DNA from: Pelomonas sp. Root1444
GTDB lineage: Bacteria; Pseudomonadota; Gammaproteobacteria; Burkholderiales; Burkholderiaceae_C
Assembly (NCBI RefSeq): GCF_001426885.1
Contig: NZ_LMFP01000001.1
Span: forward strand, 312,834-376,833
DNA: 64,000 bases
Direction of reading: 5' to 3'
Part shown: positions 1-64,000 of the stretch, in pieces
Numbering within the stretch: position 1 is the stretch's first letter
How the letters are laid out: the number at the start of each line of letters is the position of its first letter
Notes under the pieces: model-generated
What the model saw: only the letters and a program-made list of their open reading frames with translations
Told to the model about the DNA's origin: nothing
Databases searched by the model: none
Program-made: the position numbers and the translations under genes

Positions 1-1
1 C

Positions 2-145
2 CTGCGCGAGCAGTGGCATGCCGACGACGGCGACTGGGTCGTGCAGATCGACCAGCTGAACGCGGCGCTGCGCGAGCATCCCGCGACCAGCGACCTGGAG
101 CAGGTCGACTGCGCGGCGACGCCGGGCCACCCCAGCTGTTCATGA
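2..145 (+). CDS. 3' end of an unidentified gene (partial)
   Basis: The reading frame is open from the window edge to a TGA at 143-145. It gives about 47 residues, beginning LREQWHADDGDWVVQIDQLN and ending in a short Cys/Pro-rich tail. The stop overlaps an ATG at 142 (ATGA), which would translationally couple it to the start of the following esterase. No family is recognisable from this fragment. The frame is supported only by acidic, amphipathic composition and by the ATGA junction. Confidence 0.35.
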   Translation: MREQWHADDGDWVVQIDQLNAALREHPATSDLEQVDCAATPGHPSCS

Positions 146-257
146 AGCAGCCCTCCTGGGCGACGCTGCTGGGCCGCAATGCGCGGCTGCTGCAGCGCGC
201 CGCCCAGCCGCTGCGAGACCGCGCCAAGCCGCCACCCGGCGCCGGCAGCTGGGCTCG

Positions 258-1106
258 GTGCTGAGCGAGGCCGGCCCGCGGCGCTACTGGCTGTTCCGGC
301 CCGTGGGCGTGCGCTTCGGCGAAAAGCTGCCGTTGATGGTCATGCTGCACGGCTGCCACCAGGACGCCAAAAGCTTTGCGGCCAGCACGCGCATGAACGC
401 GGTCGCGGCGCGCGAGCGCTTCCTCGTGCTCTACCCCGAACAGCCGCGCCTGGCCAATGCGCAGGGCTGCTGGAACTGGTTCGAGACGCAGTCGGGCCGC
501 GCCTACGGCGAGGCGGCGTGGATCATGCGCGCCATCGAGCAGGTCAGCGTCCTCTATGCGGCCGACCGCGACCGCACGGCTGTGGCCGGGCTGTCGGCCG
601 GCGCCAGCATGGCGGCGCTGCTGGCCACGCGCTATCCGCAGCGCTTCAAGGCGCTGGTCATGCATTCCGGCGTGCCGCCGGGCACGGCGCATTCGACAGT
701 CTCGGCCATGGGTGCGATGCAGGGGCGGCGCGTGCCGCCGGTGGTCGCTGAACCGGCCGAAGCCTGGCCGCCGCTGATGGTCATCCATGGTGAGGCGGAC
801 GGCGTCGTGTCGGCCCGCAACGCGGGCGCGGCCGCACAAATGTGGTCGCAGGCGGCCGGCGCCCGCGAGGGCGCGCCGCAGGCGATGCAGCGCGGCAATC
901 GCTACCCGATGACGGTGACCCAGTTCAAGCGCTCGCGCGACGTGGTGGCGACGCTGGTGCAGGTCGGCCGCCTGGGCCATGCCTGGAGCGGCGGCGCGGC
1001 GCGCCAGCGCTTCAGCGATGCCAACGGGCCGGATGCGTCGCGGATGGTGTGGCGCTTCGCTGAGAAGCAGTTCGGCTCCCGATGCGAACCCGCGGCGGCC
1101 CCTTGA
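258..1106 (+). CDS. PHB depolymerase family esterase
   Basis: Alpha/beta hydrolase of the polyhydroxybutyrate-depolymerase (LpqC/feruloyl-esterase-like) family, which hydrolyses polyester or aryl-ester substrates. The oxyanion region is MLHGCHQDA (residues 29-37). The nucleophile is S113 in GLSAGAS, the acidic residue is probably in HGEADGVV, and the C-terminal histidine is in RLGHAWSGG. The C terminus is complete. The in-frame start is GTG 258. Family members usually carry a further 35-45 N-terminal residues, and a matching basic segment (MKQPSWATLLGRNARLLQRA) is encoded from ATG 142 but in another frame that stops at 262-264. Either a single-base indel near 240-262 splits the gene, or translation really starts at GTG 258. 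The family call is secure and the start is not. Confidence 0.85.
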   Translation: MLSEAGPRRYWLFRPVGVRFGEKLPLMVMLHGCHQDAKSFAASTRMNAVAARERFLVLYPEQPRLANAQGCWNWFETQSGRAYGEAAWIMRAIEQVSVLYAADRDRTAVAGLSAGASMAALLATRYPQRFKALVMHSGVPPGTAHSTVSAMGAMQGRRVPPVVAEPAEAWPPLMVIHGEADGVVSARNAGAAAQMWSQAAGAREGAPQAMQRGNRYPMTVTQFKRSRDVVATLVQVGRLGHAWSGGAARQRFSDANGPDASRMVWRFAEKQFGSRCEPAAAP

Positions 1107-1165
1107 GCGCGACCGACCTTCGTTGACGGCTTGCGGCCTGGAGCCGTCGTTCCTGACGGTCCGCT

Positions 1166-1610
1166 TCAGGGCGCTCCGTTCGCCGGCAGTGCATCAAGTG
1201 GACTTTGCACTGCACCGCCTCCCCAGGCGCAGGATGTGGGTGTAGACCATGGTGGTCGCCCGTCGGCATGCCCCCTGCAGTTCCTGGCGGTGCGAATGTC
1301 ACTGCCGCTCTGGAGCAGATGCGTCGCGAAGCAGTGACGAAGCGTGTGAGGCGTTGCCGGCTTGGCGATGCCCGCAGCCTGCACCGTGCGCTTGAAGGCA
1401 CGCTGGAACGGCTTGCCTGCGACTGCGTCGGCTGCCCTCGGTGCTTCGGCTGTAGTGCAGGTAGCGGATACGCTCGCGCAACTGGTCCAGCAGGCGCGCT
1501 GATCGCAGCGGCGGCAGAGGGCGAACTGGGGCTGGCCGCAGCGTCTTGCGAGACGGCAACTCGTTGTCTGGACCGGGCATGCATAACCTCCCCGCTGAAG
1601 TGAAACCCAC
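1166..1610 (-). pseudogene. intI: Degenerate integron integrase (intI), internally deleted
   Basis: On the minus strand a segment typical of the integron-integrase N terminus ([16 protein letters not shown], about 1500-1445) runs directly into the catalytic C terminus: [20 protein letters not shown], then remnants of the G-H-x-D and Y-T-H box and [12 protein letters not shown] near the end. About 200 residues between them are missing, including the IntI-specific central region. The C-terminal end needs at least two frame changes to recover the [12 protein letters not shown]-like sequence. The HTLRH box (Arg and His of the tyrosine-recombinase active site) is still visible. The protein cannot be functional. 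It reads away from the attC cassettes, as intI genes do. Confidence 0.8.
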
Positions 1611-1805
1611 CGTTGCACACCTCGGGACCGGCTGGCACAGTCGGCCGCCGGCAGATGCCGGTTTGTGCAGGAATTTAATGCTGCATAGAACACCAGTACA
1701 TGGGCGAATTGATGATGCCGCTCAAGGACTTGCGACGGCAAAGTGCGAGCTGGTTAAGCGGCATGCCCGTGAGTTCTGCAGCACACCGTGCTGGATAAAC
1801 CAATA

Positions 1806-1829
1806 GTTATGCAGCAGGCTAGGTTGAAC
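1806..1829 (+). other. Candidate attI / first recombination site
   Basis: Just upstream of the integrase relic and ahead of the first cassette are GTTATGC (1806-1812) and GTTGAAC (1823-1829). The second matches the integron core consensus GTTRRRY and is identical to the core sites ending two attC sites downstream (2465-2471, 3249-3255). The intervening GCAGCAGG resembles the spacer of class 1 attI. Location and core fit an attI, but no second landmark proves it. Confidence 0.45.
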
Positions 1830-2119
1830 TCCATCAGCTGCTTCGTGCCTGGCTTGCGCGGCGGCCTGGTCGTGCCGGAGGCCGAGCCGTCCGCGAGTTC
1901 GGGCGCACGCGTGTCGGTGTCACGACTGAGCAGCGCCCAGGTCCCGGATTCCGCCTGCATTGCGCGTCCGGCTAGTCCACCAAGCCTGCTCGCCTCAGCC
2001 TGCGGCGGGTTTCAACTTCGGCGGCTTCGTCGTGTCGCGGCCACCGGCGCTTCGACAAACGGCGCTCGGCATAACCGGTCGCTGCAGCGGACGGCTTCGC
2101 CGCCCGCTGACCTTTCACG
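1824..2119 (+). other. First integron cassette, no convincing gene
   Basis: The stretch between the candidate attI core and the first attC is about 295 bp. Frames that stay open here (for example 1788-2135) continue straight through the attC and give Ser/Arg/Ala-rich sequence typical of spurious high-GC frames. None has a credible ribosome-binding site. It is GC-rich, unlike the AT-richer cassettes that follow. It may be a non-coding cassette, or a decayed one. Confidence 0.45.
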
Positions 2120-2125
2120 TTATGT
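2069..2125 (+). repeat. attC site 1 (57 bp)
   Basis: R'' GCATAAC (2069-2075) pairs with R' GTTATGT (2119-2125). Between them lies the imperfect inverted core CGGTCGCTGCAGCGG / CCGCCCGCTGACC. The core GCTGCAGCGGACGGCTTC is shared with the attC at 3199-3255. Length and layout match integron attC (59-be) sites. Confidence 0.8.
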
Positions 2126-2424
2126 CTCACGGTGACGGCCTTGACGAGCTATCCGCTGCCTTGCGTGCGGCGGGGGTTGAGCATGCTCTTTACCACGACT
2201 GCATCTGGATCACTCTTCCCCAGAAGCAAGGGAATGTGGAGATTAAGTCATGGAGCCATCAAGGTAGAACGGCACAACTGTTTGTCGATCCTCAGTGGTT
2301 CTCATTGGGCACCAATGACGGCGAGTTTGATGGGCCGCCGGAATCAGTCATTGCACGGGTTGCGGCGAGGCTTTCGGAGCAAGCTTTGTCACTGTGGCGG
2401 CCCGCAGCAGGAGCGCTCGATTGA
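2122..2424 (+). CDS. Cassette-borne hypothetical protein (100 aa)
   Basis: Start ATG 2122 lies within the R' core of the preceding attC, which is common for cassette genes. The open frame further upstream is rejected because it crosses the attC. The product begins MSHGDGLDELSAALRAAGVE and contains HDCIWITLP and a run of aromatic residues, suggesting a small soluble alpha/beta protein. There is no signal peptide or membrane segment. The stop at 2422-2424 sits two bases before the next attC. Base composition is more AT-rich than the flanking chromosome, consistent with acquisition. No function is recognised. Expression would depend on an upstream promoter because no ribosome-binding site is obvious. 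Confidence 0.65.
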   Translation: MSHGDGLDELSAALRAAGVEHALYHDCIWITLPQKQGNVEIKSWSHQGRTAQLFVDPQWFSLGTNDGEFDGPPESVIARVAARLSEQALSLWRPAAGALD

Positions 2425-2425
2425 G

Positions 2426-2471
2426 ACATAACCATTTGCTGCAGCGGACGGCTTGAGCGCCAACGTTGAAC
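2426..2471 (+). repeat. attC site 2 (46 bp, shortened)
   Basis: R'' ACATAAC (2426-2432) and R' GTTGAAC (2465-2471) flank the shared core GCTGCAGCGGACGGCTT. Compared with sites 1 and 4 about ten bases of the right-hand stem are missing, so the hairpin would be shorter and possibly less recombinogenic. Confidence 0.7.
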
Positions 2472-2474
2472 ATC

Positions 2475-2699
2475 ATGGGCGCCTCATTTCGCGACGCGGA
2501 TGACTACCTGCAGACTTATCCGCGCTTCCTCAAGTGGATTAATCAATGTGCGGCGTGTGGGATCAGGGGGTATAGGCCCGAGATGCCTGCCAACGACGAA
2601 CCGCGGTTCACTGGTCAGAATCTCAGGAAGTATTTCCGGCCATTGAGCATCGACTCAGACGGGCTGTGCGAGCAATGTGCGCGTCATGTGAGCGGATGA
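2475..2699 (+). CDS. Cassette-borne small CxxC protein (74 aa)
   Basis: ATG 2475 is chosen. TTG 2466, inside the attC core, is an alternative that adds three residues. The product has two Cys pairs, CAACG near residue 28 and CEQCA near the C terminus, separated by about 40 residues. That pattern suggests a small zinc-ribbon-type fold, but it is inference from the spacing alone. It has no signal peptide. The gene fills the cassette completely: the stop ends one base before the next attC at 2701. No function recognised. Confidence 0.6.
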   Translation: MGASFRDADDYLQTYPRFLKWINQCAACGIRGYRPEMPANDEPRFTGQNLRKYFRPLSIDSDGLCEQCARHVSG

Positions 2700-2700
2700 T

Positions 2701-2757
2701 GTCCAACCTGCCATTGGAGCGGACCGCCTTCGGCGGCCGCTCATCTTCACGTAGGCC
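2701..2757 (+). repeat. attC site 3 (57 bp, degenerate R')
   Basis: R'' GTCCAAC (2701-2707) fits the RYYYAAC consensus. The stem TTGGAGCGGACCGCC / GGCGGCCGCTC is well formed. R' is degraded (GTAGGCC at 2751-2757 where GTTGGAC would be expected). Same length as sites 1 and 4 but a different core sequence, so this cassette probably came from another attC lineage. Confidence 0.65.
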
Positions 2758-2767
2758 CCAAAGTCGA

Positions 2768-3204
2768 ATGAAGCGCTTTATCGTCATTTTCCTTGCTGGC
2801 ATCGGCAGCCTTGCGCTGCTTCTTGTGCTGTTGGCATTTTTATTCTCAACGCTTGTCTCGTCGCCGGAGAGTAACGACATTAACTTGAAGGGCGAGTTCG
2901 AGTCACCCAATTCTGAGTTTCGAGCTGCTCATTTTGTTGGTATGGGCGGTGGTGCGGCGGGGTGGTGCAACGAGGTCGTTACGGTGCAGCCGAGGCTGCC
3001 GGCCGGCACAAAATCAGACGATCTAATGCGAGACTTCAAGGTTTTCAGCGTTAGCTGCGGCTCAGATGTTCAAGTGCGCTGGGTGGGGATGCAGAACTTG
3101 TCATTAGCTTTTCTATCAAAGATCGCACCGGCGGTGCATCCACTTATATGCGGCCTCAAAACAGCACCGGGAAAATTCATGTCCGCTACAGCGTTGACGC
3201 CTAA
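2768..3204 (+). pseudogene. Cassette gene for a membrane-anchored protein, frameshifted
   Basis: ATG 2768 starts a protein with an N-terminal membrane anchor (MKRFIVIFLAGIGSLALLLV, continuing hydrophobic to about residue 30), then an extracytoplasmic domain with FVGMGGGAAGWCNEVV and VFSVSCGSDVQVRWVG. At the G-run 3085-3088 the frame fails. A one-base insertion there restores DAELVISFSIKDRTGGASTY and RYSVDA, ending at TAA 3202-3204 inside the R'' of the next attC, where cassette genes usually stop. The uncorrected frame reads on through the attC to 3253. A real deletion or a homopolymer sequencing error would both explain this. Function unknown. Confidence 0.65.
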
Positions 3205-3255
3205 CCGGTCGCTGCAGCGGACGGCTTCGCCGCCCGCTGAACTCGCACGTTGAAC
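3199..3255 (+). repeat. attC site 4 (57 bp)
   Basis: R'' GCCTAAC (3199-3205) and R' GTTGAAC (3249-3255) both match the consensus. The stem region CGGTCGCTGCAGCGGACGGC is identical to that of attC 1. This is the last attC of the array. Bases 3256-3419 downstream carry no recognisable gene. Confidence 0.8.
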
Positions 3256-3419
3256 GTTAGCTTCGCGGCGGCACGTCCAGCAGAGTCTGATTTCCGCTTT
3301 AGGTCGGGAACGACCTGCCGGGCGGTATGCCCGGCTGACCCGACCAGCTCAGCTGCCCACCTGTCGCCGCCCGACGCTTGCACAGCCTGCGCGGCGTGTG
3401 CCGCGACCTCCGCGAGGTT

Positions 3420-4967
3420 CTATTTCACTGCATTGATCTGCTGGATCAGCGCGCGGTGGCTGGGCAGGTCCACCAGCGCGCGCTCGGCGAAGCGCTGGAT
3501 CTTGGCGAACAGCTTCTGCGCCTCGTCGCCCTGCGTGAAGTCGGCGCGGCCCGCGCCGAGGTCGGTCTGGACGCCCATGCCGTAGAGGATGTACTGGTAG
3601 TTGAAGAAGGCGAAGGTCTCGGTGTCCAGCACGAAGTCGAAGCGGCCGGGCGGGCGCAGCCGCCACTGCGCCAGCAGCTCGGCCAGCCGCGCGGGGATGG
3701 TGGCCGGGGCGGTGTTGTCGCGCCAGAAGGGCTCGGTGCGCTGGCTCAGGCAGTAGTGCAGCTTGAGGAAGCCCACGATGTTGTCGAAGCGGGCGGTCAT
3801 CAGCTCGTTGAAGCGCCGCGCCGGTGCCTCCATCGGGCCGCTGTGCGGCAGCATCTCGGCAATCATGCCGACGGCCGCCTCGATGAGGACCAGGCCGGTC
3901 GATTCCAGCGGCTCCAGGAAGCCGGCGGACAGCCCCACGGCGACGCAGTTCTTCAGCCATTGCTGCTCGCGGTAGCCGGGTGCGAAGGGGATGCTGCGCA
4001 TCGCCAGCGCCTCGTCGCGCCCGGCGCCGCAATAGGCGCGCAGGATCTCCGCGGCGCGGTCGTCGCTCAGGTGGCTGCTGGAATAGACGCAGCCGATGCC
4101 GCGCGCGCCGTTCAGGCCGATCTCCCACAGCCAGCCGGCCTCGTGCGCGGTGGCGATGGTGCAGCTCTCCATCGGTGTGTCGGGAGACTCGAACGGCAGC
4201 TTGCAGGCCAGCGCCCGGTCGGCGAAGAGCTGGCCGCGCACCGACTTGAAGGGGCTGGCCAGGGCGCCGCCGATCAGCTCGGCGCGAAAGCCGGTGCAGT
4301 CGATGTAGAGGTCGGCCTGGTGGCGTTCCTGGCGGCCCTGCTGCACGCTGTCCAGGTGCGCGATGGCGCCGGCGGTGTCGAGCGCGACATGGTTCACCGT
4401 GCCTTCGACATGGCGCACGCCCAGCTCGCGGGCGCGGTCGGCCAGCAGCCGGGCGAGCTTGATGGCGTCGAAGTGGTAGGCGTAGTTGAGCGGCGCGGCA
4501 TAGGGCGCCTCGCCGGCCCGCTTGGGCGCGCGCTGCGCCTGCGCGACGCGGTACTGCAGCGTCATCGCTTCGGCGAAGGGCGGCCGGGTGGCCTCGTCCT
4601 GCAGCAGCCAGTAGGGCACGAGGTTGATGCCGTCGGCGTAGAAGGGCGCCTCGAAGGGATGGAAGAACTGGTGCTGCCGGCCGGCGGTCGGCGCGTGCGC
4701 CCAGTCGACGAAGCGGATGCCCTGCTTCATCGTCGCCGAGGTCGCGCGGATGAACTGCGCCTCGTCGATGCCGAGGAACTGGAGCGTGCTCCGGATGGTC
4801 GGGAAGGTGCCTTCGCCGACACCGACACTGCTGATGTCCGGCGACTCCAGCACGGTGATCTCGAGATGGCTGCGCTCCGGCAGGCGCAACGCCTTGGCCA
4901 GGTAGGCAGCGGTGAGCCACCCGGCCGTGCCGCCACCGACGATGAGGATGCGTCGCTTGTTGGTCAT
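3420..4967 (-). CDS. Flavin-dependent tryptophan-halogenase family protein
   Basis: FAD-dependent halogenase family (PrnA/RebH type), which uses FADH2, O2 and halide to make hypohalous acid for C-H halogenation of indoles or aromatics. Start ATG 4967 (MTNKRRIL) puts the dinucleotide-binding GGGTAGW at residues 11-17. The family's catalytic lysine is present as K81 in TMKQGIRF, and the catalytic glutamate as E355 in EPLESTG. The usual GWxWxIP signature is relaxed to GWLWEIG (residues 278-284). At 515 aa it is full length. There is no flavin reductase, NRPS or PKS nearby, so the substrate is unknown. Many such proteins in Gammaproteobacteria and Burkholderiales pair with TonB receptors; the only one here is 49 kb away. 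The gene follows a stop-associated repeat. Confidence 0.88.
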   Translation of the reverse strand: MTNKRRILIVGGGTAGWLTAAYLAKALRLPERSHLEITVLESPDISSVGVGEGTFPTIRSTLQFLGIDEAQFIRATSATMKQGIRFVDWAHAPTAGRQHQFFHPFEAPFYADGINLVPYWLLQDEATRPPFAEAMTLQYRVAQAQRAPKRAGEAPYAAPLNYAYHFDAIKLARLLADRARELGVRHVEGTVNHVALDTAGAIAHLDSVQQGRQERHQADLYIDCTGFRAELIGGALASPFKSVRGQLFADRALACKLPFESPDTPMESCTIATAHEAGWLWEIGLNGARGIGCVYSSSHLSDDRAAEILRAYCGAGRDEALAMRSIPFAPGYREQQWLKNCVAVGLSAGFLEPLESTGLVLIEAAVGMIAEMLPHSGPMEAPARRFNELMTARFDNIVGFLKLHYCLSQRTEPFWRDNTAPATIPARLAELLAQWRLRPPGRFDFVLDTETFAFFNYQYILYGMGVQTDLGAGRADFTQGDEAQKLFAKIQRFAERALVDLPSHRALIQQINAVK

Positions 4968-4984
4968 CGGGGATTCAAAGATCC

Positions 4985-5106
4985 GGGCCGAGCGCCGGGC
5001 CGCTCCCAAGCGGGCCCGCCATGGCGATGTGCTCGCGGCTCCATGCCGCGGCCATTGCCGTCCCGCGGGGGGGCCGGCCAAGGTACGCGTTGGACGAGGG
5101 GCTTCA
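4985..5106 (-). repeat. Stop-codon-associated repeat, copy A
   Basis: Read on the minus strand it begins TGAAGCCCCTCGTCCAACGC, six bases beyond the first base of the vapC TAG, then GGACGGCAATGGCC, the hairpin GCCGCGGCAT / GAGCCGCGAGC, CACATCGCC, and a tail GCTTGGGAGCGGCCCGGCGC shared with copy D at 25668. It fills the gap between vapC and the halogenase gene. Confidence 0.7.
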
Positions 5107-5109
5107 TTT

Positions 5110-5607
5110 CTATGCGCGTACGTAGAGGTTCTTCAGCCACTGCTGGCCGGTGCCGGTGCCGTGGCTCCAGTCCTCGTCCTCGTCGGACGGTTGGGCGACA
5201 TAGCCGGAGGGGTTGAGCAGCTTGACGCGGCCGACGCGGAAGGCCGAGACGCGGTGCGTCACGAAGGTCAGGCTGTGCTCCAGCGCCGTGGCGGCCAGCA
5301 GGCCGTCGCGCGTGTTGGCGTAGGGCAGCTGGGCGCGGCGGCGCACGACGGCGGCGTCCACCGGCAGCACGCGCCCCTCGAAGGCGGGCATCACGCGCTG
5401 GTCGATCCAGTCCCGCACGGCCAGGCCGGCGGCGCGGTCCTTGCGGCCCAGGCGGGCGGCGGCGTTCTCGATCTCCAGCAGGTTCAGCGCCGAGATGAAG
5501 AGCTTCTGCCGTGCAATGCCGGCCGCCCACGCGGCCAGGCCCGGGGCGGACTGCCCTGCCTTGGCCTTGCGCAGTTCGAGCACGATGCCGGTGTCCAGCA
5601 GGTACAT
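5110..5607 (-). CDS. vapC: PIN-domain toxin, VapC family
   Basis: PIN-fold ribonuclease, toxin half of a type II toxin-antitoxin pair. Acidic metal-binding residues of the family are visible: D5 in MYLLDTGIV, the glutamate in NLLEIENA, and the Asp of NTRDGLLAATA followed by the late FVTHRVSAF segment. At 165 aa it is slightly long for VapC because of an acidic C-terminal tail (about the last 27 residues, SDEDEDW and onward). It begins 5 bp after the antitoxin stop, so the pair is co-transcribed. Targets of VapC enzymes are typically tRNA or rRNA; the target here cannot be read from sequence. Confidence 0.85.
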   Translation of the reverse strand: MYLLDTGIVLELRKAKAGQSAPGLAAWAAGIARQKLFISALNLLEIENAAARLGRKDRAAGLAVRDWIDQRVMPAFEGRVLPVDAAVVRRRAQLPYANTRDGLLAATALEHSLTFVTHRVSAFRVGRVKLLNPSGYVAQPSDEDEDWSHGTGTGQQWLKNLYVRA

Positions 5608-5612
5608 TGCGT

Positions 5613-5864
5613 TCAGCCCAGCGGCTCGCGGTGGTCCCAGGCACCGTCCGGCGACGCCTCGGCGGCGTCCAGCGCCACGCCTTCGGGCATGGCCAGCAGC
5701 TCCAGGATGTTCTCGCCCTCGCCGGTCAGGCGGCGGTAGTCGGCGATGCTCATCAGCACATGGGTGGGCTGGCCGCGGTCGGTGATCAGCACCGGCTCCA
5801 CCTGCGCGGCGCGCTTGGCGTGGCTGACGTCGCGGTTGAACTCGCGGCTGCTGAGGAGCTTCAT
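5613..5864 (-). CDS. Phd/YefM-family antitoxin
   Basis: 83-residue protein starting at ATG 5864 (MKLLSSREFNRDVSHAKRAA). This is the Phd/YefM DNA-binding N-terminal fold, followed by PVLITDRGQPTHVLMSI and the typical SIADYRRLTG segment. The acidic C terminus (residues about 55-83) would wrap the toxin. The longer upstream frame is rejected because the conserved family start is at this methionine. It precedes the PIN toxin by 5 bp. A 12-bp perfect inverted repeat lies 20-56 bases upstream of its start and is the likely autoregulatory operator. Confidence 0.85.
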   Translation of the reverse strand: MKLLSSREFNRDVSHAKRAAQVEPVLITDRGQPTHVLMSIADYRRLTGEGENILELLAMPEGVALDAAEASPDGAWDHREPLG

Positions 5865-5883
5865 GATGCCGGCCAATGTACCT

Positions 5884-5920
5884 ACGTGCCTACGTTTATG
5901 CAACGGGGACGTAGGCACGT
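5884..5920. promoter_or_regulatory. Palindromic operator upstream of the antitoxin gene
   Basis: Perfect 12-bp inverted repeat ACGTGCCTACGT (5884-5895) and ACGTAGGCACGT (5909-5920), 13-bp spacer. The left arm is extended by a further CCTACG at 5881, making overlapping half-sites. Position just upstream of the toxin-antitoxin operon fits binding by the Phd-type antitoxin. The regulatory role is inferred. Confidence 0.6.
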
Positions 5921-6075
5921 CGGGCCAGCACGGTTCGTCCCGATGGACAGCGGAAACGCCGCTGGCACAGTGCGCCGCCAGGTTGGCAGCGCTTTCGCCG
6001 GCCTGAGGGGACAACGTTGTCGAGAGCCGCCCTGCGGCTCCGAGCAACGGCCGCGAATACCAAGAGGAACACCCA

Positions 6076-7440
6076 ATGGATTTCAACAACATCGACCTCG
6101 TCGCCATCCTGGCCGACGTCTTCGCCAAACACGGCCCGGCGGCGCCCGCGCTGGCGCAGACCTACTCGCCCACCGATTTCAGCGTGCACTTCTTCCTGCA
6201 GCTGGCCATCATCATCTTGGCCTGCCGCGTCGTCGGCTGGGCCGGCCGCAAGTTCCTCGGCCAGCCCCAGGTGGTGGGCGAAATGATCGCCGGCGTCATC
6301 CTCGGCCCGTCGCTGTTCGGCCTGTTCATGCCCGAGGCCCAGGCGGCCATCTTCCCCAAGGAGATGAAGAACGTGCTGTACACCGGCGCGCAGCTGGGCG
6401 TGGGCCTGTACATGTTCCTGGTCGGCACGACGCTGCGGCTGGACCATTTCGCCACCAAGGCCAAGAGCGCCATGGGCGTGTCGGTCGCGGGCATCGCGGC
6501 GCCGTTCTTCATCGCCTTCCTGATCACGCCCATCCTGGTCGGCATCCCGGGGCTGTTCGCCGACGGCATCTCGACGGCCAACGCCACGCTGTTCATGGGC
6601 GCCTGCATCGCGCTGACGGCCTTCCCCATGCTGGCCCGCATCATCAACGAGCAGGGCCTGGCCAACACCTCGCTGGGCACGCTGACACTGACGGCCGGCG
6701 CCTTCGACGACGCGGCCTCGTGGTGCGTGCTGGCGCTGGTGCTGGCGGCCTTCGGCGCCGGCCCGGGCGTGGCGGTGCTGGCCATCGGCGGCGGCGTCGT
6801 CTGGGCGGCCTTCATCATGCTGTTCGGCCGCAAGCTGCTCGCGCCGCTGGGCCGCATCGTGGAGCGTGAGGGCCACATGAGCAACACGGTGCTGGGCATC
6901 ACGTTGATCTGTTTCTGCACGTCGGCCTTCGTCATGGATGCCGTCGGCATCCACGCCATCTTCGGTGGCTTCATCCTCGGCGCCGTCATGCCGCGTGGCC
7001 AGTTCGCGGCCGAGCTGAAGAAGAAGGTCGAGCCCCTCACGGTGATCCTGCTGCTGCCGATGTTCTTCACTTACTCCGGCCTGAACACGCGGCTGGACAT
7101 GATCAATTCGGTCGAGCTGCTGCTGATCGCGCTGGGCGTGCTGCTGGCCTCGGTGCTGGCCAAGTTCGGCGCCTGCTACCTGGCCGCGCGCATGGCGGGC
7201 GAGGACAACCGCACCGCTTTGGGCATCGGCGCGCTGATGAACTCGCGCGGCCTGATGGAGCTGATCATCATCAACATCGGCCTGCAGAAAGGGATCATCG
7301 GCCCGGCGCTGTTCTCCATGCTGGTGCTGATGGCGGTGGTCACGACCATGATGGCCACGCCGCTGTTCGAGCTCTTCTACGGCCGCAAGGCGCGTGGATC
7401 GGGCGAGCTGGCCGCCATCCCCGCTGGCAGCCGGGCCTGA
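6076..7440 (+). CDS. Cation:proton antiporter, CPA2 (Kef-type)
   Basis: Integral inner-membrane antiporter of the CPA2/Na-H exchanger family, 454 aa, about 12-13 hydrophobic segments from residue 35 to the end. Family features visible are GEMIAGVILGPSLFG early, the discontinuous-helix LTAFPMLARII, the acidic pair in GAFDDAASW in mid-protein, and LMNSRGLMELIIINIG near the end. It has no C-terminal RCK/TrkA-N domain, so it is not a full KefB/KefC. Cation specificity (K+ or Na+) cannot be assigned. It is a monocistronic unit followed by a strong terminator at 7497-7532. Confidence 0.85.
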   Translation: MDFNNIDLVAILADVFAKHGPAAPALAQTYSPTDFSVHFFLQLAIIILACRVVGWAGRKFLGQPQVVGEMIAGVILGPSLFGLFMPEAQAAIFPKEMKNVLYTGAQLGVGLYMFLVGTTLRLDHFATKAKSAMGVSVAGIAAPFFIAFLITPILVGIPGLFADGISTANATLFMGACIALTAFPMLARIINEQGLANTSLGTLTLTAGAFDDAASWCVLALVLAAFGAGPGVAVLAIGGGVVWAAFIMLFGRKLLAPLGRIVEREGHMSNTVLGITLICFCTSAFVMDAVGIHAIFGGFILGAVMPRGQFAAELKKKVEPLTVILLLPMFFTYSGLNTRLDMINSVELLLIALGVLLASVLAKFGACYLAARMAGEDNRTALGIGALMNSRGLMELIIINIGLQKGIIGPALFSMLVLMAVVTTMMATPLFELFYGRKARGSGELAAIPAGSRA

Positions 7441-7496
7441 TCACGCGCGAAACAGGGTCTCCGTGCCGCCACCAGAGGATGTGGGCGGCTTTGCCA

Positions 7497-7532
7497 GAGG
7501 GGCGGGGCCATGCGAGCCGCCCCTCGTTTTTT
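7497..7532 (+). terminator. Rho-independent terminator after the antiporter gene
   Basis: Stem GAGGGGCGG (7497-7505) pairs with CCGCCCCTC (7517-7525), with an 11-base loop, followed by G and six T (7527-7532). Confidence 0.85.
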
Positions 7533-7580
7533 AGCGCGGCGTGATCCTTGCTACGCACACGAGGCCTGCCGAGGAGATCC

Positions 7581-8132
7581 ATGAGCCAGGTTGCTTCCCG
7601 CGCCGCAGCGCCCGTTTCAGCCGTTTCGCCCGCTGCCGCGCCGCCTGCCGTCCACGTGGCCACCCGGGCACCCAGCTACTCGCTGGCCCGCGGCGCCATT
7701 GCCTGCGTCGGCGTCTTCATCGTCATCGGCGTGATGGCGTTCGCGTCCTTCAACCTGGGCTGGCTGCTGCTGCTGGGCTCGTTCGGCTCCACCGCGGTGA
7801 TGGTGTTCACCTTCCCGGAGCTCCACTTCTCCCAGCCGCGCAGCGTCATCGGCGGGCACGTCATCTGCACGGCCGTGGGGCTGGCGGCGCTGGCGCTGTT
7901 CGGCCCGGCCTGGTGGGCGCTGGCCGCGGCCACGGCGGCAGCCGTCGCGCTGATGATGCTGACGCGCACGCTGCATCCGCCCGCGGGGTCCAACCCGGTC
8001 ATCGTGTTCCTGGTGGCGCCGCCGTGGGGCTTCCTCGTCTTCCCGACGCTGCTGGGCGCGCTGGCCATGGTCGCGGTCGCGGTGCTCTTCCATCGCGGCT
8101 GCCGGCGGCAGTACCCCGTGTACTGGTATTGA
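7581..8132 (+). CDS. HPP family integral membrane protein
   Basis: 183-residue membrane protein of the HPP family, named for the conserved His-Pro-Pro seen here in [13 protein letters not shown]. Four to five hydrophobic helices run from about residue 36 to 170, with [14 protein letters not shown] and [13 protein letters not shown]. Some HPP members transport nitrite in plants and cyanobacteria, but bacterial substrates are largely unknown. Start ATG 7581 has GAGGAG eight bases upstream; the upstream frame extension is rejected. The first 35 residues are Ala/Pro/Ser-rich and likely cytoplasmic. Confidence 0.8.
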
Positions 8133-8175
8133 GGAGCGCCCAGAATCCGTGCCGCCATTGCCAAGGAGGACACGG

Positions 8176-8496
8176 ATGGCCTGGATCATTCTCGTCATCG
8201 CCGGCCTGCTGGAGGTCGGCTGGGCCATCGGCCTGAAGTACACCGAGGGCTTCACCCGGCCCATCCCGAGCGTGCTGACCGCCGGCTGCATGGTCGCCAG
8301 CGTCTGGCTGCTCGGCGTGGCGATGAAGTCGCTGCCGGTCGGCACGGCCTACGGCGTCTGGGTCGGTGTCGGTGCAGTGGGCACCGTCATCCTGGGCATC
8401 GTGCTGTTCGACGAGCCGGCGCACGCCACGCGGCTGATCAGCGTCGGCCTCATCGTGGCCGGCATCGCCGGGCTCAAGCTGTCGTCGCCGACCTGA
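8176..8496 (+). CDS. sugE: SMR-family efflux protein, SugE/Gdx type
   Basis: 106-residue four-helix small multidrug-resistance protein. The conserved membrane glutamate is E13 in [26 protein letters not shown] and [13 protein letters not shown] place it in the SugE/Gdx branch, whose characterised members export guanidinium in exchange for protons. A good ribosome-binding site (AAGGAG) lies just upstream. No guanidine riboswitch could be recognised in the 43-bp gap from the preceding gene. Confidence 0.87.
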
Positions 8497-8500
8497 ACGA

Positions 8501-8540
8501 AAAAGGCCGTGGCCCGCTTGCGCGGCCACGGCCTTGCTTC
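8501..8540. terminator. Terminator between convergent sugE and gapA
   Basis: Stem AAGGCCGTGGCC (8503-8514) pairs with GGCCACGGCCTT (8524-8535), loop 9. Five A at 8500-8504 give a U-tract for minus-strand (gapA) transcripts. The plus-strand side is less U-rich. Confidence 0.85.
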
Positions 8541-8555
8541 TTGAAGCGCTGAGGA

Positions 8556-9635
<1,080 letters not shown>

Positions 9636-9689
9636 TCAGCGCTTGAGCTGGCTCAAGATGTGAAGCGCCCCGCGACGTGCCCGCGCCTT

Positions 9690-11708
9690 TCAGCCCTTCT
9701 TCTTCAGCACCGCCTTGACCGTCGCCGCGACGTTCTCCGGCGTGAAACCGAAGTGCTTGAACAGCACGCCGGCCGGTGCCGACTCGCCGAAGGTGTCGAT
9801 GCCGACGACCGCGTCCACGCCGTACTTCCACCAGAAGTCGCTCACGCCCATCTCGACGGCCACGCGCGGCAGGCCCTTGGGCAGCACGCTCTTCTTGTAG
9901 TCCTTGTCCTGGCGGTCGAAGACGTTGGTGGACGGCATGGAGACGACGCGCACCTTGATGCCTTCTTCGGCCAGCAGCGCCTTGGCGGCCATGGCCAGTT
10001 GCACCTCGGAGCCGGTCGCGATGATGACCGCGCGGGCCTTGCCCTTGGCGGGCTCGGCCAGCACGTAGGCGCCCTTGGCGATCTCGTCGACGTTGGTCTT
10101 GGGCGAGTAGGCCAGGTTCTGGCGCGACAAGGCCAGCAGGCTGGGGCGTTGGGCATTGCCGACGGCCATGGTCCAGGCGACGACGGTCTCGGTCGTGTCG
10201 GCCGGGCGCCAGACGTCCAGGCCGGGGATCAGGCGCAGCGAGGCGACATGCTCGACGGACTGGTGCGTCGGGCCGTCCTCGCCCAGGCCGATGGAGTCGT
10301 GCGTCATCACGTGGATGACGCGCGTCTTCATCAGCGCGGCCATGCGGATGGCGTTGCGGCTGTAGTCGCTGAAGGTCAGGAAGGTGCCGCCGTAGGGGAT
10401 GAAGCCGCCATGCAGCGCGATGCCGTTCATGATGGCCGCCATGCCGAACTCGCGCACGCCGTAGTTGATGTGGCGGCCGTTGTTGGGCAGGCCCTTGTCG
10501 TCGAAACGCAGGTTGGGCGTGCTGCTGGTGTTGGTCAGGTTGGAGCCGGTCAGGTCGGCGCTGCCGCCCAGCATTTCCGGCAGGGCCAGCGTGAAGGCTT
10601 CCAGCGCCAACTGGCTGGCCTTGCGGCTGGCCACGGTCTGCGCCTCGGCATGGGCCTTGACGACGGCGTCGACGGCGACCTGCGCGAAGTTGGCGGGCAG
10701 GGCGCCGGCCATGCGGCGACGGAACTCGGCGGCCAGCTCGGGGTGGGCCTTGGCATACGCGTCGAAGCGCTTGTCCCACTCGGCCTCGATCTTGTTGCCG
10801 CGCTCCTTGGCATCCCAGGCGGCATACACCTCGGCGGGCACGGCGAAGGGCTCGTGCTCCCAGCCCAGGGCCGCGCGGGTCAGCTTGATTTCTTCGGCGC
10901 CCAGCGGCTCGCCGTGGGCCTTGCTGGTGTTGGCGCGGTTGGGCGAGCCCTTGCCGATGGCCGTCTTGGCGATGATGAGCGTGGGCTTGTCCTGGCTCTC
11001 CTTGGCCTTGCCGATGGCGTCGTCCAGCGCATCGACGTCATGGCCGTCCACCGGGCCGATGACGTGCCAGCCATAGGCCTGGAAGCGCCTGGCGGTGTCG
11101 TCGGCGAACCAGGGAGCGACCTGACCGTCGATGCTGATGCCGTTGTCGTCGTAGATGGCGATCAGCTTGTTCAGCTTCCAGGCGCCGGCCAGCGACGCGG
11201 CCTCGTGGCTGATGCCTTCCATCAGGCAGCCGTCGCCCAGGAAGGCGTAGGTGTGGTGGTCGACGATCTCGTGGCCTTCGCGGTTGAAGTCGCGTGCCAG
11301 CAGCTTCTCGGCCAGGGCCAGGCCGACGGCGTTGGTCACGCCCTGGCCCAGCGGGCCGGTGGTCGTCTCGATGCCGGGGGTGATGCCCACTTCGGGGTGG
11401 CCCGGCGTCCTGCTGTGCATCTGGCGGAAGTTGCGCAGCTCGTCGATAGGCAGGTCATAGCCCGTCAGATGCAGCAGCGCGTAGATCAGCATCGAGCCAT
11501 GGCCGTTGGACAGCACGAAGCGGTCGCGGTTGGCCCAGTGCGGGTTGGCCGGGTTGTGCTGCAGATGGTGGCCCCACAGCGCGACGGCGATGTCGGCCAT
11601 GCCCATGGGTGCGCCCGGGTGGCCGGAGTTGGCCGCCTGCACCGCGTCCATCGCGAGGGCGCGGATCGCGTTGGCCATGAGGGTGGGGGAGGCGGTCGAT
11701 GCAGTCAT
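9690..11708 (-). CDS. tkt: Transketolase
   Basis: Thiamine-diphosphate enzyme moving two-carbon ketol units in the pentose-phosphate (and Calvin) pathway. 672 aa from ATG 11708 ([20 protein letters not shown]). The N-terminal ThDP domain carries [20 protein letters not shown] and the metal-binding [13 protein letters not shown] with [10 protein letters not shown]. The middle domain begins [11 protein letters not shown] and contains [14 protein letters not shown] and [13 protein letters not shown]. The C-terminal domain ends the chain. The longer upstream frame lacks family similarity and is rejected. It sits upstream of gapA on the same strand. Confidence 0.97.
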
Positions 11709-11820
11709 GGCCGAGGCTTTCTTGGGGCTGAAGGGCAAAACCCGGGATTTTACGGGGGTGGCTTTGCGCGGCTTGATCCAACGCAAGGCTCCGCCGTCGT
11801 CCTGGCGCGACGCTTGGCGC

Positions 11821-12429
11821 ATGCCCACATCGCCCATGCCCCTGGCCGTGCGCGTGATCCGCGCCGAGCACGACGCCCTGGCCGCCATGCTGCGCACCGT
11901 GCCCCTGCTGCTGGCCGAACAGCGCCGCGCCGGCGTGGCGCCGGACTTCGGTGCGCTGCGGGCGATGCTGTTCTACGTCGACGAATTTCCTGAACGCTTG
12001 CATCACAAAAAGGAAAGCGAGCTGCTCTTCCCCAAGCTGCGCGCCCTCGCGCCGACGCTGCGCGACACGCTGGACGACCTGGACGCCGACCACGCGCAGG
12101 GCGAGCGCGCCATCCGCGAGCTGCAGCACAGCCTGCTGGCCTGGGAGCAGATGGGCGAGCCGCGGCGCGCCAAGTTCGAGCAGCAGCTGTCCGTGTACTC
12201 GACGCGCTACCTGCGCCACATGAAGCGCGAAGAGACCGAGATCCTGCCGCGCGCGGCACAGCTGCTCAGCGCCGAGGACTGGGCCGACCTGGACGAGGCC
12301 TTCGGCAGCCACCAGGACCCGCTCGCCCCGCGCCCTGGCCGGCCGGTCGATGCGGCCTATGCGCCGCTGCGCCAGCGCATCCTGCAGGCGCTGCCGGCAC
12401 CGTTCGGCTGGGGGCCGGCGCTGGAGTAG
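11821..12429 (+). CDS. Hemerythrin-domain protein
   Basis: 202-residue four-helix protein of the hemerythrin HHE family, a di-iron oxygen- or NO-related binding fold. Candidate ligands follow the family pattern: [12 protein letters not shown], then [29 protein letters not shown], and [19 protein letters not shown] 11821 is taken as the start; a second ATG at 11836 is also possible. It is transcribed divergently from tkt (112-bp gap) and converges on the diguanylate cyclase gene, sharing a palindrome at its stop. Its role in metal or oxidant stress is inferred from the family. Confidence 0.82.
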
Positions 12430-12472
12430 GGCCTGTTAACACCACGGCAATGGGCCGCGTTGTTAACAGGCC
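12430..12472. terminator. Inverted repeat filling the gap between two convergent genes
   Basis: Perfect 12-bp arms GGCCTGTTAACA (12430-12441) and TGTTAACAGGCC (12461-12472) with a 19-base loop. It starts the base after the hemerythrin TAG and ends on the first base of the complementary stop of the cyclase gene. No T-tract follows on either strand, so it may be a bidirectional RNA-stabilising or weak terminator hairpin. Confidence 0.5.
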
Positions 12473-15400
12473 TAGGAGCGCATCAGGCGCAGCCGGCCGC
12501 TCGCCGCCCAGCTGTCCAGCGGCCGGCGCACGTCCTGGCGCAGCTCGTCCTCGCTCGGTGCATCGGCGCTCAGCAGGCCGACCCAGGCGTTGCGGCCGGC
12601 TTCCTTGGCCTCGTACAGCGCCGCGTCGGCGAGGTCGATGGCGGAGCGCCAATCCAGCGCCCGCGGCAGGGCCGGGCACAGCGGGAAGGCCGAGAAGCCG
12701 ACCGAGCAGGTCTGCGCCAGGCGCACGCCGCCTTCGAGCTCGAAGGCCTGCGAGGCCACGGCCTGGCGGGCGCGCTCGGCCAGTTCGGCGGCGCGGCTGC
12801 GCGGCGTGCCGCGGGCGACGATGAGGAACTCCTCGCCGCCCCAGCGCACCAGGTAGTCCGTCGCACGGAAGACCTGCTGCAGCCGGCCGCGCATCTGCTC
12901 GAGCACCGCGTCGCCGGCCATGTGGCCGTGGGCGTCGTTGATGCGCTTGAAGTGGTCGATGTCGATCAGGAAGAACAGCAGGTCCTGCTCGCTCTCGCCG
13001 GCGATCGGGCCGTCGCTCAGCGGCTCGTAATGGCGCAGCGCCAGCGCCGCGTCGGCCGGCATCTGGCGGTCCAGGAAGCGGCGGTTGCGCAGGCCGGTCA
13101 GCGGGTCGGTGAGGCTGGCTTCCTCGAGTTCGAGGGACTTGGCCGTCAGCGCGGCCGTGGCGGCCTCCAGGGCCTCGGTGCGCTCGCGCACGCGCTGCTC
13201 CAGCACGCGGCGGTGGCGCAGCAGCAGCCGGGTGCGCATGCGCACGATGCCGGCCACGACGCCGATGGCGGCGAGGACGGCCAGCGCCAGCGCCCAGCGC
13301 GTCTGCCACCAGGCGGCGCGCACGTCGACGTCGATCTGCAGCTCCTGCGGGCCCCACACGCCGTCGCGGTTGCTGCCCTGCAGGTGCAGCTTGTAGCGGC
13401 CCGGCGCAAGGTTGGTGTAGGTGGCCGTGCGGCTCAGCGCGCCGGTGGAGATCCAGCCGGCGTCCAGGCCGGCGAGGCGGTAGCGGTAGTGGTTGCGGCC
13501 AGGCTGGCTGTAATCCAGCGACGCGAACGCCACGCTGAACGAGCGCTCCCCCGGCGCCAGCCGCAGCGGGCCGCCGCCCGCGGGCAGCGGGCGCTCCTGG
13601 CCGTCCACGCGCAGCTCCGAGATGACCAGCGGCGGCTTGTAGGACCAGGGCGAGAAGCGCTCCGGGTCGATGACCAGCAGGCCGCGCGCGCCGCCGAACA
13701 GCATGCGGCCGTCGTCGAGCTTGGCGTAGGCGCGGAACCAGCCGGTGCCGAGGTCGGCGCCGTCCGCCGCGCCCAGCTCGCGGCGCTCGCCGCTGCGCGT
13801 GTCGTACATGTTGCGCTGCGACCAGACGCGGCCGTGGCCGTCGAACAGCAGGTTGGCGCCGAAGGCCCCGCCCACCTCGGACGCGCCGACCGGCTCGAAG
13901 CTGGCCTGGCGGCCCTCCATCTTCAGCAGCCGGTGCAGGCCGGTTCCGGTGTCGACCCACAGCGTGCCTTCCGGGTCCACGGCCATGCCCAGCACGGTCT
14001 GGCCGGTCAGGCCCTTGGGCTCGACCCACTCGGCCACCGGCTCGTGGGCGCCCGGCTGGGCGACGCGGAACAGCCCTGCCGCGCCGCCGGCCCACAGGCT
14101 GCCATCGGGCAGGCTGGCAAAGGTGTTGACCTCGCCGGTGCCGCCCACCAGGCCGGCGGTGGGGATGGCGCGCATCTGCGGCCGCTCGGGCGTCCAGCGC
14201 ATGATGCCGTCCAGCGTCGCGATCCACAGCGCGCCGTCCTCGGTGGCCTGGAAGCGCCGCGGCACGGCATTGCCGCTGCGCAGCGTCTCCTTCCAGCGAC
14301 CCTGCGCGTCGAAGCGCAGCAGCTGCGTGTCCACCGCCACCCACACCGAGCCGTCCTTCGTCTGCCCCAGCGCGTTGACGCGGCCCGGCGGCAGGCCGCT
14401 GCTGCCCGGCGCGATGTGGCCGATGGGCTGCAGCTGGCGGTCGCGCCGCTCGATGCCGCCGGCCAGCGTGCCCAGCCAGACCTCGCCGCTGTTCAATTGC
14501 AGGATGCTGCGCACGTCCAGCGTCGCGGAGGCCGTGGCGACGGCATCGCGCACCATGCTCAGGCCCGGCAGCGACGGCACGTGGCGCATCAGCCCGCCGC
14601 CGTAGCTGCCGGCCCAGACGGTGCCGGAGGCATCGCGCACCAGCGCCCGCACGTCGCTGCGCGGCGCCATGGCGGCGCCGGCGGCCGGCAGGCGCTCGAT
14701 CAGCGTGCCATCGGTCGCGCTGCGGCGCGACAGGCCCGAGGCATCGCCGAACCACAGCTCGTCGGCGTCCGGCTGCGCCATCGCCATGACGGGCCAGACG
14801 CTGGAGGTGGCGCCGGGCTGGGCGCCGGGGCTGAAGGGCAGCGGCTGGCCGCCGGGCGACAGCGCGCGCAGCCGCCCCTGGGCGGTGCCGACGATGATGC
14901 GGCCGTCCAGCGTCTCGCTGATCAGCGTGACGAGCTGGTCGCCGATGCCGAGGTCCAGCGTCTCGATGGGACCGTCGGGCGCCTTGCGCGCCAGGCCGCG
15001 CCAGCTGCCTATCCACAGCGTGCCCTGGCGGTCCACCAGCAGCGTCTGCACGCGCGGGTCGGGCAGGCCGTCTTCCTTGCCGCGGTGGTGGGTGAAGCGC
15101 TGCGTCTTGACGTCGAAGCGGTCCAGGCCGCCGCTGCCGCCTATCCACAAGGTGCCGTCCTTTTCCAGCGCCAGCGCGCGCACGGTGTTGGCGGCGGGCG
15201 CGGTGTCGTCGGCCGAGCTGCCGTCGCGGGCCCAGCGGTCCCAGCGGCCGCTGGCCAGGTCCAGCCGCACCAGGCCGCTGTTGCCCGCGGCCACCCACAT
15301 CCAGCCGCGCGGGTCGGGCAGCATGGCACGCACGAACTGCTCGGGCAGCAGCTGGCCGTCGGGAGCGGTGAGCGGGTAGCGGCGGAAGCCATAGCCGTCG

Positions 15401-15603
15401 AAGCGCAGCAGGCCCTCGGGCGAGCCGGCCCACAGCAGGCCGCGGGCGTCGATGGCGAGCGCCGAGACGACGTTGTCGCGCACCGCGCCCGGCTCGCCGA
15501 TGGATTCGAAGCGCGGCACCACGGCGGCCGCCGCACCTGCCAGCCCCGCGGCGATCAGCAGGGCTGCACACCCTCTTGTTATGGAAACCCACATGGCCGG
15601 CAT
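12472..15603 (-). CDS. Beta-propeller sensor diguanylate cyclase (GGDEF)
   Basis: 1043-aa membrane sensor that makes cyclic di-GMP. Order: signal/anchor (about 1-30), then a long periplasmic two-component-regulator-type beta propeller with repeated short blades (for example GLLWAGSPEGLLRFDGYGFR, GTLWIGG, GEVWLGTLAGGIERRD). Next come a Y_Y_Y-type Ig-like domain (about 690-760), one transmembrane helix (ALALAVLAAIGVVAGIV), a short coiled coil, and a GGDEF domain. The active site is GGEEF (922-926), and the inhibitory I-site RATD lies five residues before it, so product inhibition is expected. DIDHFKRINDAHGH is intact. The ligand is unknown. Confidence 0.9.
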   Translation of the reverse strand: MPAMWVSITRGCAALLIAAGLAGAAAAVVPRFESIGEPGAVRDNVVSALAIDARGLLWAGSPEGLLRFDGYGFRRYPLTAPDGQLLPEQFVRAMLPDPRGWMWVAAGNSGLVRLDLASGRWDRWARDGSSADDTAPAANTVRALALEKDGTLWIGGSGGLDRFDVKTQRFTHHRGKEDGLPDPRVQTLLVDRQGTLWIGSWRGLARKAPDGPIETLDLGIGDQLVTLISETLDGRIIVGTAQGRLRALSPGGQPLPFSPGAQPGATSSVWPVMAMAQPDADELWFGDASGLSRRSATDGTLIERLPAAGAAMAPRSDVRALVRDASGTVWAGSYGGGLMRHVPSLPGLSMVRDAVATASATLDVRSILQLNSGEVWLGTLAGGIERRDRQLQPIGHIAPGSSGLPPGRVNALGQTKDGSVWVAVDTQLLRFDAQGRWKETLRSGNAVPRRFQATEDGALWIATLDGIMRWTPERPQMRAIPTAGLVGGTGEVNTFASLPDGSLWAGGAAGLFRVAQPGAHEPVAEWVEPKGLTGQTVLGMAVDPEGTLWVDTGTGLHRLLKMEGRQASFEPVGASEVGGAFGANLLFDGHGRVWSQRNMYDTRSGERRELGAADGADLGTGWFRAYAKLDDGRMLFGGARGLLVIDPERFSPWSYKPPLVISELRVDGQERPLPAGGGPLRLAPGERSFSVAFASLDYSQPGRNHYRYRLAGLDAGWISTGALSRTATYTNLAPGRYKLHLQGSNRDGVWGPQELQIDVDVRAAWWQTRWALALAVLAAIGVVAGIVRMRTRLLLRHRRVLEQRVRERTEALEAATAALTAKSLELEEASLTDPLTGLRNRRFLDRQMPADAALALRHYEPLSDGPIAGESEQDLLFFLIDIDHFKRINDAHGHMAGDAVLEQMRGRLQQVFRATDYLVRWGGEEFLIVARGTPRSRAAELAERARQAVASQAFELEGGVRLAQTCSVGFSAFPLCPALPRALDWRSAIDLADAALYEAKEAGRNAWVGLLSADAPSEDELRQDVRRPLDSWAASGRLRLMRS

Positions 15604-15669
15604 TCTCAGCCAGCAATGGCCCCCGGCCGGCCGGGTCTTGCCCTCAGTGCATGTGAATCGTTCCCGGCC

Positions 15670-16650
15670 TCAGCCGGCGAGGGGTTTGGTGATGGCGTCG
15701 ATGCGCTCGACGACGTCCGGCGTCAGCCTGGGCGTGACGGCCAGCGCGCCGAGGTTGTGCTGCAGTTGCGCCAGCCGGCTCGCGCCCAGGATGACGGTGG
15801 ACACGCGCGGGTTGCGGTTGGCCCAGGCGATGGCCAGCTGCGCCGTGTCGCAACCCAGCTCGGCGGCGATCTCGGCCAGCCGGCCGACGGCGTCGTTCTT
15901 GGCCTTGTCCTGCACCTGGTCGCGCAGCCAGGCCATGCTGTCCAGCGACGCGCGGCTGCCGGTCGGGATGCCGCCGCGGTACTTGCCGGTCAGCAGGCCC
16001 GAGGCCAGCGGGCTCCAGGTCGTCAGGCCCAGGCCGATGTCGTCGTACAAGCGCGCGTACTCCTGCTCGACGCGGCGGCGGTGGAACAGGTGGTACTGCG
16101 GCTGCTCCACGACCGGCTTGTGCAGGTGGTGGCGCTCGGCGATCTCCCAGGCGGCGCGGATGTCGGCGGCCGACCACTCGCTGGTGCCCCAGTACAGCGC
16201 CTTGCCCTGGCGGATGATGTCGCTCATCGCCCAGACCGTCTCCTCGATGGGCGTGTGCGGGTCCGGGCGGTGGCAGTAGATCAGGTCCAGGTGCTCCAGC
16301 TGGAAGCGCTTGAGCGACGCGTCCACCGCCTGCATCAGGTATTTGCGGTTCAGCGTGTCCTTGCGGTTGACCGTCACGCCGTCCCGCGCCAGGCCCCAGA
16401 AGAACTTGCTCGACACGATGTAGTCCAGCCGGTTCCAGCCCAGCGCCTTGAAGGCCTGGCCCATGACGACCTCGCTCTCGCCCTGGGCGTAGACCTCGGC
16501 GTTGTCGAAGAAGTTGATGCCCGCGTCGAAGGCCGCGGCCAGCATCTCGGTGGCCGCCTTGGTGTCGACCTGGTTGTGGTACGTGACCCAGGAGCCGAGC
16601 GAGAGTTCGGAAACCTGGAGGCCGGCGCGGCCGAGGCGGCGGTATTGCAT
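15670..16650 (-). CDS. Aldo/keto reductase, potassium-channel beta-subunit-like
   Basis: 326-aa (beta/alpha)8 NADPH-dependent oxidoreductase. The catalytic tetrad can be placed: D in [14 protein letters not shown] with its Tyr, K in VSSKFFWG, and H in [24 protein letters not shown] and the C-terminal [17 protein letters not shown] nucleotide-binding segment are typical of the AKR6/YghZ-like branch, which reduces aldehydes such as methylglyoxal. The physiological substrate is not evident from the neighbours. It is transcribed divergently from the UbiH-like gene with an 89-bp gap. Confidence 0.9.
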
Positions 16651-16739
16651 GGCGGGGCAGTCCTGTTGGGGGGGAGGGAAGGGCGGCAGCTTAAGCCGGT
16701 TGCCATGCGCCTGCGGGCCGGGCGGGTATCGTTGCGGCC

Positions 16740-17942
16740 ATGAAGCTTGCCGTCATCGGCGCCGGCCCCGCCGGCCTCGCCCTCGCCCTGCTGGCCGCGG
16801 AGCGCCTGGCCGACCACCAGGTCGCCGAAATCCACCTCTTCGACACCCGCCCGCTGGACCGCGATGTCAGCGGCGACGCGCGCACGCTGGCGCTGAACCT
16901 GGGCAGCATCCGGCTGCTGCAGCGGCTCTCGGCGTGGCGGCCCGAGGTGGCCCAGGCCATCCAGACCGTGCACGTCAGCCAGGCGCCGCCCGCGCCGGTG
17001 GCCGGCGAGGTGTGGATACGCGCGGCCGACCTGGGCACGCCGCAGCTGGGCGCCGTGCTGCCCTACGGCGCACTGGTGGCGCCGCTGCAGCAGCGCTGGC
17101 TGGCGTTGGCCGCGCGGGCGCCGCAGCGCCTCTTCACGCGCTTTGCGACACCGGTGAACGCGATCCGCTCCGACGCGGGCGGTGTCGAGCTGGACAGCGG
17201 CGAGGCGCACCTGGCCGAGCGCTTCGACCTGGCCGTCGTGGCCGAGGGCGGCGTGTTCGCCGAGCAGGAGCGCAAGGCCATCGCGAGCGACTACCACCAG
17301 AATGCCTGGGTCGGCAGCGTGCGCCTGGCCGCACCCGGCTTGAAGGGCCTGGCCATCGAGCGCTTCACGCGCAACGGCCCGCTGGCGCTGCTGCCGCTGC
17401 CGGACGACGCACAGGGCGCGCGCGCGGCGCTGGTCTGGTGCCTGCCGCAGGCCGAGGACGACATCGCGACGCTCACCGACGCCCAGCGCCTGGTCGTCAT
17501 CCAGCAGCAACTACCCGCCGTGGCCGGCACGCTGACCGGCATCTCGGCGTTGAAGTGCTTCCCGCTCGGGCTGAACGCCGAGACGCGACTGCTGCAAGGC
17601 CGCACGCTGCGCATCGGCAACGCGGCGCAGACGCTGCACCCGGTGGCCGGCCAGGGGCTCAACCTCGGCTTGCGCGACGCCCAGGCGCTGGTGGACGCGT
17701 TGCGGGAATGGGCAGAGGCGGCCACTGCAGCCGGCCAGGACCTGGACGCCGTGCTCGCCCGCGTCGACTGGCAGCGCGCGCCCGACCGCTGGCCCATGAT
17801 CGCGGCGACCGACTTCCTCGCCCGCAGCTTCGCCTGGCGCCTCCCGGGGCTGCCGGCGCTGCGCGGCCTGGCGCTGGCGGGGCTGCAGCTGGCCACGCCG
17901 CTGAAGACCGCCGTCGCGCGCCGCATGATGTTTGGCGGCTGA
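16740..17942 (+). CDS. UbiH/UbiF-like FAD-dependent monooxygenase
   Basis: 400-aa flavoprotein hydroxylase of the UbiH/COQ6 family, which hydroxylates the ubiquinone ring precursor at the inner membrane. It has the N-terminal [20 protein letters not shown] fold, the DAR-x-LAL segment ([11 protein letters not shown]), and the C-terminal [20 protein letters not shown] motif, which binds FAD and is diagnostic for this subgroup. Which ring position it would act on cannot be decided from the sequence. It is followed by an unrelated secreted-protein gene 22 bp downstream, possibly co-transcribed. Confidence 0.88.
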
Positions 17943-17964
17943 AACAACGCGCCACGGAGATTCG

Positions 17965-18588
17965 ATGCAGTTCCCCTTCACCCTCGCGGCGGCCCTGCTG
18001 CTGGCTGCCGCCCAGCCGGCCCGGGCCCAGACCGTGCCGCTGATTCCGCCGGCCAAGGCCATCGCTGGCGCCTCACAGGAGGAATGGTCCAAGCGCTGGT
18101 GGCGCTGGGCGCTGTCCTTCGATGACGACGAGAGCCCGGTCGCCGACCGCGACGGGCGCTTCTGCGCCTTCGGCCAGTCGGGCCCGGTCTGGTTCCTGGC
18201 CGGCACCTACGGCACGGCGCGCACGATCCGCAGCTGCCGCGTGCCGGCGGGCAAGACGCTGTTCTTTCCGCTCATCAACTACGTGACCTTCGAGCCCGAC
18301 GACGCCGACGAGTCCTGCGCCTCGCTCAAGCAACGCGCCGCCGCACTGACGCCCGCGCCTACGGCCCTGGTGCTGGAGGTCAACGGCAAGCGTTTCAACG
18401 GCCTCGCGGCCCACCGCCAGGCCACGCGACGCTGCTTCAACATCACCGATGACGACGACACGCGGGCGGCCGGCAATGGCTTCTACGTGGCGCTCGGTCC
18501 GCTCAAGAAGGGCCGCTACACGCTGAACTTCGGCGGCATCCTGCCAGGGATGTCGCAGGCGGTGACGTACACGCTGGACGTCGAGTAA
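17965..18588 (+). CDS. Secreted hypothetical protein (207 aa)
   Basis: ATG 17965 follows GGAG closely. A cleavable signal peptide is clear: MQFPFTLAAALLLAAAQPAR, with cleavage likely after ARA-Q near residue 22. The mature part opens with an aromatic-rich WSKRWWRWALSF segment and has four cysteines (near residues 53, 75, 107 and 146) that could form two disulfides in the periplasm. It ends in a beta-rich region (YTLNFGGILPGMSQAVTYTL) resembling a small Ig- or jelly-roll-like strand set. I do not recognise the family. Confidence 0.75.
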   Translation: MQFPFTLAAALLLAAAQPARAQTVPLIPPAKAIAGASQEEWSKRWWRWALSFDDDESPVADRDGRFCAFGQSGPVWFLAGTYGTARTIRSCRVPAGKTLFFPLINYVTFEPDDADESCASLKQRAAALTPAPTALVLEVNGKRFNGLAAHRQATRRCFNITDDDDTRAAGNGFYVALGPLKKGRYTLNFGGILPGMSQAVTYTLDVE

Positions 18589-18645
18589 GGCTGCCTAAGG
18601 CGTTCACGAAGCGCCGGCGCGCGGCCCTTTGGGACAATCGCTGCC

Positions 18646-19896
18646 ATGAGCCTGACTGCCTACATGGACGACCTCGGCCGCGCCGCGCGCGCTGCCGCCA
18701 CGCTGATGGCCGCCGCGCCCACGGCCGCCAAGAACAACGCGTTGCTGGCCCTGGCCCGCCGGCTGCGCGAGGCCGGCCCGGCACTGGCGGAGGCCAACGC
18801 CCGCGACTTGGGGCGCGCCGCCGAGCTGAGCGGCCCGCTGCGCGACCGCCTCAAGCTCGACGCCAAGACGCTGGCCACCGTGGCCGAAGGCTGCGAGCAG
18901 ATCGCCGCCATGCCCGACCCCATCGGGGAGATCACCGGCGTGAAGCGCCGCCCGACCGGCATCAACGTGGGCCAGATGCGCGTGCCGCTGGGCGTGTTCG
19001 GCATGATCTACGAGAGCCGCCCCAACGTGACCATCGAGGCCGCGTCGCTGGCCATCAAGAGCGGCAACGCCTGCATCCTGCGCGGCGGCTCCGAGGCGAT
19101 TCATTCCAACCTCGCGCTGGCTGAGATCGTTGGTGCGTCGCTCGAAGAAGCCGGCCTGCCGCGCGCCGCCGTGCAGCTTGTCAACACGACCGACCGCGCC
19201 GCCGTGGGCCTGCTCATCAGCCAGCCGCAATGGGTGGACGTCATCATCCCGCGCGGCGGCAAGGGGCTGATCGAGCGCATTTCGGCAGAGGCCAAGGTGC
19301 CCGTCATCAAGCACCTGGACGGCAACTGCCACAGCTATGTCGACGCCGAGGTGGACCTCGACCAGGCGGTGAAGGTCGTCGACAACGCCAAGACGCAGAA
19401 GTACAGCCCCTGCAACGCGACCGAGTCGCTGCTGGTGCATGTGGCCCAGGCGCCGGCCTTCCTGCCGCGCATCGCGTCCATCTTCAAGGCCAAGGGCGTG
19501 GAAATGCGCGGCTGCCTGCGCACGCTGGCCCTGGTACCCGGCGCGGTGGCGGCGACCGAGGAAGACTGGTCCACCGAATATCTCGCGCCTGTCATCAGCA
19601 TCAAGGTGGTCGATTCACTCGATGAGGCGATTGCGCACATCAACCGCTACGGCTCGCACCACACCGACGCGATCCTGACGACCAACCACCCCAACGCGAT
19701 GCGCTTCCTGCGCGAGGTCGACTCGGCCAGCGTGATGGTCAACGCCAGCACGCGCTTCGCCGACGGCTTCGAGTACGGCCTGGGCGCCGAGATCGGCATC
19801 TCCACCGACAAGTTCCACGCCCGCGGCCCGGTGGGGCTGGAGGGGCTGACGTCGATGAAGTGGGTGGTGTTGGGGCAGGGTGAGGTGAGGGGCTGA
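18646..19896 (+). CDS. proA: Gamma-glutamyl phosphate reductase
   Basis: Second step of proline biosynthesis: NADPH-dependent reduction of gamma-glutamyl phosphate to glutamate-5-semialdehyde. 416 aa, an aldehyde-dehydrogenase fold. The catalytic Cys lies in [12 protein letters not shown], with [17 protein letters not shown] earlier and the conserved C-terminal [20 protein letters not shown] and GLEGLTSMK. The length matches the family. proB is not adjacent in this window, as is usual in Burkholderiales, where proA and proB are unlinked. Confidence 0.97.
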
Positions 19897-19960
19897 GCCG
19901 CCGGGGATGTGCTGGTGCCCGTACGGCTGAGACGCTCTGCACCAGCCATGACCTCCGTGC

Positions 19961-21445
19961 TTAGCGGCCGGTGGGCATCACCTTCGGAGCAAAACGGAAA
20001 TCTTGAAGACCCAACGCACGCGGGTCTGCGGTCGGAGCAGCCGAAACAGAGCGCCAGGTGGAGGCCGTCATTGGTTCGCCCACCACAATCGCGTCGACGG
20101 CTGACGTCGATCCGTAGGTCTTGAACGGCAGTCCACGGTCGAAGGGGTCCAAAGAATCGTTTCGTTGCCGACGGCGGTCACGCGCATCCATATGACCGTC
20201 GTCTGTGAAATCGACCTGGCAATGGACGTTCGCGAGCAAGGTTTTCTTATCCAGGCCAAGCACCGCCTGGGGCGCCGACTTGTTGGCAAGCTCACGGTGA
20301 ATCACGACCGCCATGATCTGCGTGCCCGCTGTGTGCCGTATCAACCAGATCCTTGGTGTTTGTGCACTGAGTACAAGAAACACGGGCTTGCCTGGCGAAT
20401 TGACGATGATTTGAACCTCGCGTGCTTCTTCGGAGGCGCCAGGAAATGTCATACCTGTGGCGATGCCCCTGCTGCGCGTTACGACGGCGATCTCGAAGTC
20501 TTTGACAAAGGCGACTTCCGGGAAGTGGCAGGCTTCGCGATGGGCGCTGAAGGCATCCGCGGGAAGCGTGTTCCCAGCGATCGGCGCCATCGCTGGCCAG
20601 GTGCCTAGGCTGACACGCAGCAGGGGCTCAAGCAATTTGCAGTTCGCCGCCCACCTTGCCGAGTACCGGCAGTAGCGGTAGAGCCGCGATTCGATCTCCG
20701 TACCGCGTACATCGTTGGCGTTGCCTTGAGCTAGAACGCGCACTCTGTCCAAGTGCCCAGGGTCGCTCAACGCGGCCCATACCGCGCTTTGCAAGGGTGC
20801 GTTTAGAACTCTGACGTCTCCATGTTGTGGCGAGCGGTTCATGCCCATGTCAAGGAATAGCTGCAGCATGTCAAGAGAATGGCAGGACGTCAGCGCATTT
20901 CCAGCACGGAAGTTCAGTTCCGGTTGCGTGCCGTTCATGTCGGCGCCATGGGCAATCAGAAGTTTGTAGAGAGCCGCGGTTTGCTCGCGGTCAAACGTTC
21001 CGCCGCGCCGAGATGGTGCCGAGGGGCAACGGTCAAAAACCGTGTTTAGCCCGCTCGGGCCGTTGGGGTCTGCACCTTCTTGCAACAACCATCGCAGCAC
21101 TTCAAGGTTGCCGCCCAGAATCGCACGATCAATGGGTACGCCCTCGGCGCAGCCAACACTGCTGCCATTCAGCAATTTGTTCTTCTGTAAGGCTTGCCAC
21201 TCCTGCAGCGCGCGCGGTGTCGACGACAGCAGCTTGCGCTCCCGCGGCGCCAATGTTTTCCAAGCGCGCTCGGTCCGCGTGCTGACTTGTGTCGCCAGTG
21301 CGGCCGGTGTGCCGTCTTTCAACGTGTCGATCCAGATGCGATCAAGGGTACAGCCGCCAGAATCGCCGATAGCGTGCGCTGCTCCGGCGCATAGGAGGAG
21401 CATGAGGGCGGTGAGACCTCTCAGAAGTTGATGCGGCGCATGCAT
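19961..21445 (-). CDS. Secreted ankyrin-repeat-like protein
   Basis: 494 aa from ATG 21445, with a signal peptide (hydrophobic LTALMLLLCAGAAHA, cleavage after AHA). Ankyrin-like repeats include VPIDRAILGGNLEVLRWLLQ, EGADPNGPSG, then LYKLLIAHGADMNG and SLDMLQLFLDMGMN. The C-terminal half (about 300-494) has a beta-rich domain with a DDGHMDARDR stretch that looks like a calcium-type acidic loop. It is probably a periplasmic or surface protein-binding scaffold. The sequence is noticeably less GC-biased than its neighbours. It converges with proA. The partner is unknown and the call rests on repeat pattern only. Confidence 0.6.
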   Translation of the reverse strand: MHAPHQLLRGLTALMLLLCAGAAHAIGDSGGCTLDRIWIDTLKDGTPAALATQVSTRTERAWKTLAPRERKLLSSTPRALQEWQALQKNKLLNGSSVGCAEGVPIDRAILGGNLEVLRWLLQEGADPNGPSGLNTVFDRCPSAPSRRGGTFDREQTAALYKLLIAHGADMNGTQPELNFRAGNALTSCHSLDMLQLFLDMGMNRSPQHGDVRVLNAPLQSAVWAALSDPGHLDRVRVLAQGNANDVRGTEIESRLYRYCRYSARWAANCKLLEPLLRVSLGTWPAMAPIAGNTLPADAFSAHREACHFPEVAFVKDFEIAVVTRSRGIATGMTFPGASEEAREVQIIVNSPGKPVFLVLSAQTPRIWLIRHTAGTQIMAVVIHRELANKSAPQAVLGLDKKTLLANVHCQVDFTDDGHMDARDRRRQRNDSLDPFDRGLPFKTYGSTSAVDAIVVGEPMTASTWRSVSAAPTADPRALGLQDFRFAPKVMPTGR

Positions 21446-21526
21446 CAGGCGGATTGGAGCATGGGCTTGCCAGGAGCTAGAGATCGCAAAGGTAGCATCC
21501 CGTCCATGCAAGACACCCCGCTGTCA

Positions 21527-21574
21527 GGAGTCGGCGTAATCCGGCCACCCGGAGTCGGCATATAGCGGCCAGTC
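21527..21574. repeat. Tandem 24-bp repeat, possible insertion-sequence end
   Basis: Two imperfect copies, GGAGTCGGCGTAATCCGGCC then GGAGTCGGCATATAGCGGCC, start 24 bases apart. Tandem end repeats of this sort with TCGGCrTA...CGGCCA resemble the multiple terminal repeats of IS21-family elements. No transposase gene remains nearby, so if it is an IS end it is a solitary remnant. Confidence 0.35.
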
Positions 21575-22032
21575 GGACCGGTGCCGAAGAGCGTCTCGAA
21601 GGACCTTGTGGAGTGGGTTATTTTGCGGTGTTTGCGGCCCCTTTCGAGACCGTCTCGGATCGCGGAAGCTCGGGCCTTCGAGTTCCAGCTCGGCAGGTTG
21701 GGGTGAACGCAGTGAACCCCAACGAATCGTGGTGATCAGCGAGCGGCCATTCGTGTGAGGCCGATGCCGGGAGTTCGCCCCGGCGGGCGACCTTCTTTTT
21801 GAGCGACCAAAAAGAAGGCAAAAAGTCGCCCCTGTTCCGTCGCCCTTCGCTTCGCTCCGGGTTCCCTGCGATGCTCGAACGGCGAGGCCCGCGCAGAACT
21901 CCCTTCGCTACGCTGCGGTCAAACCGCTGCGCGGAGTCAGTTGACGAAGTGCGCTGCGCGCACGCCTCGCCGTCCTGCGCTTCTCGGCTCCTCCAAAGGG
22001 GACCCTTGAAACAGCCGAACAGCCGAACAGCC
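21575..22032. other. Gene-poor stretch with hairpins and short repeats
   Basis: No credible coding frame on either strand; the open frames give Arg/Ser-rich sequence. It contains an imperfect hairpin at 21785-21831 (GGGCGAC ... GTCGCCC, with internal TTTTTG / CAAAAAG runs). Three tandem copies of ACAGCCGA lie at 22011-22034. This looks like accumulated intergenic debris rather than a gene. Confidence 0.5.
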
Positions 22033-22062
22033 GAGTAGAGCGGGTCGCGACCCGCTCTACTC
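22033..22062. repeat. Perfect 30-bp palindrome with GCGGGTCGCGACCCGC core
   Basis: GAGTAGAGCGGGTCG is followed immediately by its exact reverse complement. The 16-bp core recurs at 22767-22782, so the two copies bracket the small lipoprotein gene. No T-tract. Likely a REP-type dispersed palindrome. Confidence 0.7.
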
Positions 22063-22228
22063 TTCAAATCACAAACGGTTCGAGCTGCAAGCCCCGCACA
22101 GCGCCATCGCTCGGCCGTGAAATTTCGGAACATCTGAACCTTGTGCACGCGCTTCGGTACCCACTGAGCATGAACGCAGGCCCATCGGCCTGCATGCGGG
22201 GCCCGCGCGGCCAAGGAGAAGTGGTTTG

Positions 22229-22597
22229 ATGAACACGAAGATGACTCGCAAGGGCTTTCTCGGTGCCGCCTCGGGCGGGACGGTTTTGCTGCTGCTGCAG
22301 GCCTGTGGTGGCGGCGGGAGCGACGGCGCCGCCACCCCAGCGCCGAACGGTCTCAGCAGTTGCAGTTCCACCGGTGCGGCGATCTCCGGCAACCACGGGC
22401 ACTCGCTGTCGATCCAGGCGGCAGACCTCAATTCGACGAGCGCGCTCAGCTACAGCATTCAGGGCAGTTCAACCCACGCTCACACGATCACGCTCAGCCC
22501 GACGCAATTGGCGGCGTTGAAGGCGGGGCAGAGCGTGACGGTCACATCGTCGACCGACCTCTCGCACGATCACAGCGTGATGATCACCTGCGCGTGA
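22229..22597 (+). CDS. Small His-rich lipoprotein
   Basis: 122-aa exported protein, ATG 22229 with AAGGAG ten bases upstream. The N terminus (MNTKMTRKGFLGAASGGTV) resembles a weak Tat signal and ends in a lipobox LLLLQAC, making the Cys near residue 26 the probable lipidated residue; a GGGGSD linker follows. The mature domain has clustered histidines, GNHGHSLSI, STHAHTITL and LSHDHSVMI, and ends ITCA. Three HxH-type pairs on predicted beta strands suggest metal binding (Cu or Zn) in the periplasm, but this is inference. The family is not recognised. It is flanked by two copies of a palindromic repeat. Confidence 0.75.
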   Translation: MNTKMTRKGFLGAASGGTVLLLLQACGGGGSDGAATPAPNGLSSCSSTGAAISGNHGHSLSIQAADLNSTSALSYSIQGSSTHAHTITLSPTQLAALKAGQSVTVTSSTDLSHDHSVMITCA

Positions 22598-22766
22598 TGC
22601 CTGGCGGTCGGCGCGCAATGCGTTGTGCACAACCGGCGCGTGGCCGGCCCGACACGGAGCAAACAATCCGCTCCCGTCGGGCCCGCAATCTCTCGACGCA
22701 GCCGGGGGCGCGGGTCGTCTGACCCGCCAGCAATCGAGTCCGGCGCCTGGAACGGCGTGACAGATA

Positions 22767-22782
22767 GCGGGTCGCGACCCGC
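22767..22782. repeat. Second copy of the GCGGGTCGCGACCCGC palindrome
   Basis: Perfect 16-bp palindrome, extended as TAGGGCGGGTCGCGACCCGC on the minus strand. That TAG is the stop codon of the DUF4139 gene (22784-22786), so the repeat abuts and includes the stop. It matches the core of the 30-bp palindrome at 22033-22062. Confidence 0.65.
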
Positions 22783-22783
22783 C

Positions 22784-24376
22784 CTACCTCAACCCCGTCA
22801 CCTGCGCCTCCTTCGGCGCACTGACCACGTACTCCGCCGTGAACCGCTGGCTCTGCCCCGCAGCCAGTGGCAGCTCCCACAGCACCAGCCCTGGCTGCTT
22901 GCGCCAGGCCTGCGTCGTGGGCGCGGGGCTGAATTGGGCCTGCACCTTGATGTCCTCGTGCTGCGACACCGGCGCGGTTTCGATGAACTGCAACGTGACC
23001 GCCGACGTGTGGCGGTTCTCGACGACCCACGCCCGCCCAATCCGATGCTCGGCCCGCGCGCCGATGAAGCCGGTGTTGGCGGCGTTGCGCTGCTCGGGTT
23101 CGATCTGCACGCGCACGGCGTCGTCGCGGCCGAAGGGCAGCTCCAGGCGTTCCTCGCCGGTGGCGACGTTGAGCGTGCTGTTGCCCACCAGCGCGCCGTC
23201 GCGCACCAGCTGCACGGTGCCGCGTGGCCAGGCGCCGGCCGGTTTGGCGGCGTCGGCCACCAGGTAGGCCGCCGCCTCGGTTTGCGGCTGCACGCGGGCC
23301 AGCACCTTGGCCTGCAGCTTCTCGCTGCCCAGCGTCAGGCTGGCGCGCTGCGTGCCGCTGTCGATGTTGACGCGCAGCGGCAGCACGAACTCGGTGGCGT
23401 GGCTGCCCTCGAACACGCCGAGGTCGAAGCTCTCCAGCTTGCCCACTGCGTCTTCGGCGGCGAGACGACTGACGAGGGCGGCCCGTTGGCCCGTGACGAC
23501 GACCTCATTGGCAACGCCCAACGCGGGTGCCGGCGGGCGCGGGACAGCGAGGTCGAGCTGCCACGGCCGGGGCAAGCCTTGCCCCACCTTCTGGGCCACC
23601 TGGGCGGTGGACAGCCGCAGCCGCACGTTCTTCCAGTCCTCGCCGCTTTGCTGCGACACCTGGGCCAGGCGCTCCAGGTTCAGCGCGCCGCTCGCCGTGT
23701 CCAGCAGCGCGCGGTAGCTCGGCGCCCAGCCGGCTTGCGTCACGCGGTAGTTCAGCTTCAGCTCGACGTCGCGCGCAGTGGACAGCCGCACGCGCAGGCT
23801 GCGCCATTGCGGATTGGCGGCGGTCATGCGGTCACGCTCGCCTTTCAGTGGCGCGAGCTGCTTGTCCAGGTCGGCCAGTTGGCGCTGCAGCTGGAGCTGC
23901 TTCAGCACCGCCTCCTGCGCCGCCTTGCGGATGCTGTCGGCCGTCGCGGCGATGCCGGTGGCGGGCGTCGAGCGCGCCTCGCCCGAGCCGAGGGCCTTCA
24001 GGTAGCCCAAGCTGGTCTCCAGTGCGCTGGCCTCCGCGGAGAGCAGGTCGCGCTGCACTTCCAGCTTGCGCACCTGCTCGTCCAGGGGGCCGTTGCCGCA
24101 ATCGGGCACGCGCTCGCGCGGCAGTGTCTCGACCTGCACCGGGCCGAGGTTGACGCCGGCGGGCGCGTCGATTTGCAGCGAGTCGGGGTCGAAGCGGGCC
24201 GTCAGGCAGTTCAGCACCAGCGCCTTGGCACCCGCCGCCACCGTGGCCAGGCGCGTGACCTGGGCGCCGCCGGGGTAGACGAGGACTTCGTCGATGCGCG
24301 ACTGGGCCGTCGCCAGCGCCGGCAATGCGAGTGCGGGAACGCAGGCGGCGAGCCATCGAAAGGGGACGTGGCGCAT
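22784..24376 (-). CDS. DUF4139 / mucoidy-inhibitor MuiA family protein
   Basis: 530 aa from ATG 24376 ([20 protein letters not shown]), with a signal peptide cut after ATA-Q. The N-terminal DUF4140-like strand domain ([15 protein letters not shown]) is followed by a coiled-coil stretch (about residues 105-190, [20 protein letters not shown] and onward). The DUF4139 beta domain then runs to the end ([48 protein letters not shown]). The function of this widespread periplasmic family is unknown; one member is linked to mucoidy suppression. It is transcribed divergently from queC, 47 bp apart. Confidence 0.82.
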
Positions 24377-24423
24377 GGGGTTTGCCAGGGAGCCGAAGGG
24401 GTGGCAAAGGTAGCATCCCGCCC

Positions 24424-25128
24424 ATGACCGACACACGTAAAGCGCTGGTGCTTTTTTCCGGCGGCCAGGACTCCACGACCTGCCTGGCCTGGGCGCTGGA
24501 CCGCTACGCCGAGGTCGAGACGCTGGCCTTCGACTATGGCCAGCGCCACCGCATCGAGCTGGACTGCCGCAACACCGTGCGCGCGCAGATCGCGCGCCAG
24601 TTCCCCCACTGGGCCGACAGGCTGGGCGCCGACCACCTGCTGGACCTGAGCCTGCTCGGCCAGATCAGCGACACGGCTCTGACCAGCGAACGCGAGATCG
24701 AGCTGCAGGCCAACGGCCTGCCCAACACCTTCGTGCCGGGCCGCAACCTGCTGTTCCTGACCTTCGCCGCGACGCTGGCCTACCGGCGCGGCGCGAGCGT
24801 GCTGGTGGGCGGCATGTGCGAGACCGATTTCTCCGGCTACCCGGACTGCCGCGACAACACGCTCAAGGCCTTGCAGGTCGCGCTCAGCCTGGGCCTGGAT
24901 GCGCCCATGACGCTGGAGACGCCGCTGATGTTCATCGACAAGGCGGCCACCTGGCGCCTGGCCGAGCAGCTGGGCGGCGAGGCGCTGGTGAAGCTCATCG
25001 TCGAGGAGACCCACACCTGCTACCTCGGCGAGCGCGGCGAGCTGCACGACTGGGGACATGGCTGCGGCCACTGCCCGGCCTGCGCGCTGCGGGCCAGGGG
25101 GTTCGCGCGCTACCAGGCCGCGGCATGA
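24424..25128 (+). CDS. queC: 7-cyano-7-deazaguanine synthase
   Basis: ATP-dependent conversion of 7-carboxy-7-deazaguanine and ammonia to preQ0, in queuosine tRNA modification. 234 aa. The PP-loop is [10 protein letters not shown] (about residues 11-20). [11 protein letters not shown] and the zinc-binding Cys cluster (THTCYLGER, then [13 protein letters not shown]) are complete. The stop overlaps the next start (ATGA at 25125-25128), so lemA is coupled to it. folE, which supplies the pathway's first intermediate, lies 700 bp downstream on the other strand. No preQ1 riboswitch is visible in the short leader. Confidence 0.96.
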
Positions 25129-25670
25129 CGACGTGGCAGTGGATCGGCGTCGCTGCGGCGGCGCTGCTGTTCTTCTGGGGCGTCGGCGCCTACAACCGGC
25201 TGATGTCGCTGCGCAATGCCATCGGCGAGGCCTTCGCGCAATTGGACGCGCACCTGAAGGCACGCTCCGAAGCCTGCGACAAGCTGCTCGCCGCGGTCGC
25301 GCCGCGGCTGCCCAGCGAGCAGGCGACCTTCGACGCGTTGGCCAGCGCCCAGGCGGAATCGCAGGCCGCGGCCCAAGCGTCGCGCGCCAAGCCCTGGGCA
25401 CCCGACCCGGTCGGCAGCCTGGCCGTCGCCAGCGCGCTGCATGCGGCGGCGCTGACCCGGCTGATGTCCCTGCTGGACCACCAGGCCGAGCTGCGCAGCG
25501 AGACGGAGATCGATGCGCTGGTCAGCGAGCTGAAGCTCATCGAACGGCAGCGCGCTTTCGCACGCCAGGTCTTCAACCAGGCCGTGAGCCAGTACAACGA
25601 GGCGCTGCAGCAATTCCCGACGCGGGTGCTGGCGAACCTGTACGGGTTCAGCGAGGCAAGGTCACTGTGA
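25125..25670 (+). CDS. LemA family protein
   Basis: 181 aa. One N-terminal transmembrane helix ([20 protein letters not shown]), then a long helical bundle with LemA features: [20 protein letters not shown], alternating Leu/Arg heptads, and the C-terminal [20 protein letters not shown] plus LYGFSEA. LemA proteins are membrane-anchored helical proteins of unknown mechanism, linked to envelope stress in some species. It is translationally coupled to queC by a 4-bp overlap. Its TGA is the first codon of repeat copy D. Confidence 0.85.
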
Positions 25671-25803
25671 GCCCCTCGCCCGCTGTCGCTCGCTGAACGC
25701 GGCGACACCAGTCGGTCCCCCGAGGGGACGGCGATGCTTGAGGCATTGAGCCTCAAGCACATCGCCCTGGCGGGCCGGCTTGGGAGCGGCCCGGCGCTCG
25801 GGC
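25668..25803 (+). repeat. Stop-codon-associated repeat, copy D
   Basis: It starts with the lemA TGA itself: TGAGCCCCTCGCCCGCTGTC, then CGCTGAACGCGG, GGTCCCCCGAGGGGACGGCG, a hairpin TGCTTGAGGC / GCCTCAAGCA, CACATCGCC, and the tail GCTTGGGAGCGGCCCGGCGC shared with copy A. This is the longest copy and the only one on the plus strand. Confidence 0.75.
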
Positions 25804-25827
25804 GAATACACGCGCTTTCGTCTGAGA

Positions 25828-26526
25828 TCAGGCGTCTTTCTTCGGCATCAAGGACAGGAACTCCCGACGCAGATTCGGGTCCGTCAGGAACGCGCCGCGC
25901 ATGACGCTGTTGGTCATGGCCGCCTCGATGTCCTTCACGCCGCGCCAGTGCATGCAGAAGTGGTCGGCCTCCATGACGACGGCCAGGCCGTCGGGCTTGA
26001 CGCGGGTTTCCAGCTCGTTGGCCAGCATGATGACGGCCTCTTCCTGGATCTGCGGGCGGCTCATGATCCAGTCGGTCAGGCGCACGTACTTGGACAGCCC
26101 GATGAGGTTGGAGTGCTCGTTGGGCATGATGCCTATCCACACCTTGCCGATGATGGGGCAGAGGTGGTGCGAGCAGGCGCTGCGCACGGTGATGGGGCCC
26201 ACGATCATCAGCTCGTTCAAGCGGCTGATGTTGGGGAACTCGGTCACCGCCGGTGTCTCGGCGTAGCGGCCGGCAAAGACCTCGCGCACGAACATCTTGG
26301 CCACGCGCTTGGCGGTGTCCTGGGTGTTGTGGTCGCTCTCGGTGTCGATGACCAGGCTCTTCAGCACCTCCTGCATCCTGGCCTGCACCTCGGCTTGCAG
26401 CGCATCGAGCTCGCCGGGCTCGATGAAGGCGGCGATGTTGTCGTTGGCATGGTGGCGGCAGCCGGCCGACACGAGGCGGTAGCGGATGCGTTCGGAGACG
26501 GGCGCGTCGGGGGCGGGGGCGTTCAT
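25828..26526 (-). CDS. folE: GTP cyclohydrolase I
   Basis: Converts GTP to 7,8-dihydroneopterin triphosphate, the common precursor of folate and of queuosine. 232 aa. Zn-binding residues lie in SACSHHLCPIIGK and HFCMHWRGVKD. VRLTDWIMSRPQIQEEAV and the C-terminal RREFLSLM are typical. The N-terminal 40 residues are longer than in E. coli FolE, as often in Burkholderiales. It is divergent from rsmB, 43 bp away. Proximity to queC suggests a shared 7-deazaguanine role, but co-regulation is not visible. Confidence 0.96.
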   Translation of the reverse strand: MNAPAPDAPVSERIRYRLVSAGCRHHANDNIAAFIEPGELDALQAEVQARMQEVLKSLVIDTESDHNTQDTAKRVAKMFVREVFAGRYAETPAVTEFPNISRLNELMIVGPITVRSACSHHLCPIIGKVWIGIMPNEHSNLIGLSKYVRLTDWIMSRPQIQEEAVIMLANELETRVKPDGLAVVMEADHFCMHWRGVKDIEAAMTNSVMRGAFLTDPNLRREFLSLMPKKDA

Positions 26527-26569
26527 GGCGGCGGATTCTCGGCCGAAAGGGCACTTCTACACTGGCGCG

Positions 26570-27901
26570 ATGTCCCAAAGCCCTTCGTCCGGCGCTTCCG
26601 CCCCGCTGCACCGGTTGCTGTCCCAGGCCGCCGATGCCGTGCAGGGCGTGCGCGAGGGCCGCTCCCTCACCGACTTGCTGACCCGCGTGCCCGCCGACCT
26701 GCGGCCCGGCACCCAGGCCCTGGCCTTCATGGCGCTGCGCCGCCTGGGCGGGGCCGAGGCGGCGCGCAAGCAGCTCGCGCCCAAGGCGCCACCGCCGCGG
26801 GTGGATGCGCTGCTGCTGACCGCGCTGGCCCTGCTGTGGCCCGACCCCGAACCGGCCTATGCCGACCACACGCTGGTCGACCAGGCCGTTCACGCGGCCA
26901 AGCTGCGTGCGCCGGCCAGCGCCGCCTTCATCAACGCCGTGCTGCGCCGCTTCCTGCGTGAGCGCGACACGCTGGTGGCCGCCGCCGAGCGCAGCCCCGA
27001 GGGCGCCTTCAACCACCCGGCGTGGTGGATAGAAAAGCTGCGCCTGGACTGGCCGGCGCAATGGCAGGCCATCCTGGCCGCCAACAACCGGCCGCCGCCG
27101 ATGACGTTGCGCGTGCATGCGCAGCGCACCACGGCGGCCGACTACGTCCAGCGCCTCGCCGCCCTCGGCATGGGTGCCCGGCTTTTGGGCGCGCCCACGC
27201 CGCAGGCGGTCGTGCTGGACAAGCCCGCCCCGGTGTCGGCCCTGCCGGGTTTTGCCGAGGGTTGGGTGTCCGTGCAGGACGCCGCCGCCCAGCTGGCCGC
27301 GCCGCTCGTCATCGGCGCGGGTCTGAAGCCCGGCGCCCGCGTGCTGGACGCCTGCGCCGCGCCCGGTGGCAAGACCGCGCACCTGCTGGAACTGCAGCCC
27401 GACCTGCAGCTGACTGCGTTGGACGCCGACGCGCAGCGCCTGACCCGCGTGCAGGACACGCTCAACCGCCTCGGCCAGCACGCGACGCTGAAGGCCGTCG
27501 ACGCCCGCCAGAGCGCCACCTGGTGGGATGGCGCACCCTTCGACGCCATCCTGCTCGACGCGCCCTGCAGCGCCTCGGGCATCGTGCGCCGCCACCCCGA
27601 CGTGCGCTGGCTGCGCCGGCCGGACGACATCGCCGCGCTGGCCCGCATCCAGGCCGAGCTGCTGGACGCCCTGTGGCCGCTGCTGGCGCCCGGCGGCCGG
27701 CTGGTCTACGCGACCTGCTCGGTCTTCCGCGCCGAAGGCCAGGCCCAGCTCGACGCGTTTTTGCAACGCCAGCCCGGCGCGAAGTCCCACGCCGTGCCCG
27801 GGTTCACGGGCCATCTGCTGCCCGTGGCCGAGAATGCCTCCCAAGGAAACGCCGGGCCGCCTCTGGACGGCTTCTTCTACGCCCTGATCACGAAACCCTG
27901 A
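26570..27901 (+). CDS. rsmB: 16S rRNA m5C967 methyltransferase RsmB
   Basis: SAM-dependent methyltransferase modifying C967 of 16S rRNA. 443 aa from ATG 26570. The N-terminal NusB-like helical domain covers about 1-150 (ADHTLVDQAVHAAKLRAPAS, AAFINAVLRRFLRE). The catalytic domain has motif I LDACAAPGGKTAHLLEL, the motif IV cysteine in LDAPCSASGIVRRHPDV, and the motif VI cysteine in LVYATCSVF. It is first of a tight four-gene unit with DUF4390, ntrY and ntrX (gaps of 1, -4 and 6 bp), an arrangement conserved in beta-proteobacteria. Confidence 0.95.
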   Translation: MSQSPSSGASAPLHRLLSQAADAVQGVREGRSLTDLLTRVPADLRPGTQALAFMALRRLGGAEAARKQLAPKAPPPRVDALLLTALALLWPDPEPAYADHTLVDQAVHAAKLRAPASAAFINAVLRRFLRERDTLVAAAERSPEGAFNHPAWWIEKLRLDWPAQWQAILAANNRPPPMTLRVHAQRTTAADYVQRLAALGMGARLLGAPTPQAVVLDKPAPVSALPGFAEGWVSVQDAAAQLAAPLVIGAGLKPGARVLDACAAPGGKTAHLLELQPDLQLTALDADAQRLTRVQDTLNRLGQHATLKAVDARQSATWWDGAPFDAILLDAPCSASGIVRRHPDVRWLRRPDDIAALARIQAELLDALWPLLAPGGRLVYATCSVFRAEGQAQLDAFLQRQPGAKSHAVPGFTGHLLPVAENASQGNAGPPLDGFFYALITKP

Positions 27902-27902
27902 C

Positions 27903-28463
27903 TTGTTCGCCCGCATCGCCATCGCCGCCTTCTTCTCTGCGCTGCTCGCCCTGTTGCCGGGGCTGGCGCGGGCCGATGGCGTCGAGCTGGCCCACCTGGC
28001 CACGCAGCGGGTCGACGACGGGCTGGAGCTGAGCTTCACCGCCCGCTTCGAACTCAGCCGCCCTGCCGAGGACGCGCTGCACAAGGGCGTGCCGCTGTAC
28101 TTCGTCGCCGAGGCCGCCGTGCTGCGCAGCCGCTGGTACTGGCGCGACGCCCGCGTGTCCCGCGTGGAGCGCACCTGGCGCCTGGCCTGGCAATCGCTGA
28201 CCCGCCAGTACCGCGTCTCCAACGGCGGCCTGCACCAGAGCTTCGCGACGCTCGACGAGGCCCTCACCGTGCTGCGCGGCCAGAGCGGCTGGCGCATCGC
28301 CGAGCCCAAGGACCTCGACGACGGTGGCGGCTACTACCTCGAGTTCAGCTACAAGCTCGACGTCAGCCAGCTGCCGCGCCCGATGCAGATCGGCCTGCAA
28401 TCCGGCTTTGCACTCAGCATCGAGCAGAAGCGCAACTTCGCGCCCGACTTCACCCTGAAATGA
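27903..28463 (+). CDS. DUF4390 domain protein
   Basis: 186 aa. The only start compatible with a signal peptide is TTG 27903, one base after the rsmB stop. The signal is hydrophobic IAIAAFFSALLALLPGLARA, cut before DGVEL. The mature domain is beta-rich (LELSFTARFELSRPAEDALH, YFVAEAAVLRSRWYW, YLEFSYKLDVSQLP) and matches the DUF4390 family always found before ntrY in Burkholderiales. It is probably a periplasmic accessory of the NtrY sensor; that is inference from linkage. The ntrY ATG overlaps its stop by 4 bp. Confidence 0.85.
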   Translation: MFARIAIAAFFSALLALLPGLARADGVELAHLATQRVDDGLELSFTARFELSRPAEDALHKGVPLYFVAEAAVLRSRWYWRDARVSRVERTWRLAWQSLTRQYRVSNGGLHQSFATLDEALTVLRGQSGWRIAEPKDLDDGGGYYLEFSYKLDVSQLPRPMQIGLQSGFALSIEQKRNFAPDFTLK

Positions 28464-30733
28464 ACAAGGTCGCGCGCTGGGGCTGGGTCATCACGCTGGT
28501 GACCCTGATCGGCGTGGCCGGCGTGCTCGCCTTCGTGCTGATCGTCGGCACCACCTCCGAGCGCGGCGTCTTCGAGCGCCACTATCACTGGCTCTACTGG
28601 GTCAACGTCGGCGTCGCCGCGGTGCTGACGCTGGTGATCCTGACGGCCGCCGTGCGCCTGGTCGTGCGCGTGCGCCGCGGGCGCTTCGGCAGCCGGTTGC
28701 TGTTCAAGCTGGCGGGCATTTTCGCGCTGGTGGGCGTGGTGCCGGGCTTGATGATCTACGCGGTGTCCTACCAGTTCGTGAACCGCAGCATCGAGACCTG
28801 GTTCGACGTGCGCCTGGCCAGTGCGCTGGAGGCCGGCCTCAACCTCGGCCGCGGCACGCTGGACGCGATGGTGTCCGACCTCGGCAGCCGCACGCGTGAC
28901 GCCGCCGACCAGTTCGCCGACGCCAGCACGCCGCAGCTGCTGGCGCTGGAGCGGCTGCGCGACAAGCTCGGCGCACGCACCGTCGCCCTCGTCGGCGGCA
29001 ATGGCCAGATCCTGCTCGAGAGCGGCGGCGACACCCGCCACCTCACGCCCGACCGGCCCAGCAGCACCTTGCTGCGCCAGGCCCGCGGCGGCGCGCCGGC
29101 CAGCCAGCTCGAAGGCCTGGAGGACGAGGCCGCCGCGCTGCAGGGCGGCGCGCAGATCCGCGCGCTGGCCCTGCTGCCCAACACCGAGCTGCGCCTGGGC
29201 CTGGGCGAGCGCTACCTGATGGTCATACAGCGCGTGCCCGCCAGCATGCTCAGCAACGCGCTGGCCGTGCAGACCGCCAACAGCGAATACCAGCAGCGCT
29301 CGCTGGAACGCGTGGGCCTGCGCCGCATGTACCTCGGCACGCTGACGCTGGTGCTCATCCTGGCCGTCTTCGCGGCGTTGCTGCTGGCCGTCACGCTGGG
29401 CAACCAGCTCGCACGGCCGCTGCTGATGCTGGCCGACGGCATGCGCCATGTCGCGCAGGGCGACCTGTCCGTGCGGCCGGTGCTCGCCACGCGCGACGAG
29501 CTCGGCGGGCTGACGCGGTCCTTCGCCGACATGACCGGCCAGCTCTCCGACGCGCGCGCCCAGGTCTCGCGCACCGTCGTCGAGCTGGACGCCGCCCGCA
29601 CCCACCTGCAGACCATCCTCGACAACCTGACCGCCGGCGTGCTCGTCTTCGACGCCAACGGCCACCTGGAGACCGTCAACCCCGGCGCCACGCGCATCCT
29701 GCGGCTGCCGCTGTCGGCCTACGTCGGCCGCCCGCTGGCCGACGTGCCGGGCCTGGAGCAGTTCGCCGCGTCGCTGGACCAGCGCTTCGAGCAGCACATC
29801 GGTGCCGAGAGCGAACGCGAGCTGTGGCAGGAATCCTTCGAGCTGCAACTCGACCCCAAGCAGGACCCGCTGACGCTGCTGGTGCGCGGCGCGCCGCTGC
29901 CGCAGGCCAACCGGCTGGTCGTGTTCGACGACATCTCCGAGGTCGTGTCGGCCCAGCGCTCGGCCGCCTGGAGCGAGGTCGCGCGCCGCCTCGCGCACGA
30001 GATCAAGAACCCGCTGACGCCCATCCAGCTTTCCGCCGAGCGCCTGCAGCACAAGCTCGAGGCCAAGCTCGAAGGCGCCGACCAGGCCATGCTCGTGCGC
30101 TCGGTGGCGACCATCGTCAACCAGGTGCAGGCCATGAAGCAGCTCGTCAACGAGTTCCGCGACTACGCGCGCCTGCCGTCGGCCCAGCTGCACCCGCTGG
30201 ACCTGAACGCCCTCATCCGTGAGGTGCTCAGCCTCTACGCCGAGCCGCAGGACCGCGGCCGCCTGGTCACCGACCTCACGCCCAACCTGCCGTGCATCAA
30301 GGGCGATGCCAGCCAGCTGCGCCAGGTCATCCACAACCTCGTGCAGAACGCACTGGACGCCGTGCAGGAGCGCGCCGATGGCCGCGTCATCGTGCGCTCA
30401 TCGCTGTCGCTGACGGACGCCGGCGCGCCGCGCTCCGTGCGCCTGCACATCATCGACAACGGCGCCGGCTTTGCCGACAAAGTGCTCAAGCGCGCCTTCG
30501 AGCCCTACGTGACGACCAAGAGCAAAGGCACCGGCCTGGGCCTGGCCGTGGTCAAGAAGATCGCCGACGAACATGGCGCCCGCATCGCCTTGCGCAACCT
30601 GCATGCCGCTTCCGATGCGGGTCCTCCCGCGGAAGGTGCGCCGGAGGGCGCCGTGACGGGCGCGCAAGTTTCGCTATCATTTTCGAATCTGGCAGCTGCC
30701 ACCGAGCCCGGTGCGCAAGGCGCCAAAACCTGA
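28460..30733 (+). CDS. ntrY: NtrY-family sensor histidine kinase
   Basis: 757-aa membrane sensor kinase. Helices lie near 10-32, 45-68 and 80-105, with a periplasmic region to about 290 and a further helix (TLTLVLILAVFAALLLAVTL). Then come a HAMP domain (LARPLLMLADGMRHVAQGDL), a PAS domain (about 390-490), and HisKA with the phospho-acceptor H513 in RRLAHEIKNPLTPIQ. The HATPase_c domain has HNLVQNALDA, DNGAGF and GTGLGLAVVKK. NtrY kinases signal nitrogen or redox state to NtrX; the signal here is unknown. Translationally coupled to DUF4390. Confidence 0.93.
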   Translation: MNKVARWGWVITLVTLIGVAGVLAFVLIVGTTSERGVFERHYHWLYWVNVGVAAVLTLVILTAAVRLVVRVRRGRFGSRLLFKLAGIFALVGVVPGLMIYAVSYQFVNRSIETWFDVRLASALEAGLNLGRGTLDAMVSDLGSRTRDAADQFADASTPQLLALERLRDKLGARTVALVGGNGQILLESGGDTRHLTPDRPSSTLLRQARGGAPASQLEGLEDEAAALQGGAQIRALALLPNTELRLGLGERYLMVIQRVPASMLSNALAVQTANSEYQQRSLERVGLRRMYLGTLTLVLILAVFAALLLAVTLGNQLARPLLMLADGMRHVAQGDLSVRPVLATRDELGGLTRSFADMTGQLSDARAQVSRTVVELDAARTHLQTILDNLTAGVLVFDANGHLETVNPGATRILRLPLSAYVGRPLADVPGLEQFAASLDQRFEQHIGAESERELWQESFELQLDPKQDPLTLLVRGAPLPQANRLVVFDDISEVVSAQRSAAWSEVARRLAHEIKNPLTPIQLSAERLQHKLEAKLEGADQAMLVRSVATIVNQVQAMKQLVNEFRDYARLPSAQLHPLDLNALIREVLSLYAEPQDRGRLVTDLTPNLPCIKGDASQLRQVIHNLVQNALDAVQERADGRVIVRSSLSLTDAGAPRSVRLHIIDNGAGFADKVLKRAFEPYVTTKSKGTGLGLAVVKKIADEHGARIALRNLHAASDAGPPAEGAPEGAVTGAQVSLSFSNLAAATEPGAQGAKT

Positions 30734-30739
30734 GGATTC

Positions 30740-31450
30740 ATGGCCACCATTCTTGTTGTCGACGACGAACTGGGCATCCGCGCCCTGTTGTCCGAAATCC
30801 TCAGCGACGAGGGGCACACCATCGAGCTGGCCGAGAACGCCGCCCAGGCGCGCGCGGCGCGCGAACGCTCGCGCCCCGACCTCGTGCTGCTCGACATCTG
30901 GATGCCCGACGTCGACGGCGTCACGCTGCTCAAGGAATGGGGCGGTGCGGGCCTGCTGACCATGCCGGTCATCATGATGAGCGGCCACGGCACCATCGAC
31001 ACGGCGGTCGAGGCCACCAAGTTCGGCGCCATCGCCTTCCTCGAAAAGCCCATCACGCTGCAGAAGCTGCTGCGCGCCGTCGAGCAGGCATTGGTCAAGA
31101 CCGCCCCGCCGCGCCCCGCGCCCGCCGCCGTCGGCCTGCCCAGCTACACCCGCCCCGACCCCACCAGCCTCGGCCTGCCGGTGGCGACCGGCCATGGCGT
31201 CAGCCTCGTCAATCACTTGCCGAGCAGCAGCAATGCGCTCGCGTCGGAGCAGAGCTTCGAACTCGACCGCCCGCTGCGCGAGGCACGCGACGCTTTCGAG
31301 AAGAGCTACTTCGAGTTCCACCTCGCCAAGGAAAACGGCTCCATGACCCGCGTCGCCGAAAAGACCGGCCTGGAGCGCACGCACCTGTATCGCAAGCTCA
31401 AGCAGCTGGGCGTGGACCTGACCCGCAACAAGCGTGGCAGCGGCGCCTGA
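30740..31450 (+). CDS. NtrX-like response regulator without the AAA+ domain
   Basis: 236 aa. Receiver domain (1-120) with acidic pocket VVDDE, phospho-acceptor D52 in LLDIWMP and K103 in FLEKPI. A Pro/Ser-rich linker (about 121-170) follows, then a short helical region and a C-terminal Fis-type helix-turn-helix (MTRVAEKTGLERTHLYRKLK). Classical NtrX has a sigma-54 AAA+ ATPase of about 240 residues between receiver and HTH; here it is absent, with no trace of Walker A or GAFTGA. It should therefore bind DNA without activating sigma-54. Six bases after ntrY. Confidence 0.9.
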   Translation: MATILVVDDELGIRALLSEILSDEGHTIELAENAAQARAARERSRPDLVLLDIWMPDVDGVTLLKEWGGAGLLTMPVIMMSGHGTIDTAVEATKFGAIAFLEKPITLQKLLRAVEQALVKTAPPRPAPAAVGLPSYTRPDPTSLGLPVATGHGVSLVNHLPSSSNALASEQSFELDRPLREARDAFEKSYFEFHLAKENGSMTRVAEKTGLERTHLYRKLKQLGVDLTRNKRGSGA

Positions 31451-31531
31451 GCTGGTCAAAGCTGCGCAGCTTGTGCTACAGTCGCGGACTTCGCTGAGCG
31501 GCCACCGGTCGTTTCGGTGGAACCAAACAAA

Positions 31532-31607
31532 GGCCTGGTAGCTCAGTTGGTAGAGCAGCGGATTGAAAATCCGCGTGTCGGTGGTTCGATTCCGCCCCAG
31601 GCCACCA
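31532..31607 (+). tRNA. tRNA-Phe (GAA)
   Basis: 76-nt cloverleaf. Acceptor GGCCTGG / CCAGGCC, D arm GCTCAGTTGGTAGAGC, anticodon stem CGGAT-TGAAAAT-CCG with anticodon GAA, T arm GGTTCGATTC, encoded CCA at 31605-31607. A TACAGT hexamer at 31477-31482 could be its -10 box. A truncated phage-type integrase follows 170 bp downstream. Confidence 0.97.
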
Positions 31608-31779
31608 TCGCTTCATCCCGGACGATCCCAAGAATGCTAAAAAGCCCTTGTTCATCAAGGACTTAGCCTTAAAAAGGCGGCTCAGGAAGTCCCGGAGAAT
31701 CCAACTAAGTCTCGTCGTTGCGTGTACCCACCGGTGTACCCCAGACTGCTTTTCAACCGCAGTCGATTTTGGGTACACC

Positions 31780-31893
31780 ATGGGCCAACTTAACGAGCTC
31801 CTGATCAAGGCGGCACAGCCGCGCAACACCGAATACCTGCTCGCCGATGGCGAGGGCCTGTACCTCCGAGTACGGCTGACGGCCAAGGTATGG
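31780..31893 (+). pseudogene. Truncated phage/island integrase N terminus
   Basis: From ATG 31780 the reading is MGQLNELLIKAAQPRNTEYL then LADGEGLYLRVR. This is the first 35-40 residues of a P4-type (DUF4102) tyrosine integrase, with the characteristic D-G-x-G-L-x-L-R-V strand. Similarity ends near 31890; the frame continues to 32064 as unrelated low-complexity sequence. It sits directly downstream of tRNA-Phe, the usual target for such integrases, so it marks a lost island. No second tRNA-end duplication is visible in this window. Confidence 0.65.
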
Positions 31894-32103
31894 GTGGGAG
31901 GCAATTTCTCGAACCACGGTCCAAAGGACGGTTGTCGCCTCCGGATGCCAGTCCGCGGGTGGCTACGTTGGGGTGACGTCCAAGTCTGTTGGCGGGAACG
32001 TCTTTGGCCCACTTTTGGCCCACCTCAAGTCCGTTGCACGGTTCGCGCGGGGGCCGCCAAATAGAAAAGGCCATGCATGTCAGGGACTTGCATGGCCTAA
32101 GTC
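31894..32103. other. Non-coding remainder downstream of the integrase relic
   Basis: No gene visible. It contains GGCCCACTTTTGGCCCACC at about 32006-32024, a short direct repeat of the type found at the ends of integrase genes near tRNA targets. It ends at the tRNA-Arg. Confidence 0.4.
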
Positions 32104-32179
32104 TGGCGCGCCCGGTTGGGATCGAACCAACAACCCCTGCCTTCGGAGGGCAGTACTCTATCCATTGAGCTACGGGCGC
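32104..32179 (-). tRNA. tRNA-Arg (CCG)
   Basis: Minus-strand cloverleaf: acceptor GCGCCCG / CGGGCGC, D arm GCTCAATGGATAGAGT, anticodon loop CTCCGAA with anticodon CCG, T arm GGTTCGATCCC, encoded CCA. A TAGAAT -10 box lies just upstream (complement of 32190-32195). Confidence 0.95.
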
Positions 32180-32189
32180 GAAGCCGCAG

Positions 32190-32195
32190 ATTCTA
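32190..32195 (-). promoter_or_regulatory. -10 box of the tRNA-Arg promoter
   Basis: Reads TAGAAT on the minus strand, 11 bases upstream of the tRNA 5' end. No strong -35 hexamer is apparent. Confidence 0.4.
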
Positions 32196-32237
32196 ACAGC
32201 GGGCTTCTACCGCCCGGGGCAGGTGATGGCGCCCGCC

Positions 32238-32243
32238 TATAAT
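32238..32243 (+). promoter_or_regulatory. -10 box upstream of the cytochrome c gene
   Basis: A perfect TATAAT, 77 bases before the cytochrome ATG and divergent from the tRNA-Arg promoter. The -35 region is GC-rich and not consensus. Confidence 0.4.
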
Positions 32244-32319
32244 TCGACGGTTTTTCGTGTCGCGCGCTGCAACGGCACGCGAGAGCCCAGAAGACCGACA
32301 GGATCGACAAGAGGAATCC

Positions 32320-32859
32320 ATGAGCGCCAGCCACGATCACCACCAGGACGATGCCCATACAGGGCCGATCAAGACCCCGAAGCAGTTGGCATGGGCCGTG
32401 CTGTTTTCCTTCGTGGTGCCGGTGATCGTCATCATCCTGCTGGCCAACTACGTGACCACCGCGAGCAAGCCCGCCGCCGGGACTGAGGCGCTGGAGGCCC
32501 AGGCGGTCGCCGCGCGCATCGCGCCGGTCGGCCATGTCGAGGTGAAGGACGCCAACGATGCCGCTGCGATGAAGAGCGGCGAGCAGGTCTTCCAGGCACA
32601 GTGCGCCGCCTGCCACGCCACCGGCGCCGCCGGCGCACCCAAGCTGGGCGATGCCGCCGCCTGGGGCCCCCGCGTCAAGAGCGGTGTCGAGGCGCTGCTG
32701 ACCTCGGCGCTGAAGGGCAAGGGCAACATGGGCCCGCAAGGCGGCGGCGATTTCAGCGACTTCGAGATCCACCGCGCCGTGGTCTACATGGCCAATGCCG
32801 GTGGCGCCAAGTTCGACGAGCCCAAGATGCCGGCTCCAGCCGCCTCGGCCGCGAATTGA
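32320..32859 (+). CDS. Membrane-anchored c-type cytochrome (c5 family)
   Basis: 179 aa, ATG 32320 with GAGGA upstream. A His/Asp-rich cytoplasmic N terminus precedes one transmembrane anchor (AWAVLFSFVVPVIVIILLAN, about 25-45). The periplasmic class I cytochrome has haem-binding CAACH (QAQCAACHATGAAGAPKLGD) and a distal methionine in KGNMGPQGGGDFSDFEI. The C-terminal tail is Ala/Pro-rich. Class c5/c555-type proteins shuttle electrons to terminal oxidases or other reductases; the partner is not identifiable here. Followed by a hairpin terminator. Confidence 0.92.
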   Translation: MSASHDHHQDDAHTGPIKTPKQLAWAVLFSFVVPVIVIILLANYVTTASKPAAGTEALEAQAVAARIAPVGHVEVKDANDAAAMKSGEQVFQAQCAACHATGAAGAPKLGDAAAWGPRVKSGVEALLTSALKGKGNMGPQGGGDFSDFEIHRAVVYMANAGGAKFDEPKMPAPAASAAN

Positions 32860-32877
32860 GCCTTTCGCGCCCTGCCG

Positions 32878-32906
32878 GAAGCCCGCCCTTGGCGGGCTTC
32901 GTCATT
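32878..32906 (+). terminator. Hairpin terminator after the cytochrome gene
   Basis: Stem GAAGCCCGCC (32878-32887) pairs with GGCGGGCTTC (32891-32900), with a 3-base loop, then GTCATTT. The T-run is weak. Confidence 0.7.
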
Positions 32907-32910
32907 TCTG

Positions 32911-33035
32911 CGCGGCCCGGCTGCGCGCCCCCGCAGGCGATGTGCTCGCGGCTTCATGCCGCGGGCATCGCCGTCCCCGCGGGGACCGGTCAGATGTGCC
33001 CCATTCAGCGAGGCGCGGCTGGACGAGGGGCTTCA
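32911..33035 (-). repeat. Stop-codon-associated repeat, copy B
   Basis: Minus-strand reading starts at the TGA of the neighbouring gene: TGAAGCCCCTCGTCCAGCCG, then CGCTGAATGGGG, GGTCCCCGCGGGGACGGCG, hairpin TGCCCGCGGC / GCCGCGAGCA, CACATCGCC. It is the cleanest copy of the central hairpin. Confidence 0.75.
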
Positions 33036-33548
33036 GGCGTGCGGCCGGCGCTGAAAGCGGTAGAGGGCCGGCAGCTTGGCGGCCAGGCAGTCCTGCGGCG
33101 CCCAGCGGCCGGCCTCGACGGCCTCGGCGGCCAGGCCCATGTCCTGGGTGTGCACCAGGCCGAAGCCTAGGTCGGCAAGCAGGTACAGATGGCCGGTCTC
33201 GTCCAGCCAGACCGACTCGACCCGCACATCGCGGCCGGTGTGGCTCTGCACTCGGCCGTCGGGCTGCAGGCGCCAGACCCAGGGTGTGCATTCCAGCTCC
33301 ACGTAGACGCGCTGCGGGCCGTTCTGGAAGAACCAGGCGCCGCGTTCATCGCTGTCATAGTTGCGGCCGATGAAGGACAGCAGCTTGTCGTGGTCGATGC
33401 GGCTGCCCTTCACCCGCGGGAAGGGGCCGGCCTGCTGGATGCGCTCGTCGCGCATGTACCAGTCGCCGCGCGCGTCCAGTGCCAGCCAGCCGTAGCAGTG
33501 GGGAACGTTGGGCCACTTCTTCAGCGCGGCCTGGACGATGTCATCCAT
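33033..33548 (-). CDS. Conserved DUF protein of unknown function (171 aa)
   Basis: Starts MDDIVQAALKKWPNVPHCYG and contains WLALDARGDWYMRDERIQ, WFFQNGPQRVYVELECTPWV and GHLYLLADLGFGLVHTQD. The family is conserved in Burkholderiales next to the YheT hydrolase; it is soluble, beta-rich and aromatic-rich, and I cannot name its function. It is the last gene of the ilvE-led minus-strand operon (12 bp after the hydrolase). Its TGA is the start of repeat copy B. Confidence 0.75.
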   Translation of the reverse strand: MDDIVQAALKKWPNVPHCYGWLALDARGDWYMRDERIQQAGPFPRVKGSRIDHDKLLSFIGRNYDSDERGAWFFQNGPQRVYVELECTPWVWRLQPDGRVQSHTGRDVRVESVWLDETGHLYLLADLGFGLVHTQDMGLAAEAVEAGRWAPQDCLAAKLPALYRFQRRPHA

Positions 33549-33560
33549 CGGGTGCGTCCT

Positions 33561-34526
33561 TCAGCGGTGCTTGGACAACCAGTCGCAGACCTGCTCCGGC
33601 ATCGTCAGCAGATGGCCAGGCAGGCCGCCGGCTGCAAAGCCGACGTGGCCGCCATGGCCGGGCTGCCAGAGTGTCACATAAGCACCCACTTCAGCGGCAT
33701 GCGGCAGGCTGTGCCCGGGCACGAAAGGGTCGTTGCGGGCGTTCAGCACCAGGGCCGGGATGCGGATGCAGTGCAGGTGCGGCTTGGCCGCGGCGCGCGC
33801 CCAGTAGTCCTCGGTGTTCTTGAAGCCGTGCAGCGGCGCGGTGAAGAAGTTGTCGAACTCGTAGATGGTGGACGCACGCTGGAGCCGCTCGCCGTCGAAC
33901 AGGCCCGGGTGTTGCTGCAGCTTGCGCAGCGCCTTGGGGATCATGGTGCGCAGGAAGCGGCGCGCATAGACCTGCTTGTTGAAGCCGCGGTCGATTGCCG
34001 CGCCTGCCGCGGCGAGGTCGATGGGCGAGCAGATGGAACAGACGGCGCGGGCGGTGTGCGCGGCGCCGTGGCCGGCTTCCTCGGCCCAGCGCAGCAGTGC
34101 ATTGCCGCCCAGGGACACGCCGGCGGCGATGAGTGGCGCGCCGTGGCGCTCGCGCAGGCGCTGCAGGATCCAGCCGATCTCCTCGAAGTCGCCCGAGTGG
34201 TAGGCGCGCGGCGCGCGGTTCAGCTCGCCCGAGCAGCCGCGGAAGTGGGGCAGCGCCATCGCCCAGCCGCGCGCGCGGGCGACGCTGGCGAAGGCGACGC
34301 TGGAGTGGCTGGTGCGGTCGCCCTCCAGGCCGTGGAACAGCACGAACAGCGGTGCCCCCGGCGGCGCATCGGCCAGGAAGTCGACGTCGATGAAGTCGCC
34401 ATCGGGCGTGTCCCAGCGCTCGCGCGTCCAACTGGGCCGGGTGCCGTCGTGCTGGCGGCTGAAGAGGGCAGGCCAGATGGTCTGGGCATGGCCGCCGGGC
34501 AGCCAGCGGGGCGCGCGGTACTGCAT
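33561..34526 (-). CDS. Alpha/beta hydrolase, YheT family
   Basis: 321 aa. Alpha/beta hydrolase of the YheT/ABHD1-3 group. The oxyanion segment is LFHGLEGDRTSHSS, the nucleophile Ser is in GVSLGGNALLRW, the Asp in LNARNDPFVPG and the His in HGGHVGFAAG. The N-terminal WLPGGHAQTIWPALF is the group signature. The substrate is an acyl ester or lipid, not defined for bacterial members. Its start overlaps the stop of the upstream gene (TGATG), indicating translational coupling. Confidence 0.88.
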   Translation of the reverse strand: MQYRAPRWLPGGHAQTIWPALFSRQHDGTRPSWTRERWDTPDGDFIDVDFLADAPPGAPLFVLFHGLEGDRTSHSSVAFASVARARGWAMALPHFRGCSGELNRAPRAYHSGDFEEIGWILQRLRERHGAPLIAAGVSLGGNALLRWAEEAGHGAAHTARAVCSICSPIDLAAAGAAIDRGFNKQVYARRFLRTMIPKALRKLQQHPGLFDGERLQRASTIYEFDNFFTAPLHGFKNTEDYWARAAAKPHLHCIRIPALVLNARNDPFVPGHSLPHAAEVGAYVTLWQPGHGGHVGFAAGGLPGHLLTMPEQVCDWLSKHR

Positions 34527-34969
34527 CAGTGCAGAGTGCCGGCGTCGGCGACGAGCTCCTGGACATCGCCCGCATTGCCCGGGCTGGCGTGGTGCAGCAC
34601 GATGCGCCAGCCGAGTGCGGTCTTCAGGTAGACGTTGGTCGAGATGACCCAGGACGTCTTGCCATCGTCATGCAGCTGCACGCGTTCCAGCACGTGGTGG
34701 ATGGCGCAGTCGCCGCTGTGCAGCCGGCGCACGCGCTCGGGGTGGACGTTGACGGTGCCGCGCTTGAACACGGCGTCGAAGGCCGCGCGGATGGCGACCA
34801 GGCCGACGATGCGCGGCCCGCCCGGGTGCACGCAGGCGACCTCCTCGTCGTCGCCCCACAGCGCCATCAGGCGGTCGAGGTCGGCGTGCTGGAGGGCCTC
34901 GTAGAACTGGGCCTCGGTGTCGTCGGGCGAGGCCAGCAGCGCGGCCTGCTGGGCGGGGTTGCGCGGCAT
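34526..34969 (-). CDS. SnoaL/NTF2-fold protein
   Basis: 147 aa from ATG 34969 (MPRNPAQQAALLASPDDTEA). Cone-shaped NTF2-like fold of the SnoaL_3 type: an N-terminal helix EAQFYEALQHADLDRLMALW, then VACVHPGGPRIVGLVAIRAA, and strands HHVLERVQLHDDGKTSWVIS and WRIVLHHASPG. Such proteins may be enzymes or ligand binders; this one is close to the ketosteroid-isomerase-like housekeeping set found with ilvE and YheT. The extended upstream frame is rejected because it overlaps the zinc-finger gene. Confidence 0.8.
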   Translation of the reverse strand: MPRNPAQQAALLASPDDTEAQFYEALQHADLDRLMALWGDDEEVACVHPGGPRIVGLVAIRAAFDAVFKRGTVNVHPERVRRLHSGDCAIHHVLERVQLHDDGKTSWVISTNVYLKTALGWRIVLHHASPGNAGDVQELVADAGTLH

Positions 34970-34979
34970 GGCTGTCAGT

Positions 34980-35195
34980 TCAGTGGTGTCCGCCGACGAC
35001 CTCGCCGGCCTTGAGCTTGTAGGCCGTGCCGCAGTAGGGGCACTGGCCCTGGCCGCCATGGCTCAGGTCGATGAAGACGCGCGGGTGGTTGCTCCACAGC
35101 GCCATCTTGGGGTTGGGGCAGAAGACGGTGCCGTTGTCGTTGCAGTCCTTGGCGGTGACTTCGACGGTGGCGGCGGGGGTCTGGATGGTGCTCAT
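34980..35195 (-). CDS. CHCC zinc-finger protein (NDUFS6-like)
   Basis: 71 aa. Zinc-finger domain of the CHCC family: FCPNPKMALWSNHPRVFIDL, then QGQCPYCGTAYKLK. The Cys/His set (C-x..H..C-P-Y-C-G) is intact. In mitochondria the homologous NDUFS6 domain helps complex I assembly; bacterial versions of unknown role are commonly encoded right after ilvE in beta-proteobacteria, as here (10-bp gap). Confidence 0.88.
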   Translation of the reverse strand: MSTIQTPAATVEVTAKDCNDNGTVFCPNPKMALWSNHPRVFIDLSHGGQGQCPYCGTAYKLKAGEVVGGHH

Positions 35196-35205
35196 GGTCT
35201 TGCTT

Positions 35206-36138
35206 TTAGACGGCGGTCAGCCATTCGGCGTACTTGGGGTTGCGGCCGTTGACGATGTCGAAGAAGGCCGACTGGATCTTCTCGGTGATGGGGCCGCGCG
35301 AGCCGCTGCCGATCTCGATGCGGTCCAGCTCGCGGATGGGCGTCACTTCGGCGGCGGTGCCGGTGAAGAAGGCCTCGTCGCAGATGTAGACCTCGTCGCG
35401 GGTGATGCGTTTCTCGACGAGCTTGAGGCCCAGGTCCTGGCAGATCGAGAAGATGGTGTTGCGCGTGATGCCGTTCAGCGCGCCGGCCGACAGGTCGGGC
35501 GTGTAGACGACGCCGTTCTTGATGACGAACAGGTTCTCGCCCGCGCCTTCGCTGACGAAGCCCGACGCGTCCAGCAGCAGCGCCTCGTCGTAGCCGTCGT
35601 CGGTGGCTTCCATGTTGGCCAGGATGGAGTTGGTGTAGTTGGACACCGTCTTGGCCTGCGTCATCGTGATGTTGACGTGGTGGCGCGTGTAGGAGCTGGT
35701 CTTCACGCGGATGCCGCGCTTCAGGCCCTCTTCGCCGAGGTAGGCGCCCCAGCTCCACGCGGCCACCATCAGGTGCACCTGGTTGCCCTTGGGGCTGACG
35801 CCCAGCTTCTCGGAGCCGATCCAGATCAGCGGGCGGATGTAGGCGCTCTTGAGGTTGTTGGCCTTGACGACGGCGCGCTGCGCCTCGTTGACCTGCTCCA
35901 CCGAGAACGGGATCTTCATGCGCAGGATCTTGCCGCTGTTGAACAGGCGCTGGGTGTGCTCCTGCAACCGGAAGATAGCCGTGCCGTTGACGGTGTCGTA
36001 GGCGCGCACGCCCTCGAAGGCGCCGCAGCCGTAATGCAGCGTATGGGTCAGCACATGGATCTTGGCGTCGCGCCAGTCGACGAGCTCACCGTCCATCCAG
36101 ATCTTGCCGTCGCGGTCGTGCAGGGGGGCGGGAACCAT
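35206..36138 (-). CDS. ilvE: Branched-chain amino acid aminotransferase
   Basis: PLP-dependent, fold-type IV transaminase for Leu, Ile and Val synthesis and breakdown. 310 aa. Starts with the family MVPAPLHDRDGKIWMDGELV and HYGCGAFEGVRAYDT. The PLP lysine lies in AKTVSNYTNSILA-type context, and EGAGENLFVIKNGVVYTPDL and TRNTIFSICQDLGL are present. RDEVYICDEAFFTGTAAEVT completes the active site. It heads the operon ilvE - zinc finger - NTF2 - YheT - DUF. Confidence 0.96.
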   Translation of the reverse strand: MVPAPLHDRDGKIWMDGELVDWRDAKIHVLTHTLHYGCGAFEGVRAYDTVNGTAIFRLQEHTQRLFNSGKILRMKIPFSVEQVNEAQRAVVKANNLKSAYIRPLIWIGSEKLGVSPKGNQVHLMVAAWSWGAYLGEEGLKRGIRVKTSSYTRHHVNITMTQAKTVSNYTNSILANMEATDDGYDEALLLDASGFVSEGAGENLFVIKNGVVYTPDLSAGALNGITRNTIFSICQDLGLKLVEKRITRDEVYICDEAFFTGTAAEVTPIRELDRIEIGSGSRGPITEKIQSAFFDIVNGRNPKYAEWLTAV

Positions 36139-36174
36139 CGGGTACTCCAGGCTGAGGAAGGAAAAACGGCGATT

Positions 36175-36561
36175 TTACGAAGCCTGCCCGTCAGGCGTCG
36201 CGCGCAGCAGCCGCCACTCGGCGAGCTTGCCTTTCTTCAGCACCACTTCGACCGCGTCGCCGGTCGCGTCGCGCCACTGATAAGTCTCCGGCGCCTGCTT
36301 GATGCCGAGGCTGCCCGCCAGCTTGATCAGGTCCACCAGCGTCATGCCCGCGTGCAGCTTGCTGTTGAGCATGACCGCATTGGCCACCGACCCCAGGGGC
36401 GCGGAGCCGGCCACCTTCATGACGCGCATCAGCCGCGACATCTGCAGCAGCAGCCAGAAGATGATGCCCGTTGTGGCAAAGATGGCGCCCTGCCAGCCGA
36501 GCAGCAGGCCGCCGAGGATGAGCGCCGAGAGCGCCAGGGCCACGCCGATCCACGGGTTCAT
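36175..36561 (-). CDS. Hypothetical membrane protein (128 aa)
   Basis: Start ATG 36561, overlapping the stop of the upstream monooxygenase gene by 4 bp. Two N-terminal transmembrane helices (IGVALALSALILGGLLLGW and AIFATTGIIFWLLLQM) are followed by a cytoplasmic domain (SRLMRVMKVAGSAPLGSVAN, then a short alpha/beta region with YQWRDATGDAVEVVLKKGKL). The domain looks like a small conserved beta-proteobacterial unit; no function is known to me. Probably co-transcribed with the preceding gene. Confidence 0.7.
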   Translation of the reverse strand: MNPWIGVALALSALILGGLLLGWQGAIFATTGIIFWLLLQMSRLMRVMKVAGSAPLGSVANAVMLNSKLHAGMTLVDLIKLAGSLGIKQAPETYQWRDATGDAVEVVLKKGKLAEWRLLRATPDGQAS

Positions 36562-36905
36562 GGCCGGGGATCCTGGTTGCCGTCCTCGCGCGCCCAGGCA
36601 TAGGCGCGCTCGACCTTGGCGACGCGCAGCGTGTAGTGCGCATACCAGTCGCTGCGCCCGGTGTCGCGGGCGACCTTGTGCTCCGCGTGGCGGCGCCAGG
36701 CGGCGATGTCCTCGGGGCTGCGCCAGTAGGAGACGGTGATGCCCAGACCGTCGTCGCCGCGGGCGCTCTCCACGCCGAGGTAGCCCGGCTGCCCGGCCGC
36801 CAGAGCCACCATGCGGTCGGCCATGTCGCCATAGCCCTGGTCGCCGGGCGTGCGCTGGCTGGTGAAGATGACGGCGTAGTAAGGGGGCTGGGGCAAAGGG
36901 TCCAT
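36558..36905 (-). CDS. Antibiotic-biosynthesis-monooxygenase-fold protein
   Basis: 115 aa from ATG 36905. Ferredoxin-like ABM fold: YYAVIFTSQRTPGDQGYGDM, VALAAGQPGYLGVESARG, ITVSYWRSPEDIAAWRRHAE, then AYAWAREDGNQD. Members range from quinone-forming monooxygenases to proteins of unknown role; this is the conserved subgroup often annotated as a hypothetical. The ATG at 36923 is rejected, since the family alignment starts at MDPLPQ. Overlaps the downstream membrane-protein gene. Confidence 0.82.
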   Translation of the reverse strand: MDPLPQPPYYAVIFTSQRTPGDQGYGDMADRMVALAAGQPGYLGVESARGDDGLGITVSYWRSPEDIAAWRRHAEHKVARDTGRSDWYAHYTLRVAKVERAYAWAREDGNQDPRP

Positions 36906-36941
36906 GGGCGCGCATCCTGCCACGACCGCCGGGCCGGTTTG

Positions 36942-37058
36942 GGGCGGCCCGTCTGGCGATGTGCGGGCGGCTCGAAGTCGCGAGCATCGCCGTCCCCGGG
37001 GACGGACCCAGCCAGACCGCCCGCGTTCAGCGAGGGCGCGCCTGGCTGAGGGGCCTCA
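36942..37058 (-). repeat. Stop-codon-associated repeat, copy C
   Basis: Minus-strand reading begins at the TGA of the PilZ gene: TGAGGCCCCTCAGCCAGGCG, then CGCTGAACGCGGGCGG, GTCCCCGGGGACGGCG, hairpin TGCTCGCGACTTCGAGCCGC, CACATCGCC. It lies between the PilZ and monooxygenase genes. Confidence 0.7.
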
Positions 37059-37487
37059 CTCCGGCACCTTCAACAGCACGCAGCGCACCCACTGGCCGGA
37101 TTCGAGCGCCGCCTGGTGGCCCGCCAGGAACTGCTCGGCCGTCGAATTGCGCGCCGTGAAGCACATGCCGTGCAGGATGCCCATGCGCGGCACGGGCCGC
37201 GACCATTTGCGCTCGACGACGCCGTTGAACCACGACACCTGCTCGTCGTCCGAATCCATGTCGGCGCGGCCTAGCAGCAGCACCACCTCGTAGCGCGCAT
37301 CGGTCAGCGGCTCGGTCGCGCTGGTCAGCACCTGCAGGCCGCCGTCACTCATGTTCAGCACCAGGCCCGCGGGGCCTTGGCTGAATTGCACCGGCTTGAA
37401 AACCCAGCCGGGCAGGGAGTCGGCGTCATGCTGGGCGGCGAGAAAGTCGGTGCGGACGTGCTGCCTCAGGTCGGCGGGGTCGGACAT
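37056..37487 (-). CDS. PilZ-like domain protein
   Basis: 143 aa. A candidate PilZ fold: a basic segment RQHVRTDFLAA near the N terminus, then LVLNMSDGGLQVLT, which fits the family D/N-x-S-x-x-G motif that binds cyclic di-GMP. The rest is beta-rich (YEVVLLLGRADM, WFNGVVERKW, GMCFTARN). The classical RxxxR is imperfect, so nucleotide binding is uncertain. Cyclic di-GMP could come from the diguanylate cyclase at 12472. Its TGA begins repeat copy C. Confidence 0.7.
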   Translation of the reverse strand: MSDPADLRQHVRTDFLAAQHDADSLPGWVFKPVQFSQGPAGLVLNMSDGGLQVLTSATEPLTDARYEVVLLLGRADMDSDDEQVSWFNGVVERKWSRPVPRMGILHGMCFTARNSTAEQFLAGHQAALESGQWVRCVLLKVPE

Positions 37488-37562
37488 GAAAGTTTCCTCC
37501 GGTTCGAGGCTGCATCCTAAGCAGAGTTTGGCCTGCCGTGCACCATGGAAACCTGCGGCCGT

Positions 37563-38927
37563 TCAGACCAGCCCGCGCAACACCTCGATGGCCTCTTCCA
37601 CGCGCTCGACGGCGTGGATGGTCAGCCCGTCGATGGCCTTCTTCGGCGCATTCGCCTTCGGCACCACCGCCACGCTGAAGCCGAGCTTGGCGGCCTCCTT
37701 CAGCCGCTCCTGGCCGCGCGGTGCCGGGCGCACCTCGCCGGCCAGGCCCACCTCGCCGAAGGCGATGAAGCCGCGCGGCAAGGCCTTGCCGCGCAGCGAG
37801 CTCTGGATGGCCAGCAGCACCGCCAGGTCGGCGGCCGGCTCGCTGATGCGCACACCGCCCACCGCGTTGACGAACACGTCCTGGTCGCCCGTGGCCACGC
37901 CCGCATGCCGGTGCAGCACGGCCAGCAGCATCGCCAGCCGGTCGCGGTCCAGGCCGACCGACAGCCGCCGCGGGCTGACACCGCCGCTGTCGACCAGCGC
38001 CTGCAACTCGACCAGCAGCGGCCGCGTGCCCTCCAGCGTGACCAGCACGCAGCTGCCCGGGACCGGCTCGGTGTGGGTCGACAGGAAGATGGCGCTCGGG
38101 TTGGCCACGCCCTTGAGACCCTTCTCCGTCATCGCGAACACGCCGATCTCGTTGACGGCACCGAAGCGGTTCTTGATGGCGCGCACGAGGCGGAAGCTGC
38201 TGTGCGTGTCGCCCTCGAAGTACAGCACCGTGTCGACGATGTGTTCCAGCACGCGCGGGCCGGCCAGCGCGCCTTCCTTGGTGACGTGGCCCACCAGCAC
38301 GATGGCGCAGCCGCGCGCCTTGGCCGTGCGCGTCAGCTGCGCGGCGCATTCGCGCACCTGGGCGACCGAGCCCGGCGCCGAGCTGAGCTGCTCGGAGTAC
38401 AGCGTCTGGATGGAGTCGATGACGCAGAAGTCCGGCGCCTCGACCTCGATGGCGGCGAGGATGCGTTCCAGGCTGATCTCGGCCATCACGCGCACCTTGT
38501 TGCCCGCCAGCCCCAGCCGGCGCGAGCGCATCGCCACCTGCGCGCCGCTTTCCTCGCCGGTCACGTACAAGACCTTGACGGTCTGGCTCAGCGACTCCAC
38601 CGCCTGCAGCAGCAGCGTCGACTTGCCGATGCCCGGGTCGCCGCCGATCAGCACCACGCCGCCCGCCACGATGCCGCCGCCCAGCACGCGGTCCAGCTCT
38701 TCCTGGCCGGTGGGCGTGCGCTCGAAGTCGCTGGCCTCGATCTCGCTGAGCGTGGCCACCGGCTGGCTGCGCGCCAGCGACTGGTAGCGGTTCTTCGCGC
38801 CGCCGGCCGGCTCGGCGGCGCTCTCGGTCAAGGTGTTCCAGGCGCCGCAGTGCGGGCATTTGCCCAGCCACTTGGCGTTGGTGCCGCCGCATTCGGTGCA
38901 GGTGTAGATGCTTTTGCTCGTGGCCAT
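37563..38927 (-). CDS. radA: DNA repair protein RadA
   Basis: 454 aa from ATG 38927. RecA-like ATPase promoting branch migration in recombination. N-terminal zinc finger CTECGGTNAKWLGKCPHCGA, Walker A GGDPGIGKSTLLLQ, Walker B FCVIDSIQTL, the RadA-specific KNRFGAVNEIGVF motif, and a C-terminal Lon-protease-like domain (FVNAVGGVRISEPAADLAVL). All features are intact. The alternative upstream ATG 38969 is rejected on the conserved family start. Confidence 0.96.
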   Translation of the reverse strand: MATSKSIYTCTECGGTNAKWLGKCPHCGAWNTLTESAAEPAGGAKNRYQSLARSQPVATLSEIEASDFERTPTGQEELDRVLGGGIVAGGVVLIGGDPGIGKSTLLLQAVESLSQTVKVLYVTGEESGAQVAMRSRRLGLAGNKVRVMAEISLERILAAIEVEAPDFCVIDSIQTLYSEQLSSAPGSVAQVRECAAQLTRTAKARGCAIVLVGHVTKEGALAGPRVLEHIVDTVLYFEGDTHSSFRLVRAIKNRFGAVNEIGVFAMTEKGLKGVANPSAIFLSTHTEPVPGSCVLVTLEGTRPLLVELQALVDSGGVSPRRLSVGLDRDRLAMLLAVLHRHAGVATGDQDVFVNAVGGVRISEPAADLAVLLAIQSSLRGKALPRGFIAFGEVGLAGEVRPAPRGQERLKEAAKLGFSVAVVPKANAPKKAIDGLTIHAVERVEEAIEVLRGLV

Positions 38928-39093
38928 GCGGCCATTGTCGTCAGTGCGTGTGCCTCGGCTTGACGGCATACTGCAGCGACTCGGACTGCGCTGCCGTGGT
39001 CGCGCCCGTGGGAAGGGTCATGGGCGGATTCCGCTGGGGGATTTGGGCCGCGTGGGACACTCGCCGCCCAGCAGTTTCTCGACGGAGCCGGTC

Positions 39094-39723
39094 ATGGATT
39101 TCTCGGTGTGGTTGGCCTTTTTTGCGGCGTCCTGGGCCATCAGCCTGTCGCCCGGCGCCGGCGCGGTGGCGGCGATGAGCGCGGGTCTGTCGCACGGCTT
39201 CCGGCGCGGCTATTTCATGACCTTCGGCCTCATCCTCGGCATCCTGACGCAGGTGGTGCTCGTCAGCGCCGGCCTGGGCGCGCTGATCGCGGCGTCGTCG
39301 CTGGGCTTTGCGCTGGTCAAGTGGGCCGGCGTGGCCTACCTGATCTACCTGGGCGTGCAGCAGTGGCGCGCGCCGGCCAAGCCCCTTGCCGCGGCCGATG
39401 ACGGCGCCATCCAGGCCACGCGCCGCCAGCTGGTGCTGCGCGGCTGGGGCATCAACGCGGTGAACCCCAAGGGCACGGTCTTCCTGCTGGCGGTCGTGCC
39501 GCAGTTCCTCGACCTGCATGCCGCGCTGGCGCCGCAGTACCTGGTCATCGGCGCCACGCTCGCCTTCACGGACCTCGTCGTCATGGCCGGCTACACGGCG
39601 CTGGCTGCGCGCGTGCTGGCGGCGTTGAAGAGCGAAAGCCACATCAAGATGCTCAACCGCGTGTTCGGCTCGCTGTTCGTTGCGGCCGGCGCACTGCTGG
39701 CCACGTTCAAGCGCGCCGCGTGA
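39094..39723 (+). CDS. LysE/RhtB family amino-acid exporter
   Basis: 209-aa six-helix inner-membrane transporter. The family opening is SLSPGAGAVAAMSAGLSHGF, with FGLILGILTQVVLVSAGLG, VKWAGVAYLIYLGVQQW and the conserved NPKG in GINAVNPKGTVFLLAV. LysE/RhtB proteins export amino acids or homoserine lactones; the specificity cannot be read here. ATG 39094 lies at the conserved MDFSVWLAFF. The EamA-type gene overlaps its stop by 4 bp (GTGA), so the two are coupled. Confidence 0.88.
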   Translation: MDFSVWLAFFAASWAISLSPGAGAVAAMSAGLSHGFRRGYFMTFGLILGILTQVVLVSAGLGALIAASSLGFALVKWAGVAYLIYLGVQQWRAPAKPLAAADDGAIQATRRQLVLRGWGINAVNPKGTVFLLAVVPQFLDLHAALAPQYLVIGATLAFTDLVVMAGYTALAARVLAALKSESHIKMLNRVFGSLFVAAGALLATFKRAA

Positions 39724-40593
39724 CGGCGCCGGGCCGCCTGCCCACCTGGCTGCTGTTCATGGCGCCGGTGCTGATCTGGGCGAGCACCTGGCACGTCATC
39801 CTCTACCAGCTCAGCAGCACGGTGCCCGTGCTCACCTCGGTGGGCTGGCGCTTCGCGCTGTCGGCCGTGCTTCTGGCGGCGCTGGCGCGCTGGCAGGGCG
39901 TGTCGCTGAAGCTGCCGCGCTATGCGCATGGCTATGCGCTGGCCACCGGGGTCGTCCAGTACGCGGGCAACTACTGGGCCGTCTACGAGGCCGAGCGCTT
40001 CGTGCCCAGCGGTCTGGTGGCGGTGTTGTTCTGTTTGATGGTGTTCATGAACGCGCTGGTCGCCTGGCTGCTGTGGCGCCAGCCGGTCAGCCGGCGCTTC
40101 CTTGCAGCAAGCAGCGGCGCGGTGCTGGGCGTGGCGCTGATCTTCTGGCCGGAACTCGCGTCCGCGGGCGCGCGGCCGGATGCGGTGCTGGGCCTGGGCC
40201 TGAGCTTCTTCGCGGTCGTCGTCGCCGTCGTCGGCGGCTTCTTCACGCTGGTGCTGACGCGCCGCGGCCTGCCGCTGGTGCCGGTGCTGGCGTGGAGCAT
40301 GGGCTATGGCGCGGCCTTCCTGCTGCTGCTGTCGGTTGCGACCGGGCGCGGCCTGTCCTTCGACGGGGCGTGGACCTATGTCGCCAGCCTGGTCTACCTG
40401 GCCGCCTTCGGCTCGGTCATCGCCTTCACGCTGTATTTCAAGCTGGCCCAGCGCAAGGGGCCGGCGCAGGCGGCGCTGGTCGGCGTGCTGGTGCCGGTCA
40501 TCGCGCTGATCGTGTCGGCCGCGCTGGAAGGCTGGCAGGTCACACCGCTGGCCGTTGGCGGCATGGGGCTGTGTCTCGTCAGCCTGTTCGTCG

Positions 40594-40993
<400 letters not shown>

Positions 40994-41001
<8 letters not shown>

Positions 41002-42094
41002 TCCTGATCGGCACGCGCGGCGCGACGGCGCACATCAGCTCGTAGCCGATGGTGCCGGCCGGTTGGGCCACTTCGTCGATGGGCAGGCGCGACCCGTGCG
41101 GGCCCTCGCCCCACAGCGTCACCTCGCTGCCGAAGCCGCTGGCCGGCAGCTCGCTCAGGTCCACGGCCAGCATGTCCATGGACACGCGGCCCAGCGTGCG
41201 GCTCCTCGCGCCGTCCACCAGCACCGGCGTGCCGGTAGGCGCATGGCGCGGGTAGCCGTCGGCATAGCCGCAGGCGACGATGCCCACGCGTGTGGCGCGC
41301 TCGCAGGTGTAGGCGCTGCCGTAGCCGATGGTGTCGCCCGGGTTGAGCTGCTGCACGGCTATGACCTTGGAGCGCAGCGTCATCGCCGGCTGCAGGTCCC
41401 AGTGCGCGGCGTCATGTTCGGGGAAGTCCGGCACGCCGCCGTAGACCATGATGCCGGCGCGCACCCAGTCGGCCGCCGTGCGCGTGGGGTGGCGCAGCGT
41501 CGCGGCGCTGTTGGCGATGGTGCGCTCGCCGGCCAGGCCGTCGGCCGCGGCCTCGAAGGCGGCCAGCTGATGAGCGATGCCGTCCACGCCCTGGCGCTGC
41601 GCATCGGCATCGGAGAAGTGGGTCATCAGCCCGATCTCGTCGACCTGCGGCAGCGCGTCCAGCCGCGCATAGGCGGCGCGGAAGGCGGCCGGCGGGAAGC
41701 CCAACCGGTTCATGCCCGAGTTCAGCTTGAGGAAGACGCGGTGCGGCTCGTGCGTCTTGTGCATGGCCAGCCAGTCGATCTGCTGCTCGCAGTGCACGGC
41801 ATGCCAGAGCTTCAGGCGCGAGCACAGCTCCAGGTCGCGCGGCTCGAACACGCCTTCCAGCAGCAGGATGGGGCCGCGCCAGTCCAGCGCCCGCAGCCGT
41901 TCGGCTTCGGCCAGGTCCAGCAGCGCGAAGCCGTCGGCCCCGCGCAGGCCCTCGAAGGCGCGCTCGATGCCGTGACCGTAGGCGTTCGCCTTGACGACGG
42001 CCCAGACGCGGGCGTTCGGGGCTTGGGCGCGTGCGCGGGCCAGGTTGTGGGCGAGCGCTTGGGTGTGGATCAGGGCTTCGATCGGGCGTGGCAT
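40994..42094 (-). CDS. alr: Alanine racemase
   Basis: 366-aa PLP enzyme interconverting L- and D-alanine for peptidoglycan and D-alanine catabolism. The PLP lysine is K35 in [12 protein letters not shown]. The catalytic tyrosine lies in [11 protein letters not shown] near residue 260. [12 protein letters not shown], the [10 protein letters not shown] segment and the C-terminal [13 protein letters not shown] are typical. In the wider neighbourhood, dadA (51023) could oxidise the D-alanine it makes. Divergent from lplT. Confidence 0.96.
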
Positions 42095-42211
42095 GGCCGG
42101 ATTTTGCGCCCGGGTTTGGGGCGTCGGCCGGCAACGGGGCGCGTGCTATAAACCCGCGCCGCCCCGGTTTATCGCCCTCAGCAGAAGACAGTCAGGATTG
42201 CGCATCGCCCG

Positions 42212-43504
42212 ATGAAACGCGGCTTCTACACCATCATGTCGGCGCAGTTCTTCAGCTCGCTGGCTGATAACGCACTGTTTGTCGCCGCCGTCGAGCTGCT
42301 GCGATCCTCCGGCGCCGCCGAGTGGCAACGCGCCGCGCTGGTGCCGATGTTCGCCCTCTTCTACGTCGTGCTCGCGCCCTTCGTCGGTGCCTTTGCCGAC
42401 GCGGTCCCAAAGGGCAAGGTGATGTTCTATTCGAACAGCATCAAGGTGGTGGGCTGCCTGATGATGCTGTTCGGCACGCATCCGCTGCTTTCCTACGCCA
42501 TCGTGGGCCTGGGAGCCGCAGCCTACTCGCCGGCCAAGTACGGCATCCTGACCGAACTGCTACCGCCGTCGCAGCTCGTCAAGGCCAACGGCTGGATCGA
42601 GGGCCTGACGATCGCGTCCATCATCCTCGGCGTGCTGCTGGGCGGCCAGCTCATCGGTGACCGCGTGTCCCACATGCTGCTGGGCTTCGACCTGCCGTTC
42701 TTCGACACCGGCATCGACACGCCACCCGAGGCCGCCATCGGCAGCCTGGTCGGCCTGTACGTGCTGGCGGCGCTGTTCAACCTGCGCATCCCGCGCACCG
42801 AGTCCCCGCTGCAGCCCATCGCCCACAGCCTGGTGGGCCTGGTGCGCGACTTCTCCTCCTGCAACAGCCGGCTCTGGCAGGACAAGCTGGGCCAGATCTC
42901 GCTGGCGACGACGACGCTCTTCTGGGGCGTCAGCGGCAACCTGCGCTACATCGTGCTGGCCTGGGCCGCCGCGGCGCTGGGCTATGGCACGCAGCAGGCG
43001 TCGTCGCTGGTCGGCGTGGTGGCCATCGGCACGGCGGCCGGCGCCGTCGTCGCGTCGCTCTACTGCCGGCTGGACCGCGCGACCTCGGTCATCCCGCTCG
43101 GCATCGCGATGGGCCTGCTGGTCATCTTCATGAACGTCATCGGCAACGTCTGGGTGGCCGCGCCCTTCCTGGTGCTGCTGGGCGCCATTGGCGGCTACAT
43201 GGTCGTGCCGATGAACGCGCTGCTGCAGCACCGCGGGCACAACCTGATGGGCGCCGGCCGCAGCATCGCCGTTCAGAACTTCAACGAGCAGGCCTGCATC
43301 CTGGGCCTGGGCGCCTTCTACACGGCCATGACGCGCTTCGGCCTGTCGGCCTTCGGCGCCATCACCATCTTCGGCGTGGTGGTGGCCGGCACGATGTGGT
43401 GGATCCGGCGCTGGCACCAGCGCAACCTCGTGGAGCACAAGGAAGAGGTCGAGCACCTGCTCGACCTGGCCCGCTCCGACGACCTGAAGCCGGTGGACCG
43501 CTGA
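42212..43504 (+). CDS. lplT: Lysophospholipid transporter LplT
   Basis: 430-aa major-facilitator-type inner-membrane flippase that returns lysophospholipids to the cytoplasm. It opens MKRGFYTIMSAQFFSSLADN, with a dozen helices, AAYSPAKYGILTELLPPSQL, KANGWIEGLTIASIILGVLL and LRYIVLAWAAAALGYG. The periplasmic loop FFDTGIDTPPEAAIGS is family-typical. No aas-type acyltransferase domain is fused or adjacent. A TATAAA hexamer at 42146-42151 could serve as -10. It converges, without gap, on the SGNH-type gene. Confidence 0.93.
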   Translation: MKRGFYTIMSAQFFSSLADNALFVAAVELLRSSGAAEWQRAALVPMFALFYVVLAPFVGAFADAVPKGKVMFYSNSIKVVGCLMMLFGTHPLLSYAIVGLGAAAYSPAKYGILTELLPPSQLVKANGWIEGLTIASIILGVLLGGQLIGDRVSHMLLGFDLPFFDTGIDTPPEAAIGSLVGLYVLAALFNLRIPRTESPLQPIAHSLVGLVRDFSSCNSRLWQDKLGQISLATTTLFWGVSGNLRYIVLAWAAAALGYGTQQASSLVGVVAIGTAAGAVVASLYCRLDRATSVIPLGIAMGLLVIFMNVIGNVWVAAPFLVLLGAIGGYMVVPMNALLQHRGHNLMGAGRSIAVQNFNEQACILGLGAFYTAMTRFGLSAFGAITIFGVVVAGTMWWIRRWHQRNLVEHKEEVEHLLDLARSDDLKPVDR

Positions 43505-44470
43505 TCAGCTGTTGCTGGAGCTGCCGCGGCCCTTGCGGCTGGGTGTCGGCTGGATCAGGTGCTTGCCCTCCAGCACCATCTCGATGGCCTCGCTCCAGGC
43601 GCGGGCGATCTTGAAGCAGCCGCTGTGGTTGAGGTGGATCTCGTTGTGCCAGTCGCCGCTGATGCCGGTGGAGCCCGGCGCGGCCAGCGCCAGCGGCACG
43701 GTCGTCGAATCGAACACGAACAGGCCGCTGAAGGTGGCCTTGTCGGCCGCCATGCCCTTGAGCAGCTGCGCCAGGTGGAAGACCATCAGCCGGCTGACGG
43801 CGGCCCAGTCCGCGGCGGGCACGCCGTAGGCCTTCAGCGCCGGGTAGAGCCAGGGCCCGCTGGCAGCGCCCAGGTCATCGTTGCTCTCGGCGCCGGCCGG
43901 GCGCGGCATGGGCACGGCATAGCAGTGCATGAAGACCGGCTTGCCGGCCGACGGGCCCTGGTCGCGCAGTGACAGCAGGTGCTTGACGTTGGTGCGCAGG
44001 TATTCGGCATAGGTGGCCCAGCCGGGCTCCGAGAAATAGCGCGCGACGCCGGCCGATGGCGGGCCCCATTCGGTCTGGTGGCGCAGCAGGCGCAGCTCCA
44101 GCGGGATGGGCTCGCCATTCCAGTTCTGCGCCGGCGTGCGCGCGGCGGCGATGAGGTCGTTGCCGCCCATGGACAGCAGCACACCGTCCCAGACCGGCGC
44201 ATCGGTGCCCGTCAGCAGGCGGACGAAATCGGCGCTGGCCTCCAGGTCCACCATGTGCGACAGCGCATTGCCGGTGCCGGCGCAGTTGACCGCGGCGACC
44301 TTCTCCTTGAAGACCAGCTCCTGCAGCAGGTTGGCGTGGGCGTTGAGCTTCGCCGCCGCGTTGGAGAACCACGAGTCGCCCTGGGCCAGCAGCTTCCAAC
44401 GGAACGCGCCCAGGTCGGGCGGGGTGCGGCCGAGCAGATCGGCCGGGGTGAAGCAAGCCAGGTGATCCAT
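43505..44470 (-). CDS. SGNH-type esterase-like protein
   Basis: 321 aa from ATG 44470 (MDHLACFTPADLLGRTPPDL). SGNH/GDSL-like blocks: GDSWFSNAAAKL (block I Ser), the Gly-block region NCAGTGNALSHMV, GGNDLIAAAR (block III Asn) and DWHNEIHLNHSGCFKIA (block V Asp/His). The catalytic residues look complete. No signal peptide, so intracellular. The substrate is unknown. The ATG at 44602 is rejected as an overlong frame. Confidence 0.72.
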   Translation of the reverse strand: MDHLACFTPADLLGRTPPDLGAFRWKLLAQGDSWFSNAAAKLNAHANLLQELVFKEKVAAVNCAGTGNALSHMVDLEASADFVRLLTGTDAPVWDGVLLSMGGNDLIAAARTPAQNWNGEPIPLELRLLRHQTEWGPPSAGVARYFSEPGWATYAEYLRTNVKHLLSLRDQGPSAGKPVFMHCYAVPMPRPAGAESNDDLGAASGPWLYPALKAYGVPAADWAAVSRLMVFHLAQLLKGMAADKATFSGLFVFDSTTVPLALAAPGSTGISGDWHNEIHLNHSGCFKIARAWSEAIEMVLEGKHLIQPTPSRKGRGSSSNS

Positions 44471-44699
44471 GAACGTGGGCGTTTCTCTCAGGTTGCTGAC
44501 CGGTGCCGTCCCTTGGGGATGGCCTCGAAGTTCGCGCGATTGGACGGCCAGCCGCGCGGCGGGCGCCATGCTACAAACCCTCGGGGCGCCCGGCGCTAGC
44601 ATCGGGGTCGCTTTCTAGGGAGGATCCACGGGTCCTCACGGCCGCCCGAAGGGGCACATCCCCGCTTGGCGGGACAGCGCAGCGCGCGAAGGGGCATCA

Positions 44700-45191
44700 A
44701 TGAGCGAGAGCGTCTTCGACTTCAAGGCCGTCTCCATCGACGGCGAGCCGGCGGACCTGGCCTCCCAGCGCGGCAAGGTGCTGCTCATCGTCAACACGGC
44801 CAGCGAATGCGGCTTCACGCCCCAGTTCAAGGGCCTGGAGCAGCTGTGGCAGGACTACGGCCCCAAGGGCCTGGTCATCATCGGCTTCCCGAGCAACGAG
44901 TTCGGCGGGCAGGACCCGGGCAGCAACGAGCAGATCGCGAGCTTCTGCGAACTGAACTACGGCGTCAGCTTCCCGATGATGGGCAAGGTCAAGGTCAACG
45001 GCGGCGACGCGCATCCGCTGTGGAAGTTCCTGAAAAGCGAGAAGCCCGGCTTCCTTGGCACCGAGGCCATCAAGTGGAACTTCACCAAGTTCCTGGTCGG
45101 CCGCGACGGCCAGGTCATCAAGCGCTATGCGCCCAACGACGCGCCGGAAAAACTGCGCGGCGACATCGAAGCCGCCTTGGCGGCTGGCTGA
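44700..45191 (+). CDS. Glutathione peroxidase family protein
   Basis: 163 aa thioredoxin-fold peroxidase. The peroxidatic Cys is in NTASECGFTPQFKGLEQLW (cysteine, not selenocysteine). The resolving region GFPSNEFGGQDPGSNEQIAS contains the conserved Gln, and KWNFTKFLVGRDG the conserved Trp and Asn. Non-seleno bacterial enzymes often use thioredoxin as reductant. It converges with halogenase-like gene 2, with a degenerate repeat (copy E) between. Confidence 0.92.
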   Translation: MSESVFDFKAVSIDGEPADLASQRGKVLLIVNTASECGFTPQFKGLEQLWQDYGPKGLVIIGFPSNEFGGQDPGSNEQIASFCELNYGVSFPMMGKVKVNGGDAHPLWKFLKSEKPGFLGTEAIKWNFTKFLVGRDGQVIKRYAPNDAPEKLRGDIEAALAAG

Positions 45192-45269
45192 CACGGCGGT
45201 CCGTGCCGTCCGCTCGGGGGCCCGACCAGCCGTCCCCGCGTTCAGCGGCACGACCGGGCGAGGGGCTCA
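45192..45269 (-). repeat. Stop-codon-associated repeat, copy E (degenerate)
   Basis: Minus-strand reading from the TGA of halogenase-like gene 2: TGAGCCCCTCGCCCGGTCGT, then CGCTGAACGCGGGGACGG, and CCCCCGAGCGGACGGC. The distal hairpin is missing because the convergent gpx gene begins. Confidence 0.55.
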
Positions 45270-46823
45270 ATGCGCGGCGTGTGAAGTGACCACGCCGTCC
45301 AGGCTCAGCAGGTAGTCGCGCATCGTCGGCGACTGCGCCGCGGCAATGCGGCGGATGCCCTGCACATGCGCCATGGCCTTGAGGCTGATCTCTGGCGAAA
45401 TGTGGTCCGACAGGCCGATGCCCCGGCTGGGCAGCCGCTGCAGGCCTGCCAGCAGATAAGACCAGTTGGCCACGCCGAACAGCGACAGCCGCCGGTCCAG
45501 GTCGGTCGGCGTCGGCACCTTGCTGTCCCACAGTGCCAGCAGCTCGGCCAGCCGCGGGGGCAGCGTTGCCTCCTCGGTGCAGGCGCGCCAGAACGGCGTG
45601 TCGCGCCGCTGTGACAGCGCGTAGTGGGCGACGATGAAGTCGCGCATCTCCTCGTAGAAATCGCCGAAGACGCGGTTCACGCGGCCGCGGCAGGCGTCGC
45701 TGTTGCCAGCCGGCGCCACATGGTCAACGAAGAGCTGCAGCATCCACTCGACGAGGTACAGGCCGGTCGACTCCAGCGGCTCGATGAAGCCGCCCGCGGC
45801 GCCCAGCGCCAGGCAGTTGGCCTCCCAGGCGCGCGCCGCGTGCCCGGCGCGCAGCCGCTGCAGGCGCGGCTCGGCCAGCGGCTTGTGGCCGGCGCCGAGC
45901 TCACGCAGCGTTGCCACCGCCTCGTCCTCGCTGCAAAAGCGCGAGGCATACACATAGCCGGTGCCACGCCGGCTCTGCAGGTCCATGTCCCAGGTCCAGC
46001 CGGCCGCCTGGGCCGTGGCCGTGGTGTGGCTGCGCAGCGCGCCGTGGGCCTGCCCGTGGGCCAGCGGCAGGCTGACGGTGCGGTCGCAGGGCAGCCAATC
46101 GGCAAACGACACCCAGGGGACGCCCAGCGCCTGCTGCAACAGCAGCGAGCGCGAGCCCGTGCAGTCGATGAAGAAGCTCGCCTCGCAGCGGCGGCCGTCG
46201 GCCAGCTCGACCGCCTCGATGCCGCCTGCGCCGCGCTGCACCCGCACCACCTCGCCCTGCACATGGCGCACGCCGCGCTCCAGCGCCTTTTGCTGCAGCA
46301 GCATGGCCAGTTTGACGGCGTCGAGCTGGTAGCCGTAGCTGACCGGCGCCTGGTACTCCGGCGAATCCACCAGCTTGGGCGACTGGTGGCCGTCGAACAG
46401 CGTCGTCTGCACCGCGCAGGCCTGCGCCATCGGTTCTCGCGTCAGGCCGCGCTGCAGCAGGTTGAGCCAGTGCGCGGTCGTCGCGAAGCCGTGGAACGGC
46501 GGCGGGATGTCGAAGGGATGGTCGAAAGAGTCGTCGGGCGCCGCGCCGCCGCGGCGCCAGCCGTTGAAGCGCAGGCCGTTGCTCAGCGTCGCGTCCGCGG
46601 CGGTGAACAGCGCGCGCTCTGGCAGGCCCAGCGCCTGCATGGTGCCGCGCAGCGTCGGCACGGTGGCGAGGTCGGCACCCAGGCTCACGGCCTGCGGCGG
46701 CTCGATCAGCGTGATGGGCAGCGGGCTCTGGCGCGCGGCGCCCAGCGTGCGCTGCAGGTAGCAGGCGGCCAGCCAGCCGGCGGTGCCGCCACCGACGATG
46801 ACGATGGATTGGATATCGGACAA
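45267..46823 (-). CDS. Halogenase-like flavoprotein lacking the catalytic lysine
   Basis: Tryptophan-halogenase-family flavoprotein, 518 aa from TTG 46823 (GGAG seven bases upstream; MSDIQSIVIVGGGTAGW). FAD motif GGGTAGW at 11-17; the C-terminal EPLESTG carries E351. The family lysine (K81 in the paralogue at 3420) is replaced by S81 within DATLSNGLRF, aligned without gaps. The GEGT-type flavin loop is also altered to LGADLATVPT. GWTWDMD stands in for GWxWxIP. It therefore probably does not halogenate. The ATG-less longer frame to 46865 is rejected. Confidence 0.82.
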   Translation of the reverse strand: MSDIQSIVIVGGGTAGWLAACYLQRTLGAARQSPLPITLIEPPQAVSLGADLATVPTLRGTMQALGLPERALFTAADATLSNGLRFNGWRRGGAAPDDSFDHPFDIPPPFHGFATTAHWLNLLQRGLTREPMAQACAVQTTLFDGHQSPKLVDSPEYQAPVSYGYQLDAVKLAMLLQQKALERGVRHVQGEVVRVQRGAGGIEAVELADGRRCEASFFIDCTGSRSLLLQQALGVPWVSFADWLPCDRTVSLPLAHGQAHGALRSHTTATAQAAGWTWDMDLQSRRGTGYVYASRFCSEDEAVATLRELGAGHKPLAEPRLQRLRAGHAARAWEANCLALGAAGGFIEPLESTGLYLVEWMLQLFVDHVAPAGNSDACRGRVNRVFGDFYEEMRDFIVAHYALSQRRDTPFWRACTEEATLPPRLAELLALWDSKVPTPTDLDRRLSLFGVANWSYLLAGLQRLPSRGIGLSDHISPEISLKAMAHVQGIRRIAAAQSPTMRDYLLSLDGVVTSHAAH

Positions 46824-46953
46824 GGCAGGAACTCCGCAAACCCGGGCGGCAGACAGCAGCCGCAAACCGGTGCCGCCACATTACGGCCGCGGCCCGGCGG
46901 CGCGACGTGTAACGCTGCGGGCGAGCGTGCGTCCTGCACGCGCGGTGCCGCCG

Positions 46954-47628
46954 TTACCGGGGTGCTTGCGGCCGCCAGAGCCAGCGACCCCAACCGCGCC
47001 GCACCTGGCCGGCGGCGTCGGCGGCCGCCAGCAGCGCATTGGCCGTCTGGCGCGACACATGCGCCAGACGCGCCAGTTCTGACTGCGTGGCCTGCACGGC
47101 GACCCAGCCGTCGCCGGCCGGCGCGCCGCGCTCCCGTGCCAGCTGGGCCAGCGCGAGCGTGAAGCGCTCCGCCGCGCCCTGGTGGCGCGCCGCCTGCAGC
47201 AGCCGCAGCGTGCCGTCGTAGCGGCGCGCGAACTCGGCCATCAGCGCGCGTGCGAAGCCGGGCACCTCGTCCATCAGCAGCACATAGGCCTCGCGGCCGA
47301 TCGCCAGCACCTCGCTCGCGCCGCGCGCCACCGCCTCGTACTCCGCGGGCTGGCCGGCCGCGAACGCTGCCAGGCCGAACAGGCGCGGCGGGCCGACGTT
47401 CTCGATGACCGAGACGGTGCCGTCCGCGCCCGTGAAGCGCGTTTCGATCTCGCCCGCCGCCACCGCGTAGAGGGCCGCCGTGCGCTGGCCCTGCACAAAA
47501 AGGCTGCGGCCGTCAGCCAGCCGGCGCCGTCGCACCAGCATCGGCAGGCGCTCAGCGGCGCGGGCAGGCAGCGCGAGGCCGGGGAAATTGGCATCCAGCA
47601 CCCGCCGCAGCGCATCGTCATCAGGCAT
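46954..47628 (-). CDS. Crp/Fnr-family transcription regulator
   Basis: 224 aa from ATG 47628 (MPDDDALRRVLDANFPGLAL). N-terminal cyclic-nucleotide-binding-like beta roll (GRSLFVQGQRTAALYAVAAG, EIETRFTGADG) and a C-terminal winged helix with VQATQSELARLAHVSRQTAN. No cysteine cluster for an Fe-S centre, so not a classical FNR. The cNMP-binding signature is partial. It lies upstream of the second halogenase-like gene on the same strand (130-bp gap) and may regulate it. Confidence 0.88.
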   Translation of the reverse strand: MPDDDALRRVLDANFPGLALPARAAERLPMLVRRRRLADGRSLFVQGQRTAALYAVAAGEIETRFTGADGTVSVIENVGPPRLFGLAAFAAGQPAEYEAVARGASEVLAIGREAYVLLMDEVPGFARALMAEFARRYDGTLRLLQAARHQGAAERFTLALAQLARERGAPAGDGWVAVQATQSELARLAHVSRQTANALLAAADAAGQVRRGWGRWLWRPQAPR

Positions 47629-47685
47629 GGCGCGATTGTCGGCTGGCCGACACAAGGCGGCGCCGCGCCTGCCTATGCTGGCGGC

Positions 47686-48798
47686 ATGAATACGAGCGAT
47701 GAACTCGCCGCGCTGCTGCGGCACTTCGGCCGCGAGGGGTGCAGCCAGGAGCCGCTGTACGTCGCGCTGTGCGGCCTGGCCGCCGAGAGCGACAGCGCCT
47801 TGGCCTTGTTGGCCGAGGCGCCGCCCGAGCAGCGCAAGCCCAACCTGCTGCTGGCGGCGCTGCACGAGCGCGTGCTGGCCGGCGCGGCGCCCGAGCTGGC
47901 GGCCTACTACCGGAGCGCGGGCGGCGAGCGGGCGCCCGACACCGGCCTGGCCGCGGCGCTGGCGGCCTGCCTGGTACGCGAATGGCCGGCGCTGGTCGAT
48001 CACCTGCGCCATGGCGCCACGCAGACCAACGAGGTCGCCCGCGGTGCCGCGCTGTGGCCCGCGCTCGGCGCGGTTGCGGCCGCCACCGGCGTACGCGACG
48101 TTGCGCTGCTCGATTTCGGCTGCAGCGCCGGGCTGAACCTGGGCATCGACCAGTTCGCGCTGCGCTACCAGACGGACGACGGCGCCTGGCATGCGCGCGG
48201 CCCGGCGCGCGACGGTGTGCGCGCCGAGGTCGAGTCGCGCTGGCTGAGCGCCACGCGGCCGCCCCCGCATACCGGTTGGCGGATCGCCTCGCGCGATGGG
48301 CTGGACACGGCACCCGTCGACGTGGCCGACCCCGCCGGCCTGCGCTGGCTGCAGGCCTGCCTGTGGCCGCATGACGCGCGCCGCCGCGAGCGCCTCAGTC
48401 GCGCCGCCGCCCAGCTGCGGGCGCTGCCGCACACGCTGACGCAGGCGGGCGACTGCATCGCCGCCATCGAACCCTGGCTGGCCCACCTGCCGGCCGGCGT
48501 GCAGCCGGTGCTGTTGACGAGCTGGGTGCTGTACTACCTGAGCGAGGCCGACATCGCACGCCTGCGCGCGACGGTGGACCGGCTGGCGCTGCGCCACGGC
48601 CTGGCCTGGATCTGCGGCGAACTGCCGGCGCTGAGCGCCCAGGCCCACGAGCCGCCGCCGCTGCCCGCGCTGCCGCCCGGCGAAGTGGCCGCCTCTGCGA
48701 CGCTGTGGACGCTGCGCCACCGCGACGCCGGCCGCATCGCCGAACGCGCGCTCGCCTGGAGCCATCCGCACGGCCGCTGGCTGCACTGGCTTGGATAA
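47686..48798 (+). CDS. DUF2332 domain protein
   Basis: 370 aa. Matches the DUF2332 family: PEQRKPNLLLAALHERVLAG, then AAYYRSAGG near the N terminus, and DFGCSAGLNLGIDQFALRY, which resembles a Rossmann/SAM-binding motif. LLTSWVLYYLSEADIARLRA near the C terminus is typical. Function unknown; a methyltransferase-like role has been suggested by the fold. It starts 57 bp from the divergent Crp/Fnr gene. Confidence 0.82.
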   Translation: MNTSDELAALLRHFGREGCSQEPLYVALCGLAAESDSALALLAEAPPEQRKPNLLLAALHERVLAGAAPELAAYYRSAGGERAPDTGLAAALAACLVREWPALVDHLRHGATQTNEVARGAALWPALGAVAAATGVRDVALLDFGCSAGLNLGIDQFALRYQTDDGAWHARGPARDGVRAEVESRWLSATRPPPHTGWRIASRDGLDTAPVDVADPAGLRWLQACLWPHDARRRERLSRAAAQLRALPHTLTQAGDCIAAIEPWLAHLPAGVQPVLLTSWVLYYLSEADIARLRATVDRLALRHGLAWICGELPALSAQAHEPPPLPALPPGEVAASATLWTLRHRDAGRIAERALAWSHPHGRWLHWLG

Positions 48799-48825
48799 TC
48801 GCCGCTCCCCCAACGGAGCCCACCC

Positions 48826-50022
48826 ATGTTCGAGCATGTCGACGCCTACGCCGGCGACCCCATCCTGAGCCTCAACGAGGCCTTCCAGAAGGACCCCCGC
48901 GCCGGCAAGATCAACCTGTCCATCGGCATCTATTTCGACAACGACGGCCGCATCCCGATGCTGCCGTCGGTGCGCGCGGCGGAACTCGCCGTCGTCGAGG
49001 CCGCCGGCCCGCGGCCCTACCTCCCGATGGAAGGCGCGGCCAACTTCCGCAGCGCCGTGCAGGCCCTGCTGTTCGGCGCCGACCACCCGGCGATCAAAGC
49101 CGGCCGCGTCGCCACCATCCAGGGCGTCGGCTCCAGCGGCGGCCTCAAGGTGGGTGCCGATCTGTTGAAGCGTTATTTCCCCGACAGCAAGGTCTACCTG
49201 TCCGACCCGACCTGGGACAACCACCGCGCCGTCTTCGAGGGCTCGGGCCACAGCTGCGAGACCTATCCCTACTACGACCCGGCCACCGGCGGCCTGCGCT
49301 TTGACGCGCTGCTGGCTCATTTCAAGGCCTTGCCGTCGCGCAGCGTCGTCGTGCTGCATGCCTGCTGCCACAACCCCACCGGCGTCGACCTGACGCAGGA
49401 CCAATGGCGCGCCCTGGTGCCCGTCATCCGCGAGCGCCAGCTGCTGCCCTTCCTGGACCTGGCCTACCAGGGCTATGGCGACGGCATCGAGGAGGACGCC
49501 TTTGCGCCGCGCCTGCTGGCCGACGAGGGCCTGAGCTTCCTGATCGCCAACAGCTTCTCCAAGAGCATGAGCCTGTACGGCGAGCGCTGCGGGGGCCTGA
49601 GCGTCGTCTGCCCCGACGCCGAGCAGGCCGCGCGCGTGCTGGGCCAGATGAAGTTCATGATCCGCCGCAACTACTCCAACCCGCCCATGCACGGCGGCCA
49701 GGTCGTCGCCAAGGTGCTGACCGACCCGAAGCTGCGCGCGATGTGGGAGGCCGAGGTCAAGGACATGCGCGAGCGCATCCAGTCCATGCGCCGCCAACTG
49801 CACGACGTGCTCGCGGCCAAGCTGCCGGGCCGCAATTTCGACTACTTCCTGACCCAGCGCGGCATGTTCAGCTACACCGGCCTCAGCCCCGAGCAGGCCG
49901 AGCGGCTGAAGACCGAGTTCGGCGTCTACATCCTGCGCTCGGGCCGCATGTGCGTGGCCGGCTTGAACACGCGCAACGTGGAGGCCACCGCCGAGGCCAT
50001 GGCCGCCGTGCTGGCCAGCTGA
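48826..50022 (+). CDS. tyrB: Aromatic amino acid aminotransferase
   Basis: 398-aa fold-type I PLP transaminase for Phe/Tyr (and Asp) with 2-oxoglutarate. Opens [20 protein letters not shown]. The PLP lysine is in [18 protein letters not shown], with [20 protein letters not shown] and [17 protein letters not shown]. The C-terminal [20 protein letters not shown] and [11 protein letters not shown] are family-typical. It is followed 11 bp later by the periplasmic-binding-like gene. Confidence 0.95.
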
Positions 50023-50033
50023 GGTTGCGCCGC

Positions 50034-50906
50034 ATGCGGAGCCGCACAGCCGGCCTGGCCCTCGCCGCCGCGGCCGGCGCGGCCCAGGCTGCCGAGCCGC
50101 CGGTGGTCACCTCAATCACCTGGGTGGTCAGCAACACCATGGCCGTGCCGGACGGCGACCGCATGCGGCGCCCGGCCGACGAACTGACGCAGTGGCTGCA
50201 GGGGCGGCTGCCCGGTGTCGTGTTCAAGCCGGTGGTGGCGAATGCCGAGCGCAGCTGGTCGTTGATCCGCGAGCACAAGCGCGCCTGCCATGCCGGGGCC
50301 GCCCGCACGCCCGAGCGCGAGCGCCTGGCGTATTTCACCAACACCTGGCTGGTACCGCCGCCGCAGCTCATCGTGCGCCACGAGCGCCAGGGCGATCTCC
50401 CGCTGGACGGGCAGGGCGCGGTCGACCTGCCGGCCCTGCTGGGCGACGCGTCCTTGCGCGGCGTGGTGTCCCAGGGCCGCAGCTACGGCCCGGCGCTGGA
50501 CGCCATGCTCGGCGCCTCGCCCGCCAACCCGCTGCTGCAGCGCGTGTTCGGCGGCGACTACGGCAGCAACCTGCTGCCCATGCTGATGCAGGACCGGGCC
50601 GACTACACCCTCGACTATCCGAACACGCTGGTGGCGCTGGCCAGCCGTCCGGCGGCCGACACGCCGCTGGCCGCGCTGCCCGTCAAGGGCGCCAGCGACC
50701 CGGTCATCAGCGGCGTCGCCTGCCCGCGCACGCCCTGGGGCCGCGCGGCCATCCACCTCATCGACATGGCACTGGGCACGCCCGAGGGCGCCGCCATGCT
50801 GCGCGACACGCTGCGCATTTCGCTGCCGTCCGACACCCAGCTCGCCTACCGCGATGCCTGGGACGCCTTCTTCAAGCTCAGAGCCCGGCCGACGCCCGGG
50901 CTCTGA
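50034..50906 (+). CDS. Periplasmic substrate-binding-like protein
   Basis: 290 aa from ATG 50034 (MRSRTAGLALAAAAGAAQAA); TTG 50025 is a possible alternative start. Signal peptide cut after AQA-A. It resembles the TIGR02285-type family of SBP_bac_3-like proteins: RLPGVVFKPVVANAERSWSL, then SGVACPRTPWGRAAIHLI. There is no ABC permease or ATPase next to it, so it may be a solitary sensor-type binding protein. Located between tyrB and dadA. Confidence 0.7.
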   Translation: MRSRTAGLALAAAAGAAQAAEPPVVTSITWVVSNTMAVPDGDRMRRPADELTQWLQGRLPGVVFKPVVANAERSWSLIREHKRACHAGAARTPERERLAYFTNTWLVPPPQLIVRHERQGDLPLDGQGAVDLPALLGDASLRGVVSQGRSYGPALDAMLGASPANPLLQRVFGGDYGSNLLPMLMQDRADYTLDYPNTLVALASRPAADTPLAALPVKGASDPVISGVACPRTPWGRAAIHLIDMALGTPEGAAMLRDTLRISLPSDTQLAYRDAWDAFFKLRARPTPGL

Positions 50907-51022
50907 GCCCGTGCGGGGCGGCGTGCCCATGTCGCACGGTTATGGCCGTGGCTGCCGGTTTCATTGGCGACGGCCGCAGGGCGTCCTTACGCTGCCGCCA
51001 GTTCAGGAAGTCCAGGGACAGG

Positions 51023-52276
51023 ATGAAGCATTGCGTGGTGATCGGCGGCGGGGTGGTGGGCCTGACCACCGCCTGGGCGCTGCTGGAACGTGGCCATGCG
51101 GTGACGCTGGTCGAGCGCGAGGCCGAAGTGGCCCAGGGCGCCAGCCGCGCCAATGGCGGCCAGTTGAGCTACCGCTACGTCTCGCCGCTGGCCGATGCCG
51201 GCGTGCCCCTGAAGGCGTTGCGCTGGCTGCTCGACCCCGACGGCCCGCTGCGCTTCAAGCCCGATGCGAGCTGGGCGCAGTGGTCCTGGCTGCTCGCCTT
51301 CCTGCGCAACTGCCGCGGGCCGGTCAACCGCCGCACCACCGAGCGCCTGCTCGCCCTGGGCGCCTACAGCCAGGCCGCCTTCGCGCGGCTGCATGCCGAA
51401 GCCCAGCTGGGCGAGGCGATCGCGTTGCGCACGCCGGGCAAGCTGGTGGTCTACCGGCAACCGGCCGAGTTCGCACGCGTGGCAGCGCGGGTGAAGGGCA
51501 GCGGTGCCGAGCAGGCGCTGTCGCATGACGACTGCGTGGCGCTCGAGCCGGCGCTGGCCCAGTACGAGGACGGCGAAGCGACGCTGGCCGGCGGCATCTT
51601 CACGCCCGGTGAGGCGGTGGCCGACTGCCATGCCTTCTGCACCGAACTGCATGCGCGGCTCGTGTCGCACGCGCGCTTCCGCGGCCGGCTGGCCACGCCG
51701 GTCGACGGCTTCCAGCGCGATGGCCAGGGGCGGGTGCTGGCCGTGCGGACGGCGGCCGGCGAGGTCGCGGCGGACGCCGTCGTGCTGGCCGCCGGCCTGC
51801 ACAGCCGCGCGCTGGCCGCGACGGTCGGCGTCGAGCTGCCGCTGTACCCGCTCAAGGGCTACAGCCTGACCGCGCCGATCGGCACGCGCCACCGCCCGCC
51901 CGAGGTCAGCGTGACCGACTTCGAGAAGAAGATCCTCTATGCCCGCATCGGCGGCGAGCTGCGCATCGCCGCGATGGTGGACCTCGTCGGCGACGACCTC
52001 GGCCTGGACGCCGGCCGGCTCGCCTCGCTGCAGCGCTCGGTGCGCGCCACCTTCCCGAACGCGGCGGACTACGACCGTGCCACGCCCTGGGCCGGCCTGC
52101 GCCCGGCCACGCCGAGCGGCGCCCCCATCCTCGGCGCCAGCGGTGTGCCGGGCCTGTGGCTCAACGTCGGCCATGGCGCGCTGGGCTTCACGTTCTCGTT
52201 CGCAACGGCCAACATCGTGGCCGAGCTGGTGTCGGGCCGCGCCAGCCCCTTGCCGCTGGAAGGCCTGACGCTGTGA
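51023..52276 (+). CDS. dadA: D-amino-acid dehydrogenase, DadA-like
   Basis: 417-aa FAD-linked membrane-associated dehydrogenase that oxidises D-amino acids (typically D-Ala) and feeds electrons to quinones. N-terminal GGGVVGLTTAWALLERGHAV, then QGASRANGGQLSYRYVSPLA. SYRYVSPLADAGVP and the C-terminal ATPWAGLRPATPSGAPILG are DadA/DAO-specific. Its stop overlaps the GTG of the next gene (GTGA, 52273-52276), so the enzyme is coupled to a serine hydrolase and an LD-carboxypeptidase. Confidence 0.9.
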   Translation: MKHCVVIGGGVVGLTTAWALLERGHAVTLVEREAEVAQGASRANGGQLSYRYVSPLADAGVPLKALRWLLDPDGPLRFKPDASWAQWSWLLAFLRNCRGPVNRRTTERLLALGAYSQAAFARLHAEAQLGEAIALRTPGKLVVYRQPAEFARVAARVKGSGAEQALSHDDCVALEPALAQYEDGEATLAGGIFTPGEAVADCHAFCTELHARLVSHARFRGRLATPVDGFQRDGQGRVLAVRTAAGEVAADAVVLAAGLHSRALAATVGVELPLYPLKGYSLTAPIGTRHRPPEVSVTDFEKKILYARIGGELRIAAMVDLVGDDLGLDAGRLASLQRSVRATFPNAADYDRATPWAGLRPATPSGAPILGASGVPGLWLNVGHGALGFTFSFATANIVAELVSGRASPLPLEGLTL

Positions 52277-53361
52277 CGGCCGACGATCTCGCGCAAGCGC
52301 TGCTGGCCATGGTGCGAAGCCAGCGCTTCGAGACGACGCCCGACAAGCTGCAGGACGGCGCGCCGCTGGGCTGGCACCCGAGCGTCGACCTGGCCGTCGC
52401 GGTGTTCCCGCGCGGCGGGGCGGCGCCGGTCTGCGTCAACGTGCTGTTCTCGCGCGAGCACCCGCAGGGCCTGGTGGCCCGCTTCGGCGCCGGCTTCGGC
52501 CCGGTGGACAACATCGCCTTCCACGCCGACGTGCGCGACGCGCAGGGCGAGTCCATCGCCTGGCTGCCGCGGGCGGACTGGTCGCGCATCGACTTCCCCG
52601 CCTGGTTCGGCAGCGGGCCGCGTTTCGTCGCGCCGTATCCGGCCTCGCTGCTGAAGATGATGGTCGCCGTCGGCATCGGCCGGCTCGTCGACGCGGGCCG
52701 CAGCGAGTGGGCGCTGCCGCTGACCCACGCCGGCACGGCCCGGCCGGTGGGCGACTGGCTCCACGACATGATCACCGTCAGCAGCAACGAGGCGACCACC
52801 GCGCTGGTGGGCCACCTGCACGCGCGCGGCGCCATCCGCCGCGAGGGCGGACGCGAGGTGCACAACGAGATGCACGACCTGTTCGCCGCGCACGGCCTGC
52901 CGGGCCTGAGCATCGCCAACACCCAGCCCGACGGGGGCTGGGGCAATGTGGCCGGCGCGGGCGTCGGCCAGATCCAGATGACGGCCTGGGATGCGCTGCG
53001 GCTGATGTGGCGGCTGGATGCCGACGCGCCAGCGCAGCCGCCGCTGCTCAGCCCCGCCAGCCGCGCCGTCCTCCGCCGCGCGCTGGACGAGCAGAAGCTG
53101 CACCACAACCTCAGCAGCGAATCGCTGCGCGGTCTGCCCGGCTGGGTGCGCGGCATCCCGTCGCGGTTCGCGCACAAGACCGGCAACACGCAGAACTACG
53201 CCAGCGACGCCGGCATCGTGCATGACGGCGAGCTGCACTACCTGATCGCGGTGACCACCAGCCTGGGCAGCCGCTACGCGCCGCATCCCGACGCATCGAC
53301 CACCTGGAAACTGCCGGCCCTGGGCGGCGTGGTGCACGCATGGCTGAAGGCGAACTCCTGA
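52273..53361 (+). CDS. Class-A-beta-lactamase-fold serine hydrolase
   Basis: 362 aa from GTG 52273. Penicillin-binding/beta-lactamase fold: nucleophile S125 and K128 in PASLLKMM, SSN (S168-S169-N170) in DMITVSSNEATT, and KTG in AHKTGNTQN near residue 306. The SxxK, SxN and KTG triad is complete. No signal peptide is apparent, which is unusual for an exported enzyme and hints at a cytoplasmic peptidase or amidase. It overlaps dadA by 4 bp and ldcA by 22 bp, so it probably acts with them on muropeptides or D-amino-acid peptides. Confidence 0.85.
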   Translation: MTADDLAQALLAMVRSQRFETTPDKLQDGAPLGWHPSVDLAVAVFPRGGAAPVCVNVLFSREHPQGLVARFGAGFGPVDNIAFHADVRDAQGESIAWLPRADWSRIDFPAWFGSGPRFVAPYPASLLKMMVAVGIGRLVDAGRSEWALPLTHAGTARPVGDWLHDMITVSSNEATTALVGHLHARGAIRREGGREVHNEMHDLFAAHGLPGLSIANTQPDGGWGNVAGAGVGQIQMTAWDALRLMWRLDADAPAQPPLLSPASRAVLRRALDEQKLHHNLSSESLRGLPGWVRGIPSRFAHKTGNTQNYASDAGIVHDGELHYLIAVTTSLGSRYAPHPDASTTWKLPALGGVVHAWLKANS

Positions 53362-54242
53362 TCCCGCCGCTGCGGCCCGGTGCCCATCTCGCCGTCATCG
53401 CGCCGGCCGGGCCGCCCAAGCCCGGGCGGCTGGAGCCGGTCGAAGGCTGGCTGCGCGAGCGCGGCTATGCGGCCACGCTGCTGCCGAGCTGCTTCGGGCC
53501 GCCGTCGCTGGACTTCCTGGCCGCGCCCGACCATGTCCGTGCCGCCGACGTGCACGAAGCCTTTGCCCACCCGCGCTACGACGCGGTGCTGGCGCTGCGC
53601 GGCGGCTCCGGCTGCATCCGGCTGCTGGACGGGCTGGACCTGGATTGGCTCGCGGCCAGCCGCAAGCTGCTGATCGGCTACAGCGACCTGACCGTGCTGC
53701 ACGCGCTGCGCACGCGTGCCGGCATCCCGTCGCTGCATGCGCCGATGCCGGCCAGCGACTGGGGCCTGCCCGGCGCGCAGGCCGACACCGATGCGCTGTT
53801 CGAGCGCCTGGCGCGCGGCTGGCGCGTGGGCGACGTCGTCGGGCGCGCGGAGCCGCATGCGCTCAGCCATGGCGGCAAGGCGCGCGGCCGCTTGATCGGC
53901 GGCAACCTGGCGATGTTCTGTGCGCTGCTCGGCACGCCCTATCTCCCCGACGTGGACGGCGCGCTGCTGTTCGTCGAGGACATCAGCGAGGAGCCCTACC
54001 GCGTCGACCGCATGCTGAGCCAGCTGCGATTGAGCGGCGTGCTGGACCGCATCGCCGGCCTGCTGGTCGGCAGCTTCAGCGGCGCCGAAAGCCCCGACGC
54101 CGTGCTGGCCGACCATCTGCCGCGGCTGCGCTGCCCCGTGCTGGCCGGCTGGCCCGCGGGCCATGGCCAGCCCAACCGGCCGCTGCCGCTGGGGGTGATG
54201 GCGGAGCTGGACGTGGCGGCCGGCACGCTGACGCTGGGTTGA
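53340..54242 (+). CDS. ldcA: LD-carboxypeptidase (S66 family)
   Basis: 300 aa, cytoplasmic. Family S66 removes the terminal D-Ala from murein tetrapeptides during recycling. N-terminal domain with AVIAPAGPPKPGRLEP, VLALRGGSGCIRLLD and the nucleophile Ser in LIGYSDLTVLHAL. FVEDISEEPYRVDRMLSQL carries the Glu and AGWPAGHGQPNRPLP the His. Start ATG 53340 lies inside the upstream hydrolase gene (22-bp overlap). A second S66 paralogue, exported, is at 61333. Confidence 0.92.
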   Translation: MAEGELLIPPLRPGAHLAVIAPAGPPKPGRLEPVEGWLRERGYAATLLPSCFGPPSLDFLAAPDHVRAADVHEAFAHPRYDAVLALRGGSGCIRLLDGLDLDWLAASRKLLIGYSDLTVLHALRTRAGIPSLHAPMPASDWGLPGAQADTDALFERLARGWRVGDVVGRAEPHALSHGGKARGRLIGGNLAMFCALLGTPYLPDVDGALLFVEDISEEPYRVDRMLSQLRLSGVLDRIAGLLVGSFSGAESPDAVLADHLPRLRCPVLAGWPAGHGQPNRPLPLGVMAELDVAAGTLTLG

Positions 54243-54254
54243 CCCCGCCCCTCC

Positions 54255-54286
54255 AATAAAAAAGCAGCCCGCGTGAGCGAGGCTGC
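54255..54286 (-). terminator. Rho-independent terminator of the TonB receptor gene
   Basis: Minus-strand stem GCAGCC (54286-54281) pairs with GGCTGC (54269-54264), with an 11-base loop, followed by a six-T run (complement of 54258-54263). Confidence 0.75.
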
Positions 54287-54342
54287 GAAGGCCGGCCCCG
54301 AGCCGGCAGGGAGTCAACGGGAATCAGGCCGGGCGCTGCGCC

Positions 54343-57162
54343 TCAGCGGAAGCTGTAGCTCGCCGACACGGCCAGCGTGCGGCCGAACGGGTCGGCCACG
54401 CGCGGATCCCAGCCGGCGCCGACGACGTTGTCGACGTTGTGATACGTGAACGGCGGCTTCTCGTCGGTGAGGTTGCGCAGGCCGGCGGTCAACGTCATGT
54501 TCTTGATGCCGGTGTAGGTGGCGAACAGGTTGAACGTCGTGTAGCTGTCGACCTTGCGGCGCGGCGTGCCGAAGCGCGTCAAGTCCTCGTCCTTGTAGCC
54601 GGACTTGTAGACCATGCTCAGGGTCGTGGCCCAGTCGCCCTGGGCCCAGCTCAGGTCGGCATTGAACTTGTTGCGCAGGTACAGCGTGCGCGTGCCGAAC
54701 TCGCCCACCTGTTCCACCAGCGGCTGCGTGGCAATGGTGCGTTCCTTGTGGGTCAGCATGTGGGTGCCGTTGATGTTGGCCTTCCACAGCCCGCTGGCAT
54801 GCTGGAGCTGGTAGCTCGCGCCCCAGTCCACGCCGCGTGTCGTGCTGTCCGCGGCATTCACCCAGCCGGCCTCCACCAGCGTCACCTTGCCCGCGGCGTC
54901 GCGCTTGAAGCGGTCGGCGAACAGCGCGTAGTTGTTCTTCAGCTCGCTCAGCGTCAGCTTCTTGATGCGGTCGTCGAGGTCCACGCGCCAGTAGTCGAGG
55001 TACATCGTCATGTCACGCACCGGCGACACCACCACGCCCAGCGTGCCCTGCTTGGACTTCTCCGGCGTCAGGCTGGGGTTGCCGGAGTCGATGTAGTTCA
55101 CGCGCAGCGTGCATTGCGACGGGTCGGTCGGGCACAGCGCAGGGTCCGGCCAGTCGGCCGTGTCCAGGCGCGGCGCGGTGTTGGGGCTGAGCTGCTGGAA
55201 GCTGGGCGCCTTGAAACCGGTGTTGACCGAGCCGCGGAACACCACCATGTCGTTGGGCTGGTAGCGGAACGCGATCTTGGGGTTGGTCGTACCGCCGAAG
55301 TCGCTGTACTTGTCGTGCCGCACGGCCAGCTGCAGGTCCAGGCCCTTGAACACCGGCACGGCCAGCTCGGCGTAGACGGCCTTCACGTCGCGCGACACCT
55401 CGGGGATGGCCGAGTTGCCGGGGCAGTTGTAGACGATCTTGGACTTGCTGGCGTCGGCCGCGGTCGGCGCGTCGGCCAGGCTGTCGCTGCAGGTGAAGGT
55501 GCCTGTCTCGGGCAGGAACTCGAAGGTCTCGCGGCGCAGGTCGAAGCCGACCGCGAAGTCCAGCGAGCCGGCCGGCAGCTTCATCAGCGCGCCGGAGATG
55601 GCGCCGTCGAACTGCTGCAGCGTCGTGTCGCCGCCCTGCAGGCGGCCGCGGTCCTTGATGGACTCGATCAGCGCCATCGCCTCGGCCGACTGCTTCTCGC
55701 CGGGCTTGACCCAGGGGTTGATCTTGCCGGTGCGCAGCGCGTCGTTGAGCCGGCCCATGTTGGCGTAGCCGTCGATCAGGTTGGTCCAGCCCTCGGCCTT
55801 GGCGGTCGACAGGCCCAGCTTGTAGTCGTACGCGCCGATGACGCCGTCCAGGCCCACCAGCAGGCGCTTGTTGTCGGCCACGTTCTCCAGCGTGCGGTAG
55901 CCGAAGTCCTGCATGCGCCAGCGGTAGGCGATGGGCTTGGTCGGGTCGAACTGGTTGACGCCCGCCGTCAGCAGGTTCAGGTAGTGCGGGCCGCCGACCG
56001 GGTAGTGGTTGTTGGCCGCGTTGGTCGTGCTGAATTGGCTGGGGGTCAGCTCGGCGGTGACGGCCGTGCGCGAGGCCGTCAGCTCGACGAAGGCCGTGTG
56101 GTTGTCGCTGATGAGGACGTTGCCGCGTGTGACGAGGTTGTAGGCCTCCTTCTTCGGCGACAGCATGTACTGGCGGCCGTAGTCGGTGTTGCACAGGTAC
56201 TTGGTGGACGGCGCGGTCGCGTTCCACAGCTGCGCCTGGTAGCGTACGCCGGTCTCGATGTCACTGCAGTCGTCGGTCAGCGCGAGCAGGTTGATGCGGG
56301 TGTAGCGGACCGCATCGCCCGTGCCGACGGTGGAGCCGGCCGTGCCGGTGGCGCCGCCCAGCGCCGTGCCGGCGACGGTGGACGAGTTGCCCAGCACGTT
56401 GGCGAAGGGGTGGCTGGACGAGTCCGGCGACAGGCCGCGCTCGGGCTGGAAGCCGTTGGCCCAGTCGCGGTCGCGGCCGCGCAGCACGTCGTTCTTCTCG
56501 ACGGAGAGGCTGGCCATCACGTTGAAGCGGTCCTGGTCCAGCGTGCCGAAACCGCCGGTGAGGCTGGCGCGGCGCGTCGTGCCGGCGCTGGACTCCAGCG
56601 GCTGCGAGAAGTCGACCTTGATGTCGGCGCCGACCAGGTCCTTCTTCAGGATGAAGTTGATGACGCCGCCGATGGCGTCGGTGCCGTAGATGGCCGATGC
56701 GCCGTCTTTCAGGATCTCGATTCGCGAGATGGCAGCCATCGGGATGGCGTTCAGGTCGACGGCGCCGCCGCTCATGCCTTGCGAGGATATGCGCCGGCCG
56801 TTCAGCAACACCAGCGTGCTGCCGGGGCCGAAGCCGCGCAGGTTGGCGTTGGCCGCGCCGCCGGTCAGGCGGTCGGTGTCCGAGCCGAACACGTTGTTGT
56901 TGGAGATGGCGCTGTCGGCGCCCGTGCCGTTGACGCCCAGTTGGCGCAGCATGTCCTCGGCGGTCGCCAGGCCCTTGCTGTTCAGGTCCGATGCCGTGAT
57001 GACCTGGACCGGCAGTGCGCCCTCGCCCGCGATGCGCTTGATGCTGGAACCGGTGATCTCCACGCGCTCCAGCCGCTTGCCGTCGGCCTGCGCCAGCGCC
57101 CCCGCCGCATGAGCCGCCAGACCCACCACCGCCAACTGCCCCACCAGACGCTGCAACTTCAT
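54343..57162 (-). CDS. TonB-dependent outer-membrane receptor
   Basis: 939 aa. Signal peptide (GQLAVVGLAAHAAGALA, cut before QAD). No long TonB-box-plus-STN extension, so no FecA-type signalling domain. The plug domain spans about 30-150: VITASDLNSKGLATAEDMLR, VLLNGRRISSQGMSGGAVDL, ILKDGASAIYGTDAIGGVIN. A 22-strand barrel follows, ending RTLAVSASYSFR with the C-terminal aromatic. AAGGAG precedes the ATG. The repeated GLATAEDMLRQL and the GMSGGA loop fit oligosaccharide/peptide-type receptors; the ligand is unknown. Murein peptides are conceivable given the neighbours. Confidence 0.93.
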   Translation of the reverse strand: MKLQRLVGQLAVVGLAAHAAGALAQADGKRLERVEITGSSIKRIAGEGALPVQVITASDLNSKGLATAEDMLRQLGVNGTGADSAISNNNVFGSDTDRLTGGAANANLRGFGPGSTLVLLNGRRISSQGMSGGAVDLNAIPMAAISRIEILKDGASAIYGTDAIGGVINFILKKDLVGADIKVDFSQPLESSAGTTRRASLTGGFGTLDQDRFNVMASLSVEKNDVLRGRDRDWANGFQPERGLSPDSSSHPFANVLGNSSTVAGTALGGATGTAGSTVGTGDAVRYTRINLLALTDDCSDIETGVRYQAQLWNATAPSTKYLCNTDYGRQYMLSPKKEAYNLVTRGNVLISDNHTAFVELTASRTAVTAELTPSQFSTTNAANNHYPVGGPHYLNLLTAGVNQFDPTKPIAYRWRMQDFGYRTLENVADNKRLLVGLDGVIGAYDYKLGLSTAKAEGWTNLIDGYANMGRLNDALRTGKINPWVKPGEKQSAEAMALIESIKDRGRLQGGDTTLQQFDGAISGALMKLPAGSLDFAVGFDLRRETFEFLPETGTFTCSDSLADAPTAADASKSKIVYNCPGNSAIPEVSRDVKAVYAELAVPVFKGLDLQLAVRHDKYSDFGGTTNPKIAFRYQPNDMVVFRGSVNTGFKAPSFQQLSPNTAPRLDTADWPDPALCPTDPSQCTLRVNYIDSGNPSLTPEKSKQGTLGVVVSPVRDMTMYLDYWRVDLDDRIKKLTLSELKNNYALFADRFKRDAAGKVTLVEAGWVNAADSTTRGVDWGASYQLQHASGLWKANINGTHMLTHKERTIATQPLVEQVGEFGTRTLYLRNKFNADLSWAQGDWATTLSMVYKSGYKDEDLTRFGTPRRKVDSYTTFNLFATYTGIKNMTLTAGLRNLTDEKPPFTYHNVDNVVGAGWDPRVADPFGRTLAVSASYSFR

Positions 57163-57365
57163 CGACTACTCCTTTTGATTTGATTGCCGGCCATGTTGGC
57201 GGGCGCGCGCGAGGGCGCCCAGGGGGCCGCACCCCAGGTGTTGCGCCGCGTTCAATGAATGCTTGTGCGCCGCACATAACCTGCTGGAATGCATGCTGGC
57301 GTGAAAGCACGCCCGCGGTGCGCGGCGGCCCCTCTAAAGTGCTGCGCAGACTCCTGGAGCCCTCG

Positions 57366-58298
57366 ATGCGACTGATCACCGAAGCCGACGTGGCGACCGT
57401 GCTCGACCCCGACAGCGCCGTCGCCGCGCTGCGCGCCGCCTTCGCCCAGCATGGCCGCGGCCAGGCGCAGGTGCTGGCCCGCCACCGCGCCATCACGAGC
57501 CTGGACGGCGCCTCGCTGGCCATCAGCGCGATGGGCGCCATCCTGGATGCCGACGGCGTGCTGCCCGCCGTGCTCGGCACCAAGGTCTACTCGGCGCGCA
57601 ACGGCAAGTACAACTTCCTCGTCAGCCTGTTCTCGGCCGACACCGGCGCGGCCCTCGCCACGCTGGAGGCCAACGAGTTCACGCGGCTGCGTACCGCCGC
57701 GGCCAGCGCCGTGGCGGCCGACCTGCTGGCGCTGCCGGATGCGAAGACGCTGGCCGTCTTCGGTGCCGGCATCCAGGCCCGCGCGCATGCCGAGGCGCTG
57801 AGCCGCGTGCGGCGCTTCGAGCGCGTGCTGGTCTGCGCGCGCTCCGGCGCCGAGGCCTTCGCGGCCGAGCTGGCGGCGGCCCTGGCGTTGCCGGTGGCGG
57901 CCGTCGATGCGGCGACAGCCGCGTCGCAGGCCGACGTCATCGCGACGGCCACGCGCTCGGCCACGCCGCTGTTCAACGGCGAGCTGGTGAAGCCCGGTGC
58001 CTTCGTCGCGGCCGTGGGCTCCAGCACCAAGGCGGCCCGCGAGCTGGACGACACGCTGCTGGCGCGGGCGGCGCTGGTCGTCGTCGAGTGGCACGAGGCG
58101 GCGCGGCAGGAGGCCGGCGACATCGTGCTGGCCGCCCCCGGCGTCATCGCCCCCGAGCGGCTGGTCGAGCTGGGTGAGCTGCTGCTGCGCCCGCGCCCGC
58201 GCTCGCCGCAGGACATCGTCGTCTACAAGAGCGTCGGCATCGGCCTGGAGGATGTGGCGCTGGCCCGCCTCGTCGCGCATCGGCTGGGAGCCTGCTGA
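57366..58298 (+). CDS. Ornithine cyclodeaminase / mu-crystallin family reductase
   Basis: 310-aa NAD(P)-dependent enzyme with a Rossmann domain. LLALPDAKTLAVFGAGIQAR (cofactor motif GAGIQA) and the N-terminal ITEADVATVLDPDSAVAALR are present, with TKVYSARNGKYNFLVSLFSA and TRLRTAAASAVAADLLAL. Family members include ornithine cyclodeaminase, alanine dehydrogenase and delta-1-pyrroline-2-carboxylate reductase; the activity cannot be decided here. Its TGA overlaps the dacB ATG (TGATG), so the two are coupled. Confidence 0.85.
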   Translation: MRLITEADVATVLDPDSAVAALRAAFAQHGRGQAQVLARHRAITSLDGASLAISAMGAILDADGVLPAVLGTKVYSARNGKYNFLVSLFSADTGAALATLEANEFTRLRTAAASAVAADLLALPDAKTLAVFGAGIQARAHAEALSRVRRFERVLVCARSGAEAFAAELAAALALPVAAVDAATAASQADVIATATRSATPLFNGELVKPGAFVAAVGSSTKAARELDDTLLARAALVVVEWHEAARQEAGDIVLAAPGVIAPERLVELGELLLRPRPRSPQDIVVYKSVGIGLEDVALARLVAHRLGAC

Positions 58299-59713
58299 TG
58301 AGGGTCTGGTGGTTGGCAGCGGCGCTGCTGTTGAGTGGCTGCGCGACGACCTCGGTGCCCGACCCGGTGCAGGCGGCGCTCGCCAAGGCCGGCCTGCCGG
58401 CCCAGAGCCTGGGCTATGTGCTGCAGCCGCTGGATGGCTCGCGGGCGGCGCTGAGCCGGCGTGCCGACGACCCGATGTCGCCCGGCTCGACGATGAAGCT
58501 CGTCACGGCCACGGTCGCGCTCGACAAGCTGGGCATCAACCACCGCGGCCGTACCGAGCTGCTGGCGGCCGCGGCGCCGGTCGACGGTGCCATCGACGGC
58601 CCGCTGATCCTGCGCGGCGGCGCCGACCCCGACCTCGACTGGCCCGCGCTGTGGTGGCTGCTGCGCCAGCTGCGCGAGAGCGGCGTGCGCGAGATCCGCG
58701 GCGGCCTCGTCGTCGACCGCACGCTGTTCAACCCGACCCGCTTCGACGTGGGCCTGCCGCCGTTCGACGATGCCCCCGAGTTTGGCTACAACGTCATCCC
58801 CGACGCGCTGCACCTCAACGGCAGCCTGCTCGACTTCGAGCTGCAGGCCACGGCCCACGGTGTGGTCGCGCGCACCTTGCCTGCGCTGCCCGGCCTGAAC
58901 GTGGACGCCCGCGCGATGACCTTGTCGACGCGGCTGTGCAAGGACTGGGACGAGGACTGGAAAAGCGCCGCCGTGCAGCCCGCTGGCGACGGTTGGACGC
59001 TGACGCTGCAGGGCGCCTTCCCGGCCGGCTGCCGCCAGCGCGCGCCGCTGCAGATCGTCGACCGCCAGTGGCTGGCGACGCGCATGGTGCGCCAGCTGTG
59101 GACCGAGCTGGGCGGCACGATAGGCCCCGGCGATGTGGAAGCCGCCGCGCCGCCCGGCGCCGTCGTGCTGGCCACGCACCGCGGCCGGCCGCTGGCGGAG
59201 GTGCTGCGCGGCGTCATGAAGAGCAGCGACAACGCGCTCACGCGGCTCATCTACCTGCAGCTCGGCGCGCAGGCGGCCCAGCCCGGCGAGCCGACGCTGC
59301 AGGCCGCCGAGCGGGTGGTGCGCGGCTGGTTCGCGGCCCACGGCCTGGACGACCGCGGCCTGGTGCTGGACAACGGCTCGGGCCTGTCGCGCAGCGAGCG
59401 CATCAGCCCCGCCCAGTTGGCGGGCTTGCTGCGCGCGGCACACGCGGGGCCGCAGCAGACCGAGCTGCTGGCCACGCTGCCGGTGGCGGGCCTGGACGGC
59501 ACGCTGTCACGCCGCCTGAAGGACGGCCCGGCCACGGGCAAGGCGCGGCTCAAGACCGGCACGCTGCGCGACGCGGTGGGGCTGGCCGGCTTCGTGCCCG
59601 ACGCGAACGGCAAGCCCTGGGTCTTCGTTGCGCTGCTCAACCACCCGGAGGCGGCGGCCAAGGGGCGGCCGGTGCTGGATGCGCTGGTGGAGTGGGCGGC
59701 CCGTCAGCCGTGA
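58298..59713 (+). CDS. dacB: D-alanyl-D-alanine carboxypeptidase/endopeptidase (PBP4)
   Basis: 471-aa periplasmic lipoprotein, class C penicillin-binding protein that trims D-Ala from murein peptides and cleaves cross-links. Lipobox LLLSGC with Cys15. Active-site motifs: S64 and K67 (GSTMKLV), S310-D311-N312 (SSDNALT) and K419-T-G (KTGTLRDAVG). The inserted domain between S64 and the SDN motif (about 100-290) is typical for PBP4. Translationally coupled to the reductase gene upstream, tying cell-wall D-Ala release to the amino-acid enzymes here. Confidence 0.93.
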   Translation: MRVWWLAAALLLSGCATTSVPDPVQAALAKAGLPAQSLGYVLQPLDGSRAALSRRADDPMSPGSTMKLVTATVALDKLGINHRGRTELLAAAAPVDGAIDGPLILRGGADPDLDWPALWWLLRQLRESGVREIRGGLVVDRTLFNPTRFDVGLPPFDDAPEFGYNVIPDALHLNGSLLDFELQATAHGVVARTLPALPGLNVDARAMTLSTRLCKDWDEDWKSAAVQPAGDGWTLTLQGAFPAGCRQRAPLQIVDRQWLATRMVRQLWTELGGTIGPGDVEAAAPPGAVVLATHRGRPLAEVLRGVMKSSDNALTRLIYLQLGAQAAQPGEPTLQAAERVVRGWFAAHGLDDRGLVLDNGSGLSRSERISPAQLAGLLRAAHAGPQQTELLATLPVAGLDGTLSRRLKDGPATGKARLKTGTLRDAVGLAGFVPDANGKPWVFVALLNHPEAAAKGRPVLDALVEWAARQP

Positions 59714-59996
59714 CGGATTGACCCGCGCCGACACCGGATGCCGGGGTGAAGGCTGCGTGTCAGCACTTGGGCATGACTCCTGCTCGGTGCGAACGGATCA
59801 TGGCCCGGGCGGCCCTGGCCGCCTGTCTCTCCGCTGACCCGTCACTGAAACACGAGTTTTCGTGAATTCGTTCTTCGGCCACGGACATCACCGCGGCCAT
59901 CCTGACCAACCACGGCGTCACGCTGGCCGGTGCGTCGACCGTCGGGCAAGTGGCTGCCCGCCATGCATGACATTCATATCGATCGAAAGGGAAAGA
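59714..59996. other. Intergenic stretch without a visible gene
   Basis: 283 bp between dacB and the lipoprotein gene. Open frames through it have no start context or family similarity. Contains ACACGAGTTTTCGTG at 59850-59864, a short palindrome-like element, nothing stronger. Confidence 0.4.
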
Positions 59997-61235
59997 ATGC
60001 CGACTGCTTTGAATGCCGCGTCCACGGCGCGCTGGATCGCGCTCGCCTTGCTGGTGGCGGGCGTCGCTTCCTGCGGGGGGAGCGGGTCGCCGTCGCCAGC
60101 CACTGACGCGACGTCGCCGCCATCGCCCGGGCCTGCATCTCCGCCGGCCTCGGCACCGGTCTCCGCCCCGGCATCGTCGCCTTCGTCCGCCGCGTCGATC
60201 AACGCCGCGCTGGGCGTGCCCAGCCGGATGCTGGCTGGCCTGGGCGCAGGCAACGCCATCCAGGACATGACGAGCCAGCAGATCCGCGCCGACATCATCG
60301 ACACCTACCTGGTCGGGGTGGGCGCCGGTTCCTGGCCCACGTGGAACAGCCCCGACGGCGCTTACATCACCTATGTTGCCGCGAACGTCAAGGCCGCCGG
60401 CGCGGTGCCCATGTTCACGCTCTACCAGATGGCCTCCAAGGGGGAAGGCAACCTCAGCGCCATCAACGACGCGACTTTCATGGCCAGCTACTGGGCCCAG
60501 GTCAAGTTGATGTACCAGAAGATCGGTGCGACGGGCCTGCCCACGCTGGTCAACCTGGAACCGGACTTCTGGGGCTTCGTGCTGACAGGCGCCCCCGGCG
60601 GCGACCCGACGAAGCAGCCGGCGCGCGTGAGCATGGTGACCGAATGCGCCAGCCAGCCGGACAACGTCGTGGGCCTGGCGGGATGCCTGGTGACGCTGGG
60701 GCGGACCTATGCGCCCCAGGCCAAGATCGGCTTCCCGCCGTCCTTCTGGGGCCGTGATGCCGCCACCGTCGGCAACTTCATGCTGAAGGTGGGGGCCGAC
60801 AAGGCCGACTTCATCGTGGCGCAGACGAGCGATCGCGATGCGGGGTGCTTCGAAGTTTCCCCGCCGCCGGCCGAGTGCGCGGGACGCGGCAACGGGCCGT
60901 TCTACTGGGATGAGACCAACGTGGCGACGCCCAGCTTCCGCCAGAACCTCGACGAGTGGAGCGCCGTGCGAAGCGCGCTCGGCAAGCTGCCCATCCTGTA
61001 CTGGCAGACGCCGATGGGCGTGCCCTCCGCGACCCCCGGCGGCACGCCCGGACATTTCCGGGACAACCACGTGCAGTACATGCTCACGCACGCGACCGAC
61101 TACACCGCCATCGGCGTGTTCGCGATCGTGTTCAGCGGCGGCGGCAGCACCTCGGCCAACATCACCACGGACGGCGGGCAGTTCGCACGCCTGTTCAAGG
61201 CCTACCTGGCGAATCCGGCGCCGCTGGACCGCTGA
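59997..61235 (+). CDS. Lipoprotein with a putative TIM-barrel-like domain
   Basis: 412 aa from ATG 59997 (MPTALNAASTARWIALALLV), with GGGAAAG upstream. A signal peptide with lipobox VAGVASC gives Cys24, followed by a Ser/Pro-rich low-complexity linker (about 30-70). The rest is an alternating alpha/beta barrel-like sequence: SWPTWNSPDGAYITYVAANV, TLVNLEPDFWGFVLTGAP, KADFIVAQTSDRDAGCF, ILYWQTPMG. Short acidic-aromatic strand ends (LEPDFWG, TSDRDAG) look like glycoside-hydrolase active-site strands, but I cannot name the family. The upstream frame to 59862 is rejected. Confidence 0.65.
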   Translation: MPTALNAASTARWIALALLVAGVASCGGSGSPSPATDATSPPSPGPASPPASAPVSAPASSPSSAASINAALGVPSRMLAGLGAGNAIQDMTSQQIRADIIDTYLVGVGAGSWPTWNSPDGAYITYVAANVKAAGAVPMFTLYQMASKGEGNLSAINDATFMASYWAQVKLMYQKIGATGLPTLVNLEPDFWGFVLTGAPGGDPTKQPARVSMVTECASQPDNVVGLAGCLVTLGRTYAPQAKIGFPPSFWGRDAATVGNFMLKVGADKADFIVAQTSDRDAGCFEVSPPPAECAGRGNGPFYWDETNVATPSFRQNLDEWSAVRSALGKLPILYWQTPMGVPSATPGGTPGHFRDNHVQYMLTHATDYTAIGVFAIVFSGGGSTSANITTDGGQFARLFKAYLANPAPLDR

Positions 61236-61332
61236 GCACGCCTGCCCCGCTGCGGCGGCGGGGGCGAAGCCTTCACCGTCGGGCGGTCACGCCGGCGTTC
61301 GACGGGGGCGGCATGCGGTGCGGTCGCCGAGG

Positions 61333-62364
61333 TCAGGCGACGGCCGGCGCGAGCAGCCGGATCGTCCCCGCCTCCGCATCCATCTCCGCCGCCGCCCCCA
61401 CCGGCACCGTCAGCTTGCGCTTGATGTGGCCGATGGCCGCGCCACGGAAGACCGGCACATTCAGCGGCAGGAAGTAGTCGTCGAACACCTCGTCCAGCGT
61501 CAGGCTGCCATAGCCCTCGCCGGGTTCGCACTTGGTGAAGCGGCCCAGCACCACGCCGCCCACCTGGCCTAACGCGCCGGTCAGGCGCAGCGTGGAGAGG
61601 CAGCGGTCGACGCGGTAGATGTACTCGTTGATGTCCTCGAGGAAGAGCAGGGCGCCGCGGCAGTCGGGGAAATAGGGCGTGCCGGCCAGCGACGCCAGCA
61701 CCGTCAGGTTGCCGCCCACCAGCCGGCCCTGCGCGCGACCCGGGCGGATCGTCGTGATGCGCTCCTCGCGCGCGACGAGGTCGTCCACCGGCTTCACGGC
61801 GGGGTTGCGCAGCACGGCCGCCTCGGCATTCATCGCGATGGCCTTGAAGCTCTGCACCGAGTAGTCGTTCCATTCCGACACCGCCACCGGGCAGTGGAAG
61901 GCGACCAGGCCGGTCTGGCGGTGGATGGCGTTGACCAGGCTGGTCAGGTCGCTGAAGCCGCCGAAGAACTTCGGCTTGCGGCGGATGAGGTCGTAGTCCA
62001 GCTGGTCGACGATGCGGTTGCAGCCCGAACCGCCGGTCATCGCCAGGATGCCGGCCACCGAGTCGTCGGCAAACATCGCATTGATGTCGGCGGCACGCTG
62101 CGCATCGGTGCCGGCGAACGGCCCGCGGCGTGCGGCGACATGCTGGCCCGGCTTGACCTTGAAGCCCAGCGCCTGCAGGGATTCCACGGCGATCTTCAGC
62201 GGCTCGCGTTCGAAGGTGGCGTTGGCGGGGCTGACCAGGCCGATGGTGTCGCCCGCGCGCAGCCGTGGCGCGAGCAGCGTGCCGTTGCCGGCGCGGGCCG
62301 AGGCGGCCAGCAGGCCTGAGGCGGCGGCGCTGAAGTGCAGGAGCTGGCGTCGTGTCGTGTCCAT
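61333..62364 (-). CDS. Exported LD-carboxypeptidase (S66), Tat substrate
   Basis: 343 aa. A Tat signal is clear: MDTTRRQLLHFSAAASGLLA, with the twin-Arg RRQLL. The mature S66 domain has IGLVSPANATFER, LAMTGGSGCNRIVDQLDYDL, nucleophile Ser in FGGFSDLTSLVNAI, Glu in LFLEDINEYIYRVDRCLSTL, and His in RGAAIGHIKRK. S66 enzymes are usually cytoplasmic; a secreted paralogue beside an intracellular one (53340) is notable. It may work on murein tetrapeptides or on D-amino-acid-containing peptides in the periplasm. Confidence 0.88.
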   Translation of the reverse strand: MDTTRRQLLHFSAAASGLLAASARAGNGTLLAPRLRAGDTIGLVSPANATFEREPLKIAVESLQALGFKVKPGQHVAARRGPFAGTDAQRAADINAMFADDSVAGILAMTGGSGCNRIVDQLDYDLIRRKPKFFGGFSDLTSLVNAIHRQTGLVAFHCPVAVSEWNDYSVQSFKAIAMNAEAAVLRNPAVKPVDDLVAREERITTIRPGRAQGRLVGGNLTVLASLAGTPYFPDCRGALLFLEDINEYIYRVDRCLSTLRLTGALGQVGGVVLGRFTKCEPGEGYGSLTLDEVFDDYFLPLNVPVFRGAAIGHIKRKLTVPVGAAAEMDAEAGTIRLLAPAVA

Positions 62365-62507
62365 GGCGGGTTCGAGGGTTGCGTGTGGCGGGCCCGGCCG
62401 CGACGGCCGTCCTCAAGGTGAATCTTTTTCCGCCGTCGCAGGATTGACGCTGCGGTGGCGCGCTCGCTATGTTGCCCGACGGATGCGGAACAACTGAGGA
62501 GACTCGC

Positions 62508-64000
62508 ATGACACGTTGCCTGACCTGGTTGCTCGCGCCGCTGTTGCTGCTGGCCGGCTGCATCAGCACCACGCCGCAGGCCAGCCTGGACGACACCGGG
62601 AACTGCACCGCGATGGTCGTAGGCGGCTTCCGCAAGGTGGCCGATGAGCGCAGCGAGCGCTTCAACGGCAAGGTGGGCGAGCAGGTGGCGCGCTGCCGCG
62701 GCGGCGACAGGGCCGCGGCCTTCCGCACCACGCCGTATGTCGATTGGTCCAACTACTGGGCCACAGGCGATGCGGCCTCGCTGCTGCCGGGCACCAGCGG
62801 CGTCGGGAGTCATCTCGGCGCCAATGGCCGCGGCGTCGACGGCGCGCTGCTGGACCTGGAATACCAGCGCATGGAGCTGATCAAGTTCAACCTGTTCGAC
62901 AACGCCGGCTCCTTCGCCGACTACGCGCTGGGCCGCGACGGCGTGCCCGGCACGGCGCTCAAGACCTGGCCCTCGATGCGCCTGGACGCCGGCTCGCCCT
63001 TCCATGCGGCGGTCGGCGGCGACGGGCCGCAGCTGTGCCGGGGCGAGCTGATCCGCTGGCGCCAGCTGGACGGCATCTGCAATGACCTGCGCAACCCCAG
63101 GATGGGGTCCACCGGCGCCCTGTTCGCGCGCAATGTGCAGTTCGAGGCGACCTACCCCGACAGCAGCGGCGACCCGCTGGCCCGCAACCGCCACGGCGAC
63201 CGCCTGTCGCTGCTGCAGCCCGACCCGCAGCTCATCAGCCGCAAGCTTTTCACGCGCGCCCAGAGCGACCCGGCCAAGTGCCGCGACGGGCAGGGCCTGC
63301 CGGGCGCGGCGGTGGATGCCAACTGTGACTACCAGAAGGCGCCCTTCTTCAATGTGCTGGCCGCGTTCTGGATCCAGTTCATGACGCACGACTGGTTCTC
63401 GCACATGGAGGAGGGGCACAACGGGCCGCAGTGGATGGCGGTGGGCTGCGCGGGCGACGCGGCCAAGCTCGGTTGCCGGCCCGGTGACCGCATCGACGCC
63501 AGCTTTGTCGCCGACAGCAGCGCGCCGCCGCGCTACACCGCGGCCGACGGCACGAAGCCGCTGGCCCGCGCCTTTCGCACCCATGCCAACAAGGTGACGG
63601 CCTGGTGGGACGCCTCGCAGATCTACGGTTACGACGCCACGTCGCGGCTGCGCGTGAAGCGCGACCCCGCCGATGCAGCCCGGCTGCTGATGCACCCGGG
63701 CACGCGGCCGGGTGCCGGCGAGGCGCTGGGCCAGTTGCCGGTCTTCGGCCCCGGCGACCCCATCAACCCGCAGTGGGCCGGCCAGGGCACGGCCGCTCAG
63801 GCGGACAACTGGAGCATCGGCGTCGGCTTCTATCACACGATCTTTTCGCGCGAGCACAACGCCTTCGTCGCCGAGTTCCGCCGCCGCGCGGCCGCCGCGC
63901 CGGATGAAGACTCGGGCCTGCGCGACCCTACGCAGCCCACGAGCGTCATCCGCTACCGCGACGTGTCGCCCGAAGTGCTTTTCGAAGTGGCCCGCCTGGT
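62508..64000 (+). CDS. Animal-type haem peroxidase, lipoprotein (partial)
   Basis: ATG 62508 with TGAGGAG upstream; the 3' end lies beyond the window. Lipobox LLLLAGC. Family motifs of the animal/mammalian haem-peroxidase superfamily: CNDLRNPRMGSTGALFARNV (distal region), FWIQFMTHDWFSH with the distal histidine, and ADGTKPLARAFRTHANKVTA then AWWDASQIYGY. About 497 residues are visible. Bacterial members of this superfamily are sporadic and often oxidise phenols or halides. A secreted or lipid-anchored form is unusual. Confidence 0.85.
   Translation, partial: MTRCLTWLLAPLLLLAGCISTTPQASLDDTGNCTAMVVGGFRKVADERSERFNGKVGEQVARCRGGDRAAAFRTTPYVDWSNYWATGDAASLLPGTSGVGSHLGANGRGVDGALLDLEYQRMELIKFNLFDNAGSFADYALGRDGVPGTALKTWPSMRLDAGSPFHAAVGGDGPQLCRGELIRWRQLDGICNDLRNPRMGSTGALFARNVQFEATYPDSSGDPLARNRHGDRLSLLQPDPQLISRKLFTRAQSDPAKCRDGQGLPGAAVDANCDYQKAPFFNVLAAFWIQFMTHDWFSHMEEGHNGPQWMAVGCAGDAAKLGCRPGDRIDASFVADSSAPPRYTAADGTKPLARAFRTHANKVTAWWDASQIYGYDATSRLRVKRDPADAARLLMHPGTRPGAGEALGQLPVFGPGDPINPQWAGQGTAAQADNWSIGVGFYHTIFSREHNAFVAEFRRRAAAAPDEDSGLRDPTQPTSVIRYRDVSPEVLFEVARL

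Follow-up and report, generated by a model that had tools for sequence, protein, structure and literature searches.

The repeat described here, a core of ~120-145 nt with four hairpins that reaches ~200 nt in some copies, forms a real dispersed family in the genome of Pelomonas sp. Root1444. It lies mostly at the 3' ends of genes and is oriented as the upstream gene, both genome-wide and in relatives. Its position and orientation, the four-hairpin fold, covariation in two of the hairpins, modular variants and presence or absence between species are all shown below. We consider it probable (roughly 60%) that the family is, taken jointly, a non-autonomous REP-like mobile repeat that is co-transcribed and forms a hairpin tail between cistrons.

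A dispersed repeat with four hairpins

A preliminary description of the window (the whole 64-kb stretch of DNA analysed) had listed five copies sharing one design. All five were found again at about the same positions, and a covariance model of 15 copies recovers each of them genome-wide. Copy A (4984..5106, minus strand), full length and of the type with a short hairpin 1, follows a PIN-domain gene (VapC-like, Pfam; 5110..5607, minus). Copy B (25668..25804, plus), full length with a long hairpin 1, follows a LemA gene (Pfam; 25125..25670, plus), and copy C (32932..33035, minus), also of the long type and with a diverged 3' part, follows a DUF2944 gene (Pfam; 33033..33548, minus). The diverged copy D (36930..37058, minus; 58 bits) lies behind a gene without Pfam match (37056..37487, minus). 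Copy E (45192..45270, minus), recognised by eye, comprises the 5' half only and overlaps a weak model match (45145-45270, E = 6.5e-4); the tryptophan halogenase gene before it (Pfam; 45267..46823, minus) ends with the TGA at 45267-45269. As had been proposed, the first TGA of copies B, C, D and E serves as the upstream gene's stop. In copy A it lies beyond the stop, three bases after the TAG at 5110-5112. The upstream genes are unrelated, with four differing Pfam results and a fifth gene without match; their vapC-, lemA-, DUF- and halogenase-like labels stood, whereas 'PilZ' for the gene before copy D is unsupported, that gene having no Pfam match. The window contains two tryptophan halogenase genes, one directly downstream of copy A (3420-4967) and one directly upstream of copy E (45267-46823).

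Across the 5.89-Mb Root1444 genome, the string TGARGCCCCTC occurs 28 times versus four times for its reversed control, which places the repeat beyond chance. The conserved core begins at GCCCCTCG; a preceding TGA often, not always, belongs to the repeat, and the 5' edge has the consensus T(G)(A/G)A followed by GCCCCTCG. This edge also carries a conserved GCCCCUCG that is mostly unpaired in predicted folds. Hairpin 1 is either long or short (CCAAGG-NNNN-CCTTGG when short), hairpin 2 has the consensus GTCCCC-CGA-GGGGAC, hairpin 3, of the GGCGATGC..GCACATCGCC type, contains a bulge of two bases, and hairpin 4 (GGGCCG..CGGCCC) is followed by CTCGGCCCG and an A-rich edge. Modules are variable and come and go among copies: a long variant has ~80 extra nucleotides between hairpins 1 and 2, and some copies bear a 3' extension that reaches the next start codon with the terminal sequence ATGGAYARCTGACATG. 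A pattern of this extension has three matches in the Root1444 genome, all adjoining an element (control, 0), and 25/32 matches of an extension profile lie downstream of an element, a partly circular figure since the profile was built from element neighbours. Within the spacers from element to next start of 52 sense-tandem copies, CTGA occurs 24 times compared with 5.2 in shuffles, an enrichment that stems in part from the 3' extension. An outer stem between the stop region and the next start, suspected from GTGAAAC/GTTTCA, was dropped, as folding gave no support for it.

Six copies fold better than shuffled sequences (z from -2.8 to -5.1), and three full-length units of ~208 nt do so modestly (z -2.4, -2.1 and -1.2). 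In a 15-copy alignment, scored against the fold of one among the 15 aligned sequences, two-sided changes were seen at 15/49 helix pairs (6.8 in shuffles, 3-6 in slid controls), paired cells amounted to 91.6% versus 87.2 in shuffles, and the covariation score was 0.133 versus 0.071; extra pair types in the same alignment showed no excess (24 versus 24.1 in shuffles). Covariation is confined to hairpins 1 and 3, with hairpins 2 and 4 devoid of two-sided changes. On the sense strand, A-C mismatches (188) outnumber G-U pairs (110) in hairpins 1-3, a count for which the copies from named relatives had been chosen with a pattern holding part of hairpin 3 constant. A G-U preference, as a sign of sense-RNA selection, is thus absent from these hairpins, and nothing in the present copies points to selection for pairing in the sense RNA. 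The A-C excess is the pattern expected of drifting DNA copies and counts against an RNA role under current selection.

A stable multi-hairpin RNA predicted directly behind coding regions, with the conserved and mostly unpaired GCCCCUCG at its 5' edge, might act by releasing small RNAs from 3' UTRs. Against this stand the dozens of dispersed copies, the unrelated genes that precede the window copies and the lack of an Rfam relative above threshold, and we regard the small-RNA reading as very improbable. Rfam family membership was rejected: searches of the window returned only two tRNAs above threshold, and apart from these, window and full-length copy L013 stayed below every gathering threshold, the best score for L013 against all families being 17.2 bits (gathering score 112). 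In a search mostly of literature outside subscription, none of the titles listed on Roseateles, Pelomonas, Burkholderiales REPs or Comamonadaceae/Leptothrix RAYT described the repeat, and the HEARO titles listed were of no use for the element. Rfam and literature titles thus agree with the earlier remark that there is no named family; in behaviour, the element resembles E. coli REP and Yersinia YPAL.

The covariance model yields at least 96 matches at E <= 0.1 in Root1444 (150 candidates scored), and copy counts are lower bounds throughout, with 150, 81 or 21 candidates scored per genome. Roseateles genomes carry the repeat dozens of times each. Within the genus, 20/20 members, Root1444 included, have matches at E <= 1e-4, and a first draw outside the genus gave a match in 0/20 genomes (four from the same family, 16 from the same order). 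A family-wide draw returned matches at E <= 0.001 in 40/150 genomes, 16 of them strong, i.e. with a best E < 1e-11, a line chosen after the list was seen. Matches to the internal pattern (at least 112 stretches) in named records come mainly from Pelomonas and Roseateles. One genome of another genus (G161; L238, L239, L240 and L244) has head-to-tail arrays of ~125-nt units. Besides, two element matches occur in a contig labelled as a Methylotenera MAG (L165), by mis-binning or transfer, and two short viral contigs (L258, L259) contain the internal pattern.

Placement behind stop codons

A genome scan had been set as the test of the suspected placement, and it revealed a preference for both stop codons and orientation. 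Among the matches listed for relatives, 75/92 scorable copies start between -15 and +3 from a co-directional stop, compared with 4.4% for a random noncoding position and strand. These copies were picked by a pattern of hairpins 2-3 and thus independently of the 5' edge; four of 131 matches (<40 bits) were dropped, and so were 35 of the remaining 127 copies (26 without recognisable 5' edge, nine at a DNA edge). The sampled copies are not all independent, some loci being mutually orthologous. In nearly all co-directional copies of the relatives, the stop-to-element distance is 0-12 nt. The 17 misses comprise five long forms scored from an inner anchor, nine copies with an opposed gene on the 5' side and three at other distances. 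Of 20 loci from other genera, 12 have the element directly behind a co-directional stop and six after further tandem units, with two showing neither arrangement.

In Root1444 itself, with genes called by a codon-usage script, 58 of the 78 strongest among at least 96 matches (copy E not being one of the 78) lie near a co-directional stop. Inspection by eye of the remaining 20 revealed seven variants, long or cut, that begin at a stop but had been matched from an inner position, four copies whose upstream frame ends at a TGA inside hairpin 1, and nine behind oppositely directed genes. The stops are TGA in 46, TAG in 10 and TAA in two of the 58 cases, and TGA in 57, TAG in 16 and TAA in two of the 75 copies from relatives. 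The claim that the repeat begins at a TGA is hence often right, yet it must be amended: the core starts at GCCCCTCG, and TAG and TAA stops in Root1444 are used as well. Behind the 58 near-stop copies, the next gene runs in the same direction in 44 and is convergent in 14. In 25 of the 44 sense-tandem copies the next start is 8-37 nt away.

Strong hairpins that follow the orientation of the upstream gene would also suit a family of transcription terminators, which would end upstream transcripts and have spread by replacing lost intrinsic terminators. At two loci (L061, L065), inspection by eye indeed shows a hairpin and T-run following the corresponding stop of the element-free ortholog. However, the last hairpin is not followed by a U-run (at the five positions past CCCG, T is found in 2, 2, 1, 7 and 8 of 49 copies), the next start within 37 nt in 25/44 Root1444 sense-tandem copies leaves little room for a promoter, and a simple scan found a terminator-like hairpin at only 1/82 element-free sites. 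The terminator role put forward in the preliminary description is accordingly disfavoured, at least as a plain intrinsic terminator, and we hold this explanation to be unlikely.

It is conceivable, albeit on balance doubtful, that insertion is random among intergenic sites and that selection keeps the copies behind stops, others being harmful to promoters or ribosome-binding sites. These genomes are gene-dense (of the 824580 bases in the sampled loci, 73901 are noncoding and lie outside elements), and for 9/92 copies from relatives the gene on the 5' side runs the opposite way, both in line with such a filter. On the other hand, selection of this kind does not readily account for a stop distance of 0-12 nt in nearly all co-directional copies, and it would need to act on orientation as well.

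Empty and occupied sites, and a candidate mobiliser

Presence or absence at orthologous sites, by which small mobile repeats are recognised, was evident for this family. At 100 orthologous stops, the stronger of the matches listed in nine relatives for 16 of the 78 Root1444 copies, 80 sites were empty, two had remnants (the internally deleted elements L346 and L359), 14 carried an element in sense and four in antisense. Such differences fit the earlier suggestion that the element inserts at, or is retained at, 3' ends of genes. Among 82 sites that are element-free by profile, the next gene overlaps or abuts in 16, starts within 20 nt in 14 more and is >60 nt away in 22. For example, the L056 ortholog in G006 is empty and reads GAAATGACTGAC, with GAAATGACACAA-element-...CAATGACTGAC at the filled site; likewise, the L040 orthologs in G002 and G012 read CTGAAAGAACGCCATG, with CCTGACCTGAA-element-...CACTGAAAGGAACACCGTG as their filled counterpart. 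The empty sites include overlapping ATGA pairs, and the filled counterpart retains the start codon of the next gene. Elements thus come to lie where one operon gene stops and the next starts, with both genes left intact. At L053, Root1444 and two occupied relatives have a gene that ends one or two codons before its counterpart in five of six element-free relatives. Two relatives (L292, L305; orthologs of the L056 site) have a different, repeat-like segment of ~70 nt, GCCSCGCACGGCCGCCCGAAGGGGCTCATTCCCGC..., at the same stop, which may represent another family of similar habit.

Where a site is occupied in two species, the orthologous element was the best match in 2/14 cases and the second best in 1/14; since shared-site elements are usually not the closest copies, repeated insertion or gene conversion is implied. 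A few orthologous copies are alike (L037/G008, 94%; L045/G006, 95%). These, together with the compensatory changes in hairpins 1 and 3, are what one would cite for a vertically inherited cis-regulatory RNA of the riboswitch or leader type that is kept by selection. This explanation is largely refuted, and we attach very little probability to it: the distribution is patchy (80/100 orthologous stops empty), the window copies follow unrelated genes, elements that share a site usually have their best match elsewhere, and there is no G-U excess. In a separate comparison, L152 of Pelomonas sp. Root1217 and L029 of Root1444 are 99.8% identical over 1.6 kb, and their elements differ almost solely by the inner ~80-nt module. 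Other rows compared are at ~85-93%, which suggests recent transfer of this segment.

Element flanks show no clear target duplication. In the flanks of 91 copies the longest shared string is as in shuffles; with longer flanks, 9/52 sense-tandem copies share 6-9 nt versus 5.2 expected, and a few loci have TGA or ATGA on both sides of the element. The lack of a clear duplication is compatible with IS200-like movement. An autonomous parent with an open reading frame between the 5' and 3' halves was not seen: where both halves occur on the same strand no more than 300 nt apart, they are always separated by <180 nt, and of 23 matches to the 5' half (>18 bits) without such a partner, three, at two places, lie 1.1 or 6.7 kb from a 3' half.

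The Root1444 genome does encode a REP-associated tyrosine transposase as defined by NCBIfam (RAYT1; 88.8 bits, cut-off 80). With homologs in 142/150 genomes of the family, RAYT1 is too universal and was rejected as the specific mobiliser. A second RAYT-like protein of ~280 aa (RAYT2) is found in 24/150 family genomes at E <= 1e-40, namely in 15/16 element-rich genomes versus 9/134 others (Fisher p = 1.2e-13, with no phylogeny correction). The element-rich exception is G118, whose element match has E = 3.1e-12; among the 134 other genomes, RAYT2 occurs in 4/24 with weak element matches and in 5/110 with none (p = 0.054). Against the same NCBIfam family, RAYT2 scores 54.7 and 77.4 bits, below the cut-off of 80. 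In the Root1444 protein (L394:1234-2079, minus), W replaces the catalytic Tyr and D the second His (HYD, not HUH), and homologs in several other element-rich genomes have an altered HUH motif, too. A search of ~1-2 kb to each side of the fetched RAYT-like genes revealed no element, and around RAYT2 genes neither 12-mer repeats nor shared hairpins gave anything consistent. With moderate confidence, we infer HUH-type mobilisation in trans, with RAYT2 as a plausible supplier.

A possible mechanism and comparison with known repeats

For the preferred reading, a REP-like mobile repeat serving as hairpin tail, we envisage that the element goes into, or persists chiefly in, the gap separating a stop codon from the following start, in sense to the upstream gene. 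It would spread at the DNA level by a REP/IS200-like (HUH tyrosine) transposase acting in trans, plausibly RAYT2, and the mRNA of the upstream gene would include it as a stable hairpin tail that begins 0-12 nt beyond the stop. Such a tail would slow terminating ribosomes and block 3' exonucleases, as REPs reportedly do in E. coli, and the outcome may be looser translational coupling, with the downstream gene damped or insulated. These effects on mRNA or translation are proposed by analogy.

A further, rather improbable idea is that insertion is coupled to translation termination, with the HUH transposase acting on single-stranded DNA behind stops and the 3' end of the element restarting translation. 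Such single-stranded DNA might arise, for example, from R-loops at the points where ribosomes come off the transcript, and the transposase would accept one strand. This could account for strict stop placement whatever the stop type, for the sense orientation and for insertion into overlapping operon genes, and the full-length unit, ending ATG-GAN-NNC-TGA-N-ATG ahead of the next start, might then serve as a cartridge for translational restart at the downstream gene.

Among known systems, enterobacterial REPs are also extragenic, palindromic, multicopy and partly located close behind stops, and RAYT-like genes are present in the genome. Within E. coli, 446/4,072 REPs are reported to lie within 15 nt of an upstream stop and to stall ribosomes, an earlier proposal having counted 260/496 REPs within 15 nt of a stop (PMC12306157). 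REPs are described as 20-40 bp long, and the ends of GTAG REPs as often providing stop codons (PMC3733652); their head is given as GT(A/G)G, and the rayt gene as flanked by two inverted REPs (PMC2817692). In contrast, our element has a core of 120-145 nt, four hairpins and variable modules, lacks the GT(A/G)G head and instead has T(G)(A/G)A and GCCCCTCG at its 5' edge. Its stop placement is stricter (75/92 among the matches listed), and, unlike in the classical REP/rayt arrangement, no RAYT-like gene was found flanked by element copies (~1-2 kb either side).

YPALs of Yersinia are found just behind stops and at terminators. By their published description, YPAL/RU-2 elements are ~168 bp long, intergenic and structured, have empty and filled sites, and produce target duplications of 3-26 bp (PMC2229807). 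The present repeat shares with them the intergenic location, the structure and the empty and filled orthologous sites, but it comes from another bacterial class and has no clear target duplication. ERIC/IRU elements of enterobacteria are comparable in size; the same source describes them as 127 bp long and co-transcribed, with an orientation-dependent effect on the stability of the upstream transcript, and as having terminal inverted repeats and TA ends (PMC2229807). ERIC co-transcription parallels the tail proposed here, whereas inspection of our element's edges revealed neither terminal inverted repeats nor TA ends. Like intrinsic terminators, finally, the repeat places hairpins behind stops, and it holds a terminator's place at two loci; unlike them, it is dispersed and often situated between closely spaced genes, and it has no U-tract, its 3' flank being A/C-rich with T rare.

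In summary, this is a kind of small mobile repeat that is unusual in its size, modularity and strict stop placement. To the few mobile repeats of bacteria that reside at stop codons it adds a large, modular and apparently unnamed family, with members in several genera within a single Burkholderiales family, and it raises the question of why such elements come to lie exactly at stops. The same stop with and without the element across species constitutes a natural experiment on mRNA stability, ribosome release and operon coupling.
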